Source of the DNA: Mucilaginibacter sp. L3T2-6
GTDB lineage: Bacteria; Bacteroidota; Bacteroidia; Sphingobacteriales; Sphingobacteriaceae
Length of the DNA: 64,000 bases
Direction of reading: 5' to 3'
Assembly: GCF_030519355.1 (NCBI RefSeq)
Contig: NZ_JAUMKC010000016.1
Coordinates: 62,001 to 126,000, forward strand
Of this stretch, positions 1-64,000 are shown piece by piece (position 1 is the first letter of the stretch; the number at the start of each line of letters is the position of its first letter). A program made the translations under genes and the position numbers. Below the pieces are notes generated by a model, which made no database searches, was not told where the DNA came from, and worked only from the letters and a program-made list of their open reading frames with translations.

Positions 1-339
1 ATTCGTATCTTTATATTGTATATCGTGACTGGTAATTTCAACGTAAACAGCGTGGCCCGCTTTCGTTCTATGCTTCCACATGCCTGAGCGGACGATACCT
101 TTGGTTGCAGCTTGGTTTACGCTATTTTCATCAAGGTGATTTTCAAGCTCTTTTACATCTTCCTTACTCCTTAAATCGCGAATGGTAAGCGATAAAAACT
201 CTTCTTCATTATAACCGTAGCTGCGGATTGCTGCATTATTTACTTTTAAAATGCGCAGGGAGGCTATATCATAAACCCACATCGGGCTGGGGTGATCATC
301 AAAAAAGAACCCAAGTCCGTTAAGAGGTAAATCCTGCAT
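1..339 (-). CDS. PAS-domain protein, N-terminal part (cut by window edge)
   Basis: Open frame of 113 codons read leftward from an ATG at 337-339; it continues past the left edge, so only the N-terminus is seen. The translation begins MQDLPLNGLGFFFDDHPSPM and contains the PAS pattern HPSPMWVYD followed by AAIRSYGYNEEEFLSLTIRDL, the usual PAS core in Bacteroidota sensor kinases. It is therefore probably the sensory start of a signalling protein, such as a PAS histidine kinase, but the output domain is outside the window. AAGGGA lies about 13 bp upstream of the ATG. The divergent neighbour is rpsP. Confidence 0.7.
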   Translation of the reverse strand, partial: MQDLPLNGLGFFFDDHPSPMWVYDIASLRILKVNNAAIRSYGYNEEEFLSLTIRDLRSKEDVKELENHLDENSVNQAATKGIVRSGMWKHRTKAGHAVYVEITSHDIQYKDTN

Positions 340-575
340 ATATTAAATTAAGTCCCTTGGGCATATTGTAAAAATAACAATTATTTTTGCGATAGTACTG
401 ATTACAGTTGGTTTTTGAAAGAGGTTTTTGGTTTTTTGTGATCAAATGTTGAAGGCCTTGCATCAAAAATAGTTCAAAGCTTAGTAAGGCCGCCGAATAA
501 TAAACAACCATTTGAGGCGCCTTACTACTGATAAACTAATCTTAATGAGATTTTTAAATAATAAATAAAAATCCC

Positions 576-583
576 TACCTTTG
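576..583 (+). promoter_or_regulatory. -7 box of the rpsP promoter
   Basis: TACCTTTG is an exact match to the Bacteroidota -7 consensus TAnnTTTG. It lies 52 nt upstream of the rpsP ATG. The leader between them contains a short CCCCG/CGGGG inverted repeat (about 587-608) that could form a small hairpin. Confidence 0.65.
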
Positions 584-635
584 CCTCCCCGCAGAAAGAA
601 CTCCGGGGATAATGTTGAATACATAAAATTAAACA

Positions 636-1172
636 ATGGCAACTAAAATCAGATTGCAAAGACACGGTAAAAAAGGCAAGCCCTTTTATTACATCGTGGT
701 AGCCGATGCGCGCGCGCCGCGTGATGGCCGTTTTATTGAGCGTTTAGGCTCATACAACCCTAACACCAACCCTGCAACTATCGACATCAACTTCGATAAA
801 ACGCTTGATTGGGTGAACAATGGCGCACAGCCAACCGATACCTGCCGTGCAATCCTTTCTTATAAAGGTGTATTGTACAAAAAACACTTGCAGGGCGGCC
901 TTAAAAAAGGTGCATTGACTGAAGAGCAGGTTGAATCGAAATTCCAGGCATGGCTTGACGCTAAAGAAGGAAAAATCACCGGAAAGAAAACAGGCCTGGT
1001 GAACGCAAAAGAAGAAGCTAAAAAAGCTGCCTTAGCTGCTGAAGCTAAGAAGAAGGAAGCTAAAGCCGCTGCAATTGCTGCTAAAAACGCTCCGGAACCA
1101 GAAGCTGCTGCCGAAGAAGAAGTATCTGCTGAAACTGAAGCACCTGCAGAAGAAACACCAGCTGCTGAATAA
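636..1172 (+). CDS. rpsP: 30S ribosomal protein S16
   Basis: S16 is a core protein of the small ribosomal subunit. The first ~85 residues are the conserved S16 domain (starts [19 protein letters not shown], then the [20 protein letters not shown] block). At 178 residues it is about twice the minimal S16 length. The excess is an Ala/Lys/Glu-rich tail (about residues 120-178) ending in acidic EEE and PAEE runs, a known trait of Bacteroidota S16. It opens the rpsP-rimM-trmD-rplS cluster and is followed by a terminator-like hairpin before rimM. Confidence 0.97.
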
Positions 1173-1193
1173 TTTCTATAGCAAACTAATTAT

Positions 1194-1233
1194 AATGGCG
1201 AAGCGACCTAGGGTTCTTCGCCATTGTTGTTTT
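1194..1233 (+). terminator. Hairpin between rpsP and rimM
   Basis: AATGGCGAAG (1194-1203) pairs perfectly with CTTCGCCATT (1216-1225), giving a 10-bp stem with a 12-nt loop followed by GTTGTTTT. It sits 22 nt after the rpsP stop and could attenuate transcription into rimM, allowing more S16 than RimM. Confidence 0.6.
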
Positions 1234-1300
1234 AATATATCAAAGTTATAACCATCACGATGGGTTTAAAGCCCTTAGCTATGGTTGAAATGCCTTCATC

Positions 1301-1825
1301 ATGACAACAGATGATTGTTTCCGCATAGGCAGTACCGTAAAAACCAAGGGGCTGAAAGGTGAGCTGCATGCTTATATAGATTTTGACGACATCGGGAAGA
1401 TAAAATTCAACTCGGTTTTCCTGGAAATCAACGGCAAGTTGGTGCCTTATTTTATCAGTTCGATGAAATACCTGCAAAAAAACGCGGCCTACCTGGTTTT
1501 AGAGGATGTGGATACTATTGAAAAAGCTGCGCCGCTTGCAAAAAAAGATATTTATCTGCCCAATAAGCTGAAGCCTAAAAAGAAAAAAGAAGAATTTACC
1601 CTATTCGATTTGGCAGGCTTTACCGCCATAGACGACCACGAAGGTGAATTGGGCAAAATAACGGACGTGCAGGAATATCCCCAGCAAATACTGGCCACCG
1701 TTAACTATCAAAACTGCGAAGTACTATTCCCTTTGAATGCGGAAGTAATAAAGGGCATTGATGCAGTAAAAGAAATTCTATACGTTGATTTGCCCGAAGG
1801 ATTATTGGATATTTATTTGGGGTAA
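1301..1825 (+). CDS. rimM: Ribosome maturation factor RimM
   Basis: RimM assists 30S maturation and binds S19. The protein is 174 aa, the normal family length. The N-terminal beta-barrel begins FRIGSTVKTKGLKGELHAYI, containing the family's G-x-HG/KGLKGE-type signature. The C-terminal PRC-barrel half starts near FTLFDLAGFTAIDDHEGELG and ends with the LPEGLLDIYLG motif typical of RimM. The ATG at 1301 gives a start directly at the conserved domain. It lies 128 bp after rpsP in the usual gene order, but trmD no longer follows directly. Confidence 0.95.
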   Translation: MTTDDCFRIGSTVKTKGLKGELHAYIDFDDIGKIKFNSVFLEINGKLVPYFISSMKYLQKNAAYLVLEDVDTIEKAAPLAKKDIYLPNKLKPKKKKEEFTLFDLAGFTAIDDHEGELGKITDVQEYPQQILATVNYQNCEVLFPLNAEVIKGIDAVKEILYVDLPEGLLDIYLG

Positions 1826-2208
1826 TCAGATCTGTTTTATCATATTTAAGAATGCAACTTCATAAAAGTATAAAAGCTTGTTCGCTATTCGATGGGGGTA
1901 TGCAACGCATTACAAGTACAAATACCTTGGTCTTGTATGATATTGATTATCAATTACTCTCCATTTTTCCGGCTGCGAAAAGCGTAAGCCTGGCCCCCTC
2001 CATAAATCACTGTAAGTCAGCTTTTTTTAAAAATGGTAAAACTGCAAAAAGCTGATTATTAACATTTTATACAGCGTTCGGGGTGTTCGGTGTTGAGAAA
2101 AACGGAACACCTTTCGACGAAGGGTGATTATTAGAAAGATAAGCTTCAGCCCATCGGTAATTCATTAAGCAGTTAGATTTCCACTTTTTACAAAATTTAC
2201 TTGATTGA
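1826..2208. other. Non-coding gap after rimM with one inverted repeat
   Basis: No convincing gene is present. A 67-codon frame at 1852-2055 has no domain, no conserved start context and unlikely composition. The only structure I see is GGTGTTC (2082-2088) paired with GAACACC (2105-2111), a 7-bp perfect arm with a 16-nt loop, which may mark the end of the rpsP-rimM transcript or be a binding site. Confidence 0.4.
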
Positions 2209-2231
2209 ATGTAAAGTTTATTTTACATTTG
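2201..2231 (+). promoter_or_regulatory. Promoter with overlapping palindrome for the membrane protein/Xre pair
   Basis: TACATTTG (2224-2231) is a perfect TAnnTTTG -7 box, with a TTG -33-like element at 2201-2203, 20 bp upstream. The inverted repeat ATGTAAA-N6-TTTACAT (2209-2228) lies between and over these elements, where a bound repressor would block polymerase. The obvious candidate is the Xre regulator encoded as second gene of the operon, which implies autoregulation. Confidence 0.6.
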
Positions 2232-2250
2232 GTAAATTAACCTTTACAAA

Positions 2251-2691
2251 ATGAAATCGGGCTTCCTTTTTCCTTATTGGTTTCGATTTTTGGGCTGGGG
2301 ATGTGTTATTGCGCATGTGCCACTGTCAGTTATAGGCCGCAGCCAGGGCATGACCAATGCGCTGGACCAACCAACCGCAGCGCAAAATCTTTTCAATTCT
2401 GAGCATTTATTTTTTATCGCCACTGCGCTCTTAATGACGCTCGGGCTTTTCTTTGTAGCATTTGCGAGAGAAAAAATCGAAGATGAGCAAATATGGCAGC
2501 TGCGGCTCAACTCGTTACGCTGGGCTATTTATATCAATTATAGTATCCTGCTTGTCAGCCTGGTTGCTATCGGTGATACAGTGCACATCCTGGAACTGAA
2601 TTTATGGGTACCCTTATTATTTTTTATTATACGTTTCAGGTGGCTTATCTATCGGCTTAACCGCCCGGCAAACGAAACGGCTGGGTTATGA
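2251..2691 (+). CDS. Small polytopic membrane protein paired with an Xre regulator
   Basis: The 146-residue protein has about four hydrophobic segments (roughly residues 8-28, 50-70, 88-110 and 115-132) with a charged loop around AREKIEDEQIWQLRL. No enzyme motif is visible and I cannot name its family. It overlaps the following Xre gene by the four bases ATGA, so the two are translationally coupled. Pairs of a small membrane protein and a YozG-like HTH protein (often DUF2975/HTH) are widespread; this one has the same architecture, and the assignment to that group is only by architecture. Confidence 0.75.
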   Translation: MKSGFLFPYWFRFLGWGCVIAHVPLSVIGRSQGMTNALDQPTAAQNLFNSEHLFFIATALLMTLGLFFVAFAREKIEDEQIWQLRLNSLRWAIYINYSILLVSLVAIGDTVHILELNLWVPLLFFIIRFRWLIYRLNRPANETAGL

Positions 2692-2888
2692 AGAACACGA
2701 TACGAATTGAGCGGGCCATAAAAAACATTACGCAGGCCGAACTTGCAGCAGCCGTTAACGTGTCCCGCCAAACAATTAATACTATCGAGAGTAATAAATA
2801 TGTGCCCTCGACTATCCTGGCATTAAAAATAGCGCGGGTATTTGGCAAACCGCTTGAAGAAATATTCATACTGGAAGATGGGGATTAA
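2688..2888 (+). CDS. Small Xre-family helix-turn-helix regulator
   Basis: The protein is 66 residues and almost entirely one HTH_3 domain. Visible motifs are ITQAELAAAVNVSRQTINTIE (helices 2 and 3), then KYVPSTILALKIARVFGKPL and EEIF near the end, which match the YozG-like group of minimal Xre repressors. It starts inside the stop codon of the upstream membrane-protein gene (ATGA). A palindrome overlapping the operon promoter at 2209-2228 is a likely target. It probably controls its own operon; any wider role is unknown. Confidence 0.9.
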   Translation: MKNTIRIERAIKNITQAELAAAVNVSRQTINTIESNKYVPSTILALKIARVFGKPLEEIFILEDGD

Positions 2889-2920
2889 AAAAATCAGGAA
2901 ATAATACAAGCGAAAAGTAT

Positions 2921-3346
2921 ATGAAAACTAAAACGACATTTGCGCCGGAGCTGATCATCCCGAATGGAATAACCGATATCAGCTTTTATAGCAAAGCCTT
3001 TAATGCGGTTGAATTGTGGCGGCTGAACAATGATGACGGCTCGGTACATGTAGCCGGTTTTACCATTGATGACGCACTCTTTCACATTCATGAGCAAACT
3101 GCACATAATGGCGGGTTCAGCCCGGATAAGTACAACGGCACAACTGTTGCTATCGGTTTAATGGTAGATGATGTACATGCGGCGGTCGCCCAGGCCGAAG
3201 CCGCCGGCGGTCAGATCACCTCGCCGGTAACAGACTATGATTACGGTTATCGGCAGGGCAGTATTACCGATCCGTTTGGGCATCATTGGACTATTGAGAA
3301 GATCATCGATCCTGATATTTTAACAAGCGGCAATTATGGAAAATAA
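2921..3346 (+). CDS. VOC-family (glyoxalase/bleomycin-resistance fold) protein, copy 1
   Basis: The 141-aa protein has the VOC beta-alpha-beta-beta-beta fold pattern. The start PNGITDISFYSKAFNAVELWR and end DYGYRQGSITDPFGHHWTIEK match the PhnB-like subgroup, and the DPFGHHW motif supplies a conserved metal-site region. Most members of this subgroup have no proven substrate. Its last 11 bases overlap the next VOC gene, so the two form an operon and probably arose by duplication. It sits in the stretch that separates rimM from trmD. Confidence 0.88.
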   Translation: MKTKTTFAPELIIPNGITDISFYSKAFNAVELWRLNNDDGSVHVAGFTIDDALFHIHEQTAHNGGFSPDKYNGTTVAIGLMVDDVHAAVAQAEAAGGQITSPVTDYDYGYRQGSITDPFGHHWTIEKIIDPDILTSGNYGK

Positions 3347-3743
3347 CGTAAACGGAAATTTTGAAACAGCCATACGGCCAACGCTGTCGGTAAGCAACGG
3401 TATTGCCGCGGTGGAATTTTATAAAAAGGCTTTTAATGCAGCAGAGCTAATGCGTGTGAGCACCCCGGATGGTGCTATTGTCGCAGAGCTTTCCATAGAA
3501 GGGGCGCGTTTTTTTGTGGCTGACGGCGCTGCAGATAATGAGCATACACCCGTAGGCGGAGCCATTCCTATACGAATGGGGCTGATCGTTGCTAATCCGG
3601 ATGCCGTTGCCGCCAGCGCAAAGGCAGCAGGCGCTATTGAAGTTTATCCGGTTGCCGACCAGCATTATGGTTATCGCCTTGGCCACTACATCGACCCTTT
3701 CGGGCATCACTGGGAGATTTGCAGGCCGCTGCATTCACACTGA
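3336..3743 (+). CDS. VOC-family protein, copy 2
   Basis: This 135-residue paralogue of the preceding gene shares the pattern NGIAAVEFYKKAFNAAELMR and the C-terminal HYGYRLGHYIDPFGHHWEIC. The start lies within the end of copy 1 in another frame, consistent with translational coupling. Conserved DPFGHHWEI suggests the same metal-binding edge as copy 1. Substrate is unknown; glyoxalase activity should not be assumed. Two tandem VOC domains encoded separately could form a heterodimer, since VOC domains pair to build active sites (inference). Confidence 0.88.
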   Translation: MENNVNGNFETAIRPTLSVSNGIAAVEFYKKAFNAAELMRVSTPDGAIVAELSIEGARFFVADGAADNEHTPVGGAIPIRMGLIVANPDAVAASAKAAGAIEVYPVADQHYGYRLGHYIDPFGHHWEICRPLHSH

Positions 3744-3826
3744 TTTACAAATTATATAGGCTGATTTTACCGGAACTACATTAAAACCTTTCGGCTTCCG
3801 CCTTTAGCTTTCACCTCCGAAAGAGT

Positions 3827-3834
3827 TATCTTTG
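3827..3834 (+). promoter_or_regulatory. -7 box immediately before trmD
   Basis: TATCTTTG matches TAnnTTTG exactly and ends only four bases before the trmD ATG. Transcription would begin at or next to the start codon, so the trmD mRNA is predicted to be leaderless. It gives trmD its own promoter despite its position in the ribosomal cluster. Confidence 0.6.
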
Positions 3835-3838
3835 CCCC

Positions 3839-4516
3839 ATGCGTTTTGATATCATCACGGTTTTGCCGGGCCTGCTCGAAAGTCCTTTTGCCCACTCCAT
3901 TTTACAGCGTGCACAAAAAAAAGGGCTCTCGGAAATCGTGGTGCATAACCTGCGCGACTATTCTGACCATAAACAAAAAAGCGTAGACGACTATCCCTAC
4001 GGCGGTGGCAGCGGCATGGTAATGACCATACAGCCTTTTGCCAATTGTATAGAAAAGTTAAAGGCCGCGCGCGAATACGACGAAGTGATCTTCATGTCGC
4101 CCGATGGCGAAACGCTGAACCAGCAAATTGCCAACCAGCTGTCTGTAAAAAAAAATATCATTATACTGTGCGGTCACTACAAAGGCATAGACCAACGCAT
4201 ACGCGACATTTTTGTAACACGCGAGATATCCATCGGTGATTATGTATTGTCTGGCGGCGAATTACCAGCTGCCGTATTGGTGGACGCAGTAGTGAGGTTG
4301 ATACCCGGCGTGCTGTCTGACGAAACCTCTGCGCTATCGGATTCCTTCCAGGATGGGCTGCTCGACGCCCCTGTTTATACCCGCCCCGCCGATTGGAATG
4401 GCCATAAGGTACCTGATATACTGCTCAGCGGCAATACCCCCGAAATTGAAAAGTGGCGCTTTGAGCAGGCCGTTGAAAGGACCAGGGCAAGAAGGCCTGA
4501 TTTGTTGGAAGAGTGA
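3839..4516 (+). CDS. trmD: tRNA (guanine-N1-)-methyltransferase
   Basis: TrmD methylates G37 of tRNAs reading CNN codons, using S-adenosylmethionine, and prevents frameshifting. The 225-aa protein has the SPOUT-class knot: [20 protein letters not shown] at the start, [27 protein letters not shown] and the knot segment [16 protein letters not shown]. The C-terminal domain carries [17 protein letters not shown]. Length is normal. The gene retains its relative position between rimM and rplS, but is separated from both by unrelated genes and has its own -7 box four bases upstream of the ATG. Confidence 0.97.
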
Positions 4517-4686
4517 CAAATTGCAAACCGCAGTGGCGTGTTGCATACACACCAACTATCCATACAAAGTAATGTTTACAGCATTAAATCTCCAGCGTTT
4601 GCTGCATGCGCTAAAGGTCTATTCAACCTAAAAGTGTAATTTAGATTGCAACCAAAATGCACCCCTTGCATTATAGTGCTGCAGCC

Positions 4687-5250
4687 ATGAACCGCCAGCA
4701 GGAAGAACATCTTATTGAAGAATGCCGTACCGACAGGGCTGCCTTCGGACAGGTGTTTGATTATTGGTATAAACCGATATTCGGCTATATATTGCGCCGC
4801 ACGGCCGACTACGACCTTTCAAAAGACATTGCCGCGGAAACTTTTCTTAAAGCATTTTTGAAAATCGGCAGCTTCCGTTACCGGGGCATCAGCCTTTCCG
4901 CCTGGCTTTACCGCATCGCTACCAATGAGCTGAATCAATATTATCGCAACAGTAAATACAAGCCACGGTCGCTGCAGCAATTGCTGGAGAACCCGCAAAT
5001 GGAAAAATTGCTGCACCAGCCGTGCGATGATGAACGCGAAATAATGGAAAGAGAGCTGCAGGCCTTTGCCGACTTTAACGAGATACGCGCCAATCTGCTG
5101 AGGCTGGATATTAAGTACCAGGAAGTGATTGCGCTGCGCTATTTTGAGCAGAAAACCAATAGCGAGATCAGCACCATACTAAATAAAAATGAAGGAACTG
5201 TAAAGTCGCTGCTATCGCGCGGGCTTGAAAAATTAAGAAACTTGCTTTAA
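4687..5250 (+). CDS. ECF-type RNA polymerase sigma factor (sigma-70 family)
   Basis: Region 2 is seen as FGQVFDYWYKPIFGYILRR followed by DLSKDIAAETFLKAFLKI, and region 4 as IKYQEVIALRYFEQKTNSEI and a final GTVKSLLSRGLEKLR recognition helix. This is the layout of group 4 (ECF) sigma factors. I chose ATG 4687 (MNRQQEEHLIEEC, 187 aa) because it begins at the usual N-terminus; an in-frame ATG at 4657 would add ten residues. The two membrane-protein genes just downstream may be its regulators, as anti-sigma factors are often encoded there, but they show no anti-sigma motif. Confidence 0.9.
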   Translation: MNRQQEEHLIEECRTDRAAFGQVFDYWYKPIFGYILRRTADYDLSKDIAAETFLKAFLKIGSFRYRGISLSAWLYRIATNELNQYYRNSKYKPRSLQQLLENPQMEKLLHQPCDDEREIMERELQAFADFNEIRANLLRLDIKYQEVIALRYFEQKTNSEISTILNKNEGTVKSLLSRGLEKLRNLL

Positions 5251-5293
5251 CGCTGCAACTAATCACTGCATTTGCATTATAAGGGTAATTAAC

Positions 5294-5785
5294 ATGAAAG
5301 AGGAAAACGAATTTTTAAAGAAAATGGAGACCCTGAAAGTACCTGAAGTAAACCCGGCGCAGCACCCCGGCATGGTAAAAATGGCCATCATGAATGCGCA
5401 GCGTTCGGCGGCGCTGGGTGTTTGGCTGATAATAGTGCCGTGCTATTTTTTGCTTTGTGTTTTAATGTATTACTATTTTCATATTAAGGCGGGGTGGTTC
5501 GGATCGATGTTCACCCAGATAGCAGGCCTGGAAAATATAAAAGGCATGGTTTTTTTTGCTCCGGTCATTTTCCTGTTATTGCCGGTTATTTGCATCATTA
5601 TTAATGCACTGGCTATCACACATGTAAGCTTTCAGCGGATGGACCTTGATCGCAGCAAGGCGCGCGAATTGAATATCACCATAAAAATAAAAATGTTAAA
5701 CATTGTGCTTATCTTGATTAGCATAGCAATACTGTTTGCTTTTTTAAGCTTTGCAATGACTGAATCCATATCTATTAAAAATTAA
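5294..5785 (+). CDS. Membrane protein of unknown function downstream of the sigma factor
   Basis: The 163-residue protein has a ~45-residue polar N-terminus (MKEENEFLKKMETLKVPEVN) and three hydrophobic segments at roughly residues 41-60, 88-112 and 135-155. The cytosolic N-terminus with membrane anchor, next to an ECF sigma gene, resembles the layout of a membrane anti-sigma factor. I see no zinc-binding HxxxCxxC motif, so that role is only an inference from context. It is 43 bp downstream of the sigma gene and 4 bp upstream of another membrane-protein gene, consistent with one operon. Confidence 0.72.
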   Translation: MKEENEFLKKMETLKVPEVNPAQHPGMVKMAIMNAQRSAALGVWLIIVPCYFLLCVLMYYYFHIKAGWFGSMFTQIAGLENIKGMVFFAPVIFLLLPVICIIINALAITHVSFQRMDLDRSKARELNITIKIKMLNIVLILISIAILFAFLSFAMTESISIKN

Positions 5786-5789
5786 GATC

Positions 5790-6035
5790 ATGAGGCTAAA
5801 CTGGTTTACACGCAAAGGAATATTTTATAAACCCGCATCAGTGACCGGCTGGGTGTTGTTCGTCATTGCCGTTGTTTATGCGGTTTATACGTTTATCGAC
5901 ATCGACAAACGTTCGCATTCAGTTAGCGATACGCTCATTAACTTTGTTTTTAACCTGCTGCTGATAGGGGTGGTTTATTCTGTTATCGGGTATTTTACGG
6001 AGGCAAAAGTGGAAAAGACTGAACGCGCTGAATAG
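5790..6035 (+). CDS. Small two-helix membrane protein
   Basis: This 81-residue protein has two hydrophobic helices (about residues 19-36 and 50-66) separated by a polar DIDKRSHSVSDTL loop, and a charged KVEKTERAE tail. Similar small proteins are common in Bacteroidota but I do not know a function. It is four bases behind the previous membrane-protein gene, so it belongs to the sigma-factor operon. Confidence 0.65.
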   Translation: MRLNWFTRKGIFYKPASVTGWVLFVIAVVYAVYTFIDIDKRSHSVSDTLINFVFNLLLIGVVYSVIGYFTEAKVEKTERAE

Positions 6036-6150
6036 ATTATATAGGGTTGTTAGCAACATCACAACACGGCGACTTAATCAACTCAATCCAACATAATCAA
6101 CCGCGCACAAAAAAATTTACAATCCCCCTTTTTTATATTAAAAAAAATCT

Positions 6151-6188
6151 CTATAATTGCAATCCGATTTTTACGGGCTAAAAATCGG
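6151..6188 (+). promoter_or_regulatory. rplS promoter region and leader hairpin
   Basis: TATAATTG (about 6152-6159) is one base from the -7 consensus. It is followed by a perfect 10-bp inverted repeat, CCGATTTTTA (6164-6173) and TAAAAATCGG (6179-6188), with loop CGGGC. The sequence GCTAAAAATC then recurs at about 6196-6205 directly before the ATG, so the second copy could pair with the left arm instead and cover the ribosome site. This would fit an L19 autoregulatory leader, but no homologous alignment has been made. Confidence 0.5.
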
Positions 6189-6206
6189 CTTTAAGAGCTA
6201 AAAATC

Positions 6207-6554
6207 ATGGATTTAGTAAAATTTGTTGAGGAACAATCAGTAGAGAAAAGAGAACTTCCATCTTTTAAATCAGGAGATACGGTAAGCGTTCATTATAAAA
6301 TCAGGGAAGGAAATAAAGAACGTATCCAGGTTTACCAGGGTGTAGTTATTCAGCGCAACAGCGCCGGAAGCACTGAAACCTTTACTGTTCGTAAAGTATC
6401 AAATGGAATTGGTGTAGAGCGTATTTTCCCGATCAACTCGCCAAATATCGACAAAATCGAAGTGAATAGCTTTGGTAAAGTTCGCCGTGCAAAACTTTAC
6501 TACCTGCGTAATCTTACCGGCAAAGCAGCCCGCATCAAATCAAAGCGAGTTTAA
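6207..6554 (+). CDS. rplS: 50S ribosomal protein L19
   Basis: L19 lies at the 30S-50S interface. The 115-aa length is normal. Conserved blocks are [20 protein letters not shown], the [20 protein letters not shown] stretch, [13 protein letters not shown]-like (here [15 protein letters not shown]), and [18 protein letters not shown] at the C-terminus. It closes the ribosomal cluster and has its own leader hairpin upstream and a strong terminator downstream, so it is likely transcribed independently of the inserted sigma-factor genes. Confidence 0.97.
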
Positions 6555-6596
6555 TTACACTGACCTCAAAAAGGTAGTTAGTTACGATACACAACG

Positions 6597-6625
6597 GCCT
6601 TTCTGGTATTCCGGAAGGGCTTTTT
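6597..6625 (+). terminator. Intrinsic terminator after rplS
   Basis: GCCTTTCTGG (6597-6606) pairs with CCGGAAGGGC (6611-6620) over ten positions, two of them G-T wobbles, with a TATT loop and TTTTT immediately after. Confidence 0.8.
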
Positions 6626-6746
6626 GCTGTTTTAATTTTTGCGGCGACACAGAACGGTACTTCGCTATCCTTCCCATAACGGCTAACTCGCTATCTTTTT
6701 AACAAATGCATGATTTTAATTTCCGGTTAAAACAATCAGGAATGTT

Positions 6747-8780
6747 TTGTGTTTCATCAGACACAGTGGTGTAAAGTCCCTAACATTGATAAACCAGCAA
6801 GATTATAATCCAAGCACGCCTGCGGATAACCCGGTTGATTTCCTTTTGTTCGAGAATCTGCCTATCGCGATATATACCTGCGACAAATCGGGTAAAATTA
6901 CTTCATTTAATAAAGCGGCTGAATCACTTTGGGGGCGTATTCCGGAGGCCGGGGACAAATGGACCGCCAGTAGAATATTTACAATTACCGGCGAGGAGGT
7001 CATGCCGGAAAATAGTCCACTGGCACGAACAGTAGCTTCAGGCGTACGGGGTAATGTCGACGAAATTATAGTTCAACGGCCCAACGGCGACCGCTTATAT
7101 GTACAGTCGCATCCTGTTCCGGTTTTCAATGCTGCCGGCGAGGTTACAGGCGGAATCAATACCCTTATTGACGTTACAGAAAAACGCAGCAGCGAAAACA
7201 AACAGGCAATGCTTGCGGCTATTATTGAATCGTCCGAAGATGCCATTGTAAGCAAAACGCTCGAGGGTATTATTACTACGTGGAACCACTCGGCCGAAAG
7301 AATGTTTGGTTATAGTGAAGCCGAGATCGTAGGCAGATCCATCATGACGATTATACCCGATAACCGCAGGCAGGAAGAAGATTTAATTATCAGTAAGATA
7401 AAAAAGGGTGAAAAAGTTGAACACTACGAAACTTACCGCCTCACTAAATACAATACAGAAATACCCGTTTCGCTTACGATATCGCCAATAAAAAACAAAA
7501 ATGGACAGGTAATAGGCGCTTCAAAAATCGCCCGGAATATTACAAAACAAAAAGATGCCGAAGAAAGTCTGCAGCGTTACGCCAATAATCTTGAAACGCT
7601 GAATACCGTAAATAATATGATTTCTGAACACCTGGATGTGCAGGAAATATTGCAGCAGGTAACGGATGTTACCACACAGGTAACAGGTGCGGCGTTTGGT
7701 GCATTTTTTTATAATAAGGTGGATGAGCGCGGTGAATCATACATGCTTTATACCTTATCGGGCGCCCCGAGAGAGGCTTTTGAGAAATTTAGTATGCCGC
7801 GCAATACGGCTATTTTTCATCCTACATTCAGTGGCGAGGCAACGGTGAGATCTGACGACATTACCAAAGACCCGCGTTATGGCAAAAGCGCACCGCATTA
7901 TGGTCAGCCAAAAGGCCATTTGCCGGTAGTGAGCTACCTGGCTGTACCTGTAATTTCTAAATCAGGCGAGGTGATTGGTGGTCTTTTTTATGGTCACCCT
8001 CAGCGGGGTAAGTTTACTGTTCACCATGAGCACTTAATTGAGAGCGTGGCCAAGCAGGCAGCCATAGCACTTGAAAACGCGACACTTTATGAAGAGATCC
8101 GTAAGCTTAATTCCAAAAAGGATGAATTTATTGGCCTGGCCAGCCACGAGTTAAAGACACCTGTGACCAGCCTGAGTGGCTACCTTCAGATTATTAACCG
8201 CCGCCTTCCTGAAGGTGATGCTAATAAATCTTTTATAGAAAAAGCCCTGGTGCAAATTAATAAACTTACCGGGCTGATATCTGACCTGCTTGATGTATCG
8301 AAAATTGAAACCGGACAACTGCCGCTGTCGTTTACCCAATTCGACCTGGTGCAATTAGTCAATGAGGTTACAGAGCTTATACAATATTCGGCTAGCACCC
8401 ATGTACTGAGGCTTAACTCAACGGTTGATAACCTTAGCGTGACCGCCGACAGGCAGCGCATAGAGCAGGTAATTATTAATTTATTGTCAAACGCCATAAA
8501 ATATTCCCCGGGAGCAAGCGCCGTTGACATTTCAGTGTCGGCAGACGGAAATAAAGCGCTTGTGTCGGTACGCGACTTCGGCCCCGGAATAAATAAAGGC
8601 CAGCAGGAACGCATTTTTACGCGCTTTTACCGTGTAGAAGACATGGCGGTCCATATATCGGGCCTGGGCATTGGCTTATTTATAAGTAAAGAGATTATAG
8701 AGCGGCACAACGGTCGGTTATGGGTGGAAAGTGAGGTGGATAAAGGCTCCGTATTTTTCTTTGAGATCCCTTTAGATTAA
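6747..8780 (+). CDS. PAS-PAS-GAF sensor histidine kinase
   Basis: Domains in order: PAS at about 30-145 (LPIAIYTCDKSGKITSFNKA), PAS at 152-275 (AIIESSEDAIVSKTLEGIIT, ending SKIARNITKQKDAEE), GAF at 290-450, then HisKA with phospho-acceptor His near residue 467 in SHELKTPVTSL, and a HATPase with NLLSNAIKYSP, RDFGPGI and GLGIGLFISKE. No membrane segment is seen, so it should be cytosolic. There is no in-frame ATG before the first PAS domain. I used TTG 6747, preceded by AGGA at 6738-6741; a second TTG at 6786 is possible. No response regulator is adjacent, so its partner is unknown. Its 3' end overlaps the convergent ABC gene by 4 bp. Confidence 0.9.
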   Translation: MCFIRHSGVKSLTLINQQDYNPSTPADNPVDFLLFENLPIAIYTCDKSGKITSFNKAAESLWGRIPEAGDKWTASRIFTITGEEVMPENSPLARTVASGVRGNVDEIIVQRPNGDRLYVQSHPVPVFNAAGEVTGGINTLIDVTEKRSSENKQAMLAAIIESSEDAIVSKTLEGIITTWNHSAERMFGYSEAEIVGRSIMTIIPDNRRQEEDLIISKIKKGEKVEHYETYRLTKYNTEIPVSLTISPIKNKNGQVIGASKIARNITKQKDAEESLQRYANNLETLNTVNNMISEHLDVQEILQQVTDVTTQVTGAAFGAFFYNKVDERGESYMLYTLSGAPREAFEKFSMPRNTAIFHPTFSGEATVRSDDITKDPRYGKSAPHYGQPKGHLPVVSYLAVPVISKSGEVIGGLFYGHPQRGKFTVHHEHLIESVAKQAAIALENATLYEEIRKLNSKKDEFIGLASHELKTPVTSLSGYLQIINRRLPEGDANKSFIEKALVQINKLTGLISDLLDVSKIETGQLPLSFTQFDLVQLVNEVTELIQYSASTHVLRLNSTVDNLSVTADRQRIEQVIINLLSNAIKYSPGASAVDISVSADGNKALVSVRDFGPGINKGQQERIFTRFYRVEDMAVHISGLGIGLFISKEIIERHNGRLWVESEVDKGSVFFFEIPLD

Positions 8781-9514
8781 CGCTGCTCCCTTTCAGCGGC
8801 ATTTCCCGGGGCGATCTGCCCGACGCCGAAATACTGCTCCAATTCATTTAAGGTTGATGAGCTAGTGGCAATATCTTTAATAATTTTTCCTTTTTCCATC
8901 AACAGCACCCGGTCGCATACGTCAGTGATATGATTTAGGTCATGGCTTGATATTAACGTAGTTACGCCCCGGTTTTTATTAATGTCCTTTAAAATGCTTT
9001 TTAACCTGAATTGTGTGCTTGGATCTATGTTGGCAAAAGGCTCATCCAGCATCAACAATTCCGGACCTTGCAGCAGGCATGAAGCTACGCCAACCTTGCA
9101 TTGGTTACCTTTTGAAAGATCGCGAATATATTTGCCTTTTTTTAAAATTTCCCCGTTGAAAAAATCGGTAAGCCCTGCCATAAAATCATCTACATGAGCC
9201 CGGCTTTGCTGATGAAGGCTACCTATGAAATAAAAGTATTCCTCGGGAGTAAGGTAATCAATCAAAAAACCTTCATCAAGGTATGAAGCCGTGTAATTCT
9301 TCCAATTTTCATGTCCGGCCACATTTTCGCCATTTGATGATACATGCCCGGCATCTGGCCGTATCAGGTCGAGCATCATTCGAAACATCGTAGTTTTTCC
9401 GGCGCCATTATTACCCACCAGGCCGACGCTTTCGCCCTTATTTATATTTAATTCCTGAACGTTTACGACGACAGCGCCGCCATAAACTTTTTTAAGGTTT
9501 TTAATTTCAATCAT
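8777..9514 (-). CDS. ABC transporter ATP-binding protein
   Basis: The 245-aa protein is one nucleotide-binding domain: Walker A GLVGNNGAGKTTMFRM, signature LSKGNQCKVGVAS, Walker B LLMLDEPFANID and H-loop LISSHD. It follows the permease gene on the same strand with a one-base gap, so the two form an export-type ABC system (NatA/CcmA-like). The LSKGN version of the signature replaces the usual LSGGQ. Substrate cannot be read from sequence. Confidence 0.93.
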   Translation of the reverse strand: MIEIKNLKKVYGGAVVVNVQELNINKGESVGLVGNNGAGKTTMFRMMLDLIRPDAGHVSSNGENVAGHENWKNYTASYLDEGFLIDYLTPEEYFYFIGSLHQQSRAHVDDFMAGLTDFFNGEILKKGKYIRDLSKGNQCKVGVASCLLQGPELLMLDEPFANIDPSTQFRLKSILKDINKNRGVTTLISSHDLNHITDVCDRVLLMEKGKIIKDIATSSSTLNELEQYFGVGQIAPGNAAEREQR

Positions 9515-9515
9515 A

Positions 9516-10991
9516 TTATTTGTTTCTAAACCCTTCTGCTATTGTATAACGTTTATTGTAAAAATCGGCCGCCAGCTTGTTAATCCAGAAACCGCGGGTA
9601 AGTACGCCTGTCAAGCCTATAAGTCCCAGGAGGGCCAGCCCGGTATTGGCCTGGTGAAGCAATGCCAGGGGGCCGTAGATGAGGAATGGCGTAATCAATA
9701 AAGGGAGCGATAAAATCCACTGATTGCTGCCGATGCCTTCCCAGTTAAATGCAGCGCCCCTGGAAAGATCCATACGCTTATAATTACGGTTCGCAAAAAA
9801 CAGCACGATAGTGGTATTTACGCCGATGTTCCACATATACATTATAATCTCGATCACCAGCGTTTTCCAGCCGAAATAAACATAGGGAGTGGTAAGCAAT
9901 AAAAACAGTGTCGAAATAATAGTGAATAACAGGTACTTGGCCTTCAAAAAATCAACGAAGTTTACTTTGCTCACCAGCAGCCCATCAAAATGCGAAGCCT
10001 GCCAGCTGTACATAAACTGCCCGTAATTAATGATGAAAATACCGGTCATAAACATGCTTACAAAAACCTTATACCCCTCGCCGCTCATTTTTGGATTGGT
10101 ATAAAATATGAGTCCGTAAAACATGATGAATAAGCCCATAATAAACGCTGAGCGGGACCGCTTGTTACGGAATATCAGTTTAAGTTCATTGCCCACCAGA
10201 TCTCCGATATTGCCAAAATGATTAAGTAAGGGATAATCGGTGCTGTTTTTATATCTGGCTACTTTACGGGAGCCAAGTTCTTCCAGGTAAAGATTATCCT
10301 TCAGATATAAAAAATTAAGATAATACATAGCTGCTCCTAGTATTACGGGAACAATGGCCAGTACCGGATAGTGAATTAAGTTGCCAAAAAACAGGTAAGA
10401 AAAATTACGTATTGAAAAAATATGCCACAGAAAATCAGATAAGCCGATCAGGATGATTACGGCGGCCGCAACTAAAAATATCCAGCCGTTTAAATTCGCT
10501 TTTCTTTTCAAATAAAGGGCCAAATAGTTATTAAAAACGGTAAGCCCTGCTATGGAAGCAATGAAAGCTATAGCGGCAAGGCCACCTGATACCGGCGCAA
10601 TAACCTTAAAAACAAAAGGCACGAACAGCAAAAAGGGCCAAAGATTAAATACCGAAAAAAGCGCAGTAAATGCAAGATAGCGAACCAGTGAGTTCCGTTT
10701 TACCGGCAGCTGCAAGTATGGCTGTACACGTAATGTAGGCAAGTCCTGTAATTGCAGGCGGGAAAAAAGGTCGGTTAAATAATACAACAATATGATACCG
10801 CAATAAGTGATCATCATATCCTTTCCCGCAGCTTTTTCTAAAAATTTATCGAGACCAAAGCCGATAACGCTAACAATAGCCAGGAAATATAAAATCAACA
10901 GGCCCATAACAATACGCACAGCAATGCTTTTACCGGTATTTTTGGAACGCCAAAAGGCCTTTAACTCATGCCGAAGAAAAGTCGACGTCAT
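9516..10991 (-). CDS. ABC exporter permease (DUF5687-like)
   Basis: This 491-residue polytopic protein has about ten hydrophobic segments and a charged N-terminus MTSTFLRHELKAFWRSKNTG. It has no ATPase domain; the partner ATPase is the next gene. The start pattern FLRHELKAFWRS and central VGNELKLIFRNKRSR resemble the Bacteroidota ABC permeases annotated as DUF5687; I assign that from memory of the pattern, not from a search. The RNKRSR loop may contact the ATPase. Confidence 0.82.
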   Translation of the reverse strand: MTSTFLRHELKAFWRSKNTGKSIAVRIVMGLLILYFLAIVSVIGFGLDKFLEKAAGKDMMITYCGIILLYYLTDLFSRLQLQDLPTLRVQPYLQLPVKRNSLVRYLAFTALFSVFNLWPFLLFVPFVFKVIAPVSGGLAAIAFIASIAGLTVFNNYLALYLKRKANLNGWIFLVAAAVIILIGLSDFLWHIFSIRNFSYLFFGNLIHYPVLAIVPVILGAAMYYLNFLYLKDNLYLEELGSRKVARYKNSTDYPLLNHFGNIGDLVGNELKLIFRNKRSRSAFIMGLFIMFYGLIFYTNPKMSGEGYKVFVSMFMTGIFIINYGQFMYSWQASHFDGLLVSKVNFVDFLKAKYLLFTIISTLFLLLTTPYVYFGWKTLVIEIIMYMWNIGVNTTIVLFFANRNYKRMDLSRGAAFNWEGIGSNQWILSLPLLITPFLIYGPLALLHQANTGLALLGLIGLTGVLTRGFWINKLAADFYNKRYTIAEGFRNK

Positions 10992-11120
10992 AAATGCGAT
11001 TAGTTAATAAGGGTAATGATAGGCAAAAAAACGCAGTTTAGGGGCGTTCAGGCAAATTTGATAAAAATAAGTGTTGGATTCAGGTGTAATCCTAAAACAA
11101 TTTTCTGAAAGTGTAATAAG

Positions 11121-12401
11121 TCAATATTTATATCTCTCGCCCCAAAGCTTTCTTAATTTTTCTTTGGTTTCATTTTCGCGCGGATTGTTACCAGGCTCAT
11201 AAAGCTTGGCGCCTTTTATAGCGTCGGGCAAAAAATCAAGGTCAGTAAAATTGCCTGCGTAGCTGTGGGCGTATTTATAATCCTTTCCGTAGCCGATATT
11301 TTTCATCAGCCTGGTAGGTGCATTACGCAGGTGCAGCGGTACAGGCAAGTCGCCGGTTTCCTTAACCATCGCTATAGCAGCGCCAATTGCCGTGGTTGCT
11401 GAGTTGCTCTTGGCTGATGTAGCCAGGTAAATAGCAGTTTGCGATAAAATCAATTGCGATTCGGGCATGCCAATTTTGTTCACCGCCTCAAAACAGCTTT
11501 GCGCTAATAACAGGGCGTTAGGATTTGCATTGCCAATATCTTCCGAAGCCAATATCAGCATCCTGCGCGCAATAAACAACGGATCTTCACCCCCAACAAT
11601 CATCCGCGCCAGCCAGTACACGGCGCCGTTAGGGTCGCTGCCGCGCATGGATTTTATAAAAGCGGAAATGATGTCATAATGCTGCTCACCGGTCTTATCA
11701 TACAGTGCCATATTTTGCTGCACATGTTCCAGCACATTCTGGTTTGTAAGCGTAATTTTCTTTTCGGTAAAGGCGCTTACCAACAGCTCAAAAATATTCA
11801 GCAGCTTGCGTGCATCGCCCCCGGAAAGGCGTAGCAGGGCCTCAGTTTCTTTTATGGCGATGTTTCTTTTCTGCAGTACTTCGTCTTCCTTCATTGCTTT
11901 GACTAACAAACCCATCAGGTCGTCTTCGTTCAAAGGCTGTAAAATGTAAACCTGGCAGCGCGATAACAACGCCGAGATCACTTCGAAGGATGGATTTTCT
12001 GTAGTGGCGCCAATCAGTGTAACGATGCCGCGCTCTACAGCGCCAAGAAGAGAATCCTGCTGCGACTTGGAGAAACGGTGGATCTCATCGATAAATAAAA
12101 CCGGCAATGCCTCGCCTTCTGATTTTAAGACCGAGGCCCTTTCAATCACTTCCCGCACATCTTTTACGCCCGAATTGATAGCGCTCAACGAGAAAAATGG
12201 CCTATCGAGCGTTTGAGAGATGATATAAGCCAGCGTAGTTTTACCTACGCCTGGCGGTCCCCAGAATATCATCGACGGCAATGAGCCCGATTCAATAGCT
12301 TTACGCAATACCGCACCCGGGCCAACCAAATGTTTCTGACCCACATAATCGTCGAGACTTTTCGGACGCATACGCTCCGCTAAAGGCGGCAGGTTGTTCA
12401 T
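11121..12401 (-). CDS. rarA: Replication-associated recombination protein A (AAA+ ATPase)
   Basis: RarA (MgsA) is a clamp-loader-like AAA+ ATPase acting at stalled replication forks. The protein is 426 aa from ATG 12401 (MNNLPPLAERMRPKSLDDYV), the usual RarA start. A longer frame to 12557 would add 52 atypical residues and overlap the divergent glycosylase gene, so I rejected it. Motifs: Walker A GPPGVGKTTLAYI, Walker B LFIDEIHRFSKSQQD, sensor 1 IGATTENPSFEV, and the C-terminal MRGSDPNGAVYWLARM block. The family's C-terminal tetramerisation domain is complete. Confidence 0.95.
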   Translation of the reverse strand: MNNLPPLAERMRPKSLDDYVGQKHLVGPGAVLRKAIESGSLPSMIFWGPPGVGKTTLAYIISQTLDRPFFSLSAINSGVKDVREVIERASVLKSEGEALPVLFIDEIHRFSKSQQDSLLGAVERGIVTLIGATTENPSFEVISALLSRCQVYILQPLNEDDLMGLLVKAMKEDEVLQKRNIAIKETEALLRLSGGDARKLLNIFELLVSAFTEKKITLTNQNVLEHVQQNMALYDKTGEQHYDIISAFIKSMRGSDPNGAVYWLARMIVGGEDPLFIARRMLILASEDIGNANPNALLLAQSCFEAVNKIGMPESQLILSQTAIYLATSAKSNSATTAIGAAIAMVKETGDLPVPLHLRNAPTRLMKNIGYGKDYKYAHSYAGNFTDLDFLPDAIKGAKLYEPGNNPRENETKEKLRKLWGERYKY

Positions 12402-12464
12402 AGGGTAAAAATCGCAAAAGAAAACGCCATATCCTAAAAAAGTTAGTAATTTTAAAACAATAAC

Positions 12465-13097
12465 ATGAGCAATAAGTTTACACGCGATACTCACCATTTC
12501 CTCTGCGATGAGCTCGCCAAACGCGACAGCGACCTCGCCACTATCCTTGATAATCACGGCTATCCGCCTTTCTGGAACCGGCCGAACAGCTATGAGACGT
12601 TAGTGCATATCATCCTGGAGCAGCAGGTATCTCTGGCATCCGCGCTGGCGGCTCTCAATAAATTGAAAGAACGTTTAGGAGGATTGACCCCGGCGAAACT
12701 GCTTTTATTGAGTGACGAAGAAATGCGGGCTTGTTACGTAAGCCGCCAGAAAACTATCTACCTGCGATATTTGGCGGAAGCGTTATTAAGCGGGCAACTG
12801 GATTTATCAGCCCTGGAAGATATGCCCGGCGATGAAGTTCGCCTGAAGCTAACAGCTTTAAAAGGCATTGGTAACTGGACGGCCGATATCTACCTGATAT
12901 TTGTTTTGCAACATGCCGATGTGTTTCCAATCGGCGATCTGGCAGCAGTAAATGCCTTAAAGCGGGTAAAAAATCTTCCGTTAGCTGCAACACGTGAGGA
13001 GATTTTGCAAGTAGCGGAACAATGGCAGCCATACCGAACCATTGCCACTATGTTACTGTGGCATTTTTATTTATCGGCGCCGGGAACAAAGAAATAG
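12465..13097 (+). CDS. DNA-3-methyladenine glycosylase, AlkA-like (HhH-GPD)
   Basis: This enzyme family removes alkylated bases during base-excision repair. The 210-aa protein has the HhH-GPD core: LVHIILEQQVSLASALAAL (helical start), the helix-hairpin-helix LTALKGIGNWTADIYLIF, and FPIGDLAAVNALKRV with the catalytic Asp in GD. There is no iron-sulfur Cys cluster at the C-terminus, as expected for the AlkA branch. It lacks the N-terminal beta-domain of E. coli AlkA, as many bacterial members do. It diverges from rarA across 63 bp; both act in DNA maintenance. Confidence 0.9.
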   Translation: MSNKFTRDTHHFLCDELAKRDSDLATILDNHGYPPFWNRPNSYETLVHIILEQQVSLASALAALNKLKERLGGLTPAKLLLLSDEEMRACYVSRQKTIYLRYLAEALLSGQLDLSALEDMPGDEVRLKLTALKGIGNWTADIYLIFVLQHADVFPIGDLAAVNALKRVKNLPLAATREEILQVAEQWQPYRTIATMLLWHFYLSAPGTKK

Positions 13098-13284
13098 CCG
13101 GACTTCCGGGGGCTCGAAAATTCCGGCAGTTTTATCAGGAATTCTCCTTTCATGCCCCACCGCTTTCAAAATTCGTGTATTCGGAAAAACTTTGCAGCAT
13201 TCTTTTATCTAAATAATAAATTTTGCCTTTGGTGCAACGCAAGCATCAAAATAGTAGTCTGTTACATTAAACAAACCGAATGTT

Positions 13285-14313
13285 ATGAAAACATACTTAA
13301 CCTTACTACTAGTAGTATGCCAAAGCGCTGCAGTATTAGCCCAGACCGATAAAACGCCCTACCTCACCAAATCATTAGCTAACAATGCCATCAACAATGT
13401 TGTTGTATCCACCTCCGCCGGCGGTATTATGGTGAGCGGTGAGAGCGGACAATCACCTCGTATTGAAGTTTACATCAAGAGCAACAACAACCAGGAATTA
13501 TCAAAGCAGGAAATCGCCAAACGCCTGGAAGAAGACTACCTGGTGAATATAGACGTAAACGGCCATGAGCTAAGCGCTACCGTTAAAAACAAACATAATT
13601 TCGTAAATTGGAGACGCCAGCTGAGCATCTCTTTCAAGATATATGTGCCGCAGGCGGTATCTACCCATTTAAGAACCAGCGGCGGAGGGATCAGTCTCGA
13701 CAATCTGAAGGGGAACGAAGAATTTTCGACCAGCGGCGGAGGCCTTGACGTTGAAAAGGTAACCGGTGTGATCCGCGGGCGTACCAGTGGCGGCGGCATT
13801 AACGTACGTGATTGCGGAGACGATATCGACCTGCATACCAGCGGCGGCGGTATTGACGCCAGGAATTGTACCGGAAAGATCTCATTAGTAACCAGCGGCG
13901 GCGGCCTTGAATTGAATGACCTGAAAGGTACCATCAACGCACATACCAGCGGTGGAGGGATTAATGGCGGAAATATTGAAGGTGAATTAATAACCTACAC
14001 TTCTGGCGGCGGCATAGATTTAAGGAATATGAACTGCAGCCTTGACGCCGGTACCAGCGGCGGCGACCTCCGTGCCGAAATGAAAGGTACAGGAAAGTAC
14101 GTTAAACTGCGCGCCAGCTCCGGCAGCATCGACCTGGTTTTGCCAACAAAGGGCTTTAACCTTGACATCGCTGCCCAGCAGGTTAGCCAGTTAAAACTCA
14201 CCAACTTTAGCGGCGAGTGGAACAGGAACCATATTCGCGGCGCCTTGAATGGCGGCGGCATTCCGGTTGAGGCCCATGCATCAAGCGGCAACGTTAATAT
14301 CAGGTTCAATTAA
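13285..14313 (+). CDS. DUF4097-type beta-helix repeat protein with signal peptide
   Basis: The 342-aa protein starts with a signal peptide (MKTYLTLLLVVCQSAAVLAQ) and is therefore exported. From residue 131 it has seven consecutive exact 18-residue units, each starting TSGGG with I or L next, followed by a degenerate TSGGD unit at 257. An earlier related turn (STSAGGIMVSG) occurs near residue 43. Strict 18-residue spacing with Gly-rich turns suggests one coil of a right-handed beta-helix per repeat. This resembles DUF4097/DUF4098 putative adhesin domains. No catalytic residues are recognisable. It stands alone between the glycosylase and a bidirectional terminator. Confidence 0.88.
   Translation: MKTYLTLLLVVCQSAAVLAQTDKTPYLTKSLANNAINNVVVSTSAGGIMVSGESGQSPRIEVYIKSNNNQELSKQEIAKRLEEDYLVNIDVNGHELSATVKNKHNFVNWRRQLSISFKIYVPQAVSTHLRTSGGGISLDNLKGNEEFSTSGGGLDVEKVTGVIRGRTSGGGINVRDCGDDIDLHTSGGGIDARNCTGKISLVTSGGGLELNDLKGTINAHTSGGGINGGNIEGELITYTSGGGIDLRNMNCSLDAGTSGGDLRAEMKGTGKYVKLRASSGSIDLVLPTKGFNLDIAAQQVSQLKLTNFSGEWNRNHIRGALNGGGIPVEAHASSGNVNIRFN
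13675..14067 (+). repeat. Seven-plus tandem 54-bp coding repeats
   Basis: Each 54-bp unit encodes 18 residues beginning TSGGG. The protein period is exact, while the DNA varies at synonymous and outward-facing codons, so the repeats are old and kept by selection on the fold, not by recent slippage. Confidence 0.85.
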
Positions 14314-14335
14314 TCAGGATAACCCGTTACCTGCT

Positions 14336-14382
14336 AAAACAAGAATGGCCGGCTTTTTGACAAGTCGGCCATTCTTGTTTTT
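14336..14382. terminator. Bidirectional terminator
   Basis: AAAACAAGAATGGCCG (14336-14351) pairs with CGGCCATTCTTGTTTT (14366-14381): 16 complementary bases with a 14-nt loop, A-rich on one side and T-rich on the other. It can end both the beta-helix gene and the convergent asnS. Confidence 0.85.
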
Positions 14383-14425
14383 ATACAATCGTGTGATCTT
14401 TTCCCTATCGGTAAAATCCAAAAAA

Positions 14426-15877
14426 TTAAAATTCTGCGTTTTTAGGAAACCTGGGGAACGGTATCACATCCCGGATGTTACCCATACCGGTTACAAATAA
14501 TACCAAACGCTCAAAGCCTAAGCCAAAACCTGCATGCGGGCAGGCCCCGAAACGACGCGTATCCAGGTACCACCAGAGTTCCTCTTTAGGTATGCCCATT
14601 TCGTCCATACGTTTCTCCAGCCTGTCGAGGCGTTCCTCGCGTTGTGAACCGCCGACGATTTCTCCGATACCAGGGAACAGGATGTCCATTGCGCGGACAG
14701 TTTCATTGCCATTTGCATCCGGCTCGTTCTGGCGCATGTAGAATGCCTTTATTGCTTTAGGATAGTCGGTTAATATTACCGGCTTTTTAAAATGCTTTTC
14801 AACCAGGTAACGCTCATGCTCCGACTGCAGATCAGTGCCCCAGCCTTCAACCAGGTACTGGAATTTCTTCTTCTTATTCGGAGTAGATTCCTTTAGTATA
14901 TTGATGGCCTCGGTATATGTAAGACGCTCGAAATCGTTGTTCAAACAAAATTCCAGCTTCTCGATAAGCGACATTTCTGAACGGTCCTGCTGTGGCTTTT
15001 GTTTTTCCTCCTCGGCTAAACGCTGACTTAAAAATGCCAGGTCGTCGGCATTTTTGTCCAGCGCATATTTTATGACGTATTTCAACAGCGCTTCTGCCAG
15101 ATCCATGTTGTCATTCAGATCATAAAATGCCATTTCGGGCTCAATCATCCAAAATTCAGCCAGGTGACGGGTGGTATTTGAATTTTCAGCACGGAAAGTT
15201 GGGCCAAAAGTATAGATATCGCTCAGGGCCATGGCGCCTAATTCACCCTCCAGTTGGCCGGATACGGTAAGATTGGTTGGCCTGGCAAAAAAATCTTCAG
15301 AAAAATCAATTTCTCCGGTGTCAGTTTTTGGCGGGTTAGCCAAATCAAAGTTGGTAACGTGGAAAGTTTCGCCTGCACCTTCCGCATCCGAAGCAGTAAT
15401 AATTGGTGTATGCAGATAGACAAATCCTCTCTCCTGGAAAAATTGGTGTATAGCAAATGACAAGCTGTTACGCACCCTGAAGATCGCGCCAAATGTGTTG
15501 GTACGGAAACGAAGATGTGCGATCTCCCGCAAAAATTCAAGGCTCGGGCGGTTTTTCAATTGCAGCGGGTAGCTTTCCGGATCACAATCGCCCAATATTT
15601 CAATTTCCTTTGCTTTTAGTTCTACACGCTGACCTTTGCCCATCGACTCTACTAATAAGCCTGTCGCACTAATTGCCGCGCCAGTGGTTATGCGTTTCAG
15701 CAGGGCAGCATCTGTATTTTCAAAATCAACAACAACCTGCAGTGTATTATTGGTCGAGCCATCATTTAAAGCAATGAACTGATTATTACGGAACGAGCGT
15801 ACCCATCCTTTAACAGTAATTTCAACGTTTGTTTCAGTGCTCTCTAGTAATGCTTTAATCTTTTTCCGCTGGCTCAT
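14426..15877 (-). CDS. asnS: Asparagine-tRNA ligase
   Basis: Class IIb aminoacyl-tRNA synthetase that charges tRNA-Asn. The 483-aa protein has the N-terminal OB anticodon-binding fold ([20 protein letters not shown]), motif 2 with [21 protein letters not shown], and motif 3 near the end with [17 protein letters not shown] chose ATG 15877: the frame extends to a TTG at 15901, but that codon overlaps a perfect -7 box, so it would precede the transcript start. The gene ends in [15 protein letters not shown], the normal terminus. Confidence 0.96.
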
Positions 15878-15898
15878 ATATTCATGTATTTTGAGGCT

Positions 15899-15906
15899 CA
15901 AAAATA
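15899..15906 (-). promoter_or_regulatory. -7 box of asnS
   Basis: On the minus strand this reads TATTTTTG, an exact TAnnTTTG. It lies 21 nt upstream of the asnS ATG and fixes the start choice. Confidence 0.65.
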
Positions 15907-16033
15907 CGATAATTTGCTGTTTGTCTGAACCGGAATTAACAGAATTACCGAATTGACAGTATGCGTTTTATTATCCCTGGGCAATAACGGCTTAAAAATA
16001 TCCGGTTCCTTTCAATACCGTTGCCTATTTAGC

Positions 16034-16041
16034 TAAGTTTG
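16034..16041 (+). promoter_or_regulatory. -7 box directly before the EamA gene
   Basis: TAAGTTTG matches TAnnTTTG and ends six bases before the ATG at 16048, so the leader would be at most a few bases. Confidence 0.55.
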
Positions 16042-16047
16042 CCCATC

Positions 16048-16905
16048 ATGAATCCAAAAGCCAGCCTCGTTATAGGCATCCTTTGCATATCCTTTTCGCC
16101 CATATTTGTAAAGCTTACCGACGCTTCACCCATTACCTCCGGGTTTTACCGCATTTTCATTGCCTGGCTTTGCTTGTTGCCCTATTGCGTCGCTAATAAA
16201 AGTTTAAGGATCGCGCGAAGAGATCTGATAGTAGCTCTTATTGGCGGTATTATTTTCGCATCGGATATTGCGGTCTGGAACCTGTCGCTCATTAAAATAT
16301 CGGCGACGGTATCAACACTCATCGCTAACCTTGCACCGGTGTGGGTAGGGCTGATCACCTGGATTTTATTTAAGAAACAAGCCGGCAAGTTGTTCTGGAT
16401 TGGAACTGGTCTGGCGATAGCCGGCATGGTGATACTGGTTGGTTATAAGCATTTGTTGTCGCTGCAGTTTAACATAGGTATTCCTCTGGCCCTACTGGCA
16501 AGTTTGTTTTATGCCATTTACATCATTATAACTCGCGGCATTCTGCAAAACATCAGCACCATAACCTTTATGTTTTACAATATGCTTGCCGGTAGTATTT
16601 TTCTGCTTATTGTAAATTTGGTAATGGGTGTTGAGATGATTCATTTCCCGGTGTCAGGCTGGCTGTGTTTCCTGGGAATGGGGTTGTTATGCCAGCTGGC
16701 CGGTTGGTTAACGATCAATCATTCCCTGCGTTTTTTGGAATCCACAAAGGTATCTATTGCATTATTGAGCCAAACTGTAATAGCCGGCTTTTTGGCGATC
16801 TGGTTCTTAAAGGAGACATTGGAAATAAATGAGATTATTGGCAGCGCTGTTGTATTGGCGGGTATCGCCGTAACATTTTTGAAGAAGAGAAATGTGGCAG
16901 TGTAA
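16048..16905 (+). CDS. EamA-family (drug/metabolite) transporter
   Basis: The 285-aa protein has about ten transmembrane helices in two EamA repeats: the first opens SLVIGILCISFSPIFVKLTD and carries SGFYRIFIAW, the second begins GIPLALLASLFYAIYIII and ends with ALLSQTVIAGFLAIWFLKET. This 10-TMS layout is typical of DMT-superfamily permeases such as RhaT/YdcZ relatives; the substrate (often an amino acid or a metabolite) is not predictable. I used ATG 16048, as the upstream in-frame TTG lies inside the -7 box. Confidence 0.9.
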   Translation: MNPKASLVIGILCISFSPIFVKLTDASPITSGFYRIFIAWLCLLPYCVANKSLRIARRDLIVALIGGIIFASDIAVWNLSLIKISATVSTLIANLAPVWVGLITWILFKKQAGKLFWIGTGLAIAGMVILVGYKHLLSLQFNIGIPLALLASLFYAIYIIITRGILQNISTITFMFYNMLAGSIFLLIVNLVMGVEMIHFPVSGWLCFLGMGLLCQLAGWLTINHSLRFLESTKVSIALLSQTVIAGFLAIWFLKETLEINEIIGSAVVLAGIAVTFLKKRNVAV

Positions 16906-16983
16906 TTTTAGATATAATATTCATAAAATGGGGGCGCTCATTGCAGTTAACTGTGATCATAGTGCTGCCAAAAAACATCGTGC

Positions 16984-17718
16984 CTAGCGCGGCGCATCCC
17001 GGACTGGATTGCCTGCGTTAATATGGAGTTTCTTAAAAAGGTGCTCCCGGTAATTAGCCCCTATTGGTATTTCGGCATTGTTTAATTCAATAATATTGCC
17101 CTTAACTGCTGCTATCTTTTCCATATTTACGATATATGAACGGTGTACCCTGAAGAATTTGTTCTGCGGCAGCATATCTTCCAATATCTTAAGATGCAGA
17201 CTGGCCAACAGCCGCTTATTATCAATATATACCGAGCAAAAATCACGTTCAGCCTGTATGTAGCTGATCTCGCTATGGTTTACACGGATCAGCTTGCTGC
17301 CTTGCCTGATAAAGAGGTAATCGGGTACATCCTCCTTTTTACCTGGCAACTGCGTATGGTTTTGCATCCGCTCCATAGCTTTCTGCACTGCCTGGTAAAA
17401 ACGTTCAAACACAATGGGCTTTAGCAGATAATCGACCGAATTCAGATCGAAACCTTCTACAGCATATTGCGAATAGGCAGTTGTAAACACCACCAGGGGC
17501 GGTTTCCTTAGCGAGCGCAGAAACTCTGTACCGCTGATAACCGGCATCTGAATATCCAGGAAAACCAGATCGACGGCGTATTCGTGTAAGCCTTCATAGG
17601 CCTCAGCTGCATTAATACAGCTTTTTACCAGCGAAACTTCCGGGATTCGATCGATATAAGTTTTCAGGATATCTCTTGCTATCGGCTCGTCATCAACTAT
17701 CATGCATTTTATTTTCAT
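16984..17718 (-). CDS. LytTR-family response regulator
   Basis: The 244-aa protein has a receiver domain (MIVDDEPIARDIL, phospho-acceptor in LVFLDIQMPVISG, then TTAYSQYAVEGFDL) and a LytTR DNA-binding domain from about residue 130 (SEISYIQAERDFCSVYI, NKFFRVHRSYIVN, IPIGANYREHL). It follows the sensor kinase gene with a 4-bp overlap, forming a two-component system of the LytS/LytR (YehU/YehT) type. Its targets cannot be inferred here. Confidence 0.93.
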   Translation of the reverse strand: MKIKCMIVDDEPIARDILKTYIDRIPEVSLVKSCINAAEAYEGLHEYAVDLVFLDIQMPVISGTEFLRSLRKPPLVVFTTAYSQYAVEGFDLNSVDYLLKPIVFERFYQAVQKAMERMQNHTQLPGKKEDVPDYLFIRQGSKLIRVNHSEISYIQAERDFCSVYIDNKRLLASLHLKILEDMLPQNKFFRVHRSYIVNMEKIAAVKGNIIELNNAEIPIGANYREHLFKKLHINAGNPVRDAPR

Positions 17719-18827
17719 ACTAACTGTATTGTTAAATCCGCTGAATAAGTTGGTCCAGTTATCGAAGACTCGTATGAGTAGTCCTCCGGGTAGTAAAGCC
17801 GCAATCTTTTCTCAAGATTTTTTAAACCGATGCCGCCGTGCCTGGAGCCGCTCCGTTGCCGGTCAATATCGTTTTCAACCGTAAAGCGAAGCCGTCCATT
17901 CAATATGTCAAAAAAAATACTGATAAGCGACCCTGGTTCGTCCGGACTAAACTTAAATGCGTTCTCTATAAGCGGAATCAGCAACAATGGCGCTATTTCA
18001 TAACCTGTATCATCCATGCTGCAATCGAAAACCACTTTTGTAAAATTCAATCTTACTTTTTCCAACTCAATATAATCATTGATTAATTTAACCTCTTTTG
18101 TTACCGGCATGCTATCTTCGTTCGAGTCATACAGTATATAGCGCAGCAGTTCAGAAAGACGCGATACAAGATTGGCGGATCGGTCTTTATCACCACTCAT
18201 GATCAGGCCATAAATGTTATTCATGGTGTTGAATAAAAAATGAGGGTTTAGTTGTGCCTTAAGAAAATTAAATTCCAGTTGAATATTTTCTTTTGCAAGC
18301 TTTAAGCTATCTATACTGCTGCGGTAGGCATTTACAGCGATTTTAATACATAAAGGAATAAAAAGCGTCAATATCAGCGAAAATGGCGTCCCAAAACTCA
18401 ATAAGCGCTTCAGCACAATGCTGGTAATATCCGACCGGATTAAACTGTAATAACCAGGCTGATGCTTTGCTAAGGTAATCATACAGTCCGGGCAGGCTTT
18501 TAACAAAATGCGTTCCGTGATGGTGTCAGCTATTGTATAAAGTATCAATAGTATAATTAGTAAAGCAAAAGTTTTAGCATACTTTTTTTTACGAAGAAGA
18601 TGCTTCCAAAGAACCCCAGTCAGCACATAGTAAAAAGCAGCCACAAGGCCTGTGCTGAATAAACTCAACAGGGCCAATGTTGGTGGAGGAAAACCGCTGT
18701 AAACATTAAATGTGATCAAGGTAAGGTAAAACCGCAGCACAAACAGCAATCCCCAAAAAGCCGCGTGCAGGGCAATCCGGGCCAGCGTTTTCGGGTATAA
18801 CAAATCGGTGATCTTAATTATTGGCAT
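17715..18827 (-). CDS. LytS/YehU-type sensor histidine kinase
   Basis: The membrane sensor has several N-terminal hydrophobic segments (about 130 residues), a HisKA_7TM-like region, then the His_kinase (PF06580) signature FLKAQLNPHFLFNTMNNIYGLI with the His in NPHF. A HATPase follows (LIPLIENAFKFSPD, GGIGLKNLEKRLRLYY). I chose ATG 18827 (MPIIKITDLLYPK, 370 aa). The frame runs on to an ATG at 18896, adding 23 residues of unlikely composition. It is coupled to the LytTR regulator by a 4-bp overlap. Confidence 0.9.
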   Translation of the reverse strand: MPIIKITDLLYPKTLARIALHAAFWGLLFVLRFYLTLITFNVYSGFPPPTLALLSLFSTGLVAAFYYVLTGVLWKHLLRKKKYAKTFALLIILLILYTIADTITERILLKACPDCMITLAKHQPGYYSLIRSDITSIVLKRLLSFGTPFSLILTLFIPLCIKIAVNAYRSSIDSLKLAKENIQLEFNFLKAQLNPHFLFNTMNNIYGLIMSGDKDRSANLVSRLSELLRYILYDSNEDSMPVTKEVKLINDYIELEKVRLNFTKVVFDCSMDDTGYEIAPLLLIPLIENAFKFSPDEPGSLISIFFDILNGRLRFTVENDIDRQRSGSRHGGIGLKNLEKRLRLYYPEDYSYESSITGPTYSADLTIQLV

Positions 18828-19088
18828 AAGTAAATTTGCCACTTTATGTTTATTACACCAATAAAAAAACGACGAACGTAACAAAAACGCCTGCAAACAA
18901 ACGGTTCATGCCCATAGTAAAACGTTCAGAATTGTGGTATCAAAAGATAAACGAAATGCCGGACTGCTCTTATGTTAAGGCACAAATGCGCAAACATGAG
19001 CACAGTGCCTGTGGCCAAAAAAGGTAAAAACTCAGTTAGTGCAACAATCCGTCTTATCGCACCGGTTCATCGTGATAGAAGTAATTAT

Positions 19089-19487
19089 TTAACTCAACTC
19101 GGGATGATAGCGTAGACCGGGTGTAAGAAAATACAGGAGCAGCATGCGGGAATAACGGTAATTAAAGGGGGAAAGAATTGTTACGAAACTTAGCATGATT
19201 ACCAGGTAAAGCCAGGGATTATTGCTTCCGGTCAACACGGCAATCGCCACAGCGGAAGTAATAAGTTCTGCAACAACAAAAGCGTAACCTACATACATGG
19301 CTGCATAAAAATAGCCTGGTTCTTTTTCGTAAACCAACCCGCAATGGGCGCATTGTTTACGTATTTTGTTATCGAAAAACCTGTATGGGCCGTGCTCATA
19401 TACCTTACCGACCCGGCATTTCGGACATTTGTAGCTTATTAATGCAGGTAATAAGGGAATGTACCTGGGGGATCTGTTAGCTTCCAT
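19089..19487 (-). CDS. DUF983 membrane protein with zinc ribbon
   Basis: The 132-residue protein has a Cys4 zinc ribbon, CPKCRVGKVYEHGPY then QCAHCGLVYEKEPGYFYAAM, followed by two hydrophobic helices, the pattern of DUF983 proteins. Its function is unknown, though some members sit near cytochrome oxidase assembly genes. Its promoter is excellent: a minus-strand TATTTTTG at 19506-19513 with a Crp-type palindrome 21 bp upstream. I therefore place it in the same regulon as the efflux and sulfur genes to its right. Confidence 0.85.
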   Translation of the reverse strand: MEANRSPRYIPLLPALISYKCPKCRVGKVYEHGPYRFFDNKIRKQCAHCGLVYEKEPGYFYAAMYVGYAFVVAELITSAVAIAVLTGSNNPWLYLVIMLSFVTILSPFNYRYSRMLLLYFLTPGLRYHPELS

Positions 19488-19505
19488 ACTTTCTGACTTT
19501 TGCTA

Positions 19506-19550
19506 CAAAAATAAAAATATGGTTTTTCCTGATTGGTGACAATTGTCACC
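19506..19550 (-). promoter_or_regulatory. Crp-type operator (perfect palindrome) and -7 box between DUF983 and TlpA genes
   Basis: GGTGACAATTGTCACC (19535-19550) is a 16-bp perfect palindrome containing GTGA-N6-TCAC. On the minus strand a perfect -7 box TATTTTTG (19506-19513) lies 21 bp away, toward DUF983. On the plus strand a weaker TAATTTAG (19573-19580) lies 22 bp away, toward the TlpA-like gene, so the site may serve both. This is the strongest of five related sites. Confidence 0.75.
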
Positions 19551-19667
19551 TTTTTTAATGCGGTTGCAATGGTAATTTAGAGCCTCCATGCATACTGGTC
19601 ATCTATTAACGCCCGGTTGGACCCCTTGCTTTAGAATGTTTATCTTAATTGCAATAAAGAATAAGAT

Positions 19668-20258
19668 ATGAACAGGTTAAAATTGTTACTAACCCGGAAG
19701 AATGTGGCTAACTTAGTGATGGTGCTGATTGCAATTGTCCTTATAGTCAGTCCGCAGGCAAAAGCAATACTGATAATGGGTATGTTGAAGCTGGGATTGA
19801 TGCGCGCCCCTACCGAAAGCACCGCTCCGGCAAAAACAGCACCGGCATTAAATATTTTGTTGCGTTCAGCAGACGGGGAAATTCTGCAAACGAGCCAGCA
19901 GCAGGGTAAAGTATTGATAGTTAATTTCTGGGCAACCTGGTGCCCTCCCTGCATAGCCGAAATGCCCTCAATCGATAAAATGTCCCGCCATTACCAGAAC
20001 AATGCGGGTATAATGGTGCTGCCCGTAGACGTGGATGGCAATTTATCCCGGTCATCGGCATTTATGAAGGATCATCATTACGGCCTCCCGGTTTACCAGG
20101 TTGATACAGGGTTGCCGGAGGGTGTGTTTTCTGGCTCCATCCCAACCACCCTTATTATTAATAAGCATGGACAAATAGTTGCCAGGCATGAAGGCGCCGC
20201 CGATTATTCGGATAAGGCGTTTTACGATTATTTAAATAAGCTGTTGCAGGCTCCGTGA
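19668..20258 (+). CDS. TlpA-like membrane-anchored thioredoxin
   Basis: The 196-aa protein has an N-terminal hydrophobic anchor (about residues 14-37) and an extracytoplasmic thioredoxin fold with active site FWATWCPPCIAEMPS. The cis-Pro region is SIPTTLIINKHGQIV. TlpA/ResA proteins reduce disulfides in the envelope, for instance in cytochrome c or oxidase maturation. Divergent from DUF983 across the palindromic operator. It precedes the Crp/Fnr gene with 82 bp between, and probably belongs to the same thiol/sulfur programme (inference from context). Confidence 0.9.
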   Translation: MNRLKLLLTRKNVANLVMVLIAIVLIVSPQAKAILIMGMLKLGLMRAPTESTAPAKTAPALNILLRSADGEILQTSQQQGKVLIVNFWATWCPPCIAEMPSIDKMSRHYQNNAGIMVLPVDVDGNLSRSSAFMKDHHYGLPVYQVDTGLPEGVFSGSIPTTLIINKHGQIVARHEGAADYSDKAFYDYLNKLLQAP

Positions 20259-20313
20259 CTGGCCAATAATAGGCTAACGTCTGTGAGGCATGGGCCCATC
20301 CCGTCTTTTTTGT

Positions 20314-20321
20314 TATTTTTG
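20314..20321 (+). promoter_or_regulatory. -7 box of the Crp/Fnr regulator gene
   Basis: TATTTTTG matches TAnnTTTG and leaves a 19-nt leader to the ATG at 20341. No GTGA-N6-TCAC site is seen here, so the regulator does not appear to control itself through this motif. Confidence 0.6.
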
Positions 20322-20340
20322 TGCTGTAAACTCCCCGCCT

Positions 20341-20976
20341 ATGTCAGCCATATCCAACCTGCTTCATGATCATTTTCCGGAACTGGATAGCCAGCTTAAA
20401 GAATTTATTGCCAATGTGGCTGCCGTAAAAGCCATTCCTGCCGGCACTGCAGTGATGCGCAGCGGTCAGTATCTAAAAAACACAATGCTGATTGCTGAAG
20501 GACGTATTAAAATATACAGGGAAGGCGATGACGGGAACGAGTTTTTCATGTACTACCTGGAGCCGGGGGATGCCTGTGCGCTGTCGATGATCTGCGCTGC
20601 TACGGCCAGGGAAAGTGAGATAATGGCCAGGGCGGTCGAAGATTCTACTATCATCATGATACCGGTTCAGTATATGGAAGAGCTGATGAAAAATTACAAA
20701 AGCTGGTACCGGTTTGTTGTGGAAACTTACCGGCACCGCTTTGAAGAACTGCTGGAAGTGCTGGATAGCGTGGTATTTAAAAACATGGATGAGCGGCTGG
20801 AGATTTATCTTAAAAATCAATTCAGGCTGCTTGGCGCCAACGAGTTAAAGGTTACCCATCAACAGATCGCATCAGACCTGAACACTTCGCGCGAAGTGGT
20901 TACCCGGCTGCTTAAAAAAATGGAGCAGCGTGGCGACATTAAGATTCACCGTTCCCATATCGAACGAATAGCTTAA
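20341..20976 (+). CDS. Crp/Fnr-family transcriptional regulator
   Basis: The 211-aa protein has a cyclic-nucleotide-binding-like beta-roll (about residues 20-120, with LIAEGRIKIYREGDDGNE and FMYYLEPGDACALSM), a dimer helix, and a winged HTH (VTHQQIASDLNTSREVVTRLL). The recognition helix has R184, E185 and R189, aligning with E. coli CRP R180, E181 and R185, which read GTGA. Exactly this half-site recurs in five promoters of this region. It lacks the FNR-type N-terminal Cys cluster but has C79 and C85, which might sense thiol stress. ATG 20341 was chosen over an upstream frame start at 20290, which precedes the -7 box. Its stop overlaps the convergent DUF2892 gene by 4 bp. Confidence 0.92.
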   Translation: MSAISNLLHDHFPELDSQLKEFIANVAAVKAIPAGTAVMRSGQYLKNTMLIAEGRIKIYREGDDGNEFFMYYLEPGDACALSMICAATARESEIMARAVEDSTIIMIPVQYMEELMKNYKSWYRFVVETYRHRFEELLEVLDSVVFKNMDERLEIYLKNQFRLLGANELKVTHQQIASDLNTSREVVTRLLKKMEQRGDIKIHRSHIERIA

Positions 20977-21173
20977 CGTTTTCGTGCAGGATTATCAACA
21001 CCAGCCCATTCTAATATCTTTTCGAGCGGGCAAAAACGCGTAAGCGAGGACTGCACCAAATTTACGCCAACAAATGCGCCCAGTAACATCCAATATGGAC
21101 CAACTAACCAGGTAAGCAGCAAGCTAACCAGTACCAACGTACCGGCAACAGCTCTAATAATTCTTTCTTTCAT
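20973..21173 (-). CDS. DUF2892 (YgaP-like) inner membrane protein, copy 1
   Basis: This 66-aa protein has two short hydrophobic helices and the motif TRFCPLEKIL, typical of DUF2892 proteins, which are found alone or fused to rhodanese (as in YgaP). It is the last gene of the TolC-adaptor-RND-PII-like-DUF2892 transcription unit, 14 bp after the PII-like gene. Function unknown, but its repeated association with rhodaneses points to handling of reactive sulfur. Confidence 0.82.
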   Translation of the reverse strand: MKERIIRAVAGTLVLVSLLLTWLVGPYWMLLGAFVGVNLVQSSLTRFCPLEKILEWAGVDNPARKR

Positions 21174-21187
21174 CGTAATAAATTTTA

Positions 21188-21496
21188 TTAGATATAAGCT
21201 TCAACAGGCATCACAAAACCCCTTAAAGGGAAGCCATTATTTCTCAGTTCATTATCCCGGGCTATAAGGTCGAGTGCATCCGACGCCTGGCTGGCTCCGG
21301 TGAAGCTGAAACCAATTACCGCCTCTGCATTACTCCCTCCTGCGGCAAACCAATCGCCGGTAAGCGGCTCTTTAAAGTCAGGTCGCTCGCCAATGGCATC
21401 GACCAGACTAAATACGTTTATACCTGCTTTTTTTAATAACCCCGTTATATGTGCAGCATCCTCCCTGATGCCCAGCACAACCAATACTTTCATCAT
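21188..21496 (-). CDS. PII-like small protein of the RND operon
   Basis: The 102-aa protein begins MMKVLVVLGIREDAAHITGL and resembles the PII-like proteins encoded after CzcA/AcrB-type pumps in many genomes (a ferredoxin-like fold, as in DUF3240). It starts one base after the RND stop. I identify it by size, opening strand-helix pattern and position, not by a firm motif. It may sense a ligand and modulate the pump. Confidence 0.65.
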   Translation of the reverse strand: MMKVLVVLGIREDAAHITGLLKKAGINVFSLVDAIGERPDFKEPLTGDWFAAGGSNAEAVIGFSFTGASQASDALDLIARDNELRNNGFPLRGFVMPVEAYI

Positions 21497-21497
21497 A

Positions 21498-24400
21498 TCA
21501 AACTTTGGTTAATTGCTTTTTCCTCATCATTTTAAAATACAGTAGCGGCACCACCAACAGGGTCAGAAAAGTGGAAGTGATTGTTCCTCCCATCAGTGAA
21601 ATAGCGAGGCCCTGGAAAATTGGGTCGAACAAAATCACGATAGCGCCCAACGCCACAGCCCCTGCGGTTAGCAGGATTGGGGTCGTTCGCACGGCCCCGG
21701 CCTCAATGATAGCCTGTTTGAGGGGAATGCCTTCCCTGAGCCTGATATTTATGAAATCGATCAGCAAAACCGAGTTGCGCACCATTACTCCGGCCAAAGC
21801 AATAAAACCTATCATGGAAGTGGCTGTAAAGAATGCGCCCATCAGCCAGTGCCCAACTATGATCCCGATAAGCGAGAGCGGGATAGCCGCCAGCATGATA
21901 AGGGGAACGGTAAAGTTTTGAAACCAGCCAACTATCAGCATGTAGATGATAATAATTACCACCAGAAACGCAATACCCAGGTCACGAAATACTTCGAAGG
22001 TAATCTGCCATTCGCCGTCCCATTTCAGCGAGAAATTATCTTCAAATGAAGGTTGCTTAGTGTATTCTTCGGTTAACGTATATCCACTGGGCAGCTTTAC
22101 CTCTTTCAGCCGGTCAGAAATATCACTCATGGCATAAGAAGGGCTTTCAAGCTTACCGGCCATGTCGGCTGTTACATATACCACGCGCTTTTGGTTTTTA
22201 CGGTAAATGGCTTTTTCTTTTATCTCGTTTACTACCGTAACCACGCTACCTACGGGCACCGGGGCACCCTGCTGGTTAATTATCTTGAGCCCAAGCAGAT
22301 CATTAACATTTGTTTTGCTGCCGTCGCCTAACTGCAGCGAGATGTTTACCGGCTCTACTGTGTTATCTGTATGTAATATACCCGCGCTCTGTGCCCCCAG
22401 CGCAGCATTCATGGTAGCTGCCACTTGTGCCGGGGCTATACCCAGCCTCATAGCTTTGTCCTTATCCACCACAAGGCGGTAACCAGGCTGGTCATGCTCT
22501 ACACGCCAGTCTACGTCTACCACGTCGGGTGTTTTTTGCATGAGGGCTTTAATCTGCCTTGCTACGGCAATCTGCTGGTTGTAGTCCGGCCCGTATATCT
22601 CGGCAACCATTGTCGATAGTACCGGCGGTCCCGGCGGCACTTCTACCATCTTCACATTCGCATTATATTTACGACCTATGGCCTGCACCGCATCACGCAT
22701 ACTTTTTACTATAGCGTGGCTTTGCAGGCTGCGATGTTCCTTATCAACCAGGTTTACCTGTACATCTGCCACGTTGTCGCCGCGCCGCAAGTCATAATGC
22801 CGTACCAGGCCGTTAAAGCTGATCGGCGCCGCTGTGCCGATATATTCCTGGTAATTAACAACCAAAGGCTGTTTGGCTATGTAGGCAGCAATCTCGCGGG
22901 TTACGGCGGCTGTTCGTTCAAGTGTTGTGCCTTCGGGCATATCAATCACTGCCTGAAACTCGTTCTTATTATCAAACGGAAGCATTTTTACCGCCACCGC
23001 TTTGGTATAGAACATAGATATCGATGCAAACAGAACAACTACTGTACCCATAATAAAGGCCCAGCGCTTCCAGCGTATTTCAAGCATGGGATTAATAAAG
23101 CGGTAGTAGATGCGGTAAATGCCCGTCTGCTCCAATTCTACCGGCGGCTTTTCTTTACCTGGCTTTTCCTTTTCACGCAGGAATATATAGCCGAGGTAAG
23201 GCGTAAGTGTCAGCGCCACTATCAGCGAGAGCAGCATGGCAATGGATGCGCCAATGGGCATCGGGCTCATATAAGGCCCCATTAGTCCGGATACAAACGC
23301 CATCGGCAATACAGCCGCAATTACTGTAAAAGTTGCCAGAATGGTAGGATTACCCACTTCATTAATGGCATAAAGGGCTGCCTGCAAAAATGGCAACCGC
23401 TTCATTTTAAAATGCCGGTGCATATTTTCGGCGATAATGATGGAGTCGTCTACCACAATCCCGGTGATGAATACCAGGGCAAAAAGGGTGATACGGTTAA
23501 GCGTATAATGCAGAAAATAATAAGCAAAAAGCGTTAGCGCAAAGGTGACGGGGACTGAAAGGAATACCACCAGTCCGCCGCGCCAGCCCATAGCCAGCAT
23601 CACGAAAAGCGTAACCACCACAATGGCGATAAAAAGATGAAGCAGCAATTCGCTTACCTTGGCCGATGCGGTTTCACCGTAATTCCGGGTAGTAGCAACC
23701 TGTACATCAGCAGGGATTACCGTCTTTTTCAGGTGTTCAATCTTGTTTAGTATCGTTTCGGAAATGCGCATGGCATCAGCGCCTTTTTTCTTTGCGATTG
23801 AGAGTGTAACAGCCGGGAAATCGGCCCCTTTTATTTTCGAGGTATCTGCAGCGCCCTTGCCGAAATAAACATACTGGCTCGGTGTTTCGGGCCCGTCTGT
23901 TATTGTGGCTACCTGTTTTAAGTAAACCGGCTGCTGACCATTTGTGCCAACTATAATATCTGCCACCTCATCTGCGGTGTGCAGAAAGTTACCGGTCTCC
24001 ACGGCAAAGGCTGTATCGTTTTTATACAAATTCCCCGCGGGCAACTGTACATTATTCGCCTGTAACTGGCGGGCAACAGAAAGAAAATCGACACGGTTGC
24101 CCGCCATTTTGGCTTTATCCAGTACAACTTTTACCAGGCGGCTGCGGCCGCCAATAATGTTTACGGCTGCAACATCCGGTATTTTCTTAATTTCACTGCT
24201 TAATACCTCGCTTATCTGCCGAAGGCGGTAGTCATCATATTGTTTACCCCATACGGTAAGGCCAAGCACCGGTACATCGTCAATGGCCCGGCTTTTAATT
24301 AACGGCATGGTCACCCCCTGCGGCATTTTGTCCATATTCTTCAACAACTCGCTGTATAGCTTTACCATTGATCGCTCTACATCTTCGCCTACATAAAACT

Positions 24401-24695
24401 GAACGATAAGCATAGCCTGCCCCTGCATGGTTGTAGAGTATACATACTCTACACCTTTAATATTGGCAACTATTTTTTCCATTGGGGCTGTCACCCTTGT
24501 TTCAACCTCCTTGGGCTGGGCCCCGGGGTAACCGATCATAATATCAGCCATCGGCACCTCTATCTGTGGCTCCTCTTCGCGCGGCATCAGAAACGTACTG
24601 TAGGCGCCGATCAGCAAAAAGGCGATCATCAGCAGTATAGTAAGCTTTGAAGTAATAAATGCTTTGGCAATGTTGCCGGCAAATCCTTTTTCCAT
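21498..24695 (-). CDS. RND efflux transporter permease (AcrB/CusA superfamily)
   Basis: The 1065-aa proton-driven pump has 12 predicted helices and two large periplasmic loops. It opens MEKGFAGNIAKAFITSKLTI, then has PREEEPQIEVPMADIMIGYP and the family signature GAQPKEVETRVTAPMEKI. The helix-4 proton relay is seen as VFITGIVVDDSIIIAENMHR, with the DD pair. It lies in an operon behind the periplasmic adaptor and TolC genes. Substrate is not certain. Its shared regulation with persulfide-handling genes suggests export of a sulfur species or of a thiol-reactive compound (inference). Nothing points to the metal-specific CusA/CzcA charged residues. Confidence 0.93.
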   Translation of the reverse strand: MEKGFAGNIAKAFITSKLTILLMIAFLLIGAYSTFLMPREEEPQIEVPMADIMIGYPGAQPKEVETRVTAPMEKIVANIKGVEYVYSTTMQGQAMLIVQFYVGEDVERSMVKLYSELLKNMDKMPQGVTMPLIKSRAIDDVPVLGLTVWGKQYDDYRLRQISEVLSSEIKKIPDVAAVNIIGGRSRLVKVVLDKAKMAGNRVDFLSVARQLQANNVQLPAGNLYKNDTAFAVETGNFLHTADEVADIIVGTNGQQPVYLKQVATITDGPETPSQYVYFGKGAADTSKIKGADFPAVTLSIAKKKGADAMRISETILNKIEHLKKTVIPADVQVATTRNYGETASAKVSELLLHLFIAIVVVTLFVMLAMGWRGGLVVFLSVPVTFALTLFAYYFLHYTLNRITLFALVFITGIVVDDSIIIAENMHRHFKMKRLPFLQAALYAINEVGNPTILATFTVIAAVLPMAFVSGLMGPYMSPMPIGASIAMLLSLIVALTLTPYLGYIFLREKEKPGKEKPPVELEQTGIYRIYYRFINPMLEIRWKRWAFIMGTVVVLFASISMFYTKAVAVKMLPFDNKNEFQAVIDMPEGTTLERTAAVTREIAAYIAKQPLVVNYQEYIGTAAPISFNGLVRHYDLRRGDNVADVQVNLVDKEHRSLQSHAIVKSMRDAVQAIGRKYNANVKMVEVPPGPPVLSTMVAEIYGPDYNQQIAVARQIKALMQKTPDVVDVDWRVEHDQPGYRLVVDKDKAMRLGIAPAQVAATMNAALGAQSAGILHTDNTVEPVNISLQLGDGSKTNVNDLLGLKIINQQGAPVPVGSVVTVVNEIKEKAIYRKNQKRVVYVTADMAGKLESPSYAMSDISDRLKEVKLPSGYTLTEEYTKQPSFEDNFSLKWDGEWQITFEVFRDLGIAFLVVIIIIYMLIVGWFQNFTVPLIMLAAIPLSLIGIIVGHWLMGAFFTATSMIGFIALAGVMVRNSVLLIDFINIRLREGIPLKQAIIEAGAVRTTPILLTAGAVALGAIVILFDPIFQGLAISLMGGTITSTFLTLLVVPLLYFKMMRKKQLTKV

Positions 24696-24721
24696 TTTTG
24701 TTCAGTTAATGCTGATGAAAC

Positions 24722-25822
24722 TTATTTAATGCTAACCGGCGCGCCGTTATATAGCCGCCCATCGGCTTGGGTTACAAACAATTCCTTATTGTTCAAACCA
24801 GACAATACTTCCACCTGGCTACCGGCAGTTTTGCCAAGACGTACCCATCGCAGTAAAACTGTATTAGACGGGCTAATGATATAAAGCCCGGACAATTCAT
24901 CCTGGTGAACAATAGCTGATGCCGGAACCATAAGCTGATCGTTGTTGACAGCAGATGCGGCCCCCGGGAGCGTAATAATTACGTTCGCAGACATCCCTGC
25001 GTATAAGCCGGACTTTTGTCCGTCGGGAATATCAGCTTTTATAAGGTATTGTCCACCGCCGCCTTCGGCTGATACGCTGATCTGGCTGACCCGGCTGTTG
25101 AATGTTTTGGCTGCTGACGGCACATTGATGCTAACCGGCACGCCCTCTTTAACCATTCCCACCTGGCCTTCTGTTAAATAGGCGCTTACCTGGTAACTGC
25201 CCGATTTCTCGAGGGTAAGCAGTGGCTGACCGGGGCCGGCCATACTGCCCGCATCGGCCATTTTTTGCGTAATCACTCCTGTAAATGGTGCGGTAATGTT
25301 GGCGTATGCTAACGATGCACCTGCTTCGTTGCGCATTGCTTTGGCAGCTTGAAGTTGCGATTGAGCCGCATGATATTGCAAGGTAACATTGTCCAATTCT
25401 TTTTGTGTAGCGCTTTGCTGCTTAAAAAGCGTTGTAAACCTATCCAGGTCTTTCCTGGCATTGTTATAGGCAGCTTCGGCCGCAGCAATTGCCGCTTCTG
25501 CCTGTGCCTTTTTTGCGCTGATATCCTGGCTGCTTATACTTACCAGCAACTGGCCTTGTTTAACGTGATCGCCTACCTGCACGTGCATGGCGGTTATGTA
25601 TCCCATAACGCGGGTACTGATATTGGCAACTTGAGTGGACGAGATTTGCCCTGTAATATTTATTTGTCCGTCACCCGTGGCCGAAGCATGAGCCGCTGTA
25701 ACCGGAATAGGGGCCGTTTTATCCGTCTGGTTCGCTTTTCGCTCAGGCGAGGTACAAGCGGCGATGAATAGCATAAACAACGCTGCACCTGTTATCTTCG
25801 TGGTTAAGTAGTTCTTTTTCAT
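24722..25822 (-). CDS. RND efflux periplasmic adaptor (membrane fusion protein)
   Basis: The 366-aa protein is a lipoprotein: MKKNYLTTKITGAALFMLFI ends in the lipobox IAAC. Then come the biotinyl-like half motif VMGYITAMHVQVGDHVKQGQ, an alpha-helical hairpin rich in Ala/Gln (ISAKKAQAEAAIAAAEAA), the second half ITAPFTGVITQKMADAGSMA and beta-barrel domain. This is the standard AcrA/HlyD layout bridging the pump to TolC. It is located between TolC and pump genes in the operon. Confidence 0.93.
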   Translation of the reverse strand: MKKNYLTTKITGAALFMLFIAACTSPERKANQTDKTAPIPVTAAHASATGDGQINITGQISSTQVANISTRVMGYITAMHVQVGDHVKQGQLLVSISSQDISAKKAQAEAAIAAAEAAYNNARKDLDRFTTLFKQQSATQKELDNVTLQYHAAQSQLQAAKAMRNEAGASLAYANITAPFTGVITQKMADAGSMAGPGQPLLTLEKSGSYQVSAYLTEGQVGMVKEGVPVSINVPSAAKTFNSRVSQISVSAEGGGGQYLIKADIPDGQKSGLYAGMSANVIITLPGAASAVNNDQLMVPASAIVHQDELSGLYIISPSNTVLLRWVRLGKTAGSQVEVLSGLNNKELFVTQADGRLYNGAPVSIK

Positions 25823-25829
25823 GATTGAG

Positions 25830-27164
25830 TTACTGGGGGTTTTCTGTTGCGGTAAGTAAGCTGATGTATGCCAGCGTAAGGTTTTGAGTGAATTTAGCCT
25901 GGGCCAGTGCCAGCTGACGTTGCGCCAGTTGTGTTTGTGCTGATAAAAGATCTATAGTATTGACCAGCCCCTGCTCATACCGGTTTTGTAAAATACGCAG
26001 GGCTTCTGCGGCCTGATCTGCCGCGGTGCTTTGCTGTTGCATAGCAAAACGGGCATCGGCAAGGTCACGCAAAGCTTTACTCAATTCCAGTTGCGCCTGT
26101 TCTTTTTGCTGAGCCATCTGCCCGGATAATTTTCTGCTTTGGAGCGTCTTTTCAGCAACATCGCTGTGTGTGCGGTTACCTTTAAAAATATCCCACGAAA
26201 GCTGCAAGCCTGCGAAATATGAATTGGCATTAAACCCCGTTAACCGGCTATCGTTATACTGGAAATTACCAAAGGCATTGAGTTTGGGAAGAAAGTTCAT
26301 TTTGGCCGAACGCACCATGAGGACAGAGGCGTCAACTGCTTTTTGCATGGCCTGCAGATCGGGCCGCTCGTTCGGAACAGTTGTCACTGTTTCTGAACTA
26401 AACGAAAAATCTCCTTTGATACGATAAACAATGCCAGCCGGCGCGCCTGTCAATATGCCTAATTGATCGGAAGCATTTTCGATATTGCTTTTGGCTTTGG
26501 CCAGATCGGCCTCGATAGTGCTCACTTGCACCTGGGCGTTTAATACATCCGATTTTTGGATCAGCCCCTGCTTATAATGATCGTTGGCAAATTTGTATGC
26601 CGAGTGTGCAGTAGCCAGCGCCTTTTCAAGTACAGCACGGCCTTCGTATGCCAGTTGCAATTGCAAACAAGCCTGCTGCACCTCGAATACTACGTATTGC
26701 CTTGTACGCAAATTGCTGTAACCGTAAACATTTGTTTGCATCTTAGCAGCCTTACGTGCCAGCCACATATCCGGGTTAATCAGGGGCTGTTTAACTTCAA
26801 GCTTCGCATTAAAATTCCCTTTTACATCGGGATGGTTTAATAACGCAGGGTTAAAATCGTTGGAAGTAATACCACGCTGCTCCAGCTTAAACCCAAATGC
26901 CGATAAAGGGTCGTTTGTGATAAGTGCAGTATAAGTGGCCGTTACTTCGGGTAAAAAAACTGCGTCTGTTTTATGATAATTCGCCTCAGCTATTTTAACA
27001 TCAAGCCCTGCTATGGCAATTTGCCTGTTATTTGCAAGCGCAGCATGTATGGCACTATCGGGAGTAATTTCTACCGGCGCATCCTGCGCAAATATCCTGC
27101 CGCCTGCAAGCATTAGCGCCAACAGGCCATATCGCATTATTGGGGAGCCATATTTTCTCTTCAT
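25830..27164 (-). CDS. TolC-family outer membrane efflux protein
   Basis: The 444-residue protein has a signal peptide (ending GGRIFAQDA) and two repeats of long Ala/Gln-rich helices (e.g. ARKAAKMQTNVYGY and QAEALRILQNRYEQGLVNTI), characteristic of TolC/OEP subunits that form the outer-membrane channel. It is the first gene of the pump operon, and its promoter carries a Crp-type site 50 bp upstream of the ATG. Putting the outer channel first is common in Bacteroidota RND operons. Confidence 0.92.
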   Translation of the reverse strand: MKRKYGSPIMRYGLLALMLAGGRIFAQDAPVEITPDSAIHAALANNRQIAIAGLDVKIAEANYHKTDAVFLPEVTATYTALITNDPLSAFGFKLEQRGITSNDFNPALLNHPDVKGNFNAKLEVKQPLINPDMWLARKAAKMQTNVYGYSNLRTRQYVVFEVQQACLQLQLAYEGRAVLEKALATAHSAYKFANDHYKQGLIQKSDVLNAQVQVSTIEADLAKAKSNIENASDQLGILTGAPAGIVYRIKGDFSFSSETVTTVPNERPDLQAMQKAVDASVLMVRSAKMNFLPKLNAFGNFQYNDSRLTGFNANSYFAGLQLSWDIFKGNRTHSDVAEKTLQSRKLSGQMAQQKEQAQLELSKALRDLADARFAMQQQSTAADQAAEALRILQNRYEQGLVNTIDLLSAQTQLAQRQLALAQAKFTQNLTLAYISLLTATENPQ

Positions 27165-27183
27165 TTATCGAATAAATTTTTAT

Positions 27184-27229
27184 CAAATGTCGGTAGCGCT
27201 TCATGGTCTTCTCGGTGACTTAAATCACT
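27184..27229 (-). promoter_or_regulatory. Crp-type operator and -7 box of the TolC-RND operon
   Basis: GGTGACTTAAATCACT (27214-27229) contains GTGA-N6-TCAC. The minus-strand -7-like box GACATTTG (27184-27191) lies 22 bp downstream of it; it has the A and TTTG of the consensus. Position corresponds to a class II activator site near -41. Confidence 0.7.
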
Positions 27230-27288
27230 CAAACGCCTTTAATAAAAAAGGCAGCCGTACAGCCGCCCGCATAAATAATATAACGACG

Positions 27289-27495
27289 CTATTTAGATTG
27301 CCTGCAGGTACTTATGCCCAGCGGCAGGTAAAGCGGGCAAAAACCAACTAAACTGGTTAACACAAATATTGCTGCGACAATCAAGAATATTATGGACCAT
27401 ATACCTGTTAGTATATGGGTGAAATAGAGGGTGATTATTATCAACGCCACAACAATACGCAACACACGGTCGAACGTTCCCATATTCTTTTTCAT
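27289..27495 (-). CDS. DUF2892 membrane protein, copy 2
   Basis: The 68-aa protein has the classic DUF2892 pattern: polar start MKKNMGTFDRVLRIVVALII, two hydrophobic helices, and LVGFCPLYLPLGISTC near the end with the conserved Cys-Pro. It is 29 bp after the rhodanese gene on the same strand. A separate rhodanese followed by DUF2892 re-creates the two-domain YgaP arrangement. Confidence 0.9.
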   Translation of the reverse strand: MKKNMGTFDRVLRIVVALIIITLYFTHILTGIWSIIFLIVAAIFVLTSLVGFCPLYLPLGISTCRQSK

Positions 27496-27524
27496 ATCTT
27501 AAGTTTTAAAAGTTATTTATTACA

Positions 27525-27869
27525 TTAACGCGGCCAGGAGTTTATTCCGCCGACTAAATTGTAGGCGGTAAATCCTGCCTGCTTCATTTTTCTTACCGCA
27601 GTAGCGCTACGGGTGCCGCTGCGGCAAAAAACAAAGTAAGTCTTGTCAGCTTCGAGCTTCTGTATCTTTGCGTCAAAATCCCGCGACATAAAATCGATAT
27701 TTATAGCCTTGCCAATTGTACCGGAGGTAACCTCAGCTGGCGTTCGAACGTCTATTAACTGGGCCTTAGATATACTTTCAAATGCTTTTTTAAACTGGTG
27801 GCCCTCCAGATCATGCTCACTCTTACCGAAAAAATCCTTCAACATTGCTTTTATTTTTGAAAATGCCAT
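27525..27869 (-). CDS. Single-domain rhodanese (sulfurtransferase)
   Basis: Rhodaneses move sulfane sulfur from donors to acceptors through a cysteine persulfide. The 114-aa protein has LIDVRTPAEVTSGTIGKAIN and the active loop FCRSGTRSATAVRKM, with catalytic Cys in CRSGTRS, as in thiosulfate sulfurtransferases of the GlpE/PspE type. A ~20-residue hydrophilic start precedes the domain. No signal peptide is seen, so it is cytosolic. The gene heads its own transcription unit (rhodanese-DUF2892) with a weak Crp-type operator. Confidence 0.93.
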   Translation of the reverse strand: MAFSKIKAMLKDFFGKSEHDLEGHQFKKAFESISKAQLIDVRTPAEVTSGTIGKAINIDFMSRDFDAKIQKLEADKTYFVFCRSGTRSATAVRKMKQAGFTAYNLVGGINSWPR

Positions 27870-27901
27870 GGTTTTAATAATCTGTTATATGTGTTTTATT
27901 A

Positions 27902-27946
27902 TAAATTTCATTATTATCCGTCAGGCTGGGCATGACAGTCGTCATC
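27902..27946 (-). promoter_or_regulatory. Weak Crp-type operator and -7 box of the rhodanese gene
   Basis: CATGACAGTCGTCATC (27931-27946) has the ATGA-N6-TCAT form of the motif. A minus-strand GAAATTTA (27902-27909), a partial match to TAnnTTTG, lies again exactly 21 bp away. It is the weakest site of the set. Confidence 0.5.
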
Positions 27947-27986
27947 CAATTAATTGACTTTCAGCACAGATAGAAAGATTAGTTTG

Positions 27987-29399
27987 TTATGACCAGGGAC
28001 AGGCGGACTCGATTAGCCGGAAGTTGCCCGACTGTTTTATGGCCTTGAAGCCACCCTTAACATCAACGAGGTTGTAATAACCCCTTGCACGCAGCATGGA
28101 GTTAAAAATCATAGAGCGGTAGCCTCCGGCACAGTGTACATAGTACGTCTCGTCCTTATCTATATCCGCCATATGGCTGTTAATATCGTCTAAAGGCAAA
28201 TTTCTGGCTCCGGTCACATGTTCAGCCATGTATTCGGATGCTTTTCTCACATCCAGCAGGTGAAGCGGCCTTCCAGAATTCAGCTCCTGCGCCAATTCAT
28301 CAGCTGAAACAGACCGGATATGATCTGTTTCCTTTCCGGCTGCAGACCAGGCCTCTATTCCGCCCTCCAAATAGCCGGCAGTGTTGTCAAAACCCACCCG
28401 GGCCAGGCGTGTTACTACTTCTTCCTCGCGGCCCTTATCAGTAATCAATAATATAGGTTGTTCTATATCAGGGATCAGTGCGCCTACCCAGGGCGCAAAA
28501 TTGCCATCGATGCCGATGTTAATGGAATTGGGAATAAATGACCTTGCAAATACCTCCGCGTCCCTGGTGTCGAGCAGCAAGGCGCCTGATTCATTTGCAA
28601 TCACCTCAAAAGAATCAGGCGAAAGAGGCGCCATGCCATTATGGATGACATTGTCGATGCTTTCGTATCCTTCCTTGTTCATTCTAACGTTTACCGGAAA
28701 ATACGCCGGCGGTGTTGTTAACCCCCCTGTTACTTCGGCAATAAATTCATCGCGTGTCATGTTTGCGCGCAAGGCATAGTTGTATCTTTTTTGATTGCCC
28801 AATGTATCGGTAGTTTCTTTACTCATGCTCTTTCCGCAGGCAGAACCAGCGCCGTGTGCCGGATAAATAATCAAATCGTCGCTAAGCGGCATAATTTTAT
28901 TCCTGAGCGACTCGAATAGTGTGCCTGCTAGTCCTTCCGTAGTCATGCCTGCAGCCTTTTGCGCCAGGTCCGGCCGGCCAACGTCGCCAATAAACAACGT
29001 GTCGCCGGAGAATAAGGCTGTTTCTTTACCATTTTCATCTGTCAGTAAATAACAAACAGATTCCATGGTATGCCCCGGTGTATGTATGACGCGTATAGTT
29101 ACGGCTCCGAGTTTCAATTCTTCACCGTCCTTAGCAATATATGCCCTGAACGAAGGGGCGGCTGTAGGCCCATAAACGATTGTTGCCCCGGTTTTTTCGG
29201 CAAGGTCAATGTGTCCTGATACAAAGTCGGCGTGAAAATGGGTTTCCAATACGTACTTGATTCGGGCGCCGGCCTGGTCTGCTTTTTCGATGTAAGGGTA
29301 AACTTCGCGCAGCGGATCGATAATGGCTGCCTCGTCCCCCGATTGAATGTAATAGGCGCCCTGCGCCAAACATCCGGTATAGATCTGCTCGATGATCAT
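27987..29399 (-). CDS. MBL-fold / double rhodanese fusion (persulfide dioxygenase-like)
   Basis: The 470-aa protein joins an ETHE1-like metallo-beta-lactamase domain (about 1-245; THFHADFVSGH, HTPGHTMESV, FSGDTLFIGDVGRPDL) with two rhodanese domains. The first (about 265-360, LLDTRDAEVFARS) has TDKGREEE where the active Cys should be, so it is probably inactive. The second (about 368-460) has the catalytic loop HCAGGYRS. Such enzymes oxidise glutathione persulfide-like species to sulfite, with rhodanese transferring sulfur. ATG 29399 was chosen; a start at 29444 would put the operator inside the initiation region. Confidence 0.92.
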   Translation of the reverse strand: MIIEQIYTGCLAQGAYYIQSGDEAAIIDPLREVYPYIEKADQAGARIKYVLETHFHADFVSGHIDLAEKTGATIVYGPTAAPSFRAYIAKDGEELKLGAVTIRVIHTPGHTMESVCYLLTDENGKETALFSGDTLFIGDVGRPDLAQKAAGMTTEGLAGTLFESLRNKIMPLSDDLIIYPAHGAGSACGKSMSKETTDTLGNQKRYNYALRANMTRDEFIAEVTGGLTTPPAYFPVNVRMNKEGYESIDNVIHNGMAPLSPDSFEVIANESGALLLDTRDAEVFARSFIPNSINIGIDGNFAPWVGALIPDIEQPILLITDKGREEEVVTRLARVGFDNTAGYLEGGIEAWSAAGKETDHIRSVSADELAQELNSGRPLHLLDVRKASEYMAEHVTGARNLPLDDINSHMADIDKDETYYVHCAGGYRSMIFNSMLRARGYYNLVDVKGGFKAIKQSGNFRLIESACPWS

Positions 29400-29419
29400 T
29401 GCATTGATTTTTATCTGTA

Positions 29420-29464
29420 CAAAGTTTCCAAACTTCTTCATCATAAACTGTGACTTCTGTCACT
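29420..29464 (-). promoter_or_regulatory. Crp-type operator and -7 box of the MBL-rhodanese gene
   Basis: TGTGACTTCTGTCACT (29449-29464) contains GTGA-N6-TCAC. The minus-strand AAACTTTG (29420-29427) lies 21 bp downstream of it, and the ATG follows 20 nt later. Confidence 0.72.
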
Positions 29465-29489
29465 CAAATAATTTAGCAACGTACAGTAC

Positions 29490-29705
29490 TTATTTATCAT
29501 CGGGTGTCCGGCGCAATGGCATAGCGCATGAACCGCCACAGCAGCCTGTATTTGTAATTACCTGGTAAAGTACAAATACTCCGAGCAAACCGATCAGCCA
29601 GTTACTTTCAGATATTGCCATGTATATAATTGCGGCGGACATCATCAGTCTGACAATCCGTACCATAGTCCAGCCGGTTAACAGCTGCGCTTTAAAATTC
29701 TCCAT
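29490..29705 (-). CDS. Small membrane protein with CCGGSC motif (DUF2892-like)
   Basis: The 71-residue protein has two hydrophobic helices and a distinctive Cys-rich end, NTGCCGGSCAMP. Its size, helix layout and position match DUF2892-type proteins, but the FCP motif is missing and is replaced by the three-Cys cluster. The cysteines might bind sulfur or a metal (inference). It lies three bases after the TauE/SafE gene, so the two are cotranscribed. Confidence 0.75.
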   Translation of the reverse strand: MENFKAQLLTGWTMVRIVRLMMSAAIIYMAISESNWLIGLLGVFVLYQVITNTGCCGGSCAMPLRRTPDDK

Positions 29706-29708
29706 AAT

Positions 29709-30509
29709 TTATTTTTTTAACAGTAACTCCTTAATAATAATATAGATACCCATAGCCAGCACAAACCAGCCAAACCCCTTCTTTAGTTTGCTGCCATCGA
29801 TCTTTTTACCGAGGTAGCCGCCGATAAAAATCCCGGCGATTGCGATGGCTGTGATTTTTCCAAGAAAAAGCCAGTCGATATTAAAGTGACCCAAATCGCC
29901 TGTAAATCCTATAAGGGAATTAAGTGCAATGATCAGCAACGAAGTACCAATCGCTCTTTTCATCGGCAGCCCGACAAATAACACCAATGCCGGTATCAGT
30001 AAAAATCCGCCGCCAGCACCCAGGATACCTGTTGCCAGGCCAATGGCAATACCATAGCTCATAAACTTTGGAATATTTAATTTTTTGTCCTTTCCAGCTG
30101 CTTCTTCCTTGTTTTCGCCACTCCTGATCATGGCTCTGGCTGCCCATATCATTAATATGGCAAATAGTACCATTGTAAGGATATTCTCAGTTAGTTCAAA
30201 CGAACCAACCCAGGCAATGTGCTTAGGTATGGCAGGTATAATAAATCTTCGGGTCATGAAAACCGTTGTAATCGAGCTAAGCCCAAAGAGAAGTGCGGTT
30301 TTGATGCTTACCAGTCCTTTAAGATAATTATTGATTGCTCCGACCAGGCTGGCGGAACCCACAATAAACAACGAATAAGAAGTTGCCAATAAGGGTGTAG
30401 TGCCAAACAGATATACCAAAACCGGCACTGTCAAAATTGAGCCGCCACCGCCAATAAGACCGAGCGAGATGCCAATCAGAGCTGCAGCGAGATAAGCCAG
30501 TACTTGCAT
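29709..30509 (-). CDS. TauE/SafE-family sulfite/organosulfur exporter
   Basis: The 266-residue protein has about eight transmembrane helices with the two family half-repeats: ALIGISLGLIGGGGSILTVP and GIAIGLATGILGAGGGFLLI, each with the Gly-rich GGGG/AGGG signature. TauE/SafE proteins export sulfite, sulfoacetate or related anions. In this context it would remove sulfite formed by the MBL-rhodanese enzyme. ATG 30509 was chosen over a TTG at 30515. A strong Crp-type site precedes it. Confidence 0.92.
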   Translation of the reverse strand: MQVLAYLAAALIGISLGLIGGGGSILTVPVLVYLFGTTPLLATSYSLFIVGSASLVGAINNYLKGLVSIKTALLFGLSSITTVFMTRRFIIPAIPKHIAWVGSFELTENILTMVLFAILMIWAARAMIRSGENKEEAAGKDKKLNIPKFMSYGIAIGLATGILGAGGGFLLIPALVLFVGLPMKRAIGTSLLIIALNSLIGFTGDLGHFNIDWLFLGKITAIAIAGIFIGGYLGKKIDGSKLKKGFGWFVLAMGIYIIIKELLLKK

Positions 30510-30526
30510 ATGCAAAATTTAACAAG

Positions 30527-30571
30527 CAAATATGGCTAAGCATCTGCTCAATAAGGGTGACTAATGTCACT
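30527..30571 (-). promoter_or_regulatory. Crp-type operator and -7 box of the TauE/SafE gene
   Basis: GGTGACTAATGTCACT (30556-30571) contains GTGA-N6-TCAC. The minus-strand CATATTTG (30527-30534) lies 21 bp away; seven of its positions satisfy TAnnTTTG. The ATG follows 17 nt later. Confidence 0.72.
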
Positions 30572-30799
30572 GAGGGAAACATAAACGTAATAATTTTAAC
30601 AGCTGACCAAAAATCTTCAAGTGCATACAAACAATTATCCTCAAAGCTTGTTCCCGTTTATGTTTTTATTACGGTACTAAAAACCGATTACGACCTTTTA
30701 CCTGCTGATGCCAAAATTGAAAACCAGGACGCCATATCGCATGACTAAAAACCGGCGTTTTTTATTCCCTGATTTAACCATAAATCATCCGGACGCTTT

Positions 30800-32263
30800 A
30801 TGAAACTTGCGACCCAAATATCGCTGGGGTTGTTTATAGCTATCTCTATTGACCTGGTTGACTCGTATGTAAATTATTCTTTAACGAAAAAAGTTAATAC
30901 GAACACCGATTTTCTGACTACATCGGAGGCTATCATCCGGACATCCAGCAACTTAAACCGGAGCATTATTGACATGCAAAACGGTTTGAGGGGGTTCTTG
31001 CTTTCGGGCAATCAGAGGTTTCTTGTGCGTTACGAAAGCGGATTAAAAACGATCCCTGAACTACTGAAACAGGAAAAAGGTCTGATTATTTCCTCAGCGC
31101 TGCAAACGGCCCGTCTTGATTCTATCAAAGCTATTCATAACGTATGGCTCACTTTTGCCAATCAAATTATTGATGCAAAAAAGAAGGCCATTGCCGATCC
31201 CCGCTTGAATAATAACTACCGGAAATTATTTGAAGAGCAAACCAATTTAAATACCGGCAAAAATTACAACGAAGAAATCACAGCTCTGTTTGCATCATTT
31301 GATCAGTACGAATATGATGTGCGGGCAAAAAGGAGAAAGGCGCTTACCGATTCAATTGCCGCGACGGACAGATTTTCACTTTTTTTTAGTTTATTACTCA
31401 TTGTAGCCGGATCCGGGCTATCAATTTACCTGGTGAGGAAAATAACTCAACGTATAGACTCCATGGTGAAATTAGCTGAAGATATCTCTGCGGGGGAGTT
31501 CCCTACGGTAACCGATGACAAGAAAGACGAGCTTACAAGCCTTTCGCTGTCGCTCAACCTGATGTCGCAAAAACTCAGCCGGAATATTACCGAACTGGAG
31601 AGAAAGAACGATGAACTGGATCAGTTTGCCTATGTGGTTTCGCATGACCTGAAAGCTCCGATAAGAGGTATTTCAAACGCAGTACAGTGGATAAAGGAAG
31701 ACTTGCCGGAGGAAATGTCTCCCAGCATGAAGAAGTACCTAGGCATTATTCCGGAACGACTGAAACGCATGGCCGATCTTATTGACGGGCTACTGGCGTA
31801 TGCGCGGATTGGGCGGGGAAAATATCCCAGGGAAATAGTGAATGTAGCCGACTTAATCAGGGAAATAGCGGATCTTGTTGTTCCTGAGGGATATCAACTG
31901 ACTATGAAAAATCTTCCGGTACTATCTACCGAAAAGATATTGCTTGAACAGGTATTCGGAAATTTGCTGAGTAATGCCGTAAAGTATACACCGCAACAAG
32001 GTGCGCAGATAGAAGTAAGCTGTAGTGAACACCGGAATTTTTATGAGTTTGCTGTGTCAGACAACGGCATTGGTATTGAACAGGAGTACCATAAAAAAAT
32101 TTTTGAAATGTTTCAGACGTTAAGAGAAAAGCATGACGAAGAAAGTACCGGGATTGGCCTTGCTATCGTAAAAAAAATTATTGAAGGAAATGAAGGGACA
32201 GTCAGGGTTGTATCTTCGGCGGGCAAAGGCACGCGTTTTTTGTTCACCTGGCCTAAGAACTAA
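30800..32263 (+). CDS. CHASE3-HAMP sensor histidine kinase
   Basis: The 487-residue membrane kinase has a first helix at about residues 5-23, a periplasmic CHASE3-type four-helix bundle (RSIIDMQNGLRGFLLSGNQR is the CHASE3 signature), a second helix near 195-212, HAMP, a coiled linker, HisKA with His in VVSHDLKAPIRGISN, and HATPase (NLLSNAVKYTPQ, DNGIGIEQEY, STGIGLAIVKKI). The next gene, a CheY-like receiver, starts one base after the stop and is the probable partner. Confidence 0.93.
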   Translation: MKLATQISLGLFIAISIDLVDSYVNYSLTKKVNTNTDFLTTSEAIIRTSSNLNRSIIDMQNGLRGFLLSGNQRFLVRYESGLKTIPELLKQEKGLIISSALQTARLDSIKAIHNVWLTFANQIIDAKKKAIADPRLNNNYRKLFEEQTNLNTGKNYNEEITALFASFDQYEYDVRAKRRKALTDSIAATDRFSLFFSLLLIVAGSGLSIYLVRKITQRIDSMVKLAEDISAGEFPTVTDDKKDELTSLSLSLNLMSQKLSRNITELERKNDELDQFAYVVSHDLKAPIRGISNAVQWIKEDLPEEMSPSMKKYLGIIPERLKRMADLIDGLLAYARIGRGKYPREIVNVADLIREIADLVVPEGYQLTMKNLPVLSTEKILLEQVFGNLLSNAVKYTPQQGAQIEVSCSEHRNFYEFAVSDNGIGIEQEYHKKIFEMFQTLREKHDEESTGIGLAIVKKIIEGNEGTVRVVSSAGKGTRFLFTWPKN

Positions 32264-32264
32264 C

Positions 32265-32699
32265 ATGAAAAAGATTTTATTAGTTGAAGATGACGAACTC
32301 GACGTTATAAGCGTACAGAGGTCTTTGAGAAAGATTGAAGTGGAACACGAACTGGTTACGGCCTATAATGGCGTCGAAGCTTTGGATAAGCTGCGGGGAA
32401 ACCAGCGCAATCCCCCCATGAACCCTTTGCCTGATGTTATATTATTAGATATAAACATGCCGAAAATGAATGGCTTGCAGTTTTTGTCGATATTAAGAGA
32501 CGACCCGCTACTAAAGCACCTTAAAGTTATTATTATGACAACTTCGGGAGAAGAACACGACAGGGCAGTAACCGGAAGACTGGGTGTTTCGGGCTATCTT
32601 ATTAAGCCGTTAAATTTTACCAATAACGATAAGCGGCCTGACTCTATGGACGGTTTCGTCCAATTCCATCTCCGTAATATCTTAGCGAATCTGGAATAA
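32265..32699 (+). CDS. Single-domain (CheY/Rcp1-like) response regulator
   Basis: The 144-residue receiver starts KKILLVEDDELDVISVQRSL, has phospho-acceptor Asp in PDVILLDINMPKMNGLQFL, Thr in IIMTTSGEEHD and Lys in GYLIKPLNF. There is no output domain, so it acts by protein contact, like Rcp1 partners of phytochrome-type kinases. ATG 32265 lies just after the kinase stop; a longer frame start at 32181 would be inside the kinase gene and adds unrelated residues. Confidence 0.92.
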   Translation: MKKILLVEDDELDVISVQRSLRKIEVEHELVTAYNGVEALDKLRGNQRNPPMNPLPDVILLDINMPKMNGLQFLSILRDDPLLKHLKVIIMTTSGEEHDRAVTGRLGVSGYLIKPLNFTNNDKRPDSMDGFVQFHLRNILANLE

Positions 32700-32759
32700 G
32701 GCCGAAAAAGCGCCCCTGCACTGATATTTATTGCTAAATTGCCATGGTAACTTTTTACT

Positions 32760-34001
32760 ATGACCATTAGCGAAATTTTATCCATCACCATTGTTTTAGC
32801 CGCGGTATTCGCCTACGTTAATCACCGGTTGATTAAATGGCCGCCTACTATAGGTATAATGGTGATCTCGCTCAGTTTATCGATGTTGCTGGTTGTGTTC
32901 GGCAGTTTACACCCGTTTCTGTCAAAAAAGGCGCTTCAGCTGGCGTCATCTATTGACTTCCAGTATGTGCTGATGAATTTTATGCTGAGCTTTCTTCTTT
33001 TTGCAGGGGCGATACACATTAATGCCGACCAGCTAAGAAAAGAGAAGTGGCCTGTATTGCTTTTTTCCACACTCGGGACGCTCATTTCAACCACGATCGT
33101 AGGTTCTGCTACGTGGCTGCTATTCCAGGTATTTCATTATCCTGTTCCGTTCATTTACTGCCTGCTTTTCGGGTCGCTCATATCACCAACCGATCCGATA
33201 GCCGTGCTGGCTATCTTAAAAAACGCGAAAATACCATCCTCGTTAGAATTGAAAATATCAGGCGAGTCCCTTTTTAATGATGGGGTGGCAGTGGTAATAT
33301 TTATCACACTTTTCGAGGCCGCTCAAACGGGTGCGGCTACTATTGATTTTGTGAGTGTATCCAGGCTGTTTTTACAGGAGGCCGTCGGAGGGGTTGTGTT
33401 TGGGGCTGTATTAGGTTATGCCGGCTATTATGCCCTCCGGCCGATTGACGACTACAAAGTGGAAGTGCTTGTTACCCTGGCGATAGTAATGGGCGGTTAT
33501 TTTATTGCCGGGCGGCTGCACATATCCGGACCATTAGCAATGGTAGTAGCCGGAATAATTACCGGTAACAAAGTAAAGGACCAGGCCCTCTCTCATGTAA
33601 GCAGAGATTATTTAGGCAAGTTTTGGGAACTGATAGACGAAATATTAAATGCTGTATTATTTCTATTTATTGGCCTGGAAATGCTTGTCATTAAGATTAA
33701 CACAACAGTGCTGATTATAGGTGCGATCATGATCTTAGTCGTGCTGTTAGCTCGCTGGGTTTGTGTTCTGCTTCCTGTTCAACTGTTACAGTTTAAAATC
33801 CGGTTCGAAAAACATGCAATTGCGATTTTAACTTGGGGCGGTCTGCGGGGCGGCCTTTCGGTGGCGCTGGCCTTGTCATTAACCGCAACAATGCATCGGG
33901 ACGAATTTGTTTTGATAACCTATATGGTGGTTGTTTTTTCAATACTGGTGCAAGGGCTGTCAATTGGTTGGGTCACCAGGCGACTGCTTCGTGAAAATTA
34001 A
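32760..34001 (+). CDS. CPA1-family sodium/proton antiporter
   Basis: The 413-aa protein has about 12 hydrophobic helices and the family core FGSLISPTDPIAVLAILKNA followed by SGESLFNDGVAVVIFITLFE, with the ND pair that binds cation in NhaP-type exchangers. There is GLRGGLSVALALSL in the last third, another CPA1 signature (R within WGGLRGG). It has no long cytosolic regulatory tail. It may export Na+ or K+ for pH and osmotic balance. It follows the two-component pair on the same strand, but a functional link is unproven. Confidence 0.93.
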   Translation: MTISEILSITIVLAAVFAYVNHRLIKWPPTIGIMVISLSLSMLLVVFGSLHPFLSKKALQLASSIDFQYVLMNFMLSFLLFAGAIHINADQLRKEKWPVLLFSTLGTLISTTIVGSATWLLFQVFHYPVPFIYCLLFGSLISPTDPIAVLAILKNAKIPSSLELKISGESLFNDGVAVVIFITLFEAAQTGAATIDFVSVSRLFLQEAVGGVVFGAVLGYAGYYALRPIDDYKVEVLVTLAIVMGGYFIAGRLHISGPLAMVVAGIITGNKVKDQALSHVSRDYLGKFWELIDEILNAVLFLFIGLEMLVIKINTTVLIIGAIMILVVLLARWVCVLLPVQLLQFKIRFEKHAIAILTWGGLRGGLSVALALSLTATMHRDEFVLITYMVVVFSILVQGLSIGWVTRRLLREN

Positions 34002-34075
34002 GACAGCACATATCTGATAGACTTACTTACAATACCTCACCTCATAAAGCCATTTTAACTGGCACTCTGCTTATT

Positions 34076-34114
34076 TACGTAATATCACGCGACTTAATAC
34101 GTAAAACTACGCGA
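34076..34114 (+). promoter_or_regulatory. Two TACGTAA-type repeats upstream of module copy 1
   Basis: TACGTAATATCACGCGA (34076-34092) and TACGTAAAACTACGCGA (34098-34114) are spaced 22 bp start to start, about two helical turns. A third copy precedes module copy 2. They end about 172 bp before the ATG, and a duplicated block (AAGTTGAAATA, 34214-34224) lies between. The likely binder is the NarL-type regulator of this cluster, but this is not shown. Confidence 0.6.
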
Positions 34115-34285
34115 TGTTAAAATAATAAACGCGGGATTTTGATTAATTTAGGCTGAAAACAAGCTAATTACTGCTTTTATGCAGTTTATATCTTGCCGGG
34201 CCGACTTGTTTTGAAGTTGAAATAATAATTAATAAGTATTAGTTTTATAGCGACTATTATTAATAACCTATTAATTTGAACTCAA

Positions 34286-34669
34286 ATGAAAACCACAACT
34301 GGTCCGTCTGTACTTACAGGTAAGGAAGGCGGCGAACTTGACCTGGAGCAAGCAAAAACCTGGATAAAAAATCACCAGGACAGGCATCCGCACGAGCCTC
34401 ATTCACATTATTTCGGAAAAGAGATATTACAAAAAATTTTAAACCAGGAAGGTTGTGTTGGCTTGCGTTTTCATCACGGCCACAGTGGTGCATTGGGTGA
34501 AGAAGGTGGTTCCCGCCATCTCGTCATAACAGGGGTAACTGCCAACGGCAGTGATATGATGAATGTTAAGCCGGCAAAGCTAAACAAAACAGAAATGGCA
34601 TCAGTAACTGCGTTTGATACCGTCGGCGACCAGTCGGTACCCTGCCCTGGTTCGTTAGGCTGCCCTTAA
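34286..34669 (+). CDS. CPGSxxCP small protein, module copy 1
   Basis: This 127-aa protein has no signal peptide or membrane segment. Shared with the second copy at 35545 are TGKEGGELDLEQAKTWIKNH, FGKEILQKIL and QEGCVGLR (Cys57 at the same residue number in both), and the C-terminal CPGSLGCP at residues 120-127. The ending has the look of a metal- or cofactor-binding Cys pair, or of a processed C-terminus. I do not recognise a named family. A membrane-protein gene starts 10 bp later, and the same pair recurs downstream. Confidence 0.8.
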   Translation: MKTTTGPSVLTGKEGGELDLEQAKTWIKNHQDRHPHEPHSHYFGKEILQKILNQEGCVGLRFHHGHSGALGEEGGSRHLVITGVTANGSDMMNVKPAKLNKTEMASVTAFDTVGDQSVPCPGSLGCP

Positions 34670-34679
34670 CAAAAACAAC

Positions 34680-35315
34680 ATGCTTCAATTTTTAACTTTA
34701 TTAAGCGTTGTGTCGGGTTTATTTCCCGTCCTGGCAGCGCTTTTGAATTATAAGCACCTCGATAAGGTGTTAAAACTTGCAACAGCTTTTTTCCTGATGA
34801 ATGTACTGTCAGACCTGTTGCAGGTTTTAACTTTGGTGTTAAGGACAAAAAATAATCAGCCTATCTTACATGCCAATATTATTTTAAGCGTCCTGTTTCT
34901 TATCGGTATTTATTATTATTCTTTTGTTTTTATCAGGTTAAAAAGATTCGTATTATCAACAGGCTTAGTTGCTGTACTTGCCTTGATTTACTGCCTTATC
35001 TATATTAACGGCATTTGGGACTATCCCTCATCGGCAAATACCGTTTTAAGCCTGCTGACTATACTCTTCTCCATAATTTATTTTGTGCAGTTATTAAACC
35101 AGCAGGAGTTTGTACACATTGAGCGACTCGGCTTTTTCTGGATAAACTCCGGATTATTGTTTTATTTTTCAGTCAATATCTTCCTTTTTATGCTTTTTAA
35201 AAGGATGATTGCCAACCACCTGCAGGAGTATTATATGATACACAATGTAACGAATATCATAGCCAACATACTGTTTTCCGTGGGAATGCTCTGTAAACCG
35301 CAAAAAAGCGCATGA
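34680..35315 (+). CDS. Polytopic membrane protein, module copy 1
   Basis: The 211-residue protein has six or seven hydrophobic helices with short loops. The last third contains the block shared with copy 2: EFVHIE, FWINSGLLFYF, NIFLFMLF, then IH-x-x-TN and ANI. No transporter or enzyme motif is recognised. The helical layout resembles small 7TM sensory receptors. It follows the CPGSxxCP gene by 10 bp and is probably cotranscribed. I propose a receptor role for the short kinase encoded at the end of the cluster. Confidence 0.78.
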   Translation: MLQFLTLLSVVSGLFPVLAALLNYKHLDKVLKLATAFFLMNVLSDLLQVLTLVLRTKNNQPILHANIILSVLFLIGIYYYSFVFIRLKRFVLSTGLVAVLALIYCLIYINGIWDYPSSANTVLSLLTILFSIIYFVQLLNQQEFVHIERLGFFWINSGLLFYFSVNIFLFMLFKRMIANHLQEYYMIHNVTNIIANILFSVGMLCKPQKSA

Positions 35316-35359
35316 GCGGCTACGTTCAATTTCGGCCTGCGTACTACCACTGAACTTGT

Positions 35360-35376
35360 TACGTAAAACTACGTGA
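35360..35376 (+). promoter_or_regulatory. TACGTAA-type repeat upstream of module copy 2
   Basis: TACGTAAAACTACGTGA matches the two copies upstream of the first module, one base different from the copy at 34098. It ends about 169 bp before the next ATG, nearly the same distance as in the first module. A degraded TACGGG begins 22 bp further on (35382), where a second copy would be expected. The block AAGTTGAAATA recurs at 35478-35488. Confidence 0.6.
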
Positions 35377-35544
35377 TTATTTACGGGCAGTGCTTTTGGT
35401 CAAATCTGTAACAGTCTGATTAAAAGAAAATTACACTAAACAGGGCAGATTCGTCTTCCCTGAGTGTTCGCTCCCTTAAGTTGAAATACTAACTAATTAG
35501 CTTTAGTTTTAGATAGTATTTGCAATATCCCCAACGATTAAACT

Positions 35545-36033
35545 ATGGAAAAAGAATCAAGGTCTGCCGAATTGACCGGCAGGGAGGGCGAAATATTTAA
35601 CTTTAAACTGGCTGCCCAATGGACAAAAAACTATCGTGATATAAACCGCGGAGAGATTATATCCCAGTTTTTTGGACGCGAGATTCTGAATAAGTTGCTT
35701 GAACAGCCCGGATGCATGGGTATCCGGATGTACTATGCTAATGATAAACCAGTTAACGGCTGGCAGCGAATTATACTTTCAATAAGCCGCTTTTTGTTGA
35801 AAGTTATAGGCAATATAGAAGGCAAGCCCCACCTGATATTGGTTGGCGCCTCCAAAGACGGCAGCGACATACTTCCCGAGGCTGATTTAGAGGCCGAAGC
35901 ACCGGAACAGCTGACAAGCGCCGGCATGAGGGCTGCAACAGCTGCGGCAGCCCCAACAGGGCTGGTTGTACAAATAGCTATGCCCTGCCCGGGTTCGGCA
36001 AACTGCCCCAAAAATTCACTATCGGGCAAATAA
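35545..36033 (+). CDS. CPGSxxCP small protein, module copy 2
   Basis: This 162-aa paralogue of the 34286 gene has LTGREGEIFNFKLAAQWTKN, FGREILNKLLEQPGCMGIR (Cys57) and CPGSANCP at residues 148-155 followed by a seven-residue tail. Relative to copy 1 it has an additional ~25-residue segment in the middle (around RIILSISRFLLKVIGNIEG), amphipathic or weakly hydrophobic, and an Ala-rich linker. No signal peptide. The Cys57 and both terminal Cys being the only shared cysteines suggests they are functional. Function unknown. Confidence 0.8.
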   Translation: MEKESRSAELTGREGEIFNFKLAAQWTKNYRDINRGEIISQFFGREILNKLLEQPGCMGIRMYYANDKPVNGWQRIILSISRFLLKVIGNIEGKPHLILVGASKDGSDILPEADLEAEAPEQLTSAGMRAATAAAAPTGLVVQIAMPCPGSANCPKNSLSGK

Positions 36034-36046
36034 TACCTTTACACTA

Positions 36047-36703
36047 ATGTCTTTAGAGAATATCCTGAACTATTTATCGCTTTTCTCGGGTCTTTTTCCG
36101 GTTATTGCAGCTATTTACCGATATAGAACATTAAGCTCTGTGTTAAGGCTGATGGCAATATTTTTCTTTATTTCAGCCCTTGTTGACACCCTCCTTCTGA
36201 TAACACCCCGGATAGGTATTCTTAATAATGCTCCGTTGATCCATGGCTTCACCGTAATTATCGTCATTTTTTTTGGTATAGTTTATTACCGCTCTTTCTA
36301 TATACCCTCACTAAAAAAAATAACTCTCGGGGCTTGCATACTGGCTTTTGCAGGAATTATATATGGCTTGATTATCGAGGGAATCATGTCTTTTCCATCC
36401 TTTGCCAACTCATTTTTAAGCGTGGTCTTCACGCTGTTGTCACTTTTATATTTCTACCAGTTGCTAAATGCGAAAGAGTTTGTGCACATTGAAAGCCAGC
36501 CCATGTTCTGGATAAATTCTGCAGTGCTGTTTTATTTCGGAATAAATATATTTTTGTTTATGCTGTTCGATAAATTTTTTAGTCACAGCACTGATGATGT
36601 TTGGATAATTCACGACCTTACCAACGTATTTGCTAATATTTTTTATTCAATAGGATTGCTTTGCCAAAACCGACGGACGAAAACGACCTTATACCGATAC
36701 TGA
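36047..36703 (+). CDS. Polytopic membrane protein, module copy 2
   Basis: The 218-aa paralogue of the 34680 protein has the same six to seven helices and the conserved EFVHIESQPMFWINSAVLFY, NIFLFMLF and DLTNVFANIFYSIGLLC blocks. It starts 13 bp after the CPGSxxCP gene. Its final 43 bases overlap the start of the histidine kinase gene in another frame, tying receptor candidate and kinase together physically. Function is inferred only from this arrangement. Confidence 0.78.
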   Translation: MSLENILNYLSLFSGLFPVIAAIYRYRTLSSVLRLMAIFFFISALVDTLLLITPRIGILNNAPLIHGFTVIIVIFFGIVYYRSFYIPSLKKITLGACILAFAGIIYGLIIEGIMSFPSFANSFLSVVFTLLSLLYFYQLLNAKEFVHIESQPMFWINSAVLFYFGINIFLFMLFDKFFSHSTDDVWIIHDLTNVFANIFYSIGLLCQNRRTKTTLYRY

Positions 36704-37446
36704 TTACCGGCACGCTGGTAATTGTTATCCTGATTGTTTTTTTATTCTTTTTCGTGATTATCTATCAGCGAAAAATGATAAAGAACCAGGCCGAGGTGCG
36801 CAAACTGCACGACGAGAAACAGACCGACCTATTAAACGCAGTTTTTGAAACGCAGGAAAGTGAGCGAAAGCGCCTGGCCGAAGATCTGCATGACAGTGTG
36901 GGGCAGGTATTATCAGCTATAAAGCTTAATCTGCACCGGCTCGAAAAAAAATCGGCTGATAAAATTGCCGACCCTTTGCTGGCTGATACCCGGCGCCTGA
37001 CCGATGAGAGCATACAGGAGATACGAAACATCATCCATAATGTATTGCCACCGGTTTTAACAGACTATGGCCTTAAAGAAGCCCTTGAAGGCCTATGCCT
37101 GAAAATGCAGGAAACAACAAGCGTTAAAGTGCATTGTAAGACTAACCTCGATGAAATAAGGCTGCGGCCCGAACTAGAGCTGGCTTTTTACCGCATGGCC
37201 CAGGAATTATTCAGCAACGCTATAAAACATGCCGATGCCAGCATCATTCATTTAACCATTACCAAAGAGGATGGATGGCTGGTGATGGAATTTAAAGATA
37301 ATGGTAAAGGATTTAACATGGATGAAGTGAAGCATGGTTTCGGGCTCAAAAACCTGCAAAGCCGGATTCAATTGCTGAACGGCGATGTTAAAGTTTACAC
37401 AAAGCCGCAAAACGGCACTATTACGATTATAAGGGCAATGATATAA
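36661..37446 (+). CDS. NarL-family histidine kinase without a sensor domain
   Basis: The 261-aa kinase has a single N-terminal helix (about residues 10-33), then directly a HisKA_3 region (ESERKRLAEDLHDSVGQVLS, His in DLHD) and HATPase (MAQELFSNAIKHADAS, DNGKGF, HGFGLKNLQSRIQLL). Having one helix and no periplasmic or PAS domain, it needs an external input; the overlapping 7TM-like gene is a candidate. The start is TTG 36661 (MPKPTDENDLIPIL). No in-frame ATG precedes the helix, so the start is not fully certain. Confidence 0.88.
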   Translation: MPKPTDENDLIPILITGTLVIVILIVFLFFFVIIYQRKMIKNQAEVRKLHDEKQTDLLNAVFETQESERKRLAEDLHDSVGQVLSAIKLNLHRLEKKSADKIADPLLADTRRLTDESIQEIRNIIHNVLPPVLTDYGLKEALEGLCLKMQETTSVKVHCKTNLDEIRLRPELELAFYRMAQELFSNAIKHADASIIHLTITKEDGWLVMEFKDNGKGFNMDEVKHGFGLKNLQSRIQLLNGDVKVYTKPQNGTITIIRAMI

Positions 37447-37484
37447 TAACCGCTTTTGCTACCTTTATTTACTTTTAAGCAACT

Positions 37485-38138
37485 ATGGAAAAAATCAGAC
37501 TAGCAATTGCGGATGACCACAAGATTTTTAGAAATGGTTTAAAGGCTACGCTGGAAGATTGTGACAACTTCGACCTCATTATCGAAGCATCCAACGGGAA
37601 GCAGCTGATTGGCATGCTGACCGAACTTACCCCTGATGTGATCTTGATGGATATCAAAATGCCCGAAATGGATGGCATACAAACCACCACTGCCGTAAAG
37701 CAGAAATATAAGGACATTAAGGTGCTTGCCTTATCAATGTTTAATGAGGACAAGTACATTGTCGACATGATGAAAGCAGGGGCTTCAGGCTATCTTCTGA
37801 AAAATGCGGAGCCAGAAGAAATCATTGAGGCCATACAAACGGTATATCATAAAGATTACTACTTTAACGAACACCTTTCAATAACCTTAATTAAACAGCT
37901 GGCAGGAAACAACGCAGGGGGTGGCCCGTCACAATCACTAGCTGATTTTAATGAGCGTGAAATAGAAGTTTTACGCCTGGTATGCCAGGAGTATTCCAAC
38001 CAGGAAATTGCCGATAAAATTTGCCTGAGCGTGCGCACTGTTGAAGGCTACCGCGCCCGTCTGTTCGAAAAAACACGTTCCAAAAACCTGGTGGGCCTGG
38101 TGATTTTTGCAATCAGGACAGGGATAATTAATGTTTGA
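37485..38138 (+). CDS. NarL/FixJ-family response regulator
   Basis: The 217-residue protein has a receiver (AIADDHKIFRNGL, Asp in PDVILMDIKMPEMDGIQTT, GASGYLLKNAEPEEIIEAI) and a C-terminal LuxR-type HTH (FNEREIEVLRLVCQEYSNQE, then CLSVRTVEGYRARLFEKT). It is 38 bp after the kinase gene and is the natural partner. The TACGTAA repeats in front of both modules are its most likely targets, which would make the cluster self-regulating (inference). Confidence 0.93.
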   Translation: MEKIRLAIADDHKIFRNGLKATLEDCDNFDLIIEASNGKQLIGMLTELTPDVILMDIKMPEMDGIQTTTAVKQKYKDIKVLALSMFNEDKYIVDMMKAGASGYLLKNAEPEEIIEAIQTVYHKDYYFNEHLSITLIKQLAGNNAGGGPSQSLADFNEREIEVLRLVCQEYSNQEIADKICLSVRTVEGYRARLFEKTRSKNLVGLVIFAIRTGIINV

Positions 38139-38145
38139 TTTTAAC

Positions 38146-38203
38146 CTAAAAGCAGAAAGACCAAAGCTAACGCCTATACGAGCTTTAACCTTTCTGCTTT
38201 TAG
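38146..38203. terminator. Long inverted repeat between convergent genes
   Basis: CTAAAAGCAGAAAG (38146-38159) and CTTTCTGCTTTTAG (38190-38203) are perfectly complementary over 14 bp. The 30-nt loop holds a smaller AAAGCT/AGCTTT pair. It lies between the response regulator and the convergent ABC gene, so it can end both transcripts, though the T-tract is poor. Confidence 0.6.
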
Positions 38204-38209
38204 CTAACG

Positions 38210-39964
38210 TTATGCTTCCACCGACAACTTTTCGCCAATCTGTTGCCTCCACATGGCGTAATACAAGCCTTTTTGCGAAAGCAAATCAAAATGACGGCCC
38301 GATTCCACTATCTTACCTTTTTCAAGGACGTAAATCTGGTCGGCGTGCATAATGGTTGAAAGGCGGTGGGCTATCAGTATAGTGATATGATTATCCAATA
38401 CAGACACATCGCGGATGGTTTCGGTAATCTCTTCTTCGGTTATAGAGTCAAGCGATGAAGTAGCCTCATCAAATACTAAAATATCCGGCCTGCGCAACAA
38501 AGCGCGGGCTATGGATAAACGCTGTTTTTCGCCACCCGATACCTTCACACCGCCTTCGCCAATAACCGTACTTAATCCTTTGTCTGCCCTGGCCAGCAAG
38601 GTTTGGCATGCAGCCCGCTGCAAAACTTCCATACATTCCTCGTCGGTAGCGCCGGGGCGTACGAACAACAGGTTCTCGCGAATGGTGCCTGAAAACAACT
38701 GGGTATCCTGTGTAACAAAACCAACCTTTTCGCGCAGTTGGTCCAGGTCTAGTTCTTTACTTAACGTACCGTTATATAAAATATCGCCTTCAAGCGGCTG
38801 GTACAAGCCAACCAACAGTTTCACCAATGTGGTTTTTCCTGAGCCTGACGGACCAACAAAAGCAATGGTTTCCCCTGTATTAACCTCAAAGGTGATATTA
38901 TTGAGCGCGTTGCGGTTAGCGGTTAAATGCTTGAAGGTTACATTATCGAATGTAAGGGTTTTAACTTTTTCAAGCAATACAGGCTTTTCCGGCTTAGGGT
39001 CAATAGGAGTATTTAATATACCCTGAAAGTTTCCTAATGACACCTCGGCTTCGCGCCAGGCCACAATAACGTTACCTAATTCCTGCAAAGGGTTGAACAG
39101 GAAAAACGAATAAAATAAAAAACTAAAATATTGCCCGGGAGATATCGTTTGCTTAAATATCAATAGCAACAACACCACAACCATCATACTGCGCACAAAG
39201 TTTACAGTGGTTCCCTGCACAAAGCTCATACTTCGCACATATTTTACCTTTTTGAGTTCAAGACCGAGTATCTTGTATGTGGTATTATTAAGCCGCTCGA
39301 TTTCCTGCTTAACAAGACCAAGACTCTTAACAAGCTCGATATTCCGCAATGATTCAGTTGTGGAGCCCGCAAGAGCTGTGGTTTCTGCTACGATGGTGCG
39401 TTGTATTTTTTTAATGCGGCGGCTCATGGCCATACTTACGAACGCAATTATGGGGATGGCGCCAAAATAAACGAGGGTAACCTGGTAACTTACCCTGAGC
39501 GAATAGATAATTACAAATATCATCCCGATCAGGCTCACAAACAATATTCCGATAAATGAAGTGATGAATTTTTCATTATCCAGCCTTACTTTTTGCAGGA
39601 TGCCTAACGTTTCGCCACTTCGTTGGTCTTCAAAAACCTGGTAAGGCAATTCCAGCGAGTGCTTCAGGCCATCGGCATACATTTCGGCGCCGGTTTTCTG
39701 GGTAATGATATTGGTAAAATAATCTTGAAAGTTTTTTGCTATGCGCGATACCATGGCAACGCCGATAGCCATGCTCACCAGCACAATAATATTGTGCACG
39801 TAGGTTGAATATTCGAGTGTAGCGCGTTTCTCAATCACCTCGTCCACAATGCGGCCAGTGATGTATGGATCCAGCAGTGAGAAACCAATATTGAGGGCGG
39901 CCATTAAGAGAGCCAAAGCAACTACCCAGCGATGTTTTGATAAATATGATAGGAGTATTTTCAT
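38210..39964 (-). CDS. ABC exporter, fused membrane and ATPase domains (MsbA-like)
   Basis: The 584-residue half-transporter has six N-terminal helices (type I exporter domain; SLLDPYITGRIVDEVIE, YADGLKHSLELPYQVFEDQ) and a C-terminal ATPase: Walker A GPSGSGKTTLVKLL, signature VSGGEKQRLSIARALL, Walker B ILVFDEATSSLD, H-loop IAHRLST. It should work as a homodimer. Substrates of such proteins are lipids or drugs; none is indicated here. No accessory gene is adjacent. Confidence 0.93.
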   Translation of the reverse strand: MKILLSYLSKHRWVVALALLMAALNIGFSLLDPYITGRIVDEVIEKRATLEYSTYVHNIIVLVSMAIGVAMVSRIAKNFQDYFTNIITQKTGAEMYADGLKHSLELPYQVFEDQRSGETLGILQKVRLDNEKFITSFIGILFVSLIGMIFVIIYSLRVSYQVTLVYFGAIPIIAFVSMAMSRRIKKIQRTIVAETTALAGSTTESLRNIELVKSLGLVKQEIERLNNTTYKILGLELKKVKYVRSMSFVQGTTVNFVRSMMVVVLLLLIFKQTISPGQYFSFLFYSFFLFNPLQELGNVIVAWREAEVSLGNFQGILNTPIDPKPEKPVLLEKVKTLTFDNVTFKHLTANRNALNNITFEVNTGETIAFVGPSGSGKTTLVKLLVGLYQPLEGDILYNGTLSKELDLDQLREKVGFVTQDTQLFSGTIRENLLFVRPGATDEECMEVLQRAACQTLLARADKGLSTVIGEGGVKVSGGEKQRLSIARALLRRPDILVFDEATSSLDSITEEEITETIRDVSVLDNHITILIAHRLSTIMHADQIYVLEKGKIVESGRHFDLLSQKGLYYAMWRQQIGEKLSVEA

Positions 39965-40189
39965 CCGGCAAAAAAATTTTTCAGCAAAAATAATTAAAGC
40001 ACGGCCCTAAGCATCTCATTGCCATTAATTTGACATTTGGCGTATCTTTTTGCTAATGCTCCTTAATCACGGATGTACGGAGTGACAGAACACATCCCGC
40101 CACCCTGCAAACAACCGGCATTAACTATCCGGGAGTTGGCTTGCATGTAGAAAGCACCATTCATCATGTATTCGCGGAGGTATCATATA

Positions 40190-42673
40190 TTAAGGTATGG
40201 CCTGCGTCTTAGGTTTGCTTAAGATATTGATAAACAACCTATAAGCACCCGGAACACCGGCGGGCAACTGCCTGAAAAACGCCAGCGAAGTATAAACAAA
40301 CCGGCCTTCTCCGTAGCTGGTGGTTATCAGGGCGCCATTGTTGGGGCTTTCGCCGGGGTCATTCATTTGCAGCGGTGTTTTATATTTCGGGTCGATGCTG
40401 CCGGCAAAATATAAGCCGCGTTCCTGAACCCAGCCGTTAAAATCGCTGTCATTGATTTTATTGGGATAATTAAGCACCGGGTTCTGACTGTCCAGTACGG
40501 TTATTTTTGCATGTTCATCGGTTACGCGCTGATTCACCGGCTTAAACGGATATGGGCCAATTTGCTTTGTTACCAAGCCGTTATTATTGTTGTACTGAAT
40601 TACAAGGTTGCCGCCATTTTTTACATAATCCAACAATTTTGGCTGTTCAACAGCCAACCGCGGGTTTACATTGTATGCCCGAACGCCGGTAACAATGGCG
40701 TCGTAACCAGACAGGTCTCCATTCATAATTTCCTTTTCCGTAAGTTCATGTACATCATAACCAACCTGACGTAAAGCTTCGGGAACTAAATCTCCTGCAC
40801 CCTCTATATATCCAATCTTTTTACCCGCGATTTTAAGGTCGATGTTTACCAGCTTAGCTTCGGCAGGTGGGAACAAGGTAATATCCGGAATATGTTCGTA
40901 TTTAATTTCCTTTATGCCAAGGCTGAATGGTTTGTTGTAGCCATCTACAGAAACTTCTACCCTGATCACCCCGTTTTGCGCGGCCGCATTTGCCGGAGAA
41001 ACCCGGAAACTCTCTGTCCACTCATCACCTTCGGCCTTGTTTGTTATCTCTATTTTCTCAGGGCTAACCGTCCACCCTGCAGGCGCCTGCAGCTTTACAG
41101 AGCCGCTGGTAACCTTTTGGAAGCTCTTGAGTTTCACCATCAGATTTTGCGGCGAAGGGTTATTAAAAATATAATCGCGGCTGCCAATATCAGCAGTTAC
41201 AGGGGGCGCTATTACCAACGGTTTATAAATTTCGCCATAAACAGGGCTTACATATTTGTAATACAAACGGCGGTCATAACGGATGGCCTTGCCCTCAATC
41301 ACAAACTCAAAATTTACGGTTGGTAAATCAGGGTTTTCAGGATTACCCACGTATTGCTGGCCCGGTATGTTATAAGAACCGATACTGTGCGGTGTTTCAA
41401 GCCAGTAAGGTTGCGTTACTTTATAATCACCGGCGAATACGCGGCTGTCGAAGTTTTGCAGTTCATTTGCCGGTATTACCTGGCTGTTATATCCTTTTTC
41501 TGTTTTGCCTATACGGATGGCATTTAACTTAACCTTGTTGTTATACCTGTCGAGCACCTGCGAATGTATCACAATGCTATCGCCAATTCCATAAACAGGT
41601 TCGGCGGAATAGGCCTCGAACCACAAGCCGGCACAGGCCGCAATCAGGTTATGAAGGTCTTTAGTTTTTTGAGCGCGCCAATAAGCGTCGGGTATCTTTT
41701 CAACCCCCGGCAGTAACTTAACCAATGCAGGCACAGAAGTTTCAGGATTATCGGCATCAAAGGCCTTCCGGATGACACCGATTGCTGCAGCAATATCCTC
41801 GCCGCCCTTCACTCTTTTCCACGTTGTGTTTATCCCATCCATTAAATCATCTTTTGGTGCATCGCCTAAAATAGTTTTAAAATATTCGTATGATTCGCCT
41901 CTTTGCTTTGCCGAGCCGAACCCTTGCGTTTTGTGGTTCGAACGGCTTTCGGCAGCAAGCTCGCCATAGCCTTTACCGAGGGTTGGATTATAAACACCAA
42001 CATTTATCTTAAACTGGTCGGGCCTGATGGTATTGGTATTGCCGAAGTTAAAAGTATTCCAGAGCAAACGTTTGGCCTGCCATGGCCGCACAAATTCCAA
42101 TTGTTCAGGAAACCGCTTCGGGTCGGCAGCTGCAGTAAATGCTTCCTGCGCCAAAATTGCCGATGAAGTATGATGACCATGGCCCCCCTCGCCTGTTGTG
42201 GGGAAGCGGCAAATGATCACATCCGGCCTGAACTTCCTGATAACCCAAACTACATCGCTTAAAACTTTTTCTTTATCCCATATCTTCAAGGTCTCCTCAG
42301 GCCCCTTTGAAAAGCCAAAGTCATTAGCCCTGGTAAAGAACTGCTCCGCACCGTCAACACGGCGGGCTGCCAACAACTCCTGGGTTCGGATCAATCCTAA
42401 AAGCTCGCTTTGCTCATTCCCTAGAAGGTTTTGCCCTCCGTCGCCGCGCGTCATCGACAGATAGCCCGTACGATAGTGTTTTTCCTGGGCGAGGTAAGCA
42501 AGCAGGCGGGTATTTTCATCGTCCGGATGTGCAGCGACATACAGCACACTGCCCAGTACATCCAGCTTTTTGAAGTTTTGTTGGATAGTTGCAATATCGG
42601 CTGGAGGGTTGGTTTGAGCAAAGGCAAAAGATGCCGTAAACAACAGTACGGCAATAAGTTTGATGCGGTTCAT
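40190..42673 (-). CDS. PIG-L family N-deacetylase, large secreted form
   Basis: The 827-residue protein begins with a signal peptide (AVLLFTASFAFAQT). The PIG-L/LmbE domain follows (about 35-260): zinc motif AAHPDDENTRLLAY, TRGDGGQN, and EGGHGHHTSSAI with the second metal histidines. Then come beta-rich regions (NEW3-type, e.g. APAGWTVSPEKIEI) and a C-terminal Rossmann-like region (GYDAIVTGVRAYNVNPRL, GGNLVIQYNNNNGLV) resembling ThuA/glutamine-amidotransferase folds. It probably deacetylates a GlcNAc-containing glycan in the periplasm; substrate unknown. A -7 box ends five bases before the ATG. Confidence 0.9.
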   Translation of the reverse strand: MNRIKLIAVLLFTASFAFAQTNPPADIATIQQNFKKLDVLGSVLYVAAHPDDENTRLLAYLAQEKHYRTGYLSMTRGDGGQNLLGNEQSELLGLIRTQELLAARRVDGAEQFFTRANDFGFSKGPEETLKIWDKEKVLSDVVWVIRKFRPDVIICRFPTTGEGGHGHHTSSAILAQEAFTAAADPKRFPEQLEFVRPWQAKRLLWNTFNFGNTNTIRPDQFKINVGVYNPTLGKGYGELAAESRSNHKTQGFGSAKQRGESYEYFKTILGDAPKDDLMDGINTTWKRVKGGEDIAAAIGVIRKAFDADNPETSVPALVKLLPGVEKIPDAYWRAQKTKDLHNLIAACAGLWFEAYSAEPVYGIGDSIVIHSQVLDRYNNKVKLNAIRIGKTEKGYNSQVIPANELQNFDSRVFAGDYKVTQPYWLETPHSIGSYNIPGQQYVGNPENPDLPTVNFEFVIEGKAIRYDRRLYYKYVSPVYGEIYKPLVIAPPVTADIGSRDYIFNNPSPQNLMVKLKSFQKVTSGSVKLQAPAGWTVSPEKIEITNKAEGDEWTESFRVSPANAAAQNGVIRVEVSVDGYNKPFSLGIKEIKYEHIPDITLFPPAEAKLVNIDLKIAGKKIGYIEGAGDLVPEALRQVGYDVHELTEKEIMNGDLSGYDAIVTGVRAYNVNPRLAVEQPKLLDYVKNGGNLVIQYNNNNGLVTKQIGPYPFKPVNQRVTDEHAKITVLDSQNPVLNYPNKINDSDFNGWVQERGLYFAGSIDPKYKTPLQMNDPGESPNNGALITTSYGEGRFVYTSLAFFRQLPAGVPGAYRLFINILSKPKTQAIP

Positions 42674-42678
42674 GCTAA

Positions 42679-42686
42679 CAAATATA
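42679..42686 (-). promoter_or_regulatory. -7 box adjoining the PIG-L deacetylase start
   Basis: On the minus strand this reads TATATTTG, exact TAnnTTTG. Only five bases (TTAGC) separate it from the ATG, so the mRNA should be leaderless or nearly so. Confidence 0.55.
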
Positions 42687-42915
42687 TTGAAAGATGTGTG
42701 GAAGTCCGAAAGTCGGGAAGACTGAAAGTCCGAAAGATGATTTTGAAGTGAGAAAAAGTTGCTTATTGAGATATGAGGAGTGATTTATAACAAAAGCTTT
42801 ACATAAACCAGTTGATACAGCTTAGCCGGCATGTGGCTATGTTATTTCTATTAATCCTCTCATCCGTGACGATATCTCAACAGCTACCCTCTTTTGTGGG
42901 ATTGTTATATTTCTT

Positions 42916-42923
42916 TAGCTTTG
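42916..42923 (+). promoter_or_regulatory. -7 box of the GntR-type regulator
   Basis: TAGCTTTG matches TAnnTTTG and lies 21 nt before ATG 42945. It excludes the upstream in-frame TTG at 42894 as translation start. The stretch from 42700 to 42740 upstream holds short repeats of GAAAGTCCGAAAG of no clear meaning. Confidence 0.65.
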
Positions 42924-42944
42924 GAACGCGGTACCTGGCAGCAC

Positions 42945-43970
42945 ATGAAGAACTATTTAAAAATCATAAATATAGACGAATACTCCATTACGCCGAAGTA
43001 TCTTCAGATAAGCAATTCTATTTTGCGGGGTATTGAAGAACAGAAGATCGAAAAAGATGATATCCTCCCATCAATAAACGACCTGAGCATTGCGCTCGAA
43101 GTATCCCGTGCCACCATCGAGCGGGCGTATAAGGAGCTTAAAAAGCACGATGTAATTAAATCTGTGGCCGGAAAGGGCTATTTTATCTCAAATACGTCCT
43201 TTAATCAGCCTGTAAAAGTGTTGTTGTTGTTTAACAAACTGAGCAGTCATAAAAAGATAATCTACGATGCGTTTGCCGAAACGCTGGGAACCAATGCTGC
43301 CATTGATTTCTATATTTATAATAATGATTTTAATGTTTTTAAAAAACTCCTTTCCGGTAATATAGAGCATTATTCCAAGCTGATCATCATTCCACACTTC
43401 ATCGAAAATCCGGAAAATGCGCTTACTATTATCGACAGCTTGCCAAAGGAGAAATTAATCCTGATGGACAAGCTCCCTGAAGGACTTTCCGGAAATTTTG
43501 CTGCTGTTTATGAGGATTTTGAACGGGACATCTACTTCGCCCTGGAAGAGCTATTAGAAAGGCTCGGTAAATATCACACTATTAAAATCATCTTTCCGGA
43601 TAACAGCTATCACTCTAAAGAAATACTGAAAGGTTTCCTTAATTTTTGCGGCCAGTATGCCTTTGATTATGATATTATCCATCATGTAAAAAACGAGAGC
43701 CTGCAGCCAGGCACTGTCTATATCAACCTGATGGAGGACGACCTGGTAGAGCTTATACAAAAGCTTATCTTGGGCAACTTAAAAATAGGCGAAGATATCG
43801 GCGTAATAAGCTATAACGAGACACCGTTGAAAAAGATCATCCTTAATGGCATCACTACGATTTCGACCGATTTTAAGCAAATGGGGAAAAAGGCTGCCGA
43901 AATGGTTCTGACCAGCAGCAAAGAACATGCAGCTAATCCGTTCAGGGTTACCGTTAGAAATTCATTATAG
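42945..43970 (+). CDS. GntR-family regulator with LacI-like sensor domain
   Basis: The 341-aa protein has an N-terminal GntR winged HTH (ITPKYLQISNSILRGIEEQK, ILPSINDLSIALEVSRATIE, then IKSVAGKGYFIS), followed by a periplasmic-binding-protein-like domain of the LacI type from about residue 85 (VKVLLLFNKLSSHKKIIYDA, ending GITTISTDFKQMGKKAAEMV). In Bacteroidota such proteins sense sugars and control nearby carbohydrate genes. No transport or glycosidase gene is directly adjacent; PIG-L deacetylase diverges from it and may be the target. Confidence 0.9.
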   Translation: MKNYLKIINIDEYSITPKYLQISNSILRGIEEQKIEKDDILPSINDLSIALEVSRATIERAYKELKKHDVIKSVAGKGYFISNTSFNQPVKVLLLFNKLSSHKKIIYDAFAETLGTNAAIDFYIYNNDFNVFKKLLSGNIEHYSKLIIIPHFIENPENALTIIDSLPKEKLILMDKLPEGLSGNFAAVYEDFERDIYFALEELLERLGKYHTIKIIFPDNSYHSKEILKGFLNFCGQYAFDYDIIHHVKNESLQPGTVYINLMEDDLVELIQKLILGNLKIGEDIGVISYNETPLKKIILNGITTISTDFKQMGKKAAEMVLTSSKEHAANPFRVTVRNSL

Positions 43971-45299
43971 GGGATTACTTGCGGCGGCGGTTGCTGTCAA
44001 CAGCTGCTTACTGCTAAAATCCTCCTGGTAAACTACGTGCTTATCATCGCCCAGTTTAACATTTTTTATCTCTCCTGCGCCTTCGAAGCCGATCATGATG
44101 CCACGTATCTTTCCGATACTTCGTCTAACTGCATCAGCAAAAATTATCTTGCCATTAAGATAAACCATAAACTTATGATCTTTAACAGAAAAAGCGATGT
44201 GTTGAAAATTTGAAAAATCGCAACCAAATGCGCTTAGATCAGCGTCTTTCCCGCTAATATCCTTCTCGCCGTTATAGAGACTGAGGGCGGCAATACAACC
44301 CTTGTCGGCCAGGGGAACACTAAGTCCGTTACCGCTGCCAATAATACTAATCAGCATTTTGCGGCAGGACGATTGCTCCCGGGTGGAGGTGTTTCTGACG
44401 GTCGCCTCAAAACTAAAATTATCACCAGCCAGCCCTCCGAATTCACGGACGTTGTAAAATAAGGCCCACGAATCATTAAATACCGGCAATCCATTTATCC
44501 GCGCAAACGTCTGCCCGGTTATCCCTAATGCGTTCGGCATATGGATGGAATCGCTGTTGAGGTAAGATGGAACAGGGGACTTATCAATAAGGCCCAGCCA
44601 CCCGGCCGTTTTAATAAACACCGGCTGCTCCTTTTTAATCTGCCCGTCGACAACAAGCTTTGCATCGAAATAGCCGGGTAGATAATAAATAGAGGTATGC
44701 TGTTTGCCACTTCCCGAGACTTGTTCACGACGCCGGGGATCCCAGCTTTGCTGGATATATACACTGTCGGAGTGATAGCCAGAGGCGTCGTAGTTAAACA
44801 CCACTGAATTTGGCATTTTGTCGCTTACCACCCTCGCAGTAAATTGAGGAGTGAAATTTCTGTCGGGAATGGACTTTTTATTGGCTACGAGAGACAATAA
44901 AAGATACAAAACGCCAACCGCCATGATAACCGATAAAGCGACGGTCTGAAATTTGTTTTTGCGCACCTTCTTTAACGGCGCAACCACTTCTTTTTCAATC
45001 TTTGCAGCTGGCTCCAAAATTCTGGCATCGTCCGTGTGTCTCTTAAATTGTCGCCAATCGGCAAAGCCCAGAAACAGCGCGAGAGAATTAAGCGTAATAA
45101 TTGTGGGCGTGCTGTCGTATTTTACCTTTCCCCAAATCCTTTTCAAAGTCGATACACTCAACCGGGTATTTGTTTTTTCGAATATGAGCTCGCTTAATTT
45201 TTCAAAGTCATAGTCGCCCCAATTGCTGCTGTTATCCCAGCCAAGCATCTGCTCTGCCAGTTCGCGCCAGGTAACTATATATGGCTTTTCGGTACCCAT
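43965..45299 (-). CDS. Membrane protein with HTH-like head and lectin-like ectodomain
   Basis: The 444-aa protein has a cytosolic N-terminal domain of ~95 residues with FEKLSELIFEKTNTRLSVST and LKRIWGKVKYDSTPTIITLN, which resembles a DNA-binding or Xre-like helical domain, then a single helix at about 118-138 (TVALSVIMAVGVLYLLLSLV), then ~300 residues of beta-rich exterior. The last part (DNFSFEATVRNTS, KDHKFMVYLNGKIIFADAV) matches the concanavalin A-like/LamG pattern. Such a one-pass design suggests a membrane-bound sensor-regulator, but I know no named family. Its end overlaps the GntR gene by 6 bp (convergent). Confidence 0.75.
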   Translation of the reverse strand: MGTEKPYIVTWRELAEQMLGWDNSSNWGDYDFEKLSELIFEKTNTRLSVSTLKRIWGKVKYDSTPTIITLNSLALFLGFADWRQFKRHTDDARILEPAAKIEKEVVAPLKKVRKNKFQTVALSVIMAVGVLYLLLSLVANKKSIPDRNFTPQFTARVVSDKMPNSVVFNYDASGYHSDSVYIQQSWDPRRREQVSGSGKQHTSIYYLPGYFDAKLVVDGQIKKEQPVFIKTAGWLGLIDKSPVPSYLNSDSIHMPNALGITGQTFARINGLPVFNDSWALFYNVREFGGLAGDNFSFEATVRNTSTREQSSCRKMLISIIGSGNGLSVPLADKGCIAALSLYNGEKDISGKDADLSAFGCDFSNFQHIAFSVKDHKFMVYLNGKIIFADAVRRSIGKIRGIMIGFEGAGEIKNVKLGDDKHVVYQEDFSSKQLLTATAAASNPL

Positions 45300-45740
45300 G
45301 AGTTTGAAATGTTTGTATAAACTTACTAACAGATCTGAAAATTACAGCACTTTATAAAAGTAAAGTTAACCAGGCTATTCTGACGGTTGAAATACTCTTT
45401 TGTAATGACGTGTGAAAGCACTTTTTGTTACAACAGCGACATTAGCCTGAATGGACTTGAATATCTCTTAAAATCTGCTTGAACGGGCTTAATCCTGCTA
45501 TAAGCTAACCTTTGCTTCGTAATCAATCTAATAGCTAAGATGAGTTTTTTGAAACAGTTTTAACGACGTCGGTGACCGAAATGAAAATCTGGCAGCAGAA
45601 AAACTGTAAATTTTTCATTCAGAGTGAAAAATTTACAGTACAGCGTCCGGAAATTCAGGTTGGCATTTAAGTTGAATACGGTTGGATGAGTTTAATTAAT
45701 TATAAGTTCAATCATTAAAATTATTTAAGGAGGAAAACCC
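45300..45740. other. Non-coding gap upstream of hsp20 with a perfect 15-bp inverted repeat
   Basis: No gene is supported. The main structure is ACTGTAAATTTTTCA (45603-45617) and TGAAAAATTTACAGT (45625-45639), perfectly complementary with a 7-nt loop. There is no T-tract, so it is not a normal terminator; the adjacent genes diverge. An unusually strong ribosome binding site, TAAGGAGG (45726-45733), precedes the hsp20 ATG. Confidence 0.6.
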
Positions 45741-46178
45741 ATGACATTGGTTAAATTTAATTCCGACAAAAAGAACAACGCATTAATGCCGGGCTTTAAT
45801 GATGTTTTCGATTCTATTTTTAACGACACCTTTTTTTCTGACCGCCTGGTAACCCGTGTACCTGCCGCTAACATAAGCGAGACAGCCGACCATTACCACA
45901 TCGAACTTGCTGCTCCGGGATTGAAAAAAGAGGACTTTAAATTAAACCTGGATCGGAACGTGTTAAATATTTCGGTCGAGCAGCATATGGAGAACTCTTC
46001 AGACAGAAATTACAGCAAACGCGAGTATAGCTACAGTTCCTTTGTACGCGCGTTTACTCTTCCTGATAGCGCCAATACCGAAAATATCGATGCTACTTAT
46101 ACCGATGGGATCTTAAAGATAGATATCGCCAAAAAGGAAGAAGCAAAAGCCGTGCGCAGGCAGATAGAAATAAAGTAA
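45741..46178 (+). CDS. Small heat shock protein, Hsp20/alpha-crystallin family
   Basis: The 145-residue chaperone holds unfolded proteins without ATP. The alpha-crystallin domain spans about residues 37-140 (ISETADHYHIELAAPGLKKEDF, YSSFVRAFTLPDSANTENID, then YTDGILKIDIAKKEE). The C-terminal IEIK is an I-x-I oligomerisation motif. The short N-terminus is typical of Bacteroidota Hsp20. Its full Shine-Dalgarno GGAGG is rare in this window and suggests strong translation. Upstream is a 15-bp inverted repeat that may regulate it. Confidence 0.95.
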   Translation: MTLVKFNSDKKNNALMPGFNDVFDSIFNDTFFSDRLVTRVPAANISETADHYHIELAAPGLKKEDFKLNLDRNVLNISVEQHMENSSDRNYSKREYSYSSFVRAFTLPDSANTENIDATYTDGILKIDIAKKEEAKAVRRQIEIK

Positions 46179-46200
46179 GCGATTTAGTTGAATGATAGCC

Positions 46201-46231
46201 GAAGGCCTTCCATAAATTGGGGGCCTTTGCC
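46201..46231 (+). terminator. Possible terminator after hsp20
   Basis: AAGGCC (46202-46207) can pair with GGCCTT (46222-46227) across a 14-nt loop; weak, with few following T residues. Confidence 0.35.
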
Positions 46232-46239
46232 TGTTTAAT

Positions 46240-46548
46240 ATGATTATGAAAAAGCAATTTTACCTGCTGCTCAGCCTGAAGACAACAAAAGGATTTGCAA
46301 CTTACGGCCAATACTTTTTAGGAGATGAGCGCCCCAGTGCCGAATTGATATTTAATGGTTTAAAAGGAACCACAAAAATTAATGAGCACGCTTTACTGCA
46401 CCTTGATTTTATGGAGACGGTAAATGACCTGCCTGTAAAGGTAAAAACAAAATGCTGTACGCTGGAAGAACTGGGAGAAAACTGCAAATGGATAGCTAAA
46501 GAAACATTCAGGTTGTTAAACCTGGAGGAATGGAATAGCAAAAACTAA
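46240..46548 (+). CDS. Small protein of unknown function
   Basis: The 102-residue protein starts MIMKKQFYLLLSLKTTKGFA; a second ATG is at 46246. It has no signal peptide cleavage site and no membrane helix beyond the short hydrophobic start. Residues CCTLEELGENCKWIAKETF include three Cys. I do not recognise it. It follows hsp20 by 61 bp and overlaps the convergent response regulator by 4 bp. Codon use looks like that of neighbours, so I judge it real. Confidence 0.6.
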   Translation: MIMKKQFYLLLSLKTTKGFATYGQYFLGDERPSAELIFNGLKGTTKINEHALLHLDFMETVNDLPVKVKTKCCTLEELGENCKWIAKETFRLLNLEEWNSKN

Positions 46549-46910
46549 GCAGCGGCTGGCAAAGGCAGTAGCTTTTTGATAACGCCGATTAAAGTATCTA
46601 CATCAAAAGGTTTATGAACAAAGCCATCTGCGCGGCAATTTTTTGCAATGTCGGCGATATCGGGGGCAGTCGAGAAAATTACAACCGGTACCGACTGAAG
46701 TGCTTCTATGGCTTTTATTTCCTTACAAAGCATATGACCTTCCCTGTTGTTCACCCACTCGTCAAGCAATATTAAATCTGCTTTTAATTTGATCAGGGCC
46801 GAGCTGCTGTAGCGTGCGCCCAGCACCGCATATCCCTCTAATTCCAGGATGTAGGTTACGATCTGCTTAATTTCCTCATCGTTTTCAATAACGAGTACCT
46901 TTTTTTTCAC
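46545..46910 (-). CDS. Orphan single-domain response regulator
   Basis: The 121-aa receiver starts at GTG 46910 (MKKKVLVIENDEEIKQIVTY). Phospho-acceptor Asp is in LILLDEWVNNREGHMLCKEI, Thr/Ser in VVIFSTAPDI and Lys in GFVHKPFDVDTLIGVI. No output domain and no adjacent kinase. The region after the Asp, EWVNNREG, differs from the usual MPxMDG. The related orphan receiver at 56252 also has a Trp-containing version (NWIPDDGG). Confidence 0.88.
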   Translation of the reverse strand: MKKKVLVIENDEEIKQIVTYILELEGYAVLGARYSSSALIKLKADLILLDEWVNNREGHMLCKEIKAIEALQSVPVVIFSTAPDIADIAKNCRADGFVHKPFDVDTLIGVIKKLLPLPAAA

Positions 46911-47196
46911 GTATGCCTTTTTTAATTAGAAGTAAAACTAATGAAATATTTGTTATTGCAAAATAACTAAAGTTAATAATTGCGGCACAATCTAATCGTT
47001 AGAAAGACTGCTAAAAAAAGACTCACATTTGGTCTCTAACACATATCTTTCTCGGAATAATTATTGGATATTAACAGCACCTGCATATTTAGAAAAATAA
47101 ATGGCTAAATTGAACCTGCTTTAAGGAGATTTTTCAGGATTAAAAGTATCAGACTTTACGACCTGCTTAAACATCTGATTGCATTAACTCGCCGAT

Positions 47197-49362
47197 ATGA
47201 CAACAAGGATTTTAATTTACGCATGGGTTGGGGCATTTACATTGGGAACATTGTATGTAAACGCCCAAACAAAAAAACACCAACCGGTTGATGCTAAAAT
47301 AGATGCGGTGATAAAAAAGCTTACGCTCGAAGAAAAAATAAAGATGCTGCACGCCAATAGCAAATTTGGCAGTGCGGGTGTGGAGCGCCTGGGCATACCG
47401 GGATTGATGACCGACGACGGGCCATTGGGCGTGCGTGAGGATGTGAAAGAAAACTGGTCGTCGGCGAATCTTACTACCGATTCGGCCACATTTTTTCCAA
47501 ACGGTTCTGCGCTGGCAGCGACCTGGAATCCTTCGCTCGCCTATCGCTACGGGCATGATATCGGCGAAGAGGCACGTGCGCGTAAAAAATACATCATTCT
47601 GGCGCCGGCCTTTAACATCTGCCGCACCCCGCTCTGTGGTCGCACTTATGAATATTTTTCTGAAGATCCCTTCTTAAATTCCCGGCTTGCTGTGCAAAGT
47701 GTAAAAGGTATTCAAAGCCAGAATATAGCTGCCTGTATAAAGCATTTTGCTGTAAACAACCAGGAGTTTGAGCGCGGCAGGGTCAATGCAGAAGTGGATG
47801 AGCGCACTTTACAGGAAATATACCTTCCTGCATTTAAGGCTGCTGTAACCGAAGCTAATGCATGGACTATAATGTCTGCCTACAACAAACTGCGTGGCGT
47901 TTACTGTGCTGAGAATGCTTACCTGCTGAATGATTTATTAAAAAAACAATGGGGGTTTAAGGGGATTGTTATCAGCGACTGGGGTGGAACGCATAGCACG
48001 GTAGCGGCGGCAAACGACGGTCTAGATCTGGAGATGGGCTCATTTGGCGCTTATGATAATTATTTCTTTGCTAACCCGCTGCTCGACTCGGTAAAGGCCG
48101 GCAAGGTTAGCCTGAAAACTATCGACGAAAAGGTTCACCGCATTTTATGGGTGATGTACCACACCTCGATGAGTGAAAATCCGTCGCCCGGAAAGATTAA
48201 TACTCCACAACATGTCACTACGGCCTACGATATTGCTGCCGAATCAATTGTGCTGCTGAAAAACGATAAGCAATTGCTGCCGCTAAACACCTCGCATATT
48301 AAATCGATTGCAGTGATCGGCGATAATGCTACCCGCACCTTCCACTTAGGTGGTTTCGGGGCCGGGGTAAAGGTTCGTTACGAAGTTACAGCCCTTGCGG
48401 GGTTAAAAAGCAGGCTGAATAATAAAGTAAAAATTACCTATGCGCAAGGTTATAAAGGCGTTTATAAACCCATGCGAAAAAATGTCCCAAACGAACCTGA
48501 TAAACAGGATACAACTTTGCTGAATGAAGCCGTTACTAATGCTAAAAGCGCTGATTTGGCCATAGTATTTATTGGTGGTAACAGGGAGTACGAAAGCGAA
48601 GGGCACGACCGTAAAGATTTAAGTCTCCCCTTTCATGAGCAGGAACTGGTTGACGCTGTAACCGCTGCAAACGCTAACACTATTGTGGTATTTGTTGGTG
48701 GCGCTCCCTACGATCTCAGCAAAATAAAAAAGAATAACCATACCATCGTTTGGTCGTGGTATAACGGACAAGAGAATGGTAACGCGCTGGCCGATGTGCT
48801 GGTCGGTAAGGTAAATCCATCCGGCAGGATGCCGTTTACCTTTCCGGCCGAACTAAAAGACTCTCCGGCACACGCGCTGAACGCTTACCCTGGCGAGAAC
48901 CTGAGCGTTGAATATAAAGAAGGGCTGATGGTAGGCTATCGCTGGTTTGATACCAAAAAAATTGAGCCTTTATATTGCTTTGGTTATGGCCTGTCGTATA
49001 CAAATTACCAGTATCAATCAATTACAATAGCAAAAAAAGCATATAAAGCAGGCGAAAATATTGCTGCTGTAATTAAATTAAAAAACACCGGAAAATTTGC
49101 AGGTAAGGAGACCATACAGCTGTATGTTAGCAAAGCCAACTCTATGGTTGAGCGTCCTGCAAAGGAACTGAAAGCTTTTAAAAAAGTAATGATAAGGCCG
49201 GGTGAAACTGCGAATGTAGCACTTAGTGTCCCGGTTAAGGATTTAGCTTATTTCGATACAAAAACCTCCGGCTGGGTAGTTGAGCCGGGAAAATATACTT
49301 TGCTTGCCGGCGGCTCGTCGGGAGATATAAAAGTGACAGGAAATATAACAGTGGTAAACTAA
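47197..49362 (+). CDS. Secreted beta-glucosidase, GH3 family
   Basis: The 721-residue protein has a signal peptide (ending TLYVNAQTK). The GH3 N-terminal domain carries RLGIPGLMTDDGPLGVR and the nucleophile motif FKGIVISDWGGTHS (Asp in SDW). The C-terminal domain begins IAAESIVLLKNDKQLLPLNT and has GGNREYESEGHDRKDLSLP, likely with the acid/base Glu, then a fibronectin-III-like end (ETIQLYVSKANSMVERPAKE). It cleaves beta-linked glucosides, probably in the periplasm. No SusC/SusD genes are adjacent, so it is not a canonical polysaccharide locus here. Confidence 0.94.
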   Translation: MTTRILIYAWVGAFTLGTLYVNAQTKKHQPVDAKIDAVIKKLTLEEKIKMLHANSKFGSAGVERLGIPGLMTDDGPLGVREDVKENWSSANLTTDSATFFPNGSALAATWNPSLAYRYGHDIGEEARARKKYIILAPAFNICRTPLCGRTYEYFSEDPFLNSRLAVQSVKGIQSQNIAACIKHFAVNNQEFERGRVNAEVDERTLQEIYLPAFKAAVTEANAWTIMSAYNKLRGVYCAENAYLLNDLLKKQWGFKGIVISDWGGTHSTVAAANDGLDLEMGSFGAYDNYFFANPLLDSVKAGKVSLKTIDEKVHRILWVMYHTSMSENPSPGKINTPQHVTTAYDIAAESIVLLKNDKQLLPLNTSHIKSIAVIGDNATRTFHLGGFGAGVKVRYEVTALAGLKSRLNNKVKITYAQGYKGVYKPMRKNVPNEPDKQDTTLLNEAVTNAKSADLAIVFIGGNREYESEGHDRKDLSLPFHEQELVDAVTAANANTIVVFVGGAPYDLSKIKKNNHTIVWSWYNGQENGNALADVLVGKVNPSGRMPFTFPAELKDSPAHALNAYPGENLSVEYKEGLMVGYRWFDTKKIEPLYCFGYGLSYTNYQYQSITIAKKAYKAGENIAAVIKLKNTGKFAGKETIQLYVSKANSMVERPAKELKAFKKVMIRPGETANVALSVPVKDLAYFDTKTSGWVVEPGKYTLLAGGSSGDIKVTGNITVVN

Positions 49363-49607
49363 TGCGTCCGTGTCATTAAGAACAGCGATACGGCGGCTAT
49401 TTTTTTTGTTGGTCAATTGCCATGAAGAAATGCTTCCCGTTTTCTATCTGTCATATGTCCATAGTTTTGCCTCGCTGGTGGATGATGGCCGTTTTTATTT
49501 TTGTCCAGATCCGGCGTGCGGGCAATTTTGCAGGAAATAATCTGCATCTGGTCGATTTTTTTTTCACAGGAACGGAGTTTTATCGCTCTTTGAATAAAAA
49601 GAGCATC

Positions 49608-50444
49608 ATGAAAGCATTAATTCAAACGTTCCCCTCCTGGTTAAAGGTATCGATCTATTTTTTGATCATGTGGTTGGCCACCTTTATTGCCGGTATCTTT
49701 CCGGCGCTGAACAGTCTTTTCTATTTTTTTGCGGTATCGCTGTTTGCCAGCTGGCTTTTAATCCGTACTGATCATTCTAACCTGTCTTCACTCGGTTACT
49801 ATCCGCGGGGGCGGCGACATTGGAAACAACTATTTTATGGTACTCTGTTCGGCGGCGTTATGCTGGTTATAACAGCTGTTATTACACTTGCAACTACAAA
49901 AGCAGATTGGCATTTCAACAAATTAACGGATCCGATGTACATGCTGATAGCCTTCGCGATGTGCGTTTGTTCAGCCTACATCCAGGAATTCGTTTTCAGG
50001 GGTTATCCTTTTCAGGCTTTATTAAAGAAATACAAGCCCTGGGTTGCACAACTGGCAATTGCAGTCCCATTCGGCCTTATGCATATTAACCACGCAATGC
50101 AGCTGCAGGATATAGCAACGGTGATGCTGACAACCGGGCTGGGCTCAGTACTGTTTGGCCTTGCATACATTAAAACCAGGAACCTGATGCTGCCTGCAGG
50201 TATACATTTAGGGTGGAATTATGCACAGGTGCTCATACCCCGCACCTCCGGCACCTATCCCAACGCACTGATCTCTGTTACGGGCGGTCAAACCAGTTAC
50301 GGTTCATCTTTCATTCTGACGCCGTATTTCGTGGTAGTTACAGCTGCAATCCTATTATTATTGTTCATGGACTTTGATTATACCAGACCAGATAAAGCGC
50401 CACAAAAAGCGAATGTATCGTTGCAAAATGATTTAGACAGTTAA
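49608..50444 (+). CDS. CPBP intramembrane metalloprotease, copy 1 (altered motif)
   Basis: The 278-aa membrane protein has about eight helices and the CPBP (CAAX protease/Abi) motifs: motif 1 reads QEFVFRGYPF where the family has EExxxR; motif 2 is FGLMHINH and motif 3 HLGWNYAQ. The Gln in place of the first Glu may reduce or abolish catalysis. I use ATG 49608 (MKALIQTFPSWLKV), which begins at the first helix; the frame goes up to 49422 with atypical residues. Another CPBP gene follows 4 bp later. Confidence 0.85.
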   Translation: MKALIQTFPSWLKVSIYFLIMWLATFIAGIFPALNSLFYFFAVSLFASWLLIRTDHSNLSSLGYYPRGRRHWKQLFYGTLFGGVMLVITAVITLATTKADWHFNKLTDPMYMLIAFAMCVCSAYIQEFVFRGYPFQALLKKYKPWVAQLAIAVPFGLMHINHAMQLQDIATVMLTTGLGSVLFGLAYIKTRNLMLPAGIHLGWNYAQVLIPRTSGTYPNALISVTGGQTSYGSSFILTPYFVVVTAAILLLLFMDFDYTRPDKAPQKANVSLQNDLDS

Positions 50445-50448
50445 AAAT

Positions 50449-51282
50449 ATGACGATAAAGAACAACAAGGCGATATTTGCGCCGATAATAGTAATCGCAA
50501 GAGTATTATTATTTTATATATTATGTACCATATCGTTCATCGCAGCCACCGCTTTAACAGAGAATGTTGCTCCGGGACTAAAGGATCATTTATCCGTCAC
50601 ACTGGGCATTATTTCAGCACTGTTGCTGATCGTCCTGTTCAGTCGTATCGAAAATATAAAATTAAAAGATACGGGAGTATTACCCGGACGGACGACTACT
50701 CCCCGCTTTTTTTGCGGCTATCTTATCGGCTTGACTATGGCTTTCGGCCAGGCTTTTATATTGACGGGCTTCGGACATGTTCACCTGGAACTGAATCCTC
50801 ATCTTTCCATTATCCAAATACTTTCGTTCTTTATATTATACATGCTCGTAGCGCTAAGGGAAGAACTGGTATTCAGGTCTTATGCATTAACCATTTTTAA
50901 AAAATCTTTGGGGCTGGCTGTCGGCCTCTCCATTATAACCGTTATATTCATTATTGAACATGTGGCTGCGGGCATGCCGCTCGTCACCGCCATAATTGGC
51001 TCCGGTGCAGGCGGCTTTCTATTCGGTTATGCAGCATTAAAAACCAAAGGGCTGGCGCTCCCGTTGGGCCTCCATAGCTCGTGGAACTTTGGACAATGGA
51101 TGTTGGGTTTTAAAGGCCGCCCGGGAATTTGGCAGGCCATTACAGAAAAGCTTTTTACCGCACATGCACAGCACACCGGCATGGCAGCTTTTGCCTTTGT
51201 AATGCTGATAAGCATTGCCGGCATTCATTTTTATTACAAGCAGAGCCGCAAGAAGATTGAGATCAAAGATAGAATTTCTTAA
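50449..51282 (+). CDS. CPBP intramembrane metalloprotease, copy 2
   Basis: The 277-residue paralogue has an intact motif 1 REELVFRSYAL (EExxxR), motif 2 FIIEHVAAG (with His) and motif 3 LHSSWNFGQW. About eight helices are predicted. CPBP proteases act on prenylated proteins in eukaryotes, and in bacteria function in bacteriocin self-immunity or regulated processing. The gene lies 4 bp after copy 1, so a pair with one active and one altered member may form a complex (inference). Confidence 0.9.
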   Translation: MTIKNNKAIFAPIIVIARVLLFYILCTISFIAATALTENVAPGLKDHLSVTLGIISALLLIVLFSRIENIKLKDTGVLPGRTTTPRFFCGYLIGLTMAFGQAFILTGFGHVHLELNPHLSIIQILSFFILYMLVALREELVFRSYALTIFKKSLGLAVGLSIITVIFIIEHVAAGMPLVTAIIGSGAGGFLFGYAALKTKGLALPLGLHSSWNFGQWMLGFKGRPGIWQAITEKLFTAHAQHTGMAAFAFVMLISIAGIHFYYKQSRKKIEIKDRIS

Positions 51283-51501
51283 CGCCGAGGTAATCAAACC
51301 CAGTGGCATCCGCGAGCCTCTTAATTCAATAGTATGCGCCCGTCATGTATCGTTTCCATATCGGGCCATACCGAATCGACCACACAGAACCATGCTGTCC
51401 AAAAATATACAAATTTGATGTACCCCACGCTGTAAGGCGCCGCAATAAGTGCTTTAACGCTCTCAATTGCGTATGCAAAACAGCGCAGGCAACGGTTTGC
51501 A

Positions 51502-52482
51502 TTACTGCCCCAATATCCAGGCAAATATTAACGGAGCAACAATTGTCGCGTCGCTTTCGACGATAAATTTCGGTGTGTGTATATCCAATTTGCCCCACGT
51601 GATCTTCTCATTTGGCACCGCACCGGAATATGAGCCATAAGAAGTTGTCGAATCAGAAATCTGGCAGAAATAGCTCCAGAACGGAATCTCGGGCATTTCC
51701 ATGTCCTGGTAAAGCATCGGTACTACACATATCGGGAAGTCGCCGGCAATACCGCCACCTATCTGGAAAAATCCTATCCCCTTGCCTGATGAGTTTTTTA
51801 CGTACCAATCAGCAAGCCAGGCCATGTACTCGATGCCGCTCTTCATAGTAGTGGCTTTTATCTCACCTTTTATTACGTATGAGGCAAAGATATTGCCCAT
51901 CGTACTGTCTTCCCACCCCGGTACTACAATTGGCAGATTGCGTTCCGCGGCTGCCAGCATCCATGAGTTTTTAGGATCAATTTCATAATATTGCTCCAAC
52001 TCGCCGCTCAGCAATATCTTATACATGTATTCATGCGGAAAATAGCGTTCGCCATTGGTGTCAGCATCTTTCCATATTTTATGGATGTGTTTTTGCAGGC
52101 GGCGGAACGCCTCTTCTTCAGGGATACAGGTATCGGTAACACGGTTATAGTGGTTTTCGAGCAGATCCCACTCATCCTGCGGGCTTAAATCCCTGTAATG
52201 CGGAACGCGTTTATAATGTGAATGAGCAACTAGATTCATAATATCCTCTTCCAGGTTTGCCCCGGTACACGATATGATATCTATTTTACCCTGGCGTATC
52301 ATTTCGGCAAGGGAAATGCCCAACTCGGCAGTACTCATAGCACCTGCAAGGGTAACCATCATTTTACCGCCCTCAAGCAGGTGCGTTTCGTATCCTTTGG
52401 CTGCATCAACCAGTGCCGCAGCATTGAAATGCAGATAATTTTTTTCGATAAACTGGGAAATAGGGCCTTTTGTAGTGCTCAT
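51502..52482 (-). CDS. Deoxyhypusine synthase family protein
   Basis: The 326-aa protein belongs to the DHS family: GGKMMVTLAGAMSTAELGIS, ISCTGANLEEDIMNLVAHSH (NAD binding), GGGIAGDFPI, and SYGSYSGAVPNEKITWGKLD, aligning with the catalytic Lys (WGK) of eukaryotic DHS. Bacteria have no eIF5A, so members here are thought to act on polyamines (homospermidine-type chemistry) or an unknown substrate. No polyamine gene is adjacent. A minus-strand -7 box TACTTTTG lies at 52505-52512. It converges with the CPBP pair. Confidence 0.9.
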   Translation of the reverse strand: MSTTKGPISQFIEKNYLHFNAAALVDAAKGYETHLLEGGKMMVTLAGAMSTAELGISLAEMIRQGKIDIISCTGANLEEDIMNLVAHSHYKRVPHYRDLSPQDEWDLLENHYNRVTDTCIPEEEAFRRLQKHIHKIWKDADTNGERYFPHEYMYKILLSGELEQYYEIDPKNSWMLAAAERNLPIVVPGWEDSTMGNIFASYVIKGEIKATTMKSGIEYMAWLADWYVKNSSGKGIGFFQIGGGIAGDFPICVVPMLYQDMEMPEIPFWSYFCQISDSTTSYGSYSGAVPNEKITWGKLDIHTPKFIVESDATIVAPLIFAWILGQ

Positions 52483-52504
52483 ATTGCAGATTTATAATTT
52501 TGTG

Positions 52505-52512
52505 CAAAAGTA
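52505..52512 (-). promoter_or_regulatory. -7 box of the deoxyhypusine synthase homologue
   Basis: On the minus strand TACTTTTG, exact TAnnTTTG, giving a leader of about 22 nt before ATG 52482. Confidence 0.6.
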
Positions 52513-52696
52513 TGGATTTTGACGGATTGTACCATTAAAAGAAAAATAAGCCTGCAAGTGCACGAATAATATCCAGAAAACGAACAAGGTCTAAATTTCC
52601 TGAACTCTTTCGCAGCCTGGCCCATCGCCGTTAAAAAAACGTCCCCGACCAAACATTATACTGAAAATGCCCTTATCTTCGCAGCATCTGCATTAC

Positions 52697-53833
52697 ATGA
52701 AAAAAATCTTTGTACTGTCTATCTTCCTGCTCAGTTTTCAATGCGTATTTGCGCAGCTAAATTTTCTGCCAAAGTTCATCAGGCAAATGTATTTTAAGAA
52801 AGACACCGACAGAAGGCCAAGCTTTGTGTTGCTGCCTGCGTTCAGTTCGTCGCCCGAAACTGGTGTCGAATTTGGGGGCGCAGCACTGCTGTCTTTTTAT
52901 AGCGATACCACTAACCATACCACAAGGGTATCTAACTTGTTTGGTTATTCAACCCTTACCACCAAGGGCCAGGTAAAGCTAAGCCTGAATGCCAATTACT
53001 GGACACCTCAGAACCGTTATCATTATACGGGCGTTATCGCTTTTTATAACTATCCGTCCAATTTTTACGGAGTGGGCAATAATACCCGCGCTGCCGATGT
53101 TCAGCATGTAAACGAAAAGCGCTATAAGCTGGGCTTTAGCGGTGAAAAAAAGATAAGTGACAATTTTTACCTCGGCGTGGTGGCTGGTGTTATTAAATAC
53201 TTTTACCCGTATGATTACAATTACAACGATATAATTTATGCCCCGAATGTTGAGAGCAGGCATGGTGGCGCGAGCGCATACATCGGCCCAAGTTTTACGT
53301 TTGACACCCGAAATAATAATACCTATACCACGCGTGGCATGGTCATTAATGCATATTATAACCTGATGCATGGAACTTATGCCAATAATGGCTATCGTGG
53401 CGGATTTTTTAATATAGAATACTCGCAGTTTTTTGCTTTAAGCAAGCAATTTGTTTTGGGGGTAGATATTCAGGAGCAAAGCCTGACCGGCGGCAGTTCA
53501 CCGTTTTACCTGCTGCCGCAAATGGGAAGCGACGAAATGATGCGTGGTTATTACCAGGGCCGCTATCGCGACAGAAACTACATTGCCGGGCAAACCGAGC
53601 TGCGTTACCGCATTACCAAACGCTTTGGCCTGGCAGGCTTTGCCGGCACCGGAGAAGTTTTTCATTCATCATTTGATATGGCGCAGCTGAAGCCCAACTA
53701 TGGCGGAGGTCTCCGCTACTTTTTTGATGTAGAAAAGGGTTTAGCCATCCGGTTTGATTACGGAGTCGGCCAGAAGCCGGCCGGTGAAAAACGTGAGGGA
53801 GGGTTTTATGTAGCGCTGGGACAGAGTTTTTGA
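52697..53833 (+). CDS. Outer-membrane beta-barrel protein (BamA/TamA C-terminal type)
   Basis: The 378-residue protein has a signal peptide (MKKIFVLSIFLLSFQCVFAQ) and about twelve to sixteen amphipathic strands in the surface-antigen (bacterial OMP85 barrel) pattern, including ASAYIGPSFTFDTRNNNTYT and the terminal FYVALGQSF ending in Phe. POTRA domains are missing, as the mature protein begins almost at the barrel. I use ATG 52697, since the frame from 52667 adds ten residues before the signal sequence. Role unknown; not BamA itself. Confidence 0.85.
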   Translation: MKKIFVLSIFLLSFQCVFAQLNFLPKFIRQMYFKKDTDRRPSFVLLPAFSSSPETGVEFGGAALLSFYSDTTNHTTRVSNLFGYSTLTTKGQVKLSLNANYWTPQNRYHYTGVIAFYNYPSNFYGVGNNTRAADVQHVNEKRYKLGFSGEKKISDNFYLGVVAGVIKYFYPYDYNYNDIIYAPNVESRHGGASAYIGPSFTFDTRNNNTYTTRGMVINAYYNLMHGTYANNGYRGGFFNIEYSQFFALSKQFVLGVDIQEQSLTGGSSPFYLLPQMGSDEMMRGYYQGRYRDRNYIAGQTELRYRITKRFGLAGFAGTGEVFHSSFDMAQLKPNYGGGLRYFFDVEKGLAIRFDYGVGQKPAGEKREGGFYVALGQSF

Positions 53834-53951
53834 TAGGCGGAATCCTGATATACATATCCGGCATTATAAGTAAACATCCACGCTTGGCAAAGATATATCC
53901 CGGGCTTTCATCCGCACATTGAGTTAGCAGCCGGATATCAAATTGTCTTCG

Positions 53952-54734
53952 TCAATATCGGACCAGAAAGTCCTCCTTTACCTGTCCCGGTCTGAAAAAT
54001 ACTAAGCCAATCCAAAACAGATCAACGGTTACAGTTACCTGCAAATGGGCTTTTATTTCGGCCCAGGCTTCTTTCATTCCTTCACTCCAGTAAATATCAT
54101 CGAAAATAAGCATCGTATTCTCGTGCACTTTGGGCAGGCACCACTCGAAATACTTAAGGGTTGCTTCTTTTTGATGATTGCCATCCACGAACACAAAATC
54201 AAGCCCGGGCAAAGTATCTATTATATCAGATAGCGTATCGTCAAAATTGCCGACTATTGGTTCTGTGCTGATGCCGCCTTTGTGAAATGTTTCAGCGGCT
54301 ATCTTAGCCGTTTCCGGGCAGCCCTCCATTGTATATACATCAGCGAGTGGCGCAGCTTTTTTCAGATATAGCGTTGTTGTGCCCAGGCAGGTGCCTAGTT
54401 CTATAATATTCCGGGGCTGCCAGTCCGCTGCTAAACGGTAAAGTAATTGTGCCAGTTTAGGAGGTTTAAGTGCATTACGGGCAATGTCGCTTACCTTTTT
54501 TTTGCGGTTATTATTCAAATGTGAACCCGCCCCCAAATCAGTTACGGTTATAATCCGGGCGTCATTTAAAAGCTCTTTGCGGATATTCTCTACCTCTGCA
54601 TATACTTTTTTGGCATTAAAATCGTAAATTACCTCATCAATCAGCCTGTATACAAAAGGCGAGTGCACGCCATGCCTGGTTTTGGCGTTTAGCCTGTGCA
54701 GCACATAATCCTTTGCGAACCTAAAATTCAACAT
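53952..54734 (-). CDS. Class I SAM-dependent methyltransferase
   Basis: The 260-residue protein has the methyltransferase_24 pattern: SAM-binding IIELGTCLGTTTLYL, then DVYTMEGCPETAKIA and the catalytic loop DFVFVDGNHQKEATLKYFEW. The N-terminal ~70 residues (RLNAKTRHGVHSPFVYRLID) are characteristic of a Bacteroidota subgroup of unknown substrate. The O-methyltransferase-like fold does not define the acceptor. It diverges from the SirB1-like gene across 43 bp. Confidence 0.88.
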   Translation of the reverse strand: MLNFRFAKDYVLHRLNAKTRHGVHSPFVYRLIDEVIYDFNAKKVYAEVENIRKELLNDARIITVTDLGAGSHLNNNRKKKVSDIARNALKPPKLAQLLYRLAADWQPRNIIELGTCLGTTTLYLKKAAPLADVYTMEGCPETAKIAAETFHKGGISTEPIVGNFDDTLSDIIDTLPGLDFVFVDGNHQKEATLKYFEWCLPKVHENTMLIFDDIYWSEGMKEAWAEIKAHLQVTVTVDLFWIGLVFFRPGQVKEDFLVRY

Positions 54735-54777
54735 GGCTGTAAAAATATATAAACGTTTAGTATTTTAGCGTAACAGC

Positions 54778-55659
54778 ATGATAAATCCGACAGAAGTAAA
54801 CTCACTGATAAGACTATTAGACGACCCGGATGGAGAGATATTTGAGCACGTTCATCAGAAATTACTCTCATACGGACCCGAAGCAATCGAGTATTTAGAG
54901 CAGGCCTGGGAGCAGGCATTTGACACAGTGCAACAGGAGCGTATTGCTAACCTGGTGCACGAAATTCAGTTCGGTATTGTAAAAAAGGATCTCCAGCTTT
55001 GGTACCAGGGGGGGGCGTTCGACTTACTTCAGGGAATTCTTATCGTCAATCGCTATCAATATCCCGACCTTGACGAGCAAAAAGTCATCAATCAGATTGA
55101 AGAGATCAAACGCGATATTTGGATACAGCTGATGAATGAACACAGCCCGGCTGAGCAGGTGAAACTGATTAACCACGTTTTCTATAACATTTACGGTTTT
55201 AGCGGCAACACAACTAATCACCAGGATCCGCAAAACAGTTATATCAGCCAGGTGCTGGAAACTAAAAAAGGTAACCAGATTTCGCTGGCCATTATTTATT
55301 CCATTATAGCACAAAAGCTGGACATACCCGTTTACGGCGTAAACCTGCCCCAGCATTTTATCCTGGCATATTTGGACGAAAGCAGGCATAGCGATTTTGA
55401 AGGCGGCATTTTATTTTACATCAATGCATTTAACAAAGGCTTTATTTTCGGCCGCAGGGATGTAGATATGTTTCTAAAGCAGCTCAATCTTAAATTTGAC
55501 AGGCAGTTTTATGAACCCTGCTCAAATACTGATATTATAAAACGTGTATTGCGGAATTTAATAAGTTCATATGAGCACCTGGGTTCGAAAGATAAAATGT
55601 CAGAATTGAACGAGTTGCTGCAGATTATAGAGAACCAAACTGATAACGAAGACCAATAG
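54778..55659 (+). CDS. SirB1-like (transglutaminase-like) protein
   Basis: The 293-residue protein has the SirB1/UPF transglutaminase-like core (INHVFYNIYGFSGNTTNHQD, SYISQVLETKKGNQISLAII, LNLPQHFIL-like segment NLPQHFILAYLDE) and a helical N-terminus with HEAT-like features (LDDPDGEIFEHVHQKLLSYG). The Cys of true transglutaminases is missing in the core; the GNQISL position may hold it in relatives. Cytosolic. Function is unclear; SirB1 proteins are linked in some genomes to peptidoglycan or haem metabolism. Confidence 0.82.
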   Translation: MINPTEVNSLIRLLDDPDGEIFEHVHQKLLSYGPEAIEYLEQAWEQAFDTVQQERIANLVHEIQFGIVKKDLQLWYQGGAFDLLQGILIVNRYQYPDLDEQKVINQIEEIKRDIWIQLMNEHSPAEQVKLINHVFYNIYGFSGNTTNHQDPQNSYISQVLETKKGNQISLAIIYSIIAQKLDIPVYGVNLPQHFILAYLDESRHSDFEGGILFYINAFNKGFIFGRRDVDMFLKQLNLKFDRQFYEPCSNTDIIKRVLRNLISSYEHLGSKDKMSELNELLQIIENQTDNEDQ

Positions 55660-55698
55660 ACGCCTTAGCCCCGCACCGCCAGAAATCCTGCCAGTTAG

Positions 55699-56172
55699 TT
55701 AATGGATTATACACAGTCGTTTGCCTAATTCAACAGCCTGGGTCCGGCGTTTCACTTCCATTTTTTCGAACAGGTTTGAGGTATGGGTTTTTATGGTGTT
55801 AAGCGACACGAATAACCGCGCTGATATTTCCTGATTGCTTAAGCCTTCGGCCATTAATTGCAAAACTTCCAGCTCGCGGCGGCTCAGCTTAAGCCTGTCA
55901 ACTTCGCGCTGGTTACTTGTAAAAGCGGCTGTTGGATGTGCATACACTGTTTTTTCGATAACGGTAGCCTGCGCTTTCGGCCGCGCCAGCTTTAGGGCAA
56001 GCCAGATACCCAGCACTGTGAAGAATACAGCAATTGCGCCGGCATACACTTCCATGGCGTGCCCCACTATCAGGAAACGCAATTCCAGCCATTTCAATAA
56101 AAACAGCAAACCCGCCAGCATAATGCCATACAATATGGTTTGCTTATTTTTCGTAAAAAACGGGGAGGTCAT
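55699..56172 (-). CDS. Membrane-anchored LuxR-type regulator
   Basis: This 157-residue protein has two hydrophobic helices at its start (about residues 13-34 and 38-60), a ~35-residue linker, and a LuxR HTH (LSRRELEVLQLMAEGLSNQE, then FVSLNTIKTHTSNLFEKMEV). There is no receiver domain, so the DNA-binding domain is tethered to the membrane, and may respond to membrane state or be released. This compact form is frequent in Bacteroidota. It is convergent with the SirB1-like gene. Confidence 0.88.
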   Translation of the reverse strand: MTSPFFTKNKQTILYGIMLAGLLFLLKWLELRFLIVGHAMEVYAGAIAVFFTVLGIWLALKLARPKAQATVIEKTVYAHPTAAFTSNQREVDRLKLSRRELEVLQLMAEGLSNQEISARLFVSLNTIKTHTSNLFEKMEVKRRTQAVELGKRLCIIH

Positions 56173-56251
56173 TTAATCCGGTTTGCAATTTAAAGATAGT
56201 ATATTTTGCACAGAATTAAAAACCGCACACTCGCAGGCTTTTGTTCTAAAG

Positions 56252-56623
56252 TCAGGCTGCCAGCACGGAGTTTATCACCCTTTCCAGGTCGTCTAAGTCA
56301 AAGGGCTTGGCCAGGTAAGTCTCAGCGCCGGCATGGTTCGCTAACAATTCGATATCGCTATTGGCCGAAAAGTAAATAATAGGAATGTTTTTGAGTTCTT
56401 CGTTTTGTTTAAGCTTCTGGGTGGCAATGATCCCCCCGTCGTCGGGTATCCAGTTGTCCATTAAAATTACATCAGGCTTAATTGCCGAAACTTTATCAAC
56501 AATGTTATTGCAATCAGCATAAGCGCTCACAATCCAGCCCTGCTCTTCTAAAATAAAGCTGCAGATAGCCAGGATGTCGTCATCGTCATCAAAAATAATG
56601 ATCTTTTTTTGCGGGTCCGTCAT
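56252..56623 (-). CDS. Orphan single-domain response regulator
   Basis: The 123-residue receiver has IIIFDDDDDILAICSFILEE, phospho-acceptor Asp in DVILMDNWIPDDGGIIATQK, Ser in IIYFSANSDIELL and Lys in TYLAKPFDLDDLERVI. No output domain or adjacent kinase. It resembles the orphan at 46545 (Trp-containing post-Asp loop). It sits next to a membrane-bound LuxR protein, but a link is unproven. Confidence 0.9.
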   Translation of the reverse strand: MTDPQKKIIIFDDDDDILAICSFILEEQGWIVSAYADCNNIVDKVSAIKPDVILMDNWIPDDGGIIATQKLKQNEELKNIPIIYFSANSDIELLANHAGAETYLAKPFDLDDLERVINSVLAA

Positions 56624-56876
56624 AGGAAAATAGATGTGTGAAGGTAAGATATCTATTTAACAAAAGCAAATGTTTCTTAATAATATAAGAATTTACTTAA
56701 TACTGCATCCCCGGCGACGAAAAATGGCTAAGCTGGCATTTTTAAGTAATAATAATTTTAGCCGGAAAGGCCGCGGGTATACATGTGCAGCCACTGCAAT
56801 GCCATATTGCTCATGTAAAATCAAAAAGATTGTTATATCTTTATTAATTACGTAACACGCTAAATATCATTAGCAT

Positions 56877-57794
56877 ATGAAATTTAAACCTATCCTGTTA
56901 CTGCTGCTGTTAAAAAGCGTTCAATCGCTGGCATCTGGCGTTGATACGCTCAAATTATATTATCCCATCGACAAATATGAGTTATCTGCCGAAAACAAAG
57001 CTAAACTTGAAGGGCTAAATAAATTGCTTGCTGATAGCGCCGCAATTAGTGTTACAGGTTACGCCGATTACCTTGGCACAAGCAACCATAACATCATCCT
57101 TTCAAGAAACAGGGCCGAAACGGTTAAGGCTTACCTGCTTACGTTAAAGGAGACTTTCGCTGTCAGCACCGGCGGCATGGGCGCAGTAAAAAGTTCAACA
57201 GAAAAATCTGTTATGGGCGAACCATCAAATCGCCGGGTTGATGTGATTTACGAGGTGAAAAAACCGCTTGCGATGACCAAGCCTATCCCGGTGAGGGCCC
57301 CCGTGGTACCTGTAACCAAACGCGACTCGGTACCTGCCCGGCCTAAACAGGCTATTACTGTGGACACTACCCGCGAACCGGCCAGCTTTAACGCCAGGTT
57401 AAATAATCTAAAGGACGCCAAAGTCGGCAGCAGTATTTCTTTCGAGGAATTAACATTTCAGCCTGGCCGCCACTTTTTAAATCCCGAAGCCGTGCGGTAT
57501 TTAATTACCATACTCAAATTCATGCAAAAACATACCAATGTTACCTTCCAGATCATCGGGCATATCTGCTGTGAAATTGATGGACGTGATGGAGAGGACT
57601 ATGATTCCGGCGGCTACGTATTATCCGTCAACAGGGCAAAATTCATTTATGACTATTTTATAGAAAAAGGAATTGCCGCAAACCGGATGACCTACAAGGG
57701 CGTCGGCAGTACCAGGCAAAAGGTATTTCCCGAGCGCACTGAGCGCGACCGCTATTTAAACCGGCGCGTTGAATTTTTGATTACCGGAAAATAG
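56877..57794 (+). CDS. OmpA-family protein with two peptidoglycan-binding-like domains
   Basis: The 305-residue protein has a signal peptide (MKFKPILLLLLLKSVQSLAS), an OmpA-like domain at about 22-125 (VTGYADYLGTSNHNIILSRN, then EPSNRRVDVIYE), a Pro-rich linker, and another at 185-305 (FQIIGHICCEIDGRDGEDYD, NRAKFIYDYFIEKGIAANRM, YLNRRVEFLITG). Both have NRRV-type ends that bind diaminopimelate. No transmembrane barrel, so it is periplasmic. Two OmpA domains in one protein could cross-link peptidoglycan strands (inference). Confidence 0.9.
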   Translation: MKFKPILLLLLLKSVQSLASGVDTLKLYYPIDKYELSAENKAKLEGLNKLLADSAAISVTGYADYLGTSNHNIILSRNRAETVKAYLLTLKETFAVSTGGMGAVKSSTEKSVMGEPSNRRVDVIYEVKKPLAMTKPIPVRAPVVPVTKRDSVPARPKQAITVDTTREPASFNARLNNLKDAKVGSSISFEELTFQPGRHFLNPEAVRYLITILKFMQKHTNVTFQIIGHICCEIDGRDGEDYDSGGYVLSVNRAKFIYDYFIEKGIAANRMTYKGVGSTRQKVFPERTERDRYLNRRVEFLITGK

Positions 57795-57811
57795 CGGATC
57801 AGTGGCAGCCG

Positions 57812-58387
57812 TTATTCTATTAATCCATTCAAGGCTGCATATTGCAGCAGCATAATGGTCTTGGCATCCATTATCTCCCTGGTTTTTATCATTGCAAGGG
57901 CTTCGCTAAAAGGCAGTTCCATCACTTCAATATGCTCGCTTTCCTCCGCCAGCCCGCCGCCGTCATTTACCTTCATATCCCTGGTATACTCTGCCACAAA
58001 AAAATAAAGGATTTCGGTAACAGAGCCCGGAGACATATAGGCTTCAAATATCTTTTCTACATGACTAACTTTAAACCCGGTTTCTTCTTCAGTTTCCCGT
58101 CTGATGCAATCTTCAGGATTGTCTGCGTCCAATAGTCCGGCGCAGGCCTCTATCAGGTAGCCGGTCTCATTGCCGTTTATAAATGTAGGCATCCGGAACT
58201 GCCGGGTTAATATCACCGTTTTCTTTTCCTTGTTGTATAAAAGGATGGTGGCGCCATTTCCTCTGTCGTAGGCTTCGCGGTTTTGTACCTGGGTGGTACC
58301 TTTTTGACTTATTTCATAAGTAATTTTTTTCAGAACATACCAGTTGTCTGAAAGGACTTTGGTCTCCAGAATTTTTATGTCACTCAC
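57812..58387 (-). CDS. nudK: NUDIX hydrolase, NudK-like (GDP-mannose pyrophosphatase)
   Basis: The 191-residue enzyme has the Nudix box [22 protein letters not shown] (with REtxEET core). The N-terminus ([35 protein letters not shown]) and [20 protein letters not shown] match the NudK subfamily, which hydrolyses GDP-mannose and related nucleotide sugars. The start is GTG 58387 ([11 protein letters not shown]). It ends 18 bp from the convergent OmpA-family gene. Gene name from subfamily likeness only. Confidence 0.87.
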
Positions 58388-58712
58388 AATTCTATAGGTT
58401 TATTAAATTGCTAAAAGTAACGTCATTCCGGCGAAAGAATTTTAATAGCAAACAAAAAATTATCTGCGGCAGTCTAAAAAATTATTAATCAACAAGTTGG
58501 ATTGGTAGTTTATACCACTGGTGTACTGTTTTCTATTCAACAGCATGCTGTTTCCGTCGGTTTTTTTCTACAATGCAAGCCGTTATCAGGTATTTATTGC
58601 CCCGCTTAGCTAAATTTTCACAAAAATCGCTAGTCAACAACAGTTATTCTTCATTGGAATGTCTTTTGTACTCAACATATTCACTCCTAACCTCATTTTT
58701 AATTTGACTGGT
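58388..58712. other. Divergent intergenic region with a 14-bp palindrome
   Basis: No gene. AACAGCATGCTGTT (58539-58552) is a perfect 14-bp palindrome and a partial palindrome (TACCACTGGTGTA) lies at about 58513-58525. They are possible operator sites for the divergent NUDIX and response regulator genes. TTAATTTG just before ATG 58713 is one base off the -7 consensus. Confidence 0.4.
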
Positions 58713-59126
58713 ATGGTAAATTTTTTAATGATTGACGACAATCCCATCGAGCATATTATCATGCAAAAAATGTTTGATAAATTCCACCTGTTTCCAAATG
58801 CCGTACACAGCCTGGATGGAAGGGTAAGCATGAGCCTTTTTGAAAGTCATCCGTCCGACACCGAAGTACTTCCTGATGTTATTTTCCTTGATCTGAACAT
58901 GCCGGGCTATAGTGGGTGGGATTTTCTTTGCGACTTCGAAAAAGTACACAGACAAATTAAAAAGAAGGTTGATGTATACATCATTTCTTCCTCTGTTGAT
59001 CCTAATGATAAACAACTTGCGGAAAAATACGATTTCGTTAAGACATTCGTATCCAAGCCCATAAAAACCGAGACCCTGCTCGATCTCCACTCACTGTACC
59101 AGTCTGATAAACGCGCAGCCGGTTAA
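58713..59126 (+). CDS. Orphan CheY-like response regulator
   Basis: The 137-residue receiver starts MVNFLMIDDNPIEHIIMQKM, has phospho-acceptor Asp in DVIFLDLNMPGYSGWDFL, Ser in VYIISSSVDPNDKQLA and Lys in TFVSKPIKTETL. It is of the Rcp1-like single-domain class. ATG 58713 is the start; the frame from 58659 adds 18 residues that do not belong. No kinase adjacent. It is the last clearly chromosomal gene before the integrated element. Confidence 0.9.
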   Translation: MVNFLMIDDNPIEHIIMQKMFDKFHLFPNAVHSLDGRVSMSLFESHPSDTEVLPDVIFLDLNMPGYSGWDFLCDFEKVHRQIKKKVDVYIISSSVDPNDKQLAEKYDFVKTFVSKPIKTETLLDLHSLYQSDKRAAG

Positions 59127-59163
59127 ACTGTACATATTTTTACTGATTTTATTTACGATATTA

Positions 59164-59226
59164 TATATTTGCAATCCGGACAATGTTTCGGGATGTAGCG
59201 TAGCCCGGTATCGCGCCAGCATGGGG
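59164..59226 (+). pseudogene. tRNA-Pro (GGG) 5' half with its promoter box
   Basis: TATATTTG (59164-59171) is a perfect -7 box. Starting at 59189 the sequence CGGGATG-TA-GCGTAGCCCGGTA continues into GCGCCAGC and ATGGGGT (59221-59227), which fits acceptor strand, D arm, the 5' side of the anticodon stem and a GGG anticodon loop of a Bacteroidota tRNA-Pro. One change at the D-stem (T at 59211) weakens pairing. After the loop the match stops: variable arm, T arm and acceptor 3' side are absent. The downstream TGCTGG (59271-59276) could be the displaced 3' anticodon stem. Probably a disrupted tRNA at the element's left junction. Identification by eye only. Confidence 0.55.
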
Positions 59227-59247
59227 TACTCGCTTCGCTCGTCCCAA

Positions 59248-59276
59248 TCGCCTGTTCCAGGCGATTGGTGCTGGTT
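59248..59276. repeat. Perfect 11-bp hairpin inside the broken tRNA
   Basis: CCAATCGCCTG and CAGGCGATTGG form an 11-bp stem with loop TTC within 59247-59272. They lie between the tRNA anticodon loop and the TGCTGG that would restore its stem. A short palindromic insertion is possible. Confidence 0.5.
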
Positions 59277-59308
59277 TTCCATCAGCAAATTCTAAGATTT
59301 TACTTCAA

Positions 59309-59331
59309 TGTGTACTACCGTGTGTACTACC
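59309..59331 (+). repeat. 11-bp direct repeats before the integrase gene
   Basis: TGTGTACTACC occurs at 59309-59319 and 59321-59331, separated by one base (12-bp period). Their position between the tRNA fragment and the integrase start suits arm-type integrase/excisionase binding sites or part of the attachment site. Confidence 0.5.
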
Positions 59332-59356
59332 AGTTTTGGCTATAATCAAATTTATT

Positions 59357-60673
59357 ATGGCAACTGTAGCTGTGGTTCTAAACACTACAAAAAGATTATC
59401 TAACAATGAGTTTTCTGTCTCAATTCGTGTAACACATCAAAGGGATAGAAAATACTATTCTATCAGCACCTTGATTGTGAATCAATCACTGAAGTTCAGA
59501 TGCAATATTACCGATTGGTTACCACCAGAAGCGGAGGACAATGGGTTTGGCAAATTCCGTAAAACATACCCTGAATACAAGCGATGCAACGAGATTCTAA
59601 AATCGAAACTTGATGAAGCATTAGCGATTTTGAAGATGTATGAGAGCAACGGAACTCCGTTTAGCTTTTCACAATTCGAACTGGACTTGAAAGGGGTAAC
59701 AAACAGTCGTCCTGCGGTAGTCCCGCATAGAGGTGCAATATCAATACCTGCAATTACTTTAGAAAGTTATTACGAACAACAAATTAAGCTTTTGGAAGAA
59801 CAGGGCAGACAAGGAATGTCAGGCCTCTTCCTTGAAGTAAAACGTATTTTAAAAATATTCAAGCCACAGACGCTTCTTACAGATGTAAACTTTAGATTCC
59901 TTGAATCATTTGAGTACTGGATGCGAAACATTAGGGGCAATAAGGATACGACCATAAGCGTAAAAATGCGAAATTTGCAACGAGTTATTAACCTTGCTAT
60001 AGAAGATAAACTGTTTGATAAAGAAGACTATCCCTTTGGCGAAAAGAAGTATTCTATCAATAAACGCTTAGACAGTAAAACAAAAAAGATAGCCATTACG
60101 GTTGACAAGATCGCTAAACTCAAAGCTTTGGTTATTGAGCCCGGGACATGGTTGTATATCAGCCAACAACTTTTCTTATTCAGCTATTACAGCAGAGGAA
60201 TGAACTTTGTTGATATGGCTTACCTTACATGGGAAAGAGTAACGGAAAATCAAATTCATTATGTTAGGCGTAAAACAAGAGGACAATTCAACATTCCGAT
60301 AAATGAATATAATGGGCCTATCCTGCAATACTTCAAAACGCATTATAACGTACCAGGCAACTTTGTATTCCCAATTTTGGACATCACAATTCACAAAACA
60401 CTTAAGCAGCAATACACACGGAAAAAGACCGCCCTCAAAGCTGTTAACGATAACCTGAAAACATTGGCAACAATGATAGGTGAGCCTAACCTAAAATTGA
60501 CAACTAACGTAGGTAGACATTCCTATGCCACAGGTTTAAAGCGCTCGGGAGCAAATACCGCTTACATCACCGAGGCGCTTGGACATGCTACCCAAGAGCA
60601 GACACAGACCTATCTTGCAGAATTCGAGAAAGGTGAAATAGAAGCGTGGGAAAATAAGATGTTTGAGATATAG
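59357..60673 (+). CDS. Tyrosine recombinase/integrase (SAM-like, Bacteroidota type)
   Basis: The 438-aa integrase has an N-terminal arm-binding domain (TVAVVLNTTKRLSNNEFSVS), a SAM-like core-binding domain (about 130-235, SYEYWMRN-type FESFEYWMRNIRGNKDTTIS) and a catalytic domain with Arg in FSYYSRGMNFVDMAYL, NVGRHSYATGL, ALGHATQEQT and the nucleophile Tyr in QTYLAEF. The first His of HxxR is Asn here. ATG 59357 follows directly on the direct repeats; a TTG start at 59336 is unlikely. It probably moves the element that starts at the tRNA fragment. Confidence 0.92.
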   Translation: MATVAVVLNTTKRLSNNEFSVSIRVTHQRDRKYYSISTLIVNQSLKFRCNITDWLPPEAEDNGFGKFRKTYPEYKRCNEILKSKLDEALAILKMYESNGTPFSFSQFELDLKGVTNSRPAVVPHRGAISIPAITLESYYEQQIKLLEEQGRQGMSGLFLEVKRILKIFKPQTLLTDVNFRFLESFEYWMRNIRGNKDTTISVKMRNLQRVINLAIEDKLFDKEDYPFGEKKYSINKRLDSKTKKIAITVDKIAKLKALVIEPGTWLYISQQLFLFSYYSRGMNFVDMAYLTWERVTENQIHYVRRKTRGQFNIPINEYNGPILQYFKTHYNVPGNFVFPILDITIHKTLKQQYTRKKTALKAVNDNLKTLATMIGEPNLKLTTNVGRHSYATGLKRSGANTAYITEALGHATQEQTQTYLAEFEKGEIEAWENKMFEI

Positions 60674-60678
60674 AATGA

Positions 60679-60707
60679 GCAGGATGGGTAACCGTCCTGC
60701 TTTTTTT
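60679..60707 (+). terminator. Intrinsic terminator after the integrase
   Basis: GCAGGATGG (60679-60687) and CCGTCCTGC (60692-60700) form a 9-bp stem (one G-T pair) capped by GTAA, followed by seven T residues. Confidence 0.88.
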
Positions 60708-60731
60708 ATCTTGGTACCTTTTAAAGTAAGT

Positions 60732-61814
60732 ATGCAAAACACAATACCTACGCCGGAATACCTATCAATAGTAATCACCTTACAAACTTCATTCTTAAAA
60801 TGGGTACACAGCCATAAATTGGTAGACGGCCCTGAAAGTATTCAGTTCTGGAAGGACAAGCCCGATATTCAGAAATTTAACTTCGGGGGACTTGATGGAT
60901 GCCAATTTAAAACACCGGAACAGGTTAATTCTTTTATTGTAGCATTTGACAAGGTAATGGAGCGCCATGAAATAGATAGGAAGCATCGTTATCCTTTATG
61001 GTACATGTTGATGTTTATGGAGAGCAGTTACGAACGTCAAAGCATGAGTAATAACATCCATAATCACCTACACGAATACGCGAATTTTCTATTGAATGTT
61101 ATAGCATATGCTAATGAGCAAATTGAACTATTTGAAAAGAACCCCTCATACATTAAACTTGACGATACATTAACTGGGGAATTCTTTTTCGCTAAAAGAT
61201 CATTGGCGGACACTATGCCTTTAGATGAACTCATAGAACATATCCCTTATGATAATAAGCTATTAGAGGTTGTTAGATTCTTTCGAATAAAGGTTTTCGA
61301 CAAGGAGTTATATTTCCCACAGGATGTTACTTTATCCATCACATCCACTGACTATCAAAAGTTATTGACCACTAAAAACGACCACAATGTATCGCTATTA
61401 GAGTTTCCAACAAACCTGACTTATCAAACCTTGACCTTTACTATTCAGACTATGCTTGACGCCCATAAACGTGCAAACACACCATTTTATCGTGAGATTA
61501 TTGCTAAAAATACAAGCTGGCACCATTTAATTGAGTCTAACTCCAACCAAAAGAAGCATCACTTAAGTCACAGGGTTTCACTTGCAAGGGTAGGTACACT
61601 TGTTACAGACTACTTCAATGAATACAACGTAACCAAGGTTAAACGTAAAGTTGGGCTGTTTCTCTTTGATTACTTTGCGTTATTCCGTGCTTTTAAACTT
61701 CCAGGCACTGTTTCCTATCCAGAAGATCACCGATTGCTCCGATCATTTTATATTGAACAAGGTATGAAAGAGGATTACATGCTATATCTTATGAAGGAAC
61801 TAGGGGGAAAGTAG
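60732..61814 (+). CDS. Element-encoded protein of unknown function
   Basis: The 360-residue protein starts at ATG 60732 (MQNTIPTPEYLSIVITLQTS); an open frame begins at 60663 but that part lies across the terminator. It is charged and soluble, with His-rich stretches (NIHNHLHEYANFL, QKKHHLSHRVSLAR) and a C-terminal region LFLFDYFALFRAFKLPG. I see no known motif. AT-rich codon use matches the integrase and differs from the chromosome side. The gene is the first cargo gene. It could be a replication, regulatory or defence component, and nothing in the sequence decides. Confidence 0.8.
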   Translation: MQNTIPTPEYLSIVITLQTSFLKWVHSHKLVDGPESIQFWKDKPDIQKFNFGGLDGCQFKTPEQVNSFIVAFDKVMERHEIDRKHRYPLWYMLMFMESSYERQSMSNNIHNHLHEYANFLLNVIAYANEQIELFEKNPSYIKLDDTLTGEFFFAKRSLADTMPLDELIEHIPYDNKLLEVVRFFRIKVFDKELYFPQDVTLSITSTDYQKLLTTKNDHNVSLLEFPTNLTYQTLTFTIQTMLDAHKRANTPFYREIIAKNTSWHHLIESNSNQKKHHLSHRVSLARVGTLVTDYFNEYNVTKVKRKVGLFLFDYFALFRAFKLPGTVSYPEDHRLLRSFYIEQGMKEDYMLYLMKELGGK

Positions 61815-61924
61815 TTTTAGCTCAATTCTATCATCTCGAATTAATTTTGCTGATAATAAGCAAGTTAAAGACTATTTTTATATCACTCTTGTCATTCCTT
61901 TTTCCCCATACAGTCTTTTGGCGA

Positions 61925-62023
61925 ATGTTTAAATTACTTATAAAGTTGCATTCGTCACAAGGTGCCGAACCAACGGAAAAAATCACTTATTATACCAATG
62001 ATGACGAGGAGGTAATATCATGA
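61925..62023 (+). CDS. Possible 32-residue leader protein, coupled to the next gene
   Basis: Short frame from ATG 61925: MFKLLIKLHSSQGAEPTEKI, ending NDDEEVIS. Its stop TGA overlaps the next ATG (ATGA at 62020-62023), and its last codons contain the next gene's Shine-Dalgarno GAGGAGGT. That arrangement suggests translational coupling. Too short for certainty, with no recognisable domain. Confidence 0.45.
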   Translation: MFKLLIKLHSSQGAEPTEKITYYTNDDEEVIS

Positions 62024-62433
62024 AAACTGTTACTCCATTAACAGGAAAATCCCTCTTGTCTCAATTGATTAATGCTGACAGGCCAGTTTTAACGGCAAAA
62101 AAGTTCCTTGGTAAAGAACAGGAACCAGGCTACTTTAAATCCGAAGAATTAATAACCTTCCTTCAGTCGTATCGTAAACGAGAGATAGGGGGCTTAAAAA
62201 CAGTCGTCTTAGGTATGAAAGAAGGACTGCGAGTCGGAGGTACTATCGAAGTTCGTGAAGACAAAGGCGGTCGTGAATACGTCTACGTAACCATGCTGCG
62301 AGTGAACTCGAGTACTGGTGGTAAGTTCATTTACGAAGCCGGAATGATCAAGTTTTTACATGACTATCTGGATGGGAAGTTCATCGCTGGTTTCACTCTC
62401 GAGGAATTGGTAGAAGAAGCAAAGCAAGTCTAA
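62020..62433 (+). CDS. Small soluble element protein of unknown function
   Basis: The 137-residue protein starts MKTVTPLTGKSLLSQLINAD, has a beta-rich middle (GLRVGGTIEVREDKGGREYV, VYVTMLRVNSSTGGKFIYE) and a helical end (MIKFLHDYLDGKFIAGFTLE). I recognise no family. It is preceded by a full ribosome binding site GAGGAGG at 62005-62011, and ends 12 bp before an intrinsic terminator, so with the 32-residue frame it forms a short independent transcript unit. Confidence 0.78.
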   Translation: MKTVTPLTGKSLLSQLINADRPVLTAKKFLGKEQEPGYFKSEELITFLQSYRKREIGGLKTVVLGMKEGLRVGGTIEVREDKGGREYVYVTMLRVNSSTGGKFIYEAGMIKFLHDYLDGKFIAGFTLEELVEEAKQV

Positions 62434-62444
62434 CGTGATTTTAG

Positions 62445-62471
62445 CTGGTGGCATTTCAGCCACCAGTTTTT
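62445..62471 (+). terminator. Intrinsic terminator
   Basis: CTGGTGGC (62445-62452) pairs perfectly with GCCACCAG (62459-62466), loop ATTTCA, followed by TTTTT. Confidence 0.88.
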
Positions 62472-62539
62472 AACTAACAACATTATTTGATAATCCTACG
62501 GAGAGCATTCCGCTCATTGTAAGGAAAACTATTTACATT

Positions 62540-64000
62540 ATGACGACTACAAAAACTGAAATCATCATCTCGATAGGTCAATACATCAGCCATCTAAACG
62601 AATTTAAAACTAATGGTATACCAAGCAATTCTATCGTTCATAAAGAGATTACCGGGTGCGGCATAACAAGGTTTGAGATTGAATGCCAATTACATAACAG
62701 TATTATAATACTTCCTAACGTACCTGTAATCAAAGACAAGGTCAAGAAACACAATAAAGACAATCCCAATAATTTGATTCTGGGTGTTCACAAAGGTGTG
62801 GATGTAAGCGATATTAAGCTCTATCTGATCAATAAAAAAGCACCGGTAAAGAAAATATTGACAACACCTGAAGGTTTTATCTTTAAAGTTCTAAAGGCTT
62901 TTAAAGATGACCTTACAACATTACGTTCTCATTATTTCCTCTTATATGACGAATGCGAAAGGATAGTAACCGATATTTCATACCGGGGCACGATTGCTGC
63001 ACCAATAGATGAGTTACTAAAATTTACAAATAAAGCCTTGGTATCGGCTACAACGACTCCCTTTAGCGATGAACGCTTAGCAAACTTTAATCAGATTATC
63101 ATTAAGCCTGATTATGAATATAGTAAGTCACTTAGATTGATAAGCACAAACAACGTTGTTAGTTCACTGAAGAAGTGTATAAATGAATTACAAAGCAAGC
63201 GGATATTCATCTTTTATAACTCAACCAATGGAATAGCTGCTATGGCTAAGACTTTGGACATAGTTAATGAAAGTAAAGCCTTCTGCTCAACTGACAGCGT
63301 GTATAATTTGAAAGTCAACGGTTACCCCAACGCCGATAGCGAGCTTGACGTTAACGATCTCGCAAAGTACAATTTTCTTACCAGCCGTTATTACTCCGCA
63401 TTCGATATTAAACTCGAAGAGAAGCCTGATGTTATCATTTTAACCGATATATACTATGCAGGTCATAGCATCGTGGATCCAGCAATTGATGTTATACAGA
63501 TTGCTGGGAGATTTAGGAATGGTTTAAACAGCTTAACTCATATCTCAAACTACAAATCAACATTAGAAGTGAAAACTCCAGAAGAAGCTTTAATGTATCT
63601 GGAGGGATGTTTAGACACCTATGATTTCATAGCCCATGAAATGACGAAGTCTAAAAATCAAGGGGCTGTCAACAGTTTAAAATGGTTTTTGAAGGAGTCT
63701 CCACATGCGAGCTTTTATGTAGATGGCAAACGTAATACCTTTATGATCGATAACGATTTGCACCAAGAGAAGGTGCTAAATTATTATGTTAGCGGGGATA
63801 AGCTTCATGGAGCTTACGAAGCAATACCAAAACACTTTACGGTTGAGCGAATCGAGGAAGAATATTTAGTAGGCGATGGTGATTTCCATACACTTAACAA
63901 ACTTGATGACGCAGAATCACGCAACCAGGAAGCAGCGCGCTTACTTGACCGATATATCAACAAACCCGGACAGTTTAAATTTTTCCTATTCGACAATGGT
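62540..64000 (+). CDS. SF2-helicase-like protein with degenerate Walker A (cut by window edge)
   Basis: Open from ATG 62540 through the right edge (487 codons, no stop). SF2-type motifs are in order: motif I as KEITGCGITRFEIE, where the Lys of GxGKT is replaced by Ile; motif II as LLYDECERI; motif III as VSATTTP; motif IV-like IFIFYNSTNG; and motif VI as VIQIAGRFRNG (QxxGRxR). All but the Walker A Lys look intact. AAGGAAAA lies 12-18 bp before the start. The missing Lys should impair ATP hydrolysis unless compensated. It probably belongs to the element's own functions (replication, transfer or defence). Confidence 0.82.
   Translation, partial: MTTTKTEIIISIGQYISHLNEFKTNGIPSNSIVHKEITGCGITRFEIECQLHNSIIILPNVPVIKDKVKKHNKDNPNNLILGVHKGVDVSDIKLYLINKKAPVKKILTTPEGFIFKVLKAFKDDLTTLRSHYFLLYDECERIVTDISYRGTIAAPIDELLKFTNKALVSATTTPFSDERLANFNQIIIKPDYEYSKSLRLISTNNVVSSLKKCINELQSKRIFIFYNSTNGIAAMAKTLDIVNESKAFCSTDSVYNLKVNGYPNADSELDVNDLAKYNFLTSRYYSAFDIKLEEKPDVIILTDIYYAGHSIVDPAIDVIQIAGRFRNGLNSLTHISNYKSTLEVKTPEEALMYLEGCLDTYDFIAHEMTKSKNQGAVNSLKWFLKESPHASFYVDGKRNTFMIDNDLHQEKVLNYYVSGDKLHGAYEAIPKHFTVERIEEEYLVGDGDFHTLNKLDDAESRNQEAARLLDRYINKPGQFKFFLFDNG

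Follow-up and report, generated by a model that had tools for sequence, protein, structure and literature searches.

Among the closest described systems is ComQXPA quorum sensing of Bacillus. In the portion of the published account drawn on here (PMC4008528), its adjacent same-strand genes place a small protein before a HisKA_3 kinase and the regulator last. The same portion describes conservation that falls from regulator to kinase to signal part, with more variation in the receptor's membrane part than in the core of the kinase (PMC4008528). The locus described here encodes a small protein (CP), a predicted seven-helix membrane protein (MEM), a kinase (HK) and a regulator (RR), and as far as that portion goes it has the same layout and the same gradient. 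A HisKA_3 kinase and a NarL-type regulator lie on one strand in the window, and CP and MEM are far more divergent than the HK core and RR. It differs in that the putative membrane receptor is a separate gene rather than part of the kinase, that CP is a protein of 100-160 aa with a predicted fold and not a short pre-peptide, and that the phylum is a different one. The ComQ prenyl transferase gene is absent from the CP-MEM-HK-RR loci, and no prenyl transferase Pfam match was found in MEM or CP members.

In the agr quorum-sensing system of staphylococci, too, a variable block of signal and membrane parts precedes a kinase output and a regulator that stay constant. AgrC carries a polytopic sensor domain of its own and belongs to another kinase class, and AgrA is of the LytTR type, whereas here a one-helix HisKA_3 kinase is paired with a NarL-type RR. 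AgrB and AgrD have no recognised counterpart among the genes here. In LiaFSR, according to the part of PMC7191749 consulted, a third protein stands beside a kinase without an extracellular domain and a NarL/FixJ-type regulator; LiaF is an inhibitor tied to envelope stress, and LiaS has two helices and a HAMP domain. Within the reach of that source, MEM resembles such a third protein beside HK and RR, but the window HK has one helix, and HAMP was not found in it. No LiaF-type family was among the Pfam matches of 68 MEM members, and the window HK scored 99.7 bits against the LiaS model NF052531 of NCBIfam, below the cut-off of 450. We know of no CP-like gene in LiaFSR. Sensory rhodopsins are seven-helix sensors that form a separate protein beside a transducer, and 7TMR-DISM proteins and BtsS are bacterial 7TM receptors. 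The initial annotation of this DNA knew of no described system of this composition, and no such system appeared among the papers listed in our literature searches.

Gene content of the locus

The window is a stretch of 64,000 nucleotides from the soil bacterium Mucilaginibacter sp. L3T2-6 (NZ_JAUMKC010000016.1), and the locus occupies positions 34286-38138. Two CP-MEM modules are followed by HK and then by RR:

34286-34669, + strand: CP1, 127 aa, small protein ending in CPGSLGCP
34680-35315, + strand: MEM1, 211 aa, polytopic membrane protein of module 1
35545-36033, + strand: CP2, 162 aa, CPGSANCP protein, long form with an NGWQ... insert absent from CP1
36047-36703, + strand: MEM2, 218 aa, seven-helix membrane protein, predicted N-out/C-in
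36661-37446, + strand: HK, one transmembrane helix, coiled coil, HisKA_3 and HATPase_c; overlaps MEM2
37485-38138, + strand: RR, Response_reg receiver and LuxR/GerE DNA-binding domain

The initial annotation had described two tandem gene pairs, a second membrane gene overlapping the kinase start, a one-helix kinase without a sensory domain and a regulator behind it, and coordinates and motifs bear out each of these points. Cys57 is present in both CP1 and CP2, and the CPGSxxCP motif lies at or near both C-termini. From its TTG start at 36661 the HK frame overlaps MEM2 by 43 bases. The domain search of the window proteins found only HisKA_3 and HATPase_c beside the single N-terminal helix of HK, and no sensory domain. 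The earlier count of six to seven membrane helices is refined to the seven predicted for MEM2. A signal peptide was not seen in CP1. The module had also been called duplicated; two copies are indeed present, but they do not stem from a recent duplication: CP1 and CP2 are 36% identical, MEM1 and MEM2 43%, and each module has nearer relatives in other species than in its sister. Each has its own promoter-like element and its own copy of a common upstream box.

Distribution and gene order

The order CP-MEM-HK-RR recurs across Bacteroidota and in Ignavibacteria MAGs. A check proposed at the outset was whether homologues keep consistent partners: MEM follows CP in 130 of the 139 CP units scored, MEM-HK in 120 and MEM-HK-RR in 113, and scattering was not seen. 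Contig ends, tandem modules and kinases given another profile label account for many of the exceptions to the full order. Within the genus the arrangement is intact at 20 of 20 loci fetched, which is more than chance. Matches occur in 43 (CP) and 81 (MEM) of 395 genomes of the phylum. A reverse search from MEM covered 20 loci among the top MEM matches that had no nearby CP match. HK came next in 19, and in the remaining locus the ORF caller had missed MEM; directly upstream lay a weak CP profile match (11-50 bits) in 13/20 and an unmatched ORF with a CPP/CPN-type tail in 3/20, and no CP was recognised in 3/20. The HKs inspected begin with one helix followed by a coiled coil, with PAS-like segments instead in distant lineages. 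Some other lineages have what seems to be another type of kinase, or an RR consisting of the receiver only.

Predicted structures of MEM and CP

The AlphaFold model of MEM2 (pLDDT 93.6, pTM 0.89) has seven helices in a rhodopsin/GPCR-like 7TM arrangement, with VIA Z scores of 12.5 to mGlu2 and 12.1 to proteorhodopsin, values below 13 that for a helical bundle can reflect a common arrangement only. Foldseek aligned MEM2 with Kin4B8 at probability 1.00 and TM 0.65, although the best E among MEM matches was 0.098 and none reached 0.001. Like a sensory rhodopsin, MEM would be a seven-helix membrane sensor separate from its partner, a likeness that concerns a predicted fold at Z of about 11-12. Unlike rhodopsins, MEM2 has no lysine in TM7 (182-205), i.e. 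it is without the retinal-binding lysine. Nor does the family as a whole match 7TMR-DISM: PF07695 had no match at E 0.1 in 67/68 MEM members (the other matched at E 0.0068) and none in the window proteins at E 1. Conservation is lowest in TM2-TM4, while TM6, TM5, TM7 and the tail are conserved. As the initial annotation suggested, MEM may be the receptor of HK; this would agree with its seven predicted helices, with the lack of a sensor in HK and with the exchange of modules described below.

CPs share a core conserved across the phylum. The CPGSxxCP hallmark of the initial annotation holds for both window CPs. It represents, in Mucilaginibacter, a more widespread pair of C-terminal Cys residues that mostly reads CPxxC and is present in 119 of 142 distinct CPs and absent from 23. 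An N-terminal lipobox or hydrophobic segment occurs in 10 of the 142; no export signal is seen in the other 132, the window's CPs among them. AlphaFold modelled CP1 at pLDDT 81.6. Comparison of the CP fold with solved structures gave nothing useful, the best Foldseek E being 0.29 and the highest VIA Z 2.8, which does not prove a new fold; absence of a family from the VIA list was given no weight as evidence. A PDB sequence search reached at best E 0.36 for CP2 and 2.4 for the MEM profile, and the CP profile had no match at E 5. No curated family cut-off was reached by CP or MEM, either in Pfam (window proteins, 68 MEM and 72 CP members) or in NCBIfam (window proteins), and the two are undescribed protein families. 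Weak matches of CP2 alone to Csd3_N2 (E 0.0043) and MepM (E 0.0024) were not taken as homology. A phage or mobile origin was also rejected: CP2 has no relative in viral contigs, there was no PHROGs match at E 1, and one wider-family CP (L083) had no plasmid match. CP may be a ligand, a modifier or a metal carrier.

Exchange of the CP-MEM module between species

Module swapping was examined between species, with one genome per species. In the Mucilaginibacter pair L038/L042, RR is identical (218/218) and HK nearly so (260/266, 97.7%, with the last 200 residues identical), whereas CP matches at 94/161 positions (58%) and MEM at 109/210 (52%). DNA identity per 100 bp is 87-96% upstream, 43-78 in CP, 46-70 in MEM, 81 at the HK start and then 94-99, 92-98 in RR and 90-100 downstream. 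dS is 0.27 for HK and 0.20 for RR, and saturated for CP and MEM. This profile and the dS values indicate that CP and MEM were exchanged as an island. The MEMs of L042 and L043 share 70% identity and the HK cores of these two (last 200 residues) 78%; with the MEM of its own sister, the L042 MEM shares 52%. The same pattern appears in two MAG pairs of other families (L221/L233, L137/L238). CP changes along with MEM in L038/L042, L137/L238 and L035/L050; in L038/L040 and L221/L233, CP is 94-95% identical and MEM 50-59%. CP cannot be the sole determinant of receptor specificity, because in such pairs it stays about 95% identical and MEM diverges strongly.

Across 529 pairs with RR distance below 0.3, distances were 0.175 for RR, 0.281 for HK, 0.484 for MEM and 0.495 for CP. 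Nearest neighbours within 1% agree in 28/30 genus units for HK-RR, 18/30 for MEM-HK, 16/30 for MEM-RR, 23/30 for CP-HK, 22/30 for CP-RR and only 15/30 for CP-MEM; exact nearest neighbours agree in only 19/30 for HK-RR, 13 for MEM-HK and 10 for MEM-RR. CP and MEM distances correlate at 0.38 given HK and RR (0/500 row permutations), although the partial correlations over all units are not clean, because CP distances are also related to those of HK (0.36) and, negatively, to those of RR (-0.35) when the remaining components are controlled for. Within allele types dN/dS is low (0.04-0.20 for MEM where measurable). Ongoing positive selection was rejected, as dN/dS is low in each measurable pair, and the values point to old alleles instead.

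Upstream box and promoter-like element

The upstream elements of the two modules are as follows:

34078-34089, + strand: weaker second box copy CGTAATATCACG, 22 bp ahead of the main one; L035 and L052 have comparable second copies
34100-34111, + strand: box CGTAAAACTACG belonging to module 1, presumably a regulator site; the genome has four exact matches, this one included
34217-34247, + strand: promoter-like element TTGAAA...TTAGTTTTA of module 1, direct repeat D2, in 18/22 genus upstream regions
35362-35373, + strand: box CGTAAAACTACG upstream of module 2
35481-35511, + strand: promoter-like element of module 2

We take the promoter-like element to resemble the Bacteroidota -33/-7 promoter. 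The box is exact in 12/22 Mucilaginibacter upstream regions and present in 21/22 with a loosened pattern (0.004 expected per 350 bp) that was written after these regions had been seen. At one mismatch or fewer, the strain's own genome has fewer matches (29) than the control (87). Over 61 genus genomes there were 42 matches against 43 for the reversed-pattern control, which leaves a wide regulon unsupported. The matches concentrate in CP-positive genomes (20/24 with a match; 33 matches, control 20) rather than CP-negative ones (8/37; 9 matches, control 23), and all nine zero-mismatch sites are in CP-positive genomes, eight of them at the CP locus. This concentration suggests autoregulation of the CP locus.

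Proposed mechanism and alternatives

We propose, at a probability of about 0.5, that in this locus a 7TM receptor module, split from the kinase and exchangeable, feeds into an HK-RR pair that stays constant, with a signal that is probably population-specific and with box-driven feedback. MEM would be a seven-helix receptor without an output domain that controls the one-helix, sensor-less HK through membrane contacts. HK would phosphorylate the NarL-type RR; this in turn would activate the CP-MEM(-HK-RR) operon via the CGTAAAACTACG box, closing a positive feedback loop, and might act on a small number of other genes. CP and MEM are near-obligate partners, and CP would most likely sit on the outer face as ligand, co-receptor or ligand-processing factor, since several lineages encode CP with a lipoprotein or signal-anchor-like N-terminus; its Cys pair could form a disulfide or a metal site. 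CP-MEM would be the specificity module that lineages exchange in front of an almost unchanged HK-RR. The swapping resembles comQXPA and agr polymorphism, here seen between species, and because the module is exchanged as in pherotype loci, the signal probably serves recognition of self or of neighbours. With two modules on one HK, the window strain probably has two specificities.

The proposal can be extended, tentatively and at somewhat less than even odds, to an undescribed Bacteroidota-wide cell-to-cell or self-recognition system. A GPCR-shaped receptor and a small CPPxC partner would make up a polymorphic cassette that recombination moves between species and that plugs into a constant HK-RR, and two-cassette strains would answer two dialects. 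If so, a large and ecologically important phylum would have a dedicated communication or kin-recognition system, in which a GPCR-like receptor of bacteria passes its signal to a two-component pathway, and two undescribed protein families would gain a function. Pairs of the L038/L042 type, with nearly identical HK and RR and different CP-MEM, are a natural experiment.

The swapping could instead reflect niche adaptation, with MEM alleles that sense differing environmental chemicals, CP as a constant chaperone, stabiliser or co-sensor, and no cell-to-cell signal. The pairs with 94-95% identical CP and a replaced MEM would suit this, as would the variable TM2-TM4 and the conserved TM5-TM7 and tail, as if ligand side and kinase side. 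However, CP often changes with MEM (L038/L042, L137/L238, L035/L050), and the two correlate in distance beyond HK and RR, which a constant helper need not do; we consider this alternative rather unlikely. A LiaFSR-like three-component system seems more doubtful still. In it MEM would be a kinase inhibitor reporting envelope damage, its divergence driven by phages or toxins that act on it as an exposed protein, and CP a redox or metal cofactor. The HisKA_3 and NarL classes with a separate membrane partner, the Cys pair, and box matches before small lipoprotein genes and a cupredoxin are consistent with it; joint replacement of CP and MEM as an island is unexpected for a stress inhibitor, though, and 23/142 CPs lack the pair.

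Very improbable, in our estimate, is a toxin-immunity or bacteriocin locus that is regulated by a two-component system of its own and in which CP would be the toxin and MEM the immunity protein or target. A small Cys-containing protein does adjoin a membrane protein, both are strongly divergent and exchangeable, and one genome has a box match before a contractile-injection operon. Against this stand the phylum-wide conserved CP core, the sensor-less kinase directly after MEM, the PADLOC search, in which neither CP nor MEM had a match at E 0.01, and the absence of an export signal from most CPs.

Genes at other box matches

Twenty of the 22 non-CP box sites in CP-positive genomes were fetched; two with a changed core were omitted. 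Seven lie before small lipoproteins, three before cupredoxins (one scanned, two by eye), two before Pvc16_N, two before PG-binding proteins (one scanned, one by eye), and six have no recurrent target. Those before PG-binding proteins lie in a hairpin and are probably terminators. The lipoproteins have a near-constant signal peptide and a variable mature part. We dropped them as specific MEM ligands because their mature parts do not follow the MEM allele: those of L368/L370 are close (by eye), whereas the corresponding MEMs (L038, L042) are 52% identical. The box match before the contractile-injection operon belongs to a single genome (L363, L378).

Locus organization

Two tandem gene pairs followed by a kinase and a regulator, as the initial annotation had read this locus, were confirmed in the 5.7-Mb genome. 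Each pair, or module, consists of a small protein with a CPGSxxCP-type C-terminal end (CP) and a seven-helix membrane protein (MEM). The second module adjoins a histidine kinase without a sensory domain (HK; single helix, coiled coil, HisKA_3, and HATPase_c) and a NarL-type response regulator (RR; receiver and GerE). The annotated overlap of the second membrane gene with the kinase start also holds, as the HK frame opens with TTG inside MEM2. Each module is preceded by a separate upstream region, and two elements are common to both.

34286-38138, + strand: CP1-MEM1-CP2-MEM2-HK-RR
34100, upstream of module 1: box CGTAAAACTACG
34217, upstream of module 1: promoter-like TTGAAA...TTAGTTTTA
35362, upstream of module 2: box CGTAAAACTACG
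35481, upstream of module 2: promoter-like TTGAAA...TTAGTTTTA

CP1 is nearest to the CPs of Mucilaginibacter RYN_326 and OK098 and MEM2 to the MEM of M. frigoritolerans: two old allele types lie side by side here. Tandem CP-MEM-CP-MEM was also found in L086 (L-numbers denote fetched loci) and in three Hymenobacter loci (L225, L226, and L244). CP-CP-MEM occurs in eight entries representing five distinct loci, CP-MEM-MEM in five entries, and CP-MEM-CP in two.

Elsewhere in the genome (G000:C7:51210-52221; L102:3744-6219) there is another, strongly diverged CP-MEM-HK-RR cassette, whose CP ends in CPPFCTDLC. Positions 30800-32699 of the window hold an unrelated CHASE3-HAMP histidine kinase and, after it, a short putative response-regulator frame.

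A conserved four-gene unit

CP-MEM-HK-RR is a real four-gene signalling unit, phylum-wide, with an exchangeable receptor-like module. Within Mucilaginibacter, 24 of 61 genomes have a CP match (one weak, E 0.006), and CP(-CP)-MEM-HK-RR is present in all 20 of the 20 loci fetched. Across 395 phylum genomes, the CP profile matched 43 and the MEM profile 81. A scan of named genomes yielded 141 loci encoding relatives, and the 80 kept come from Mucilaginibacter, Pedobacter, Pontibacter, Hymenobacter, Chitinophaga, Flavobacterium, and Kaistella, as well as from metagenome-assembled genomes (MAGs) of Ignavibacteria, KSB1 (a single MAG), and Gemmatimonadales (likewise one). In the Gemmatimonadales locus CP is followed by MEM-HK-RR; the KSB1 contig stops after CP, so a full cassette there is unproven.

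The co-occurrence check proposed initially was run. Among 139 distinct CP units (three sets, 22+56+61, excluding 15 duplicates and 6 CPs directly preceding another CP), MEM comes next in 130, MEM-HK in 120, and MEM-HK-RR in 113. Departures from this order reflect contig ends (e.g., L200, L204, and L239), tandem layouts (e.g., L033, L049, L086, L225, L226, and L244), a regulator label given to a hybrid kinase (L088), or a gene absent or unrecognised (L139, L212, L214, L222, L224, and L245); in L093 MEM was not called, yet a search finds its frame there. Starting instead from 20 MEM matches without a CP match nearby, HK is next in 19. Upstream of these MEMs we found a weak CP match (13/20), an ORF that has no match but carries a CPP/CPN-type tail (3/20), or no recognised CP (3/20), and one MEM was missed by the ORF caller; several of the upstream CPs resemble lipoproteins.

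Eighteen Pontibacter and Hymenobacter loci in the range L199-L244 encode a short regulator of 131-142 aa. A domain scan was made of one of these, from L199, and showed a receiver with no DNA-binding domain; the output of such cassettes may therefore be something other than direct transcription. Judged by eye, the kinases of more distant lineages (L085, L086, L088, L091, L093, L095, and L136) continue from the helix into additional PAS-like segments. Some of these kinases resemble another class or hybrids.

Comparison with described systems

As far as our searches go, the unit is undescribed: among titles and abstract openings we found no system of this composition, in line with the initial statement. 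According to PMC4008528, ComQXPA conservation ranks ComA > ComP > ComQ > ComX, and the membrane part of ComP varies more than its cytoplasmic domain; here the ranking is RR > HK > MEM and CP.

Module replacement between relatives

Mean identities over the 20 pairs whose RRs are 96% identical or more are 77% for CP, 64% for MEM, and 92% for the HK core. The clearest pair is L038 and L042 (the latter a single-contig genome of 7.6 Mb), with 218/218 identical residues in RR, 260/266 in HK, 94/161 in CP, and 109/210 in MEM. DNA identity per 100 bp is 87-96% upstream, drops across CP from 78 to 43%, is 46-70% in MEM, recovers to 81% at the HK start and then 94-99%, and remains at 92-98% in RR and 90-100% downstream. 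CP and MEM are saturated in dS, versus 0.27 for HK and 0.20 for RR, which argues for replacement and not fast amino-acid change alone. The L042 MEM is nearest to that of L043 (70%), though the L043 HK core is 78% identical, and CP and MEM of L180 are nearest to L039 (78% and 79%), although other loci have HK cores 93-94% identical to that of L180. Replacement also appears in other lineages (L221/L233: CP 95, MEM 59, HK 92, RR 98%; L137/L238: CP 52, MEM 45, HK 92, RR 96%). As counter-examples, L171/L172, L219/L229, and L048/L185 are uniform.

CP and MEM are not always exchanged together. In L183/L218 (loci L040/L038) MEM alone is replaced (CP 94, MEM 50, HK 94, RR 98, flanking genes 95%), which limits CP as a specificity factor. 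Nearest neighbours in 30 genus units agree within 1% (exactly) in 28 (19) for HK-RR, 23 (16) for CP-HK, 22 (14) for CP-RR, 18 (13) for MEM-HK, 16 (10) for MEM-RR, and 15 (13) for CP-MEM. The partial correlation of CP-MEM distances is 0.38 for the full set of 108 units and 0.37 for close pairs, but for the full set it is 0.36 for CP-HK and -0.35 for CP-RR. Our best reading, to which we give a probability of about one half, is that the signal of the CP-MEM system is population-specific.

The membrane protein

MEM is likely the receptor. Its AlphaFold model (68 sequences; pLDDT 93.6) has seven helices, at the upper end of the six to seven first predicted. Nearly all VIA matches shown are seven-helix receptors and rhodopsins (Z 12.5 for mGlu2, 12.1 for proteorhodopsin); because helical bundles with Z < 13 may have only their arrangement in common, we claim for the modelled MEM a receptor/rhodopsin-like shape and not descent. 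Foldseek comparison with Kin4B8 gives TM 0.65 (rmsd 4.5), and a Foldseek search with the model returned no match with E <= 0.001. By eye, most Lys and Arg residues fall at loop 1, around loop 3, and in the C-tail, a placement that points to an N-out, C-in orientation; the exceptions are close to loops 2 and 6. Within the genus, TM6 is most conserved (0.74), followed by loops 1 and 5, TM5, TM7, and the tail (0.59-0.62), and TM2-TM4 and loops 3 and 6 are least conserved (0.29-0.40).

The upstream box

Of 22 upstream regions in the genus, 12 contain the exact box. A loosened pattern, written after inspection of these same regions, is found in 21, at a distance of 121-210 bp from the called start that follows; the rate elsewhere in the same loci predicts 0.004 per 350 bp. 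We infer that the box is bound by the cassette's regulator. Four exact sites occur in this genome: two at the CP-MEM locus, one before a cupredoxin lipoprotein, and one with no obvious target. With up to one mismatch allowed, there are 29 matches, fewer than the 87 for a reversed control.

The box precedes a cupredoxin lipoprotein in three genomes (L373:2568-2948, from this genome and the only one scanned, L359, and L364). In seven genus genomes (L358, L362, L368, L369, L370, L372, and L375) it is found 79-123 bp ahead of genes for small lipoproteins whose signal peptides are similar and whose mature parts vary. In L363:2111-2861 and L378 it is 157 bp before a Pvc16_N gene heading a contractile injection gene run (sheath, tube, and gp25); in a second genome (L374 and L379) it precedes a Pvc16_N gene that stands without such a run.

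The small protein

The AlphaFold model of CP predicts helices at 20-33 and 45-52, strands at 40-42, 59-66, and 77-84, and a C-terminal strand, and is less certain at 91-110 and in the tail. Its best conserved part is Q-x-G-C-x-G-[IL]-R around Cys57, in members partly selected by that very segment. The initial marks of the protein, CPGSxxCP and Cys57, carry over to the wider family in part: a C-terminal Cys pair is present in 119 of 142 distinct CPs (mainly CPxxC, 77, and CPxxxxC, 39) and missing in 23, and a loose Cys57 pattern fits 106. An N-terminal lipobox or hydrophobic segment, seen in 10 of the 142, leads us to suspect that CP acts outside the cell, yet 132 are without one.

L160:3994-4743 and L162:3122-3880 encode an additional lipoprotein-like CP of ~250 aa between MEM and HK, and the first CP of both loci ends in SPPF, without cysteines there. 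A divergently placed protein of ~311 aa (L180:3683-4618, - strand), with no Pfam family, resembles a pair of CP-like parts, carries CPGSTGCP internally, and is extended at the C-terminus; proteins of about the same size with a weak CP match occur in L039, L040, L041, L044, L045, L182, and L183.
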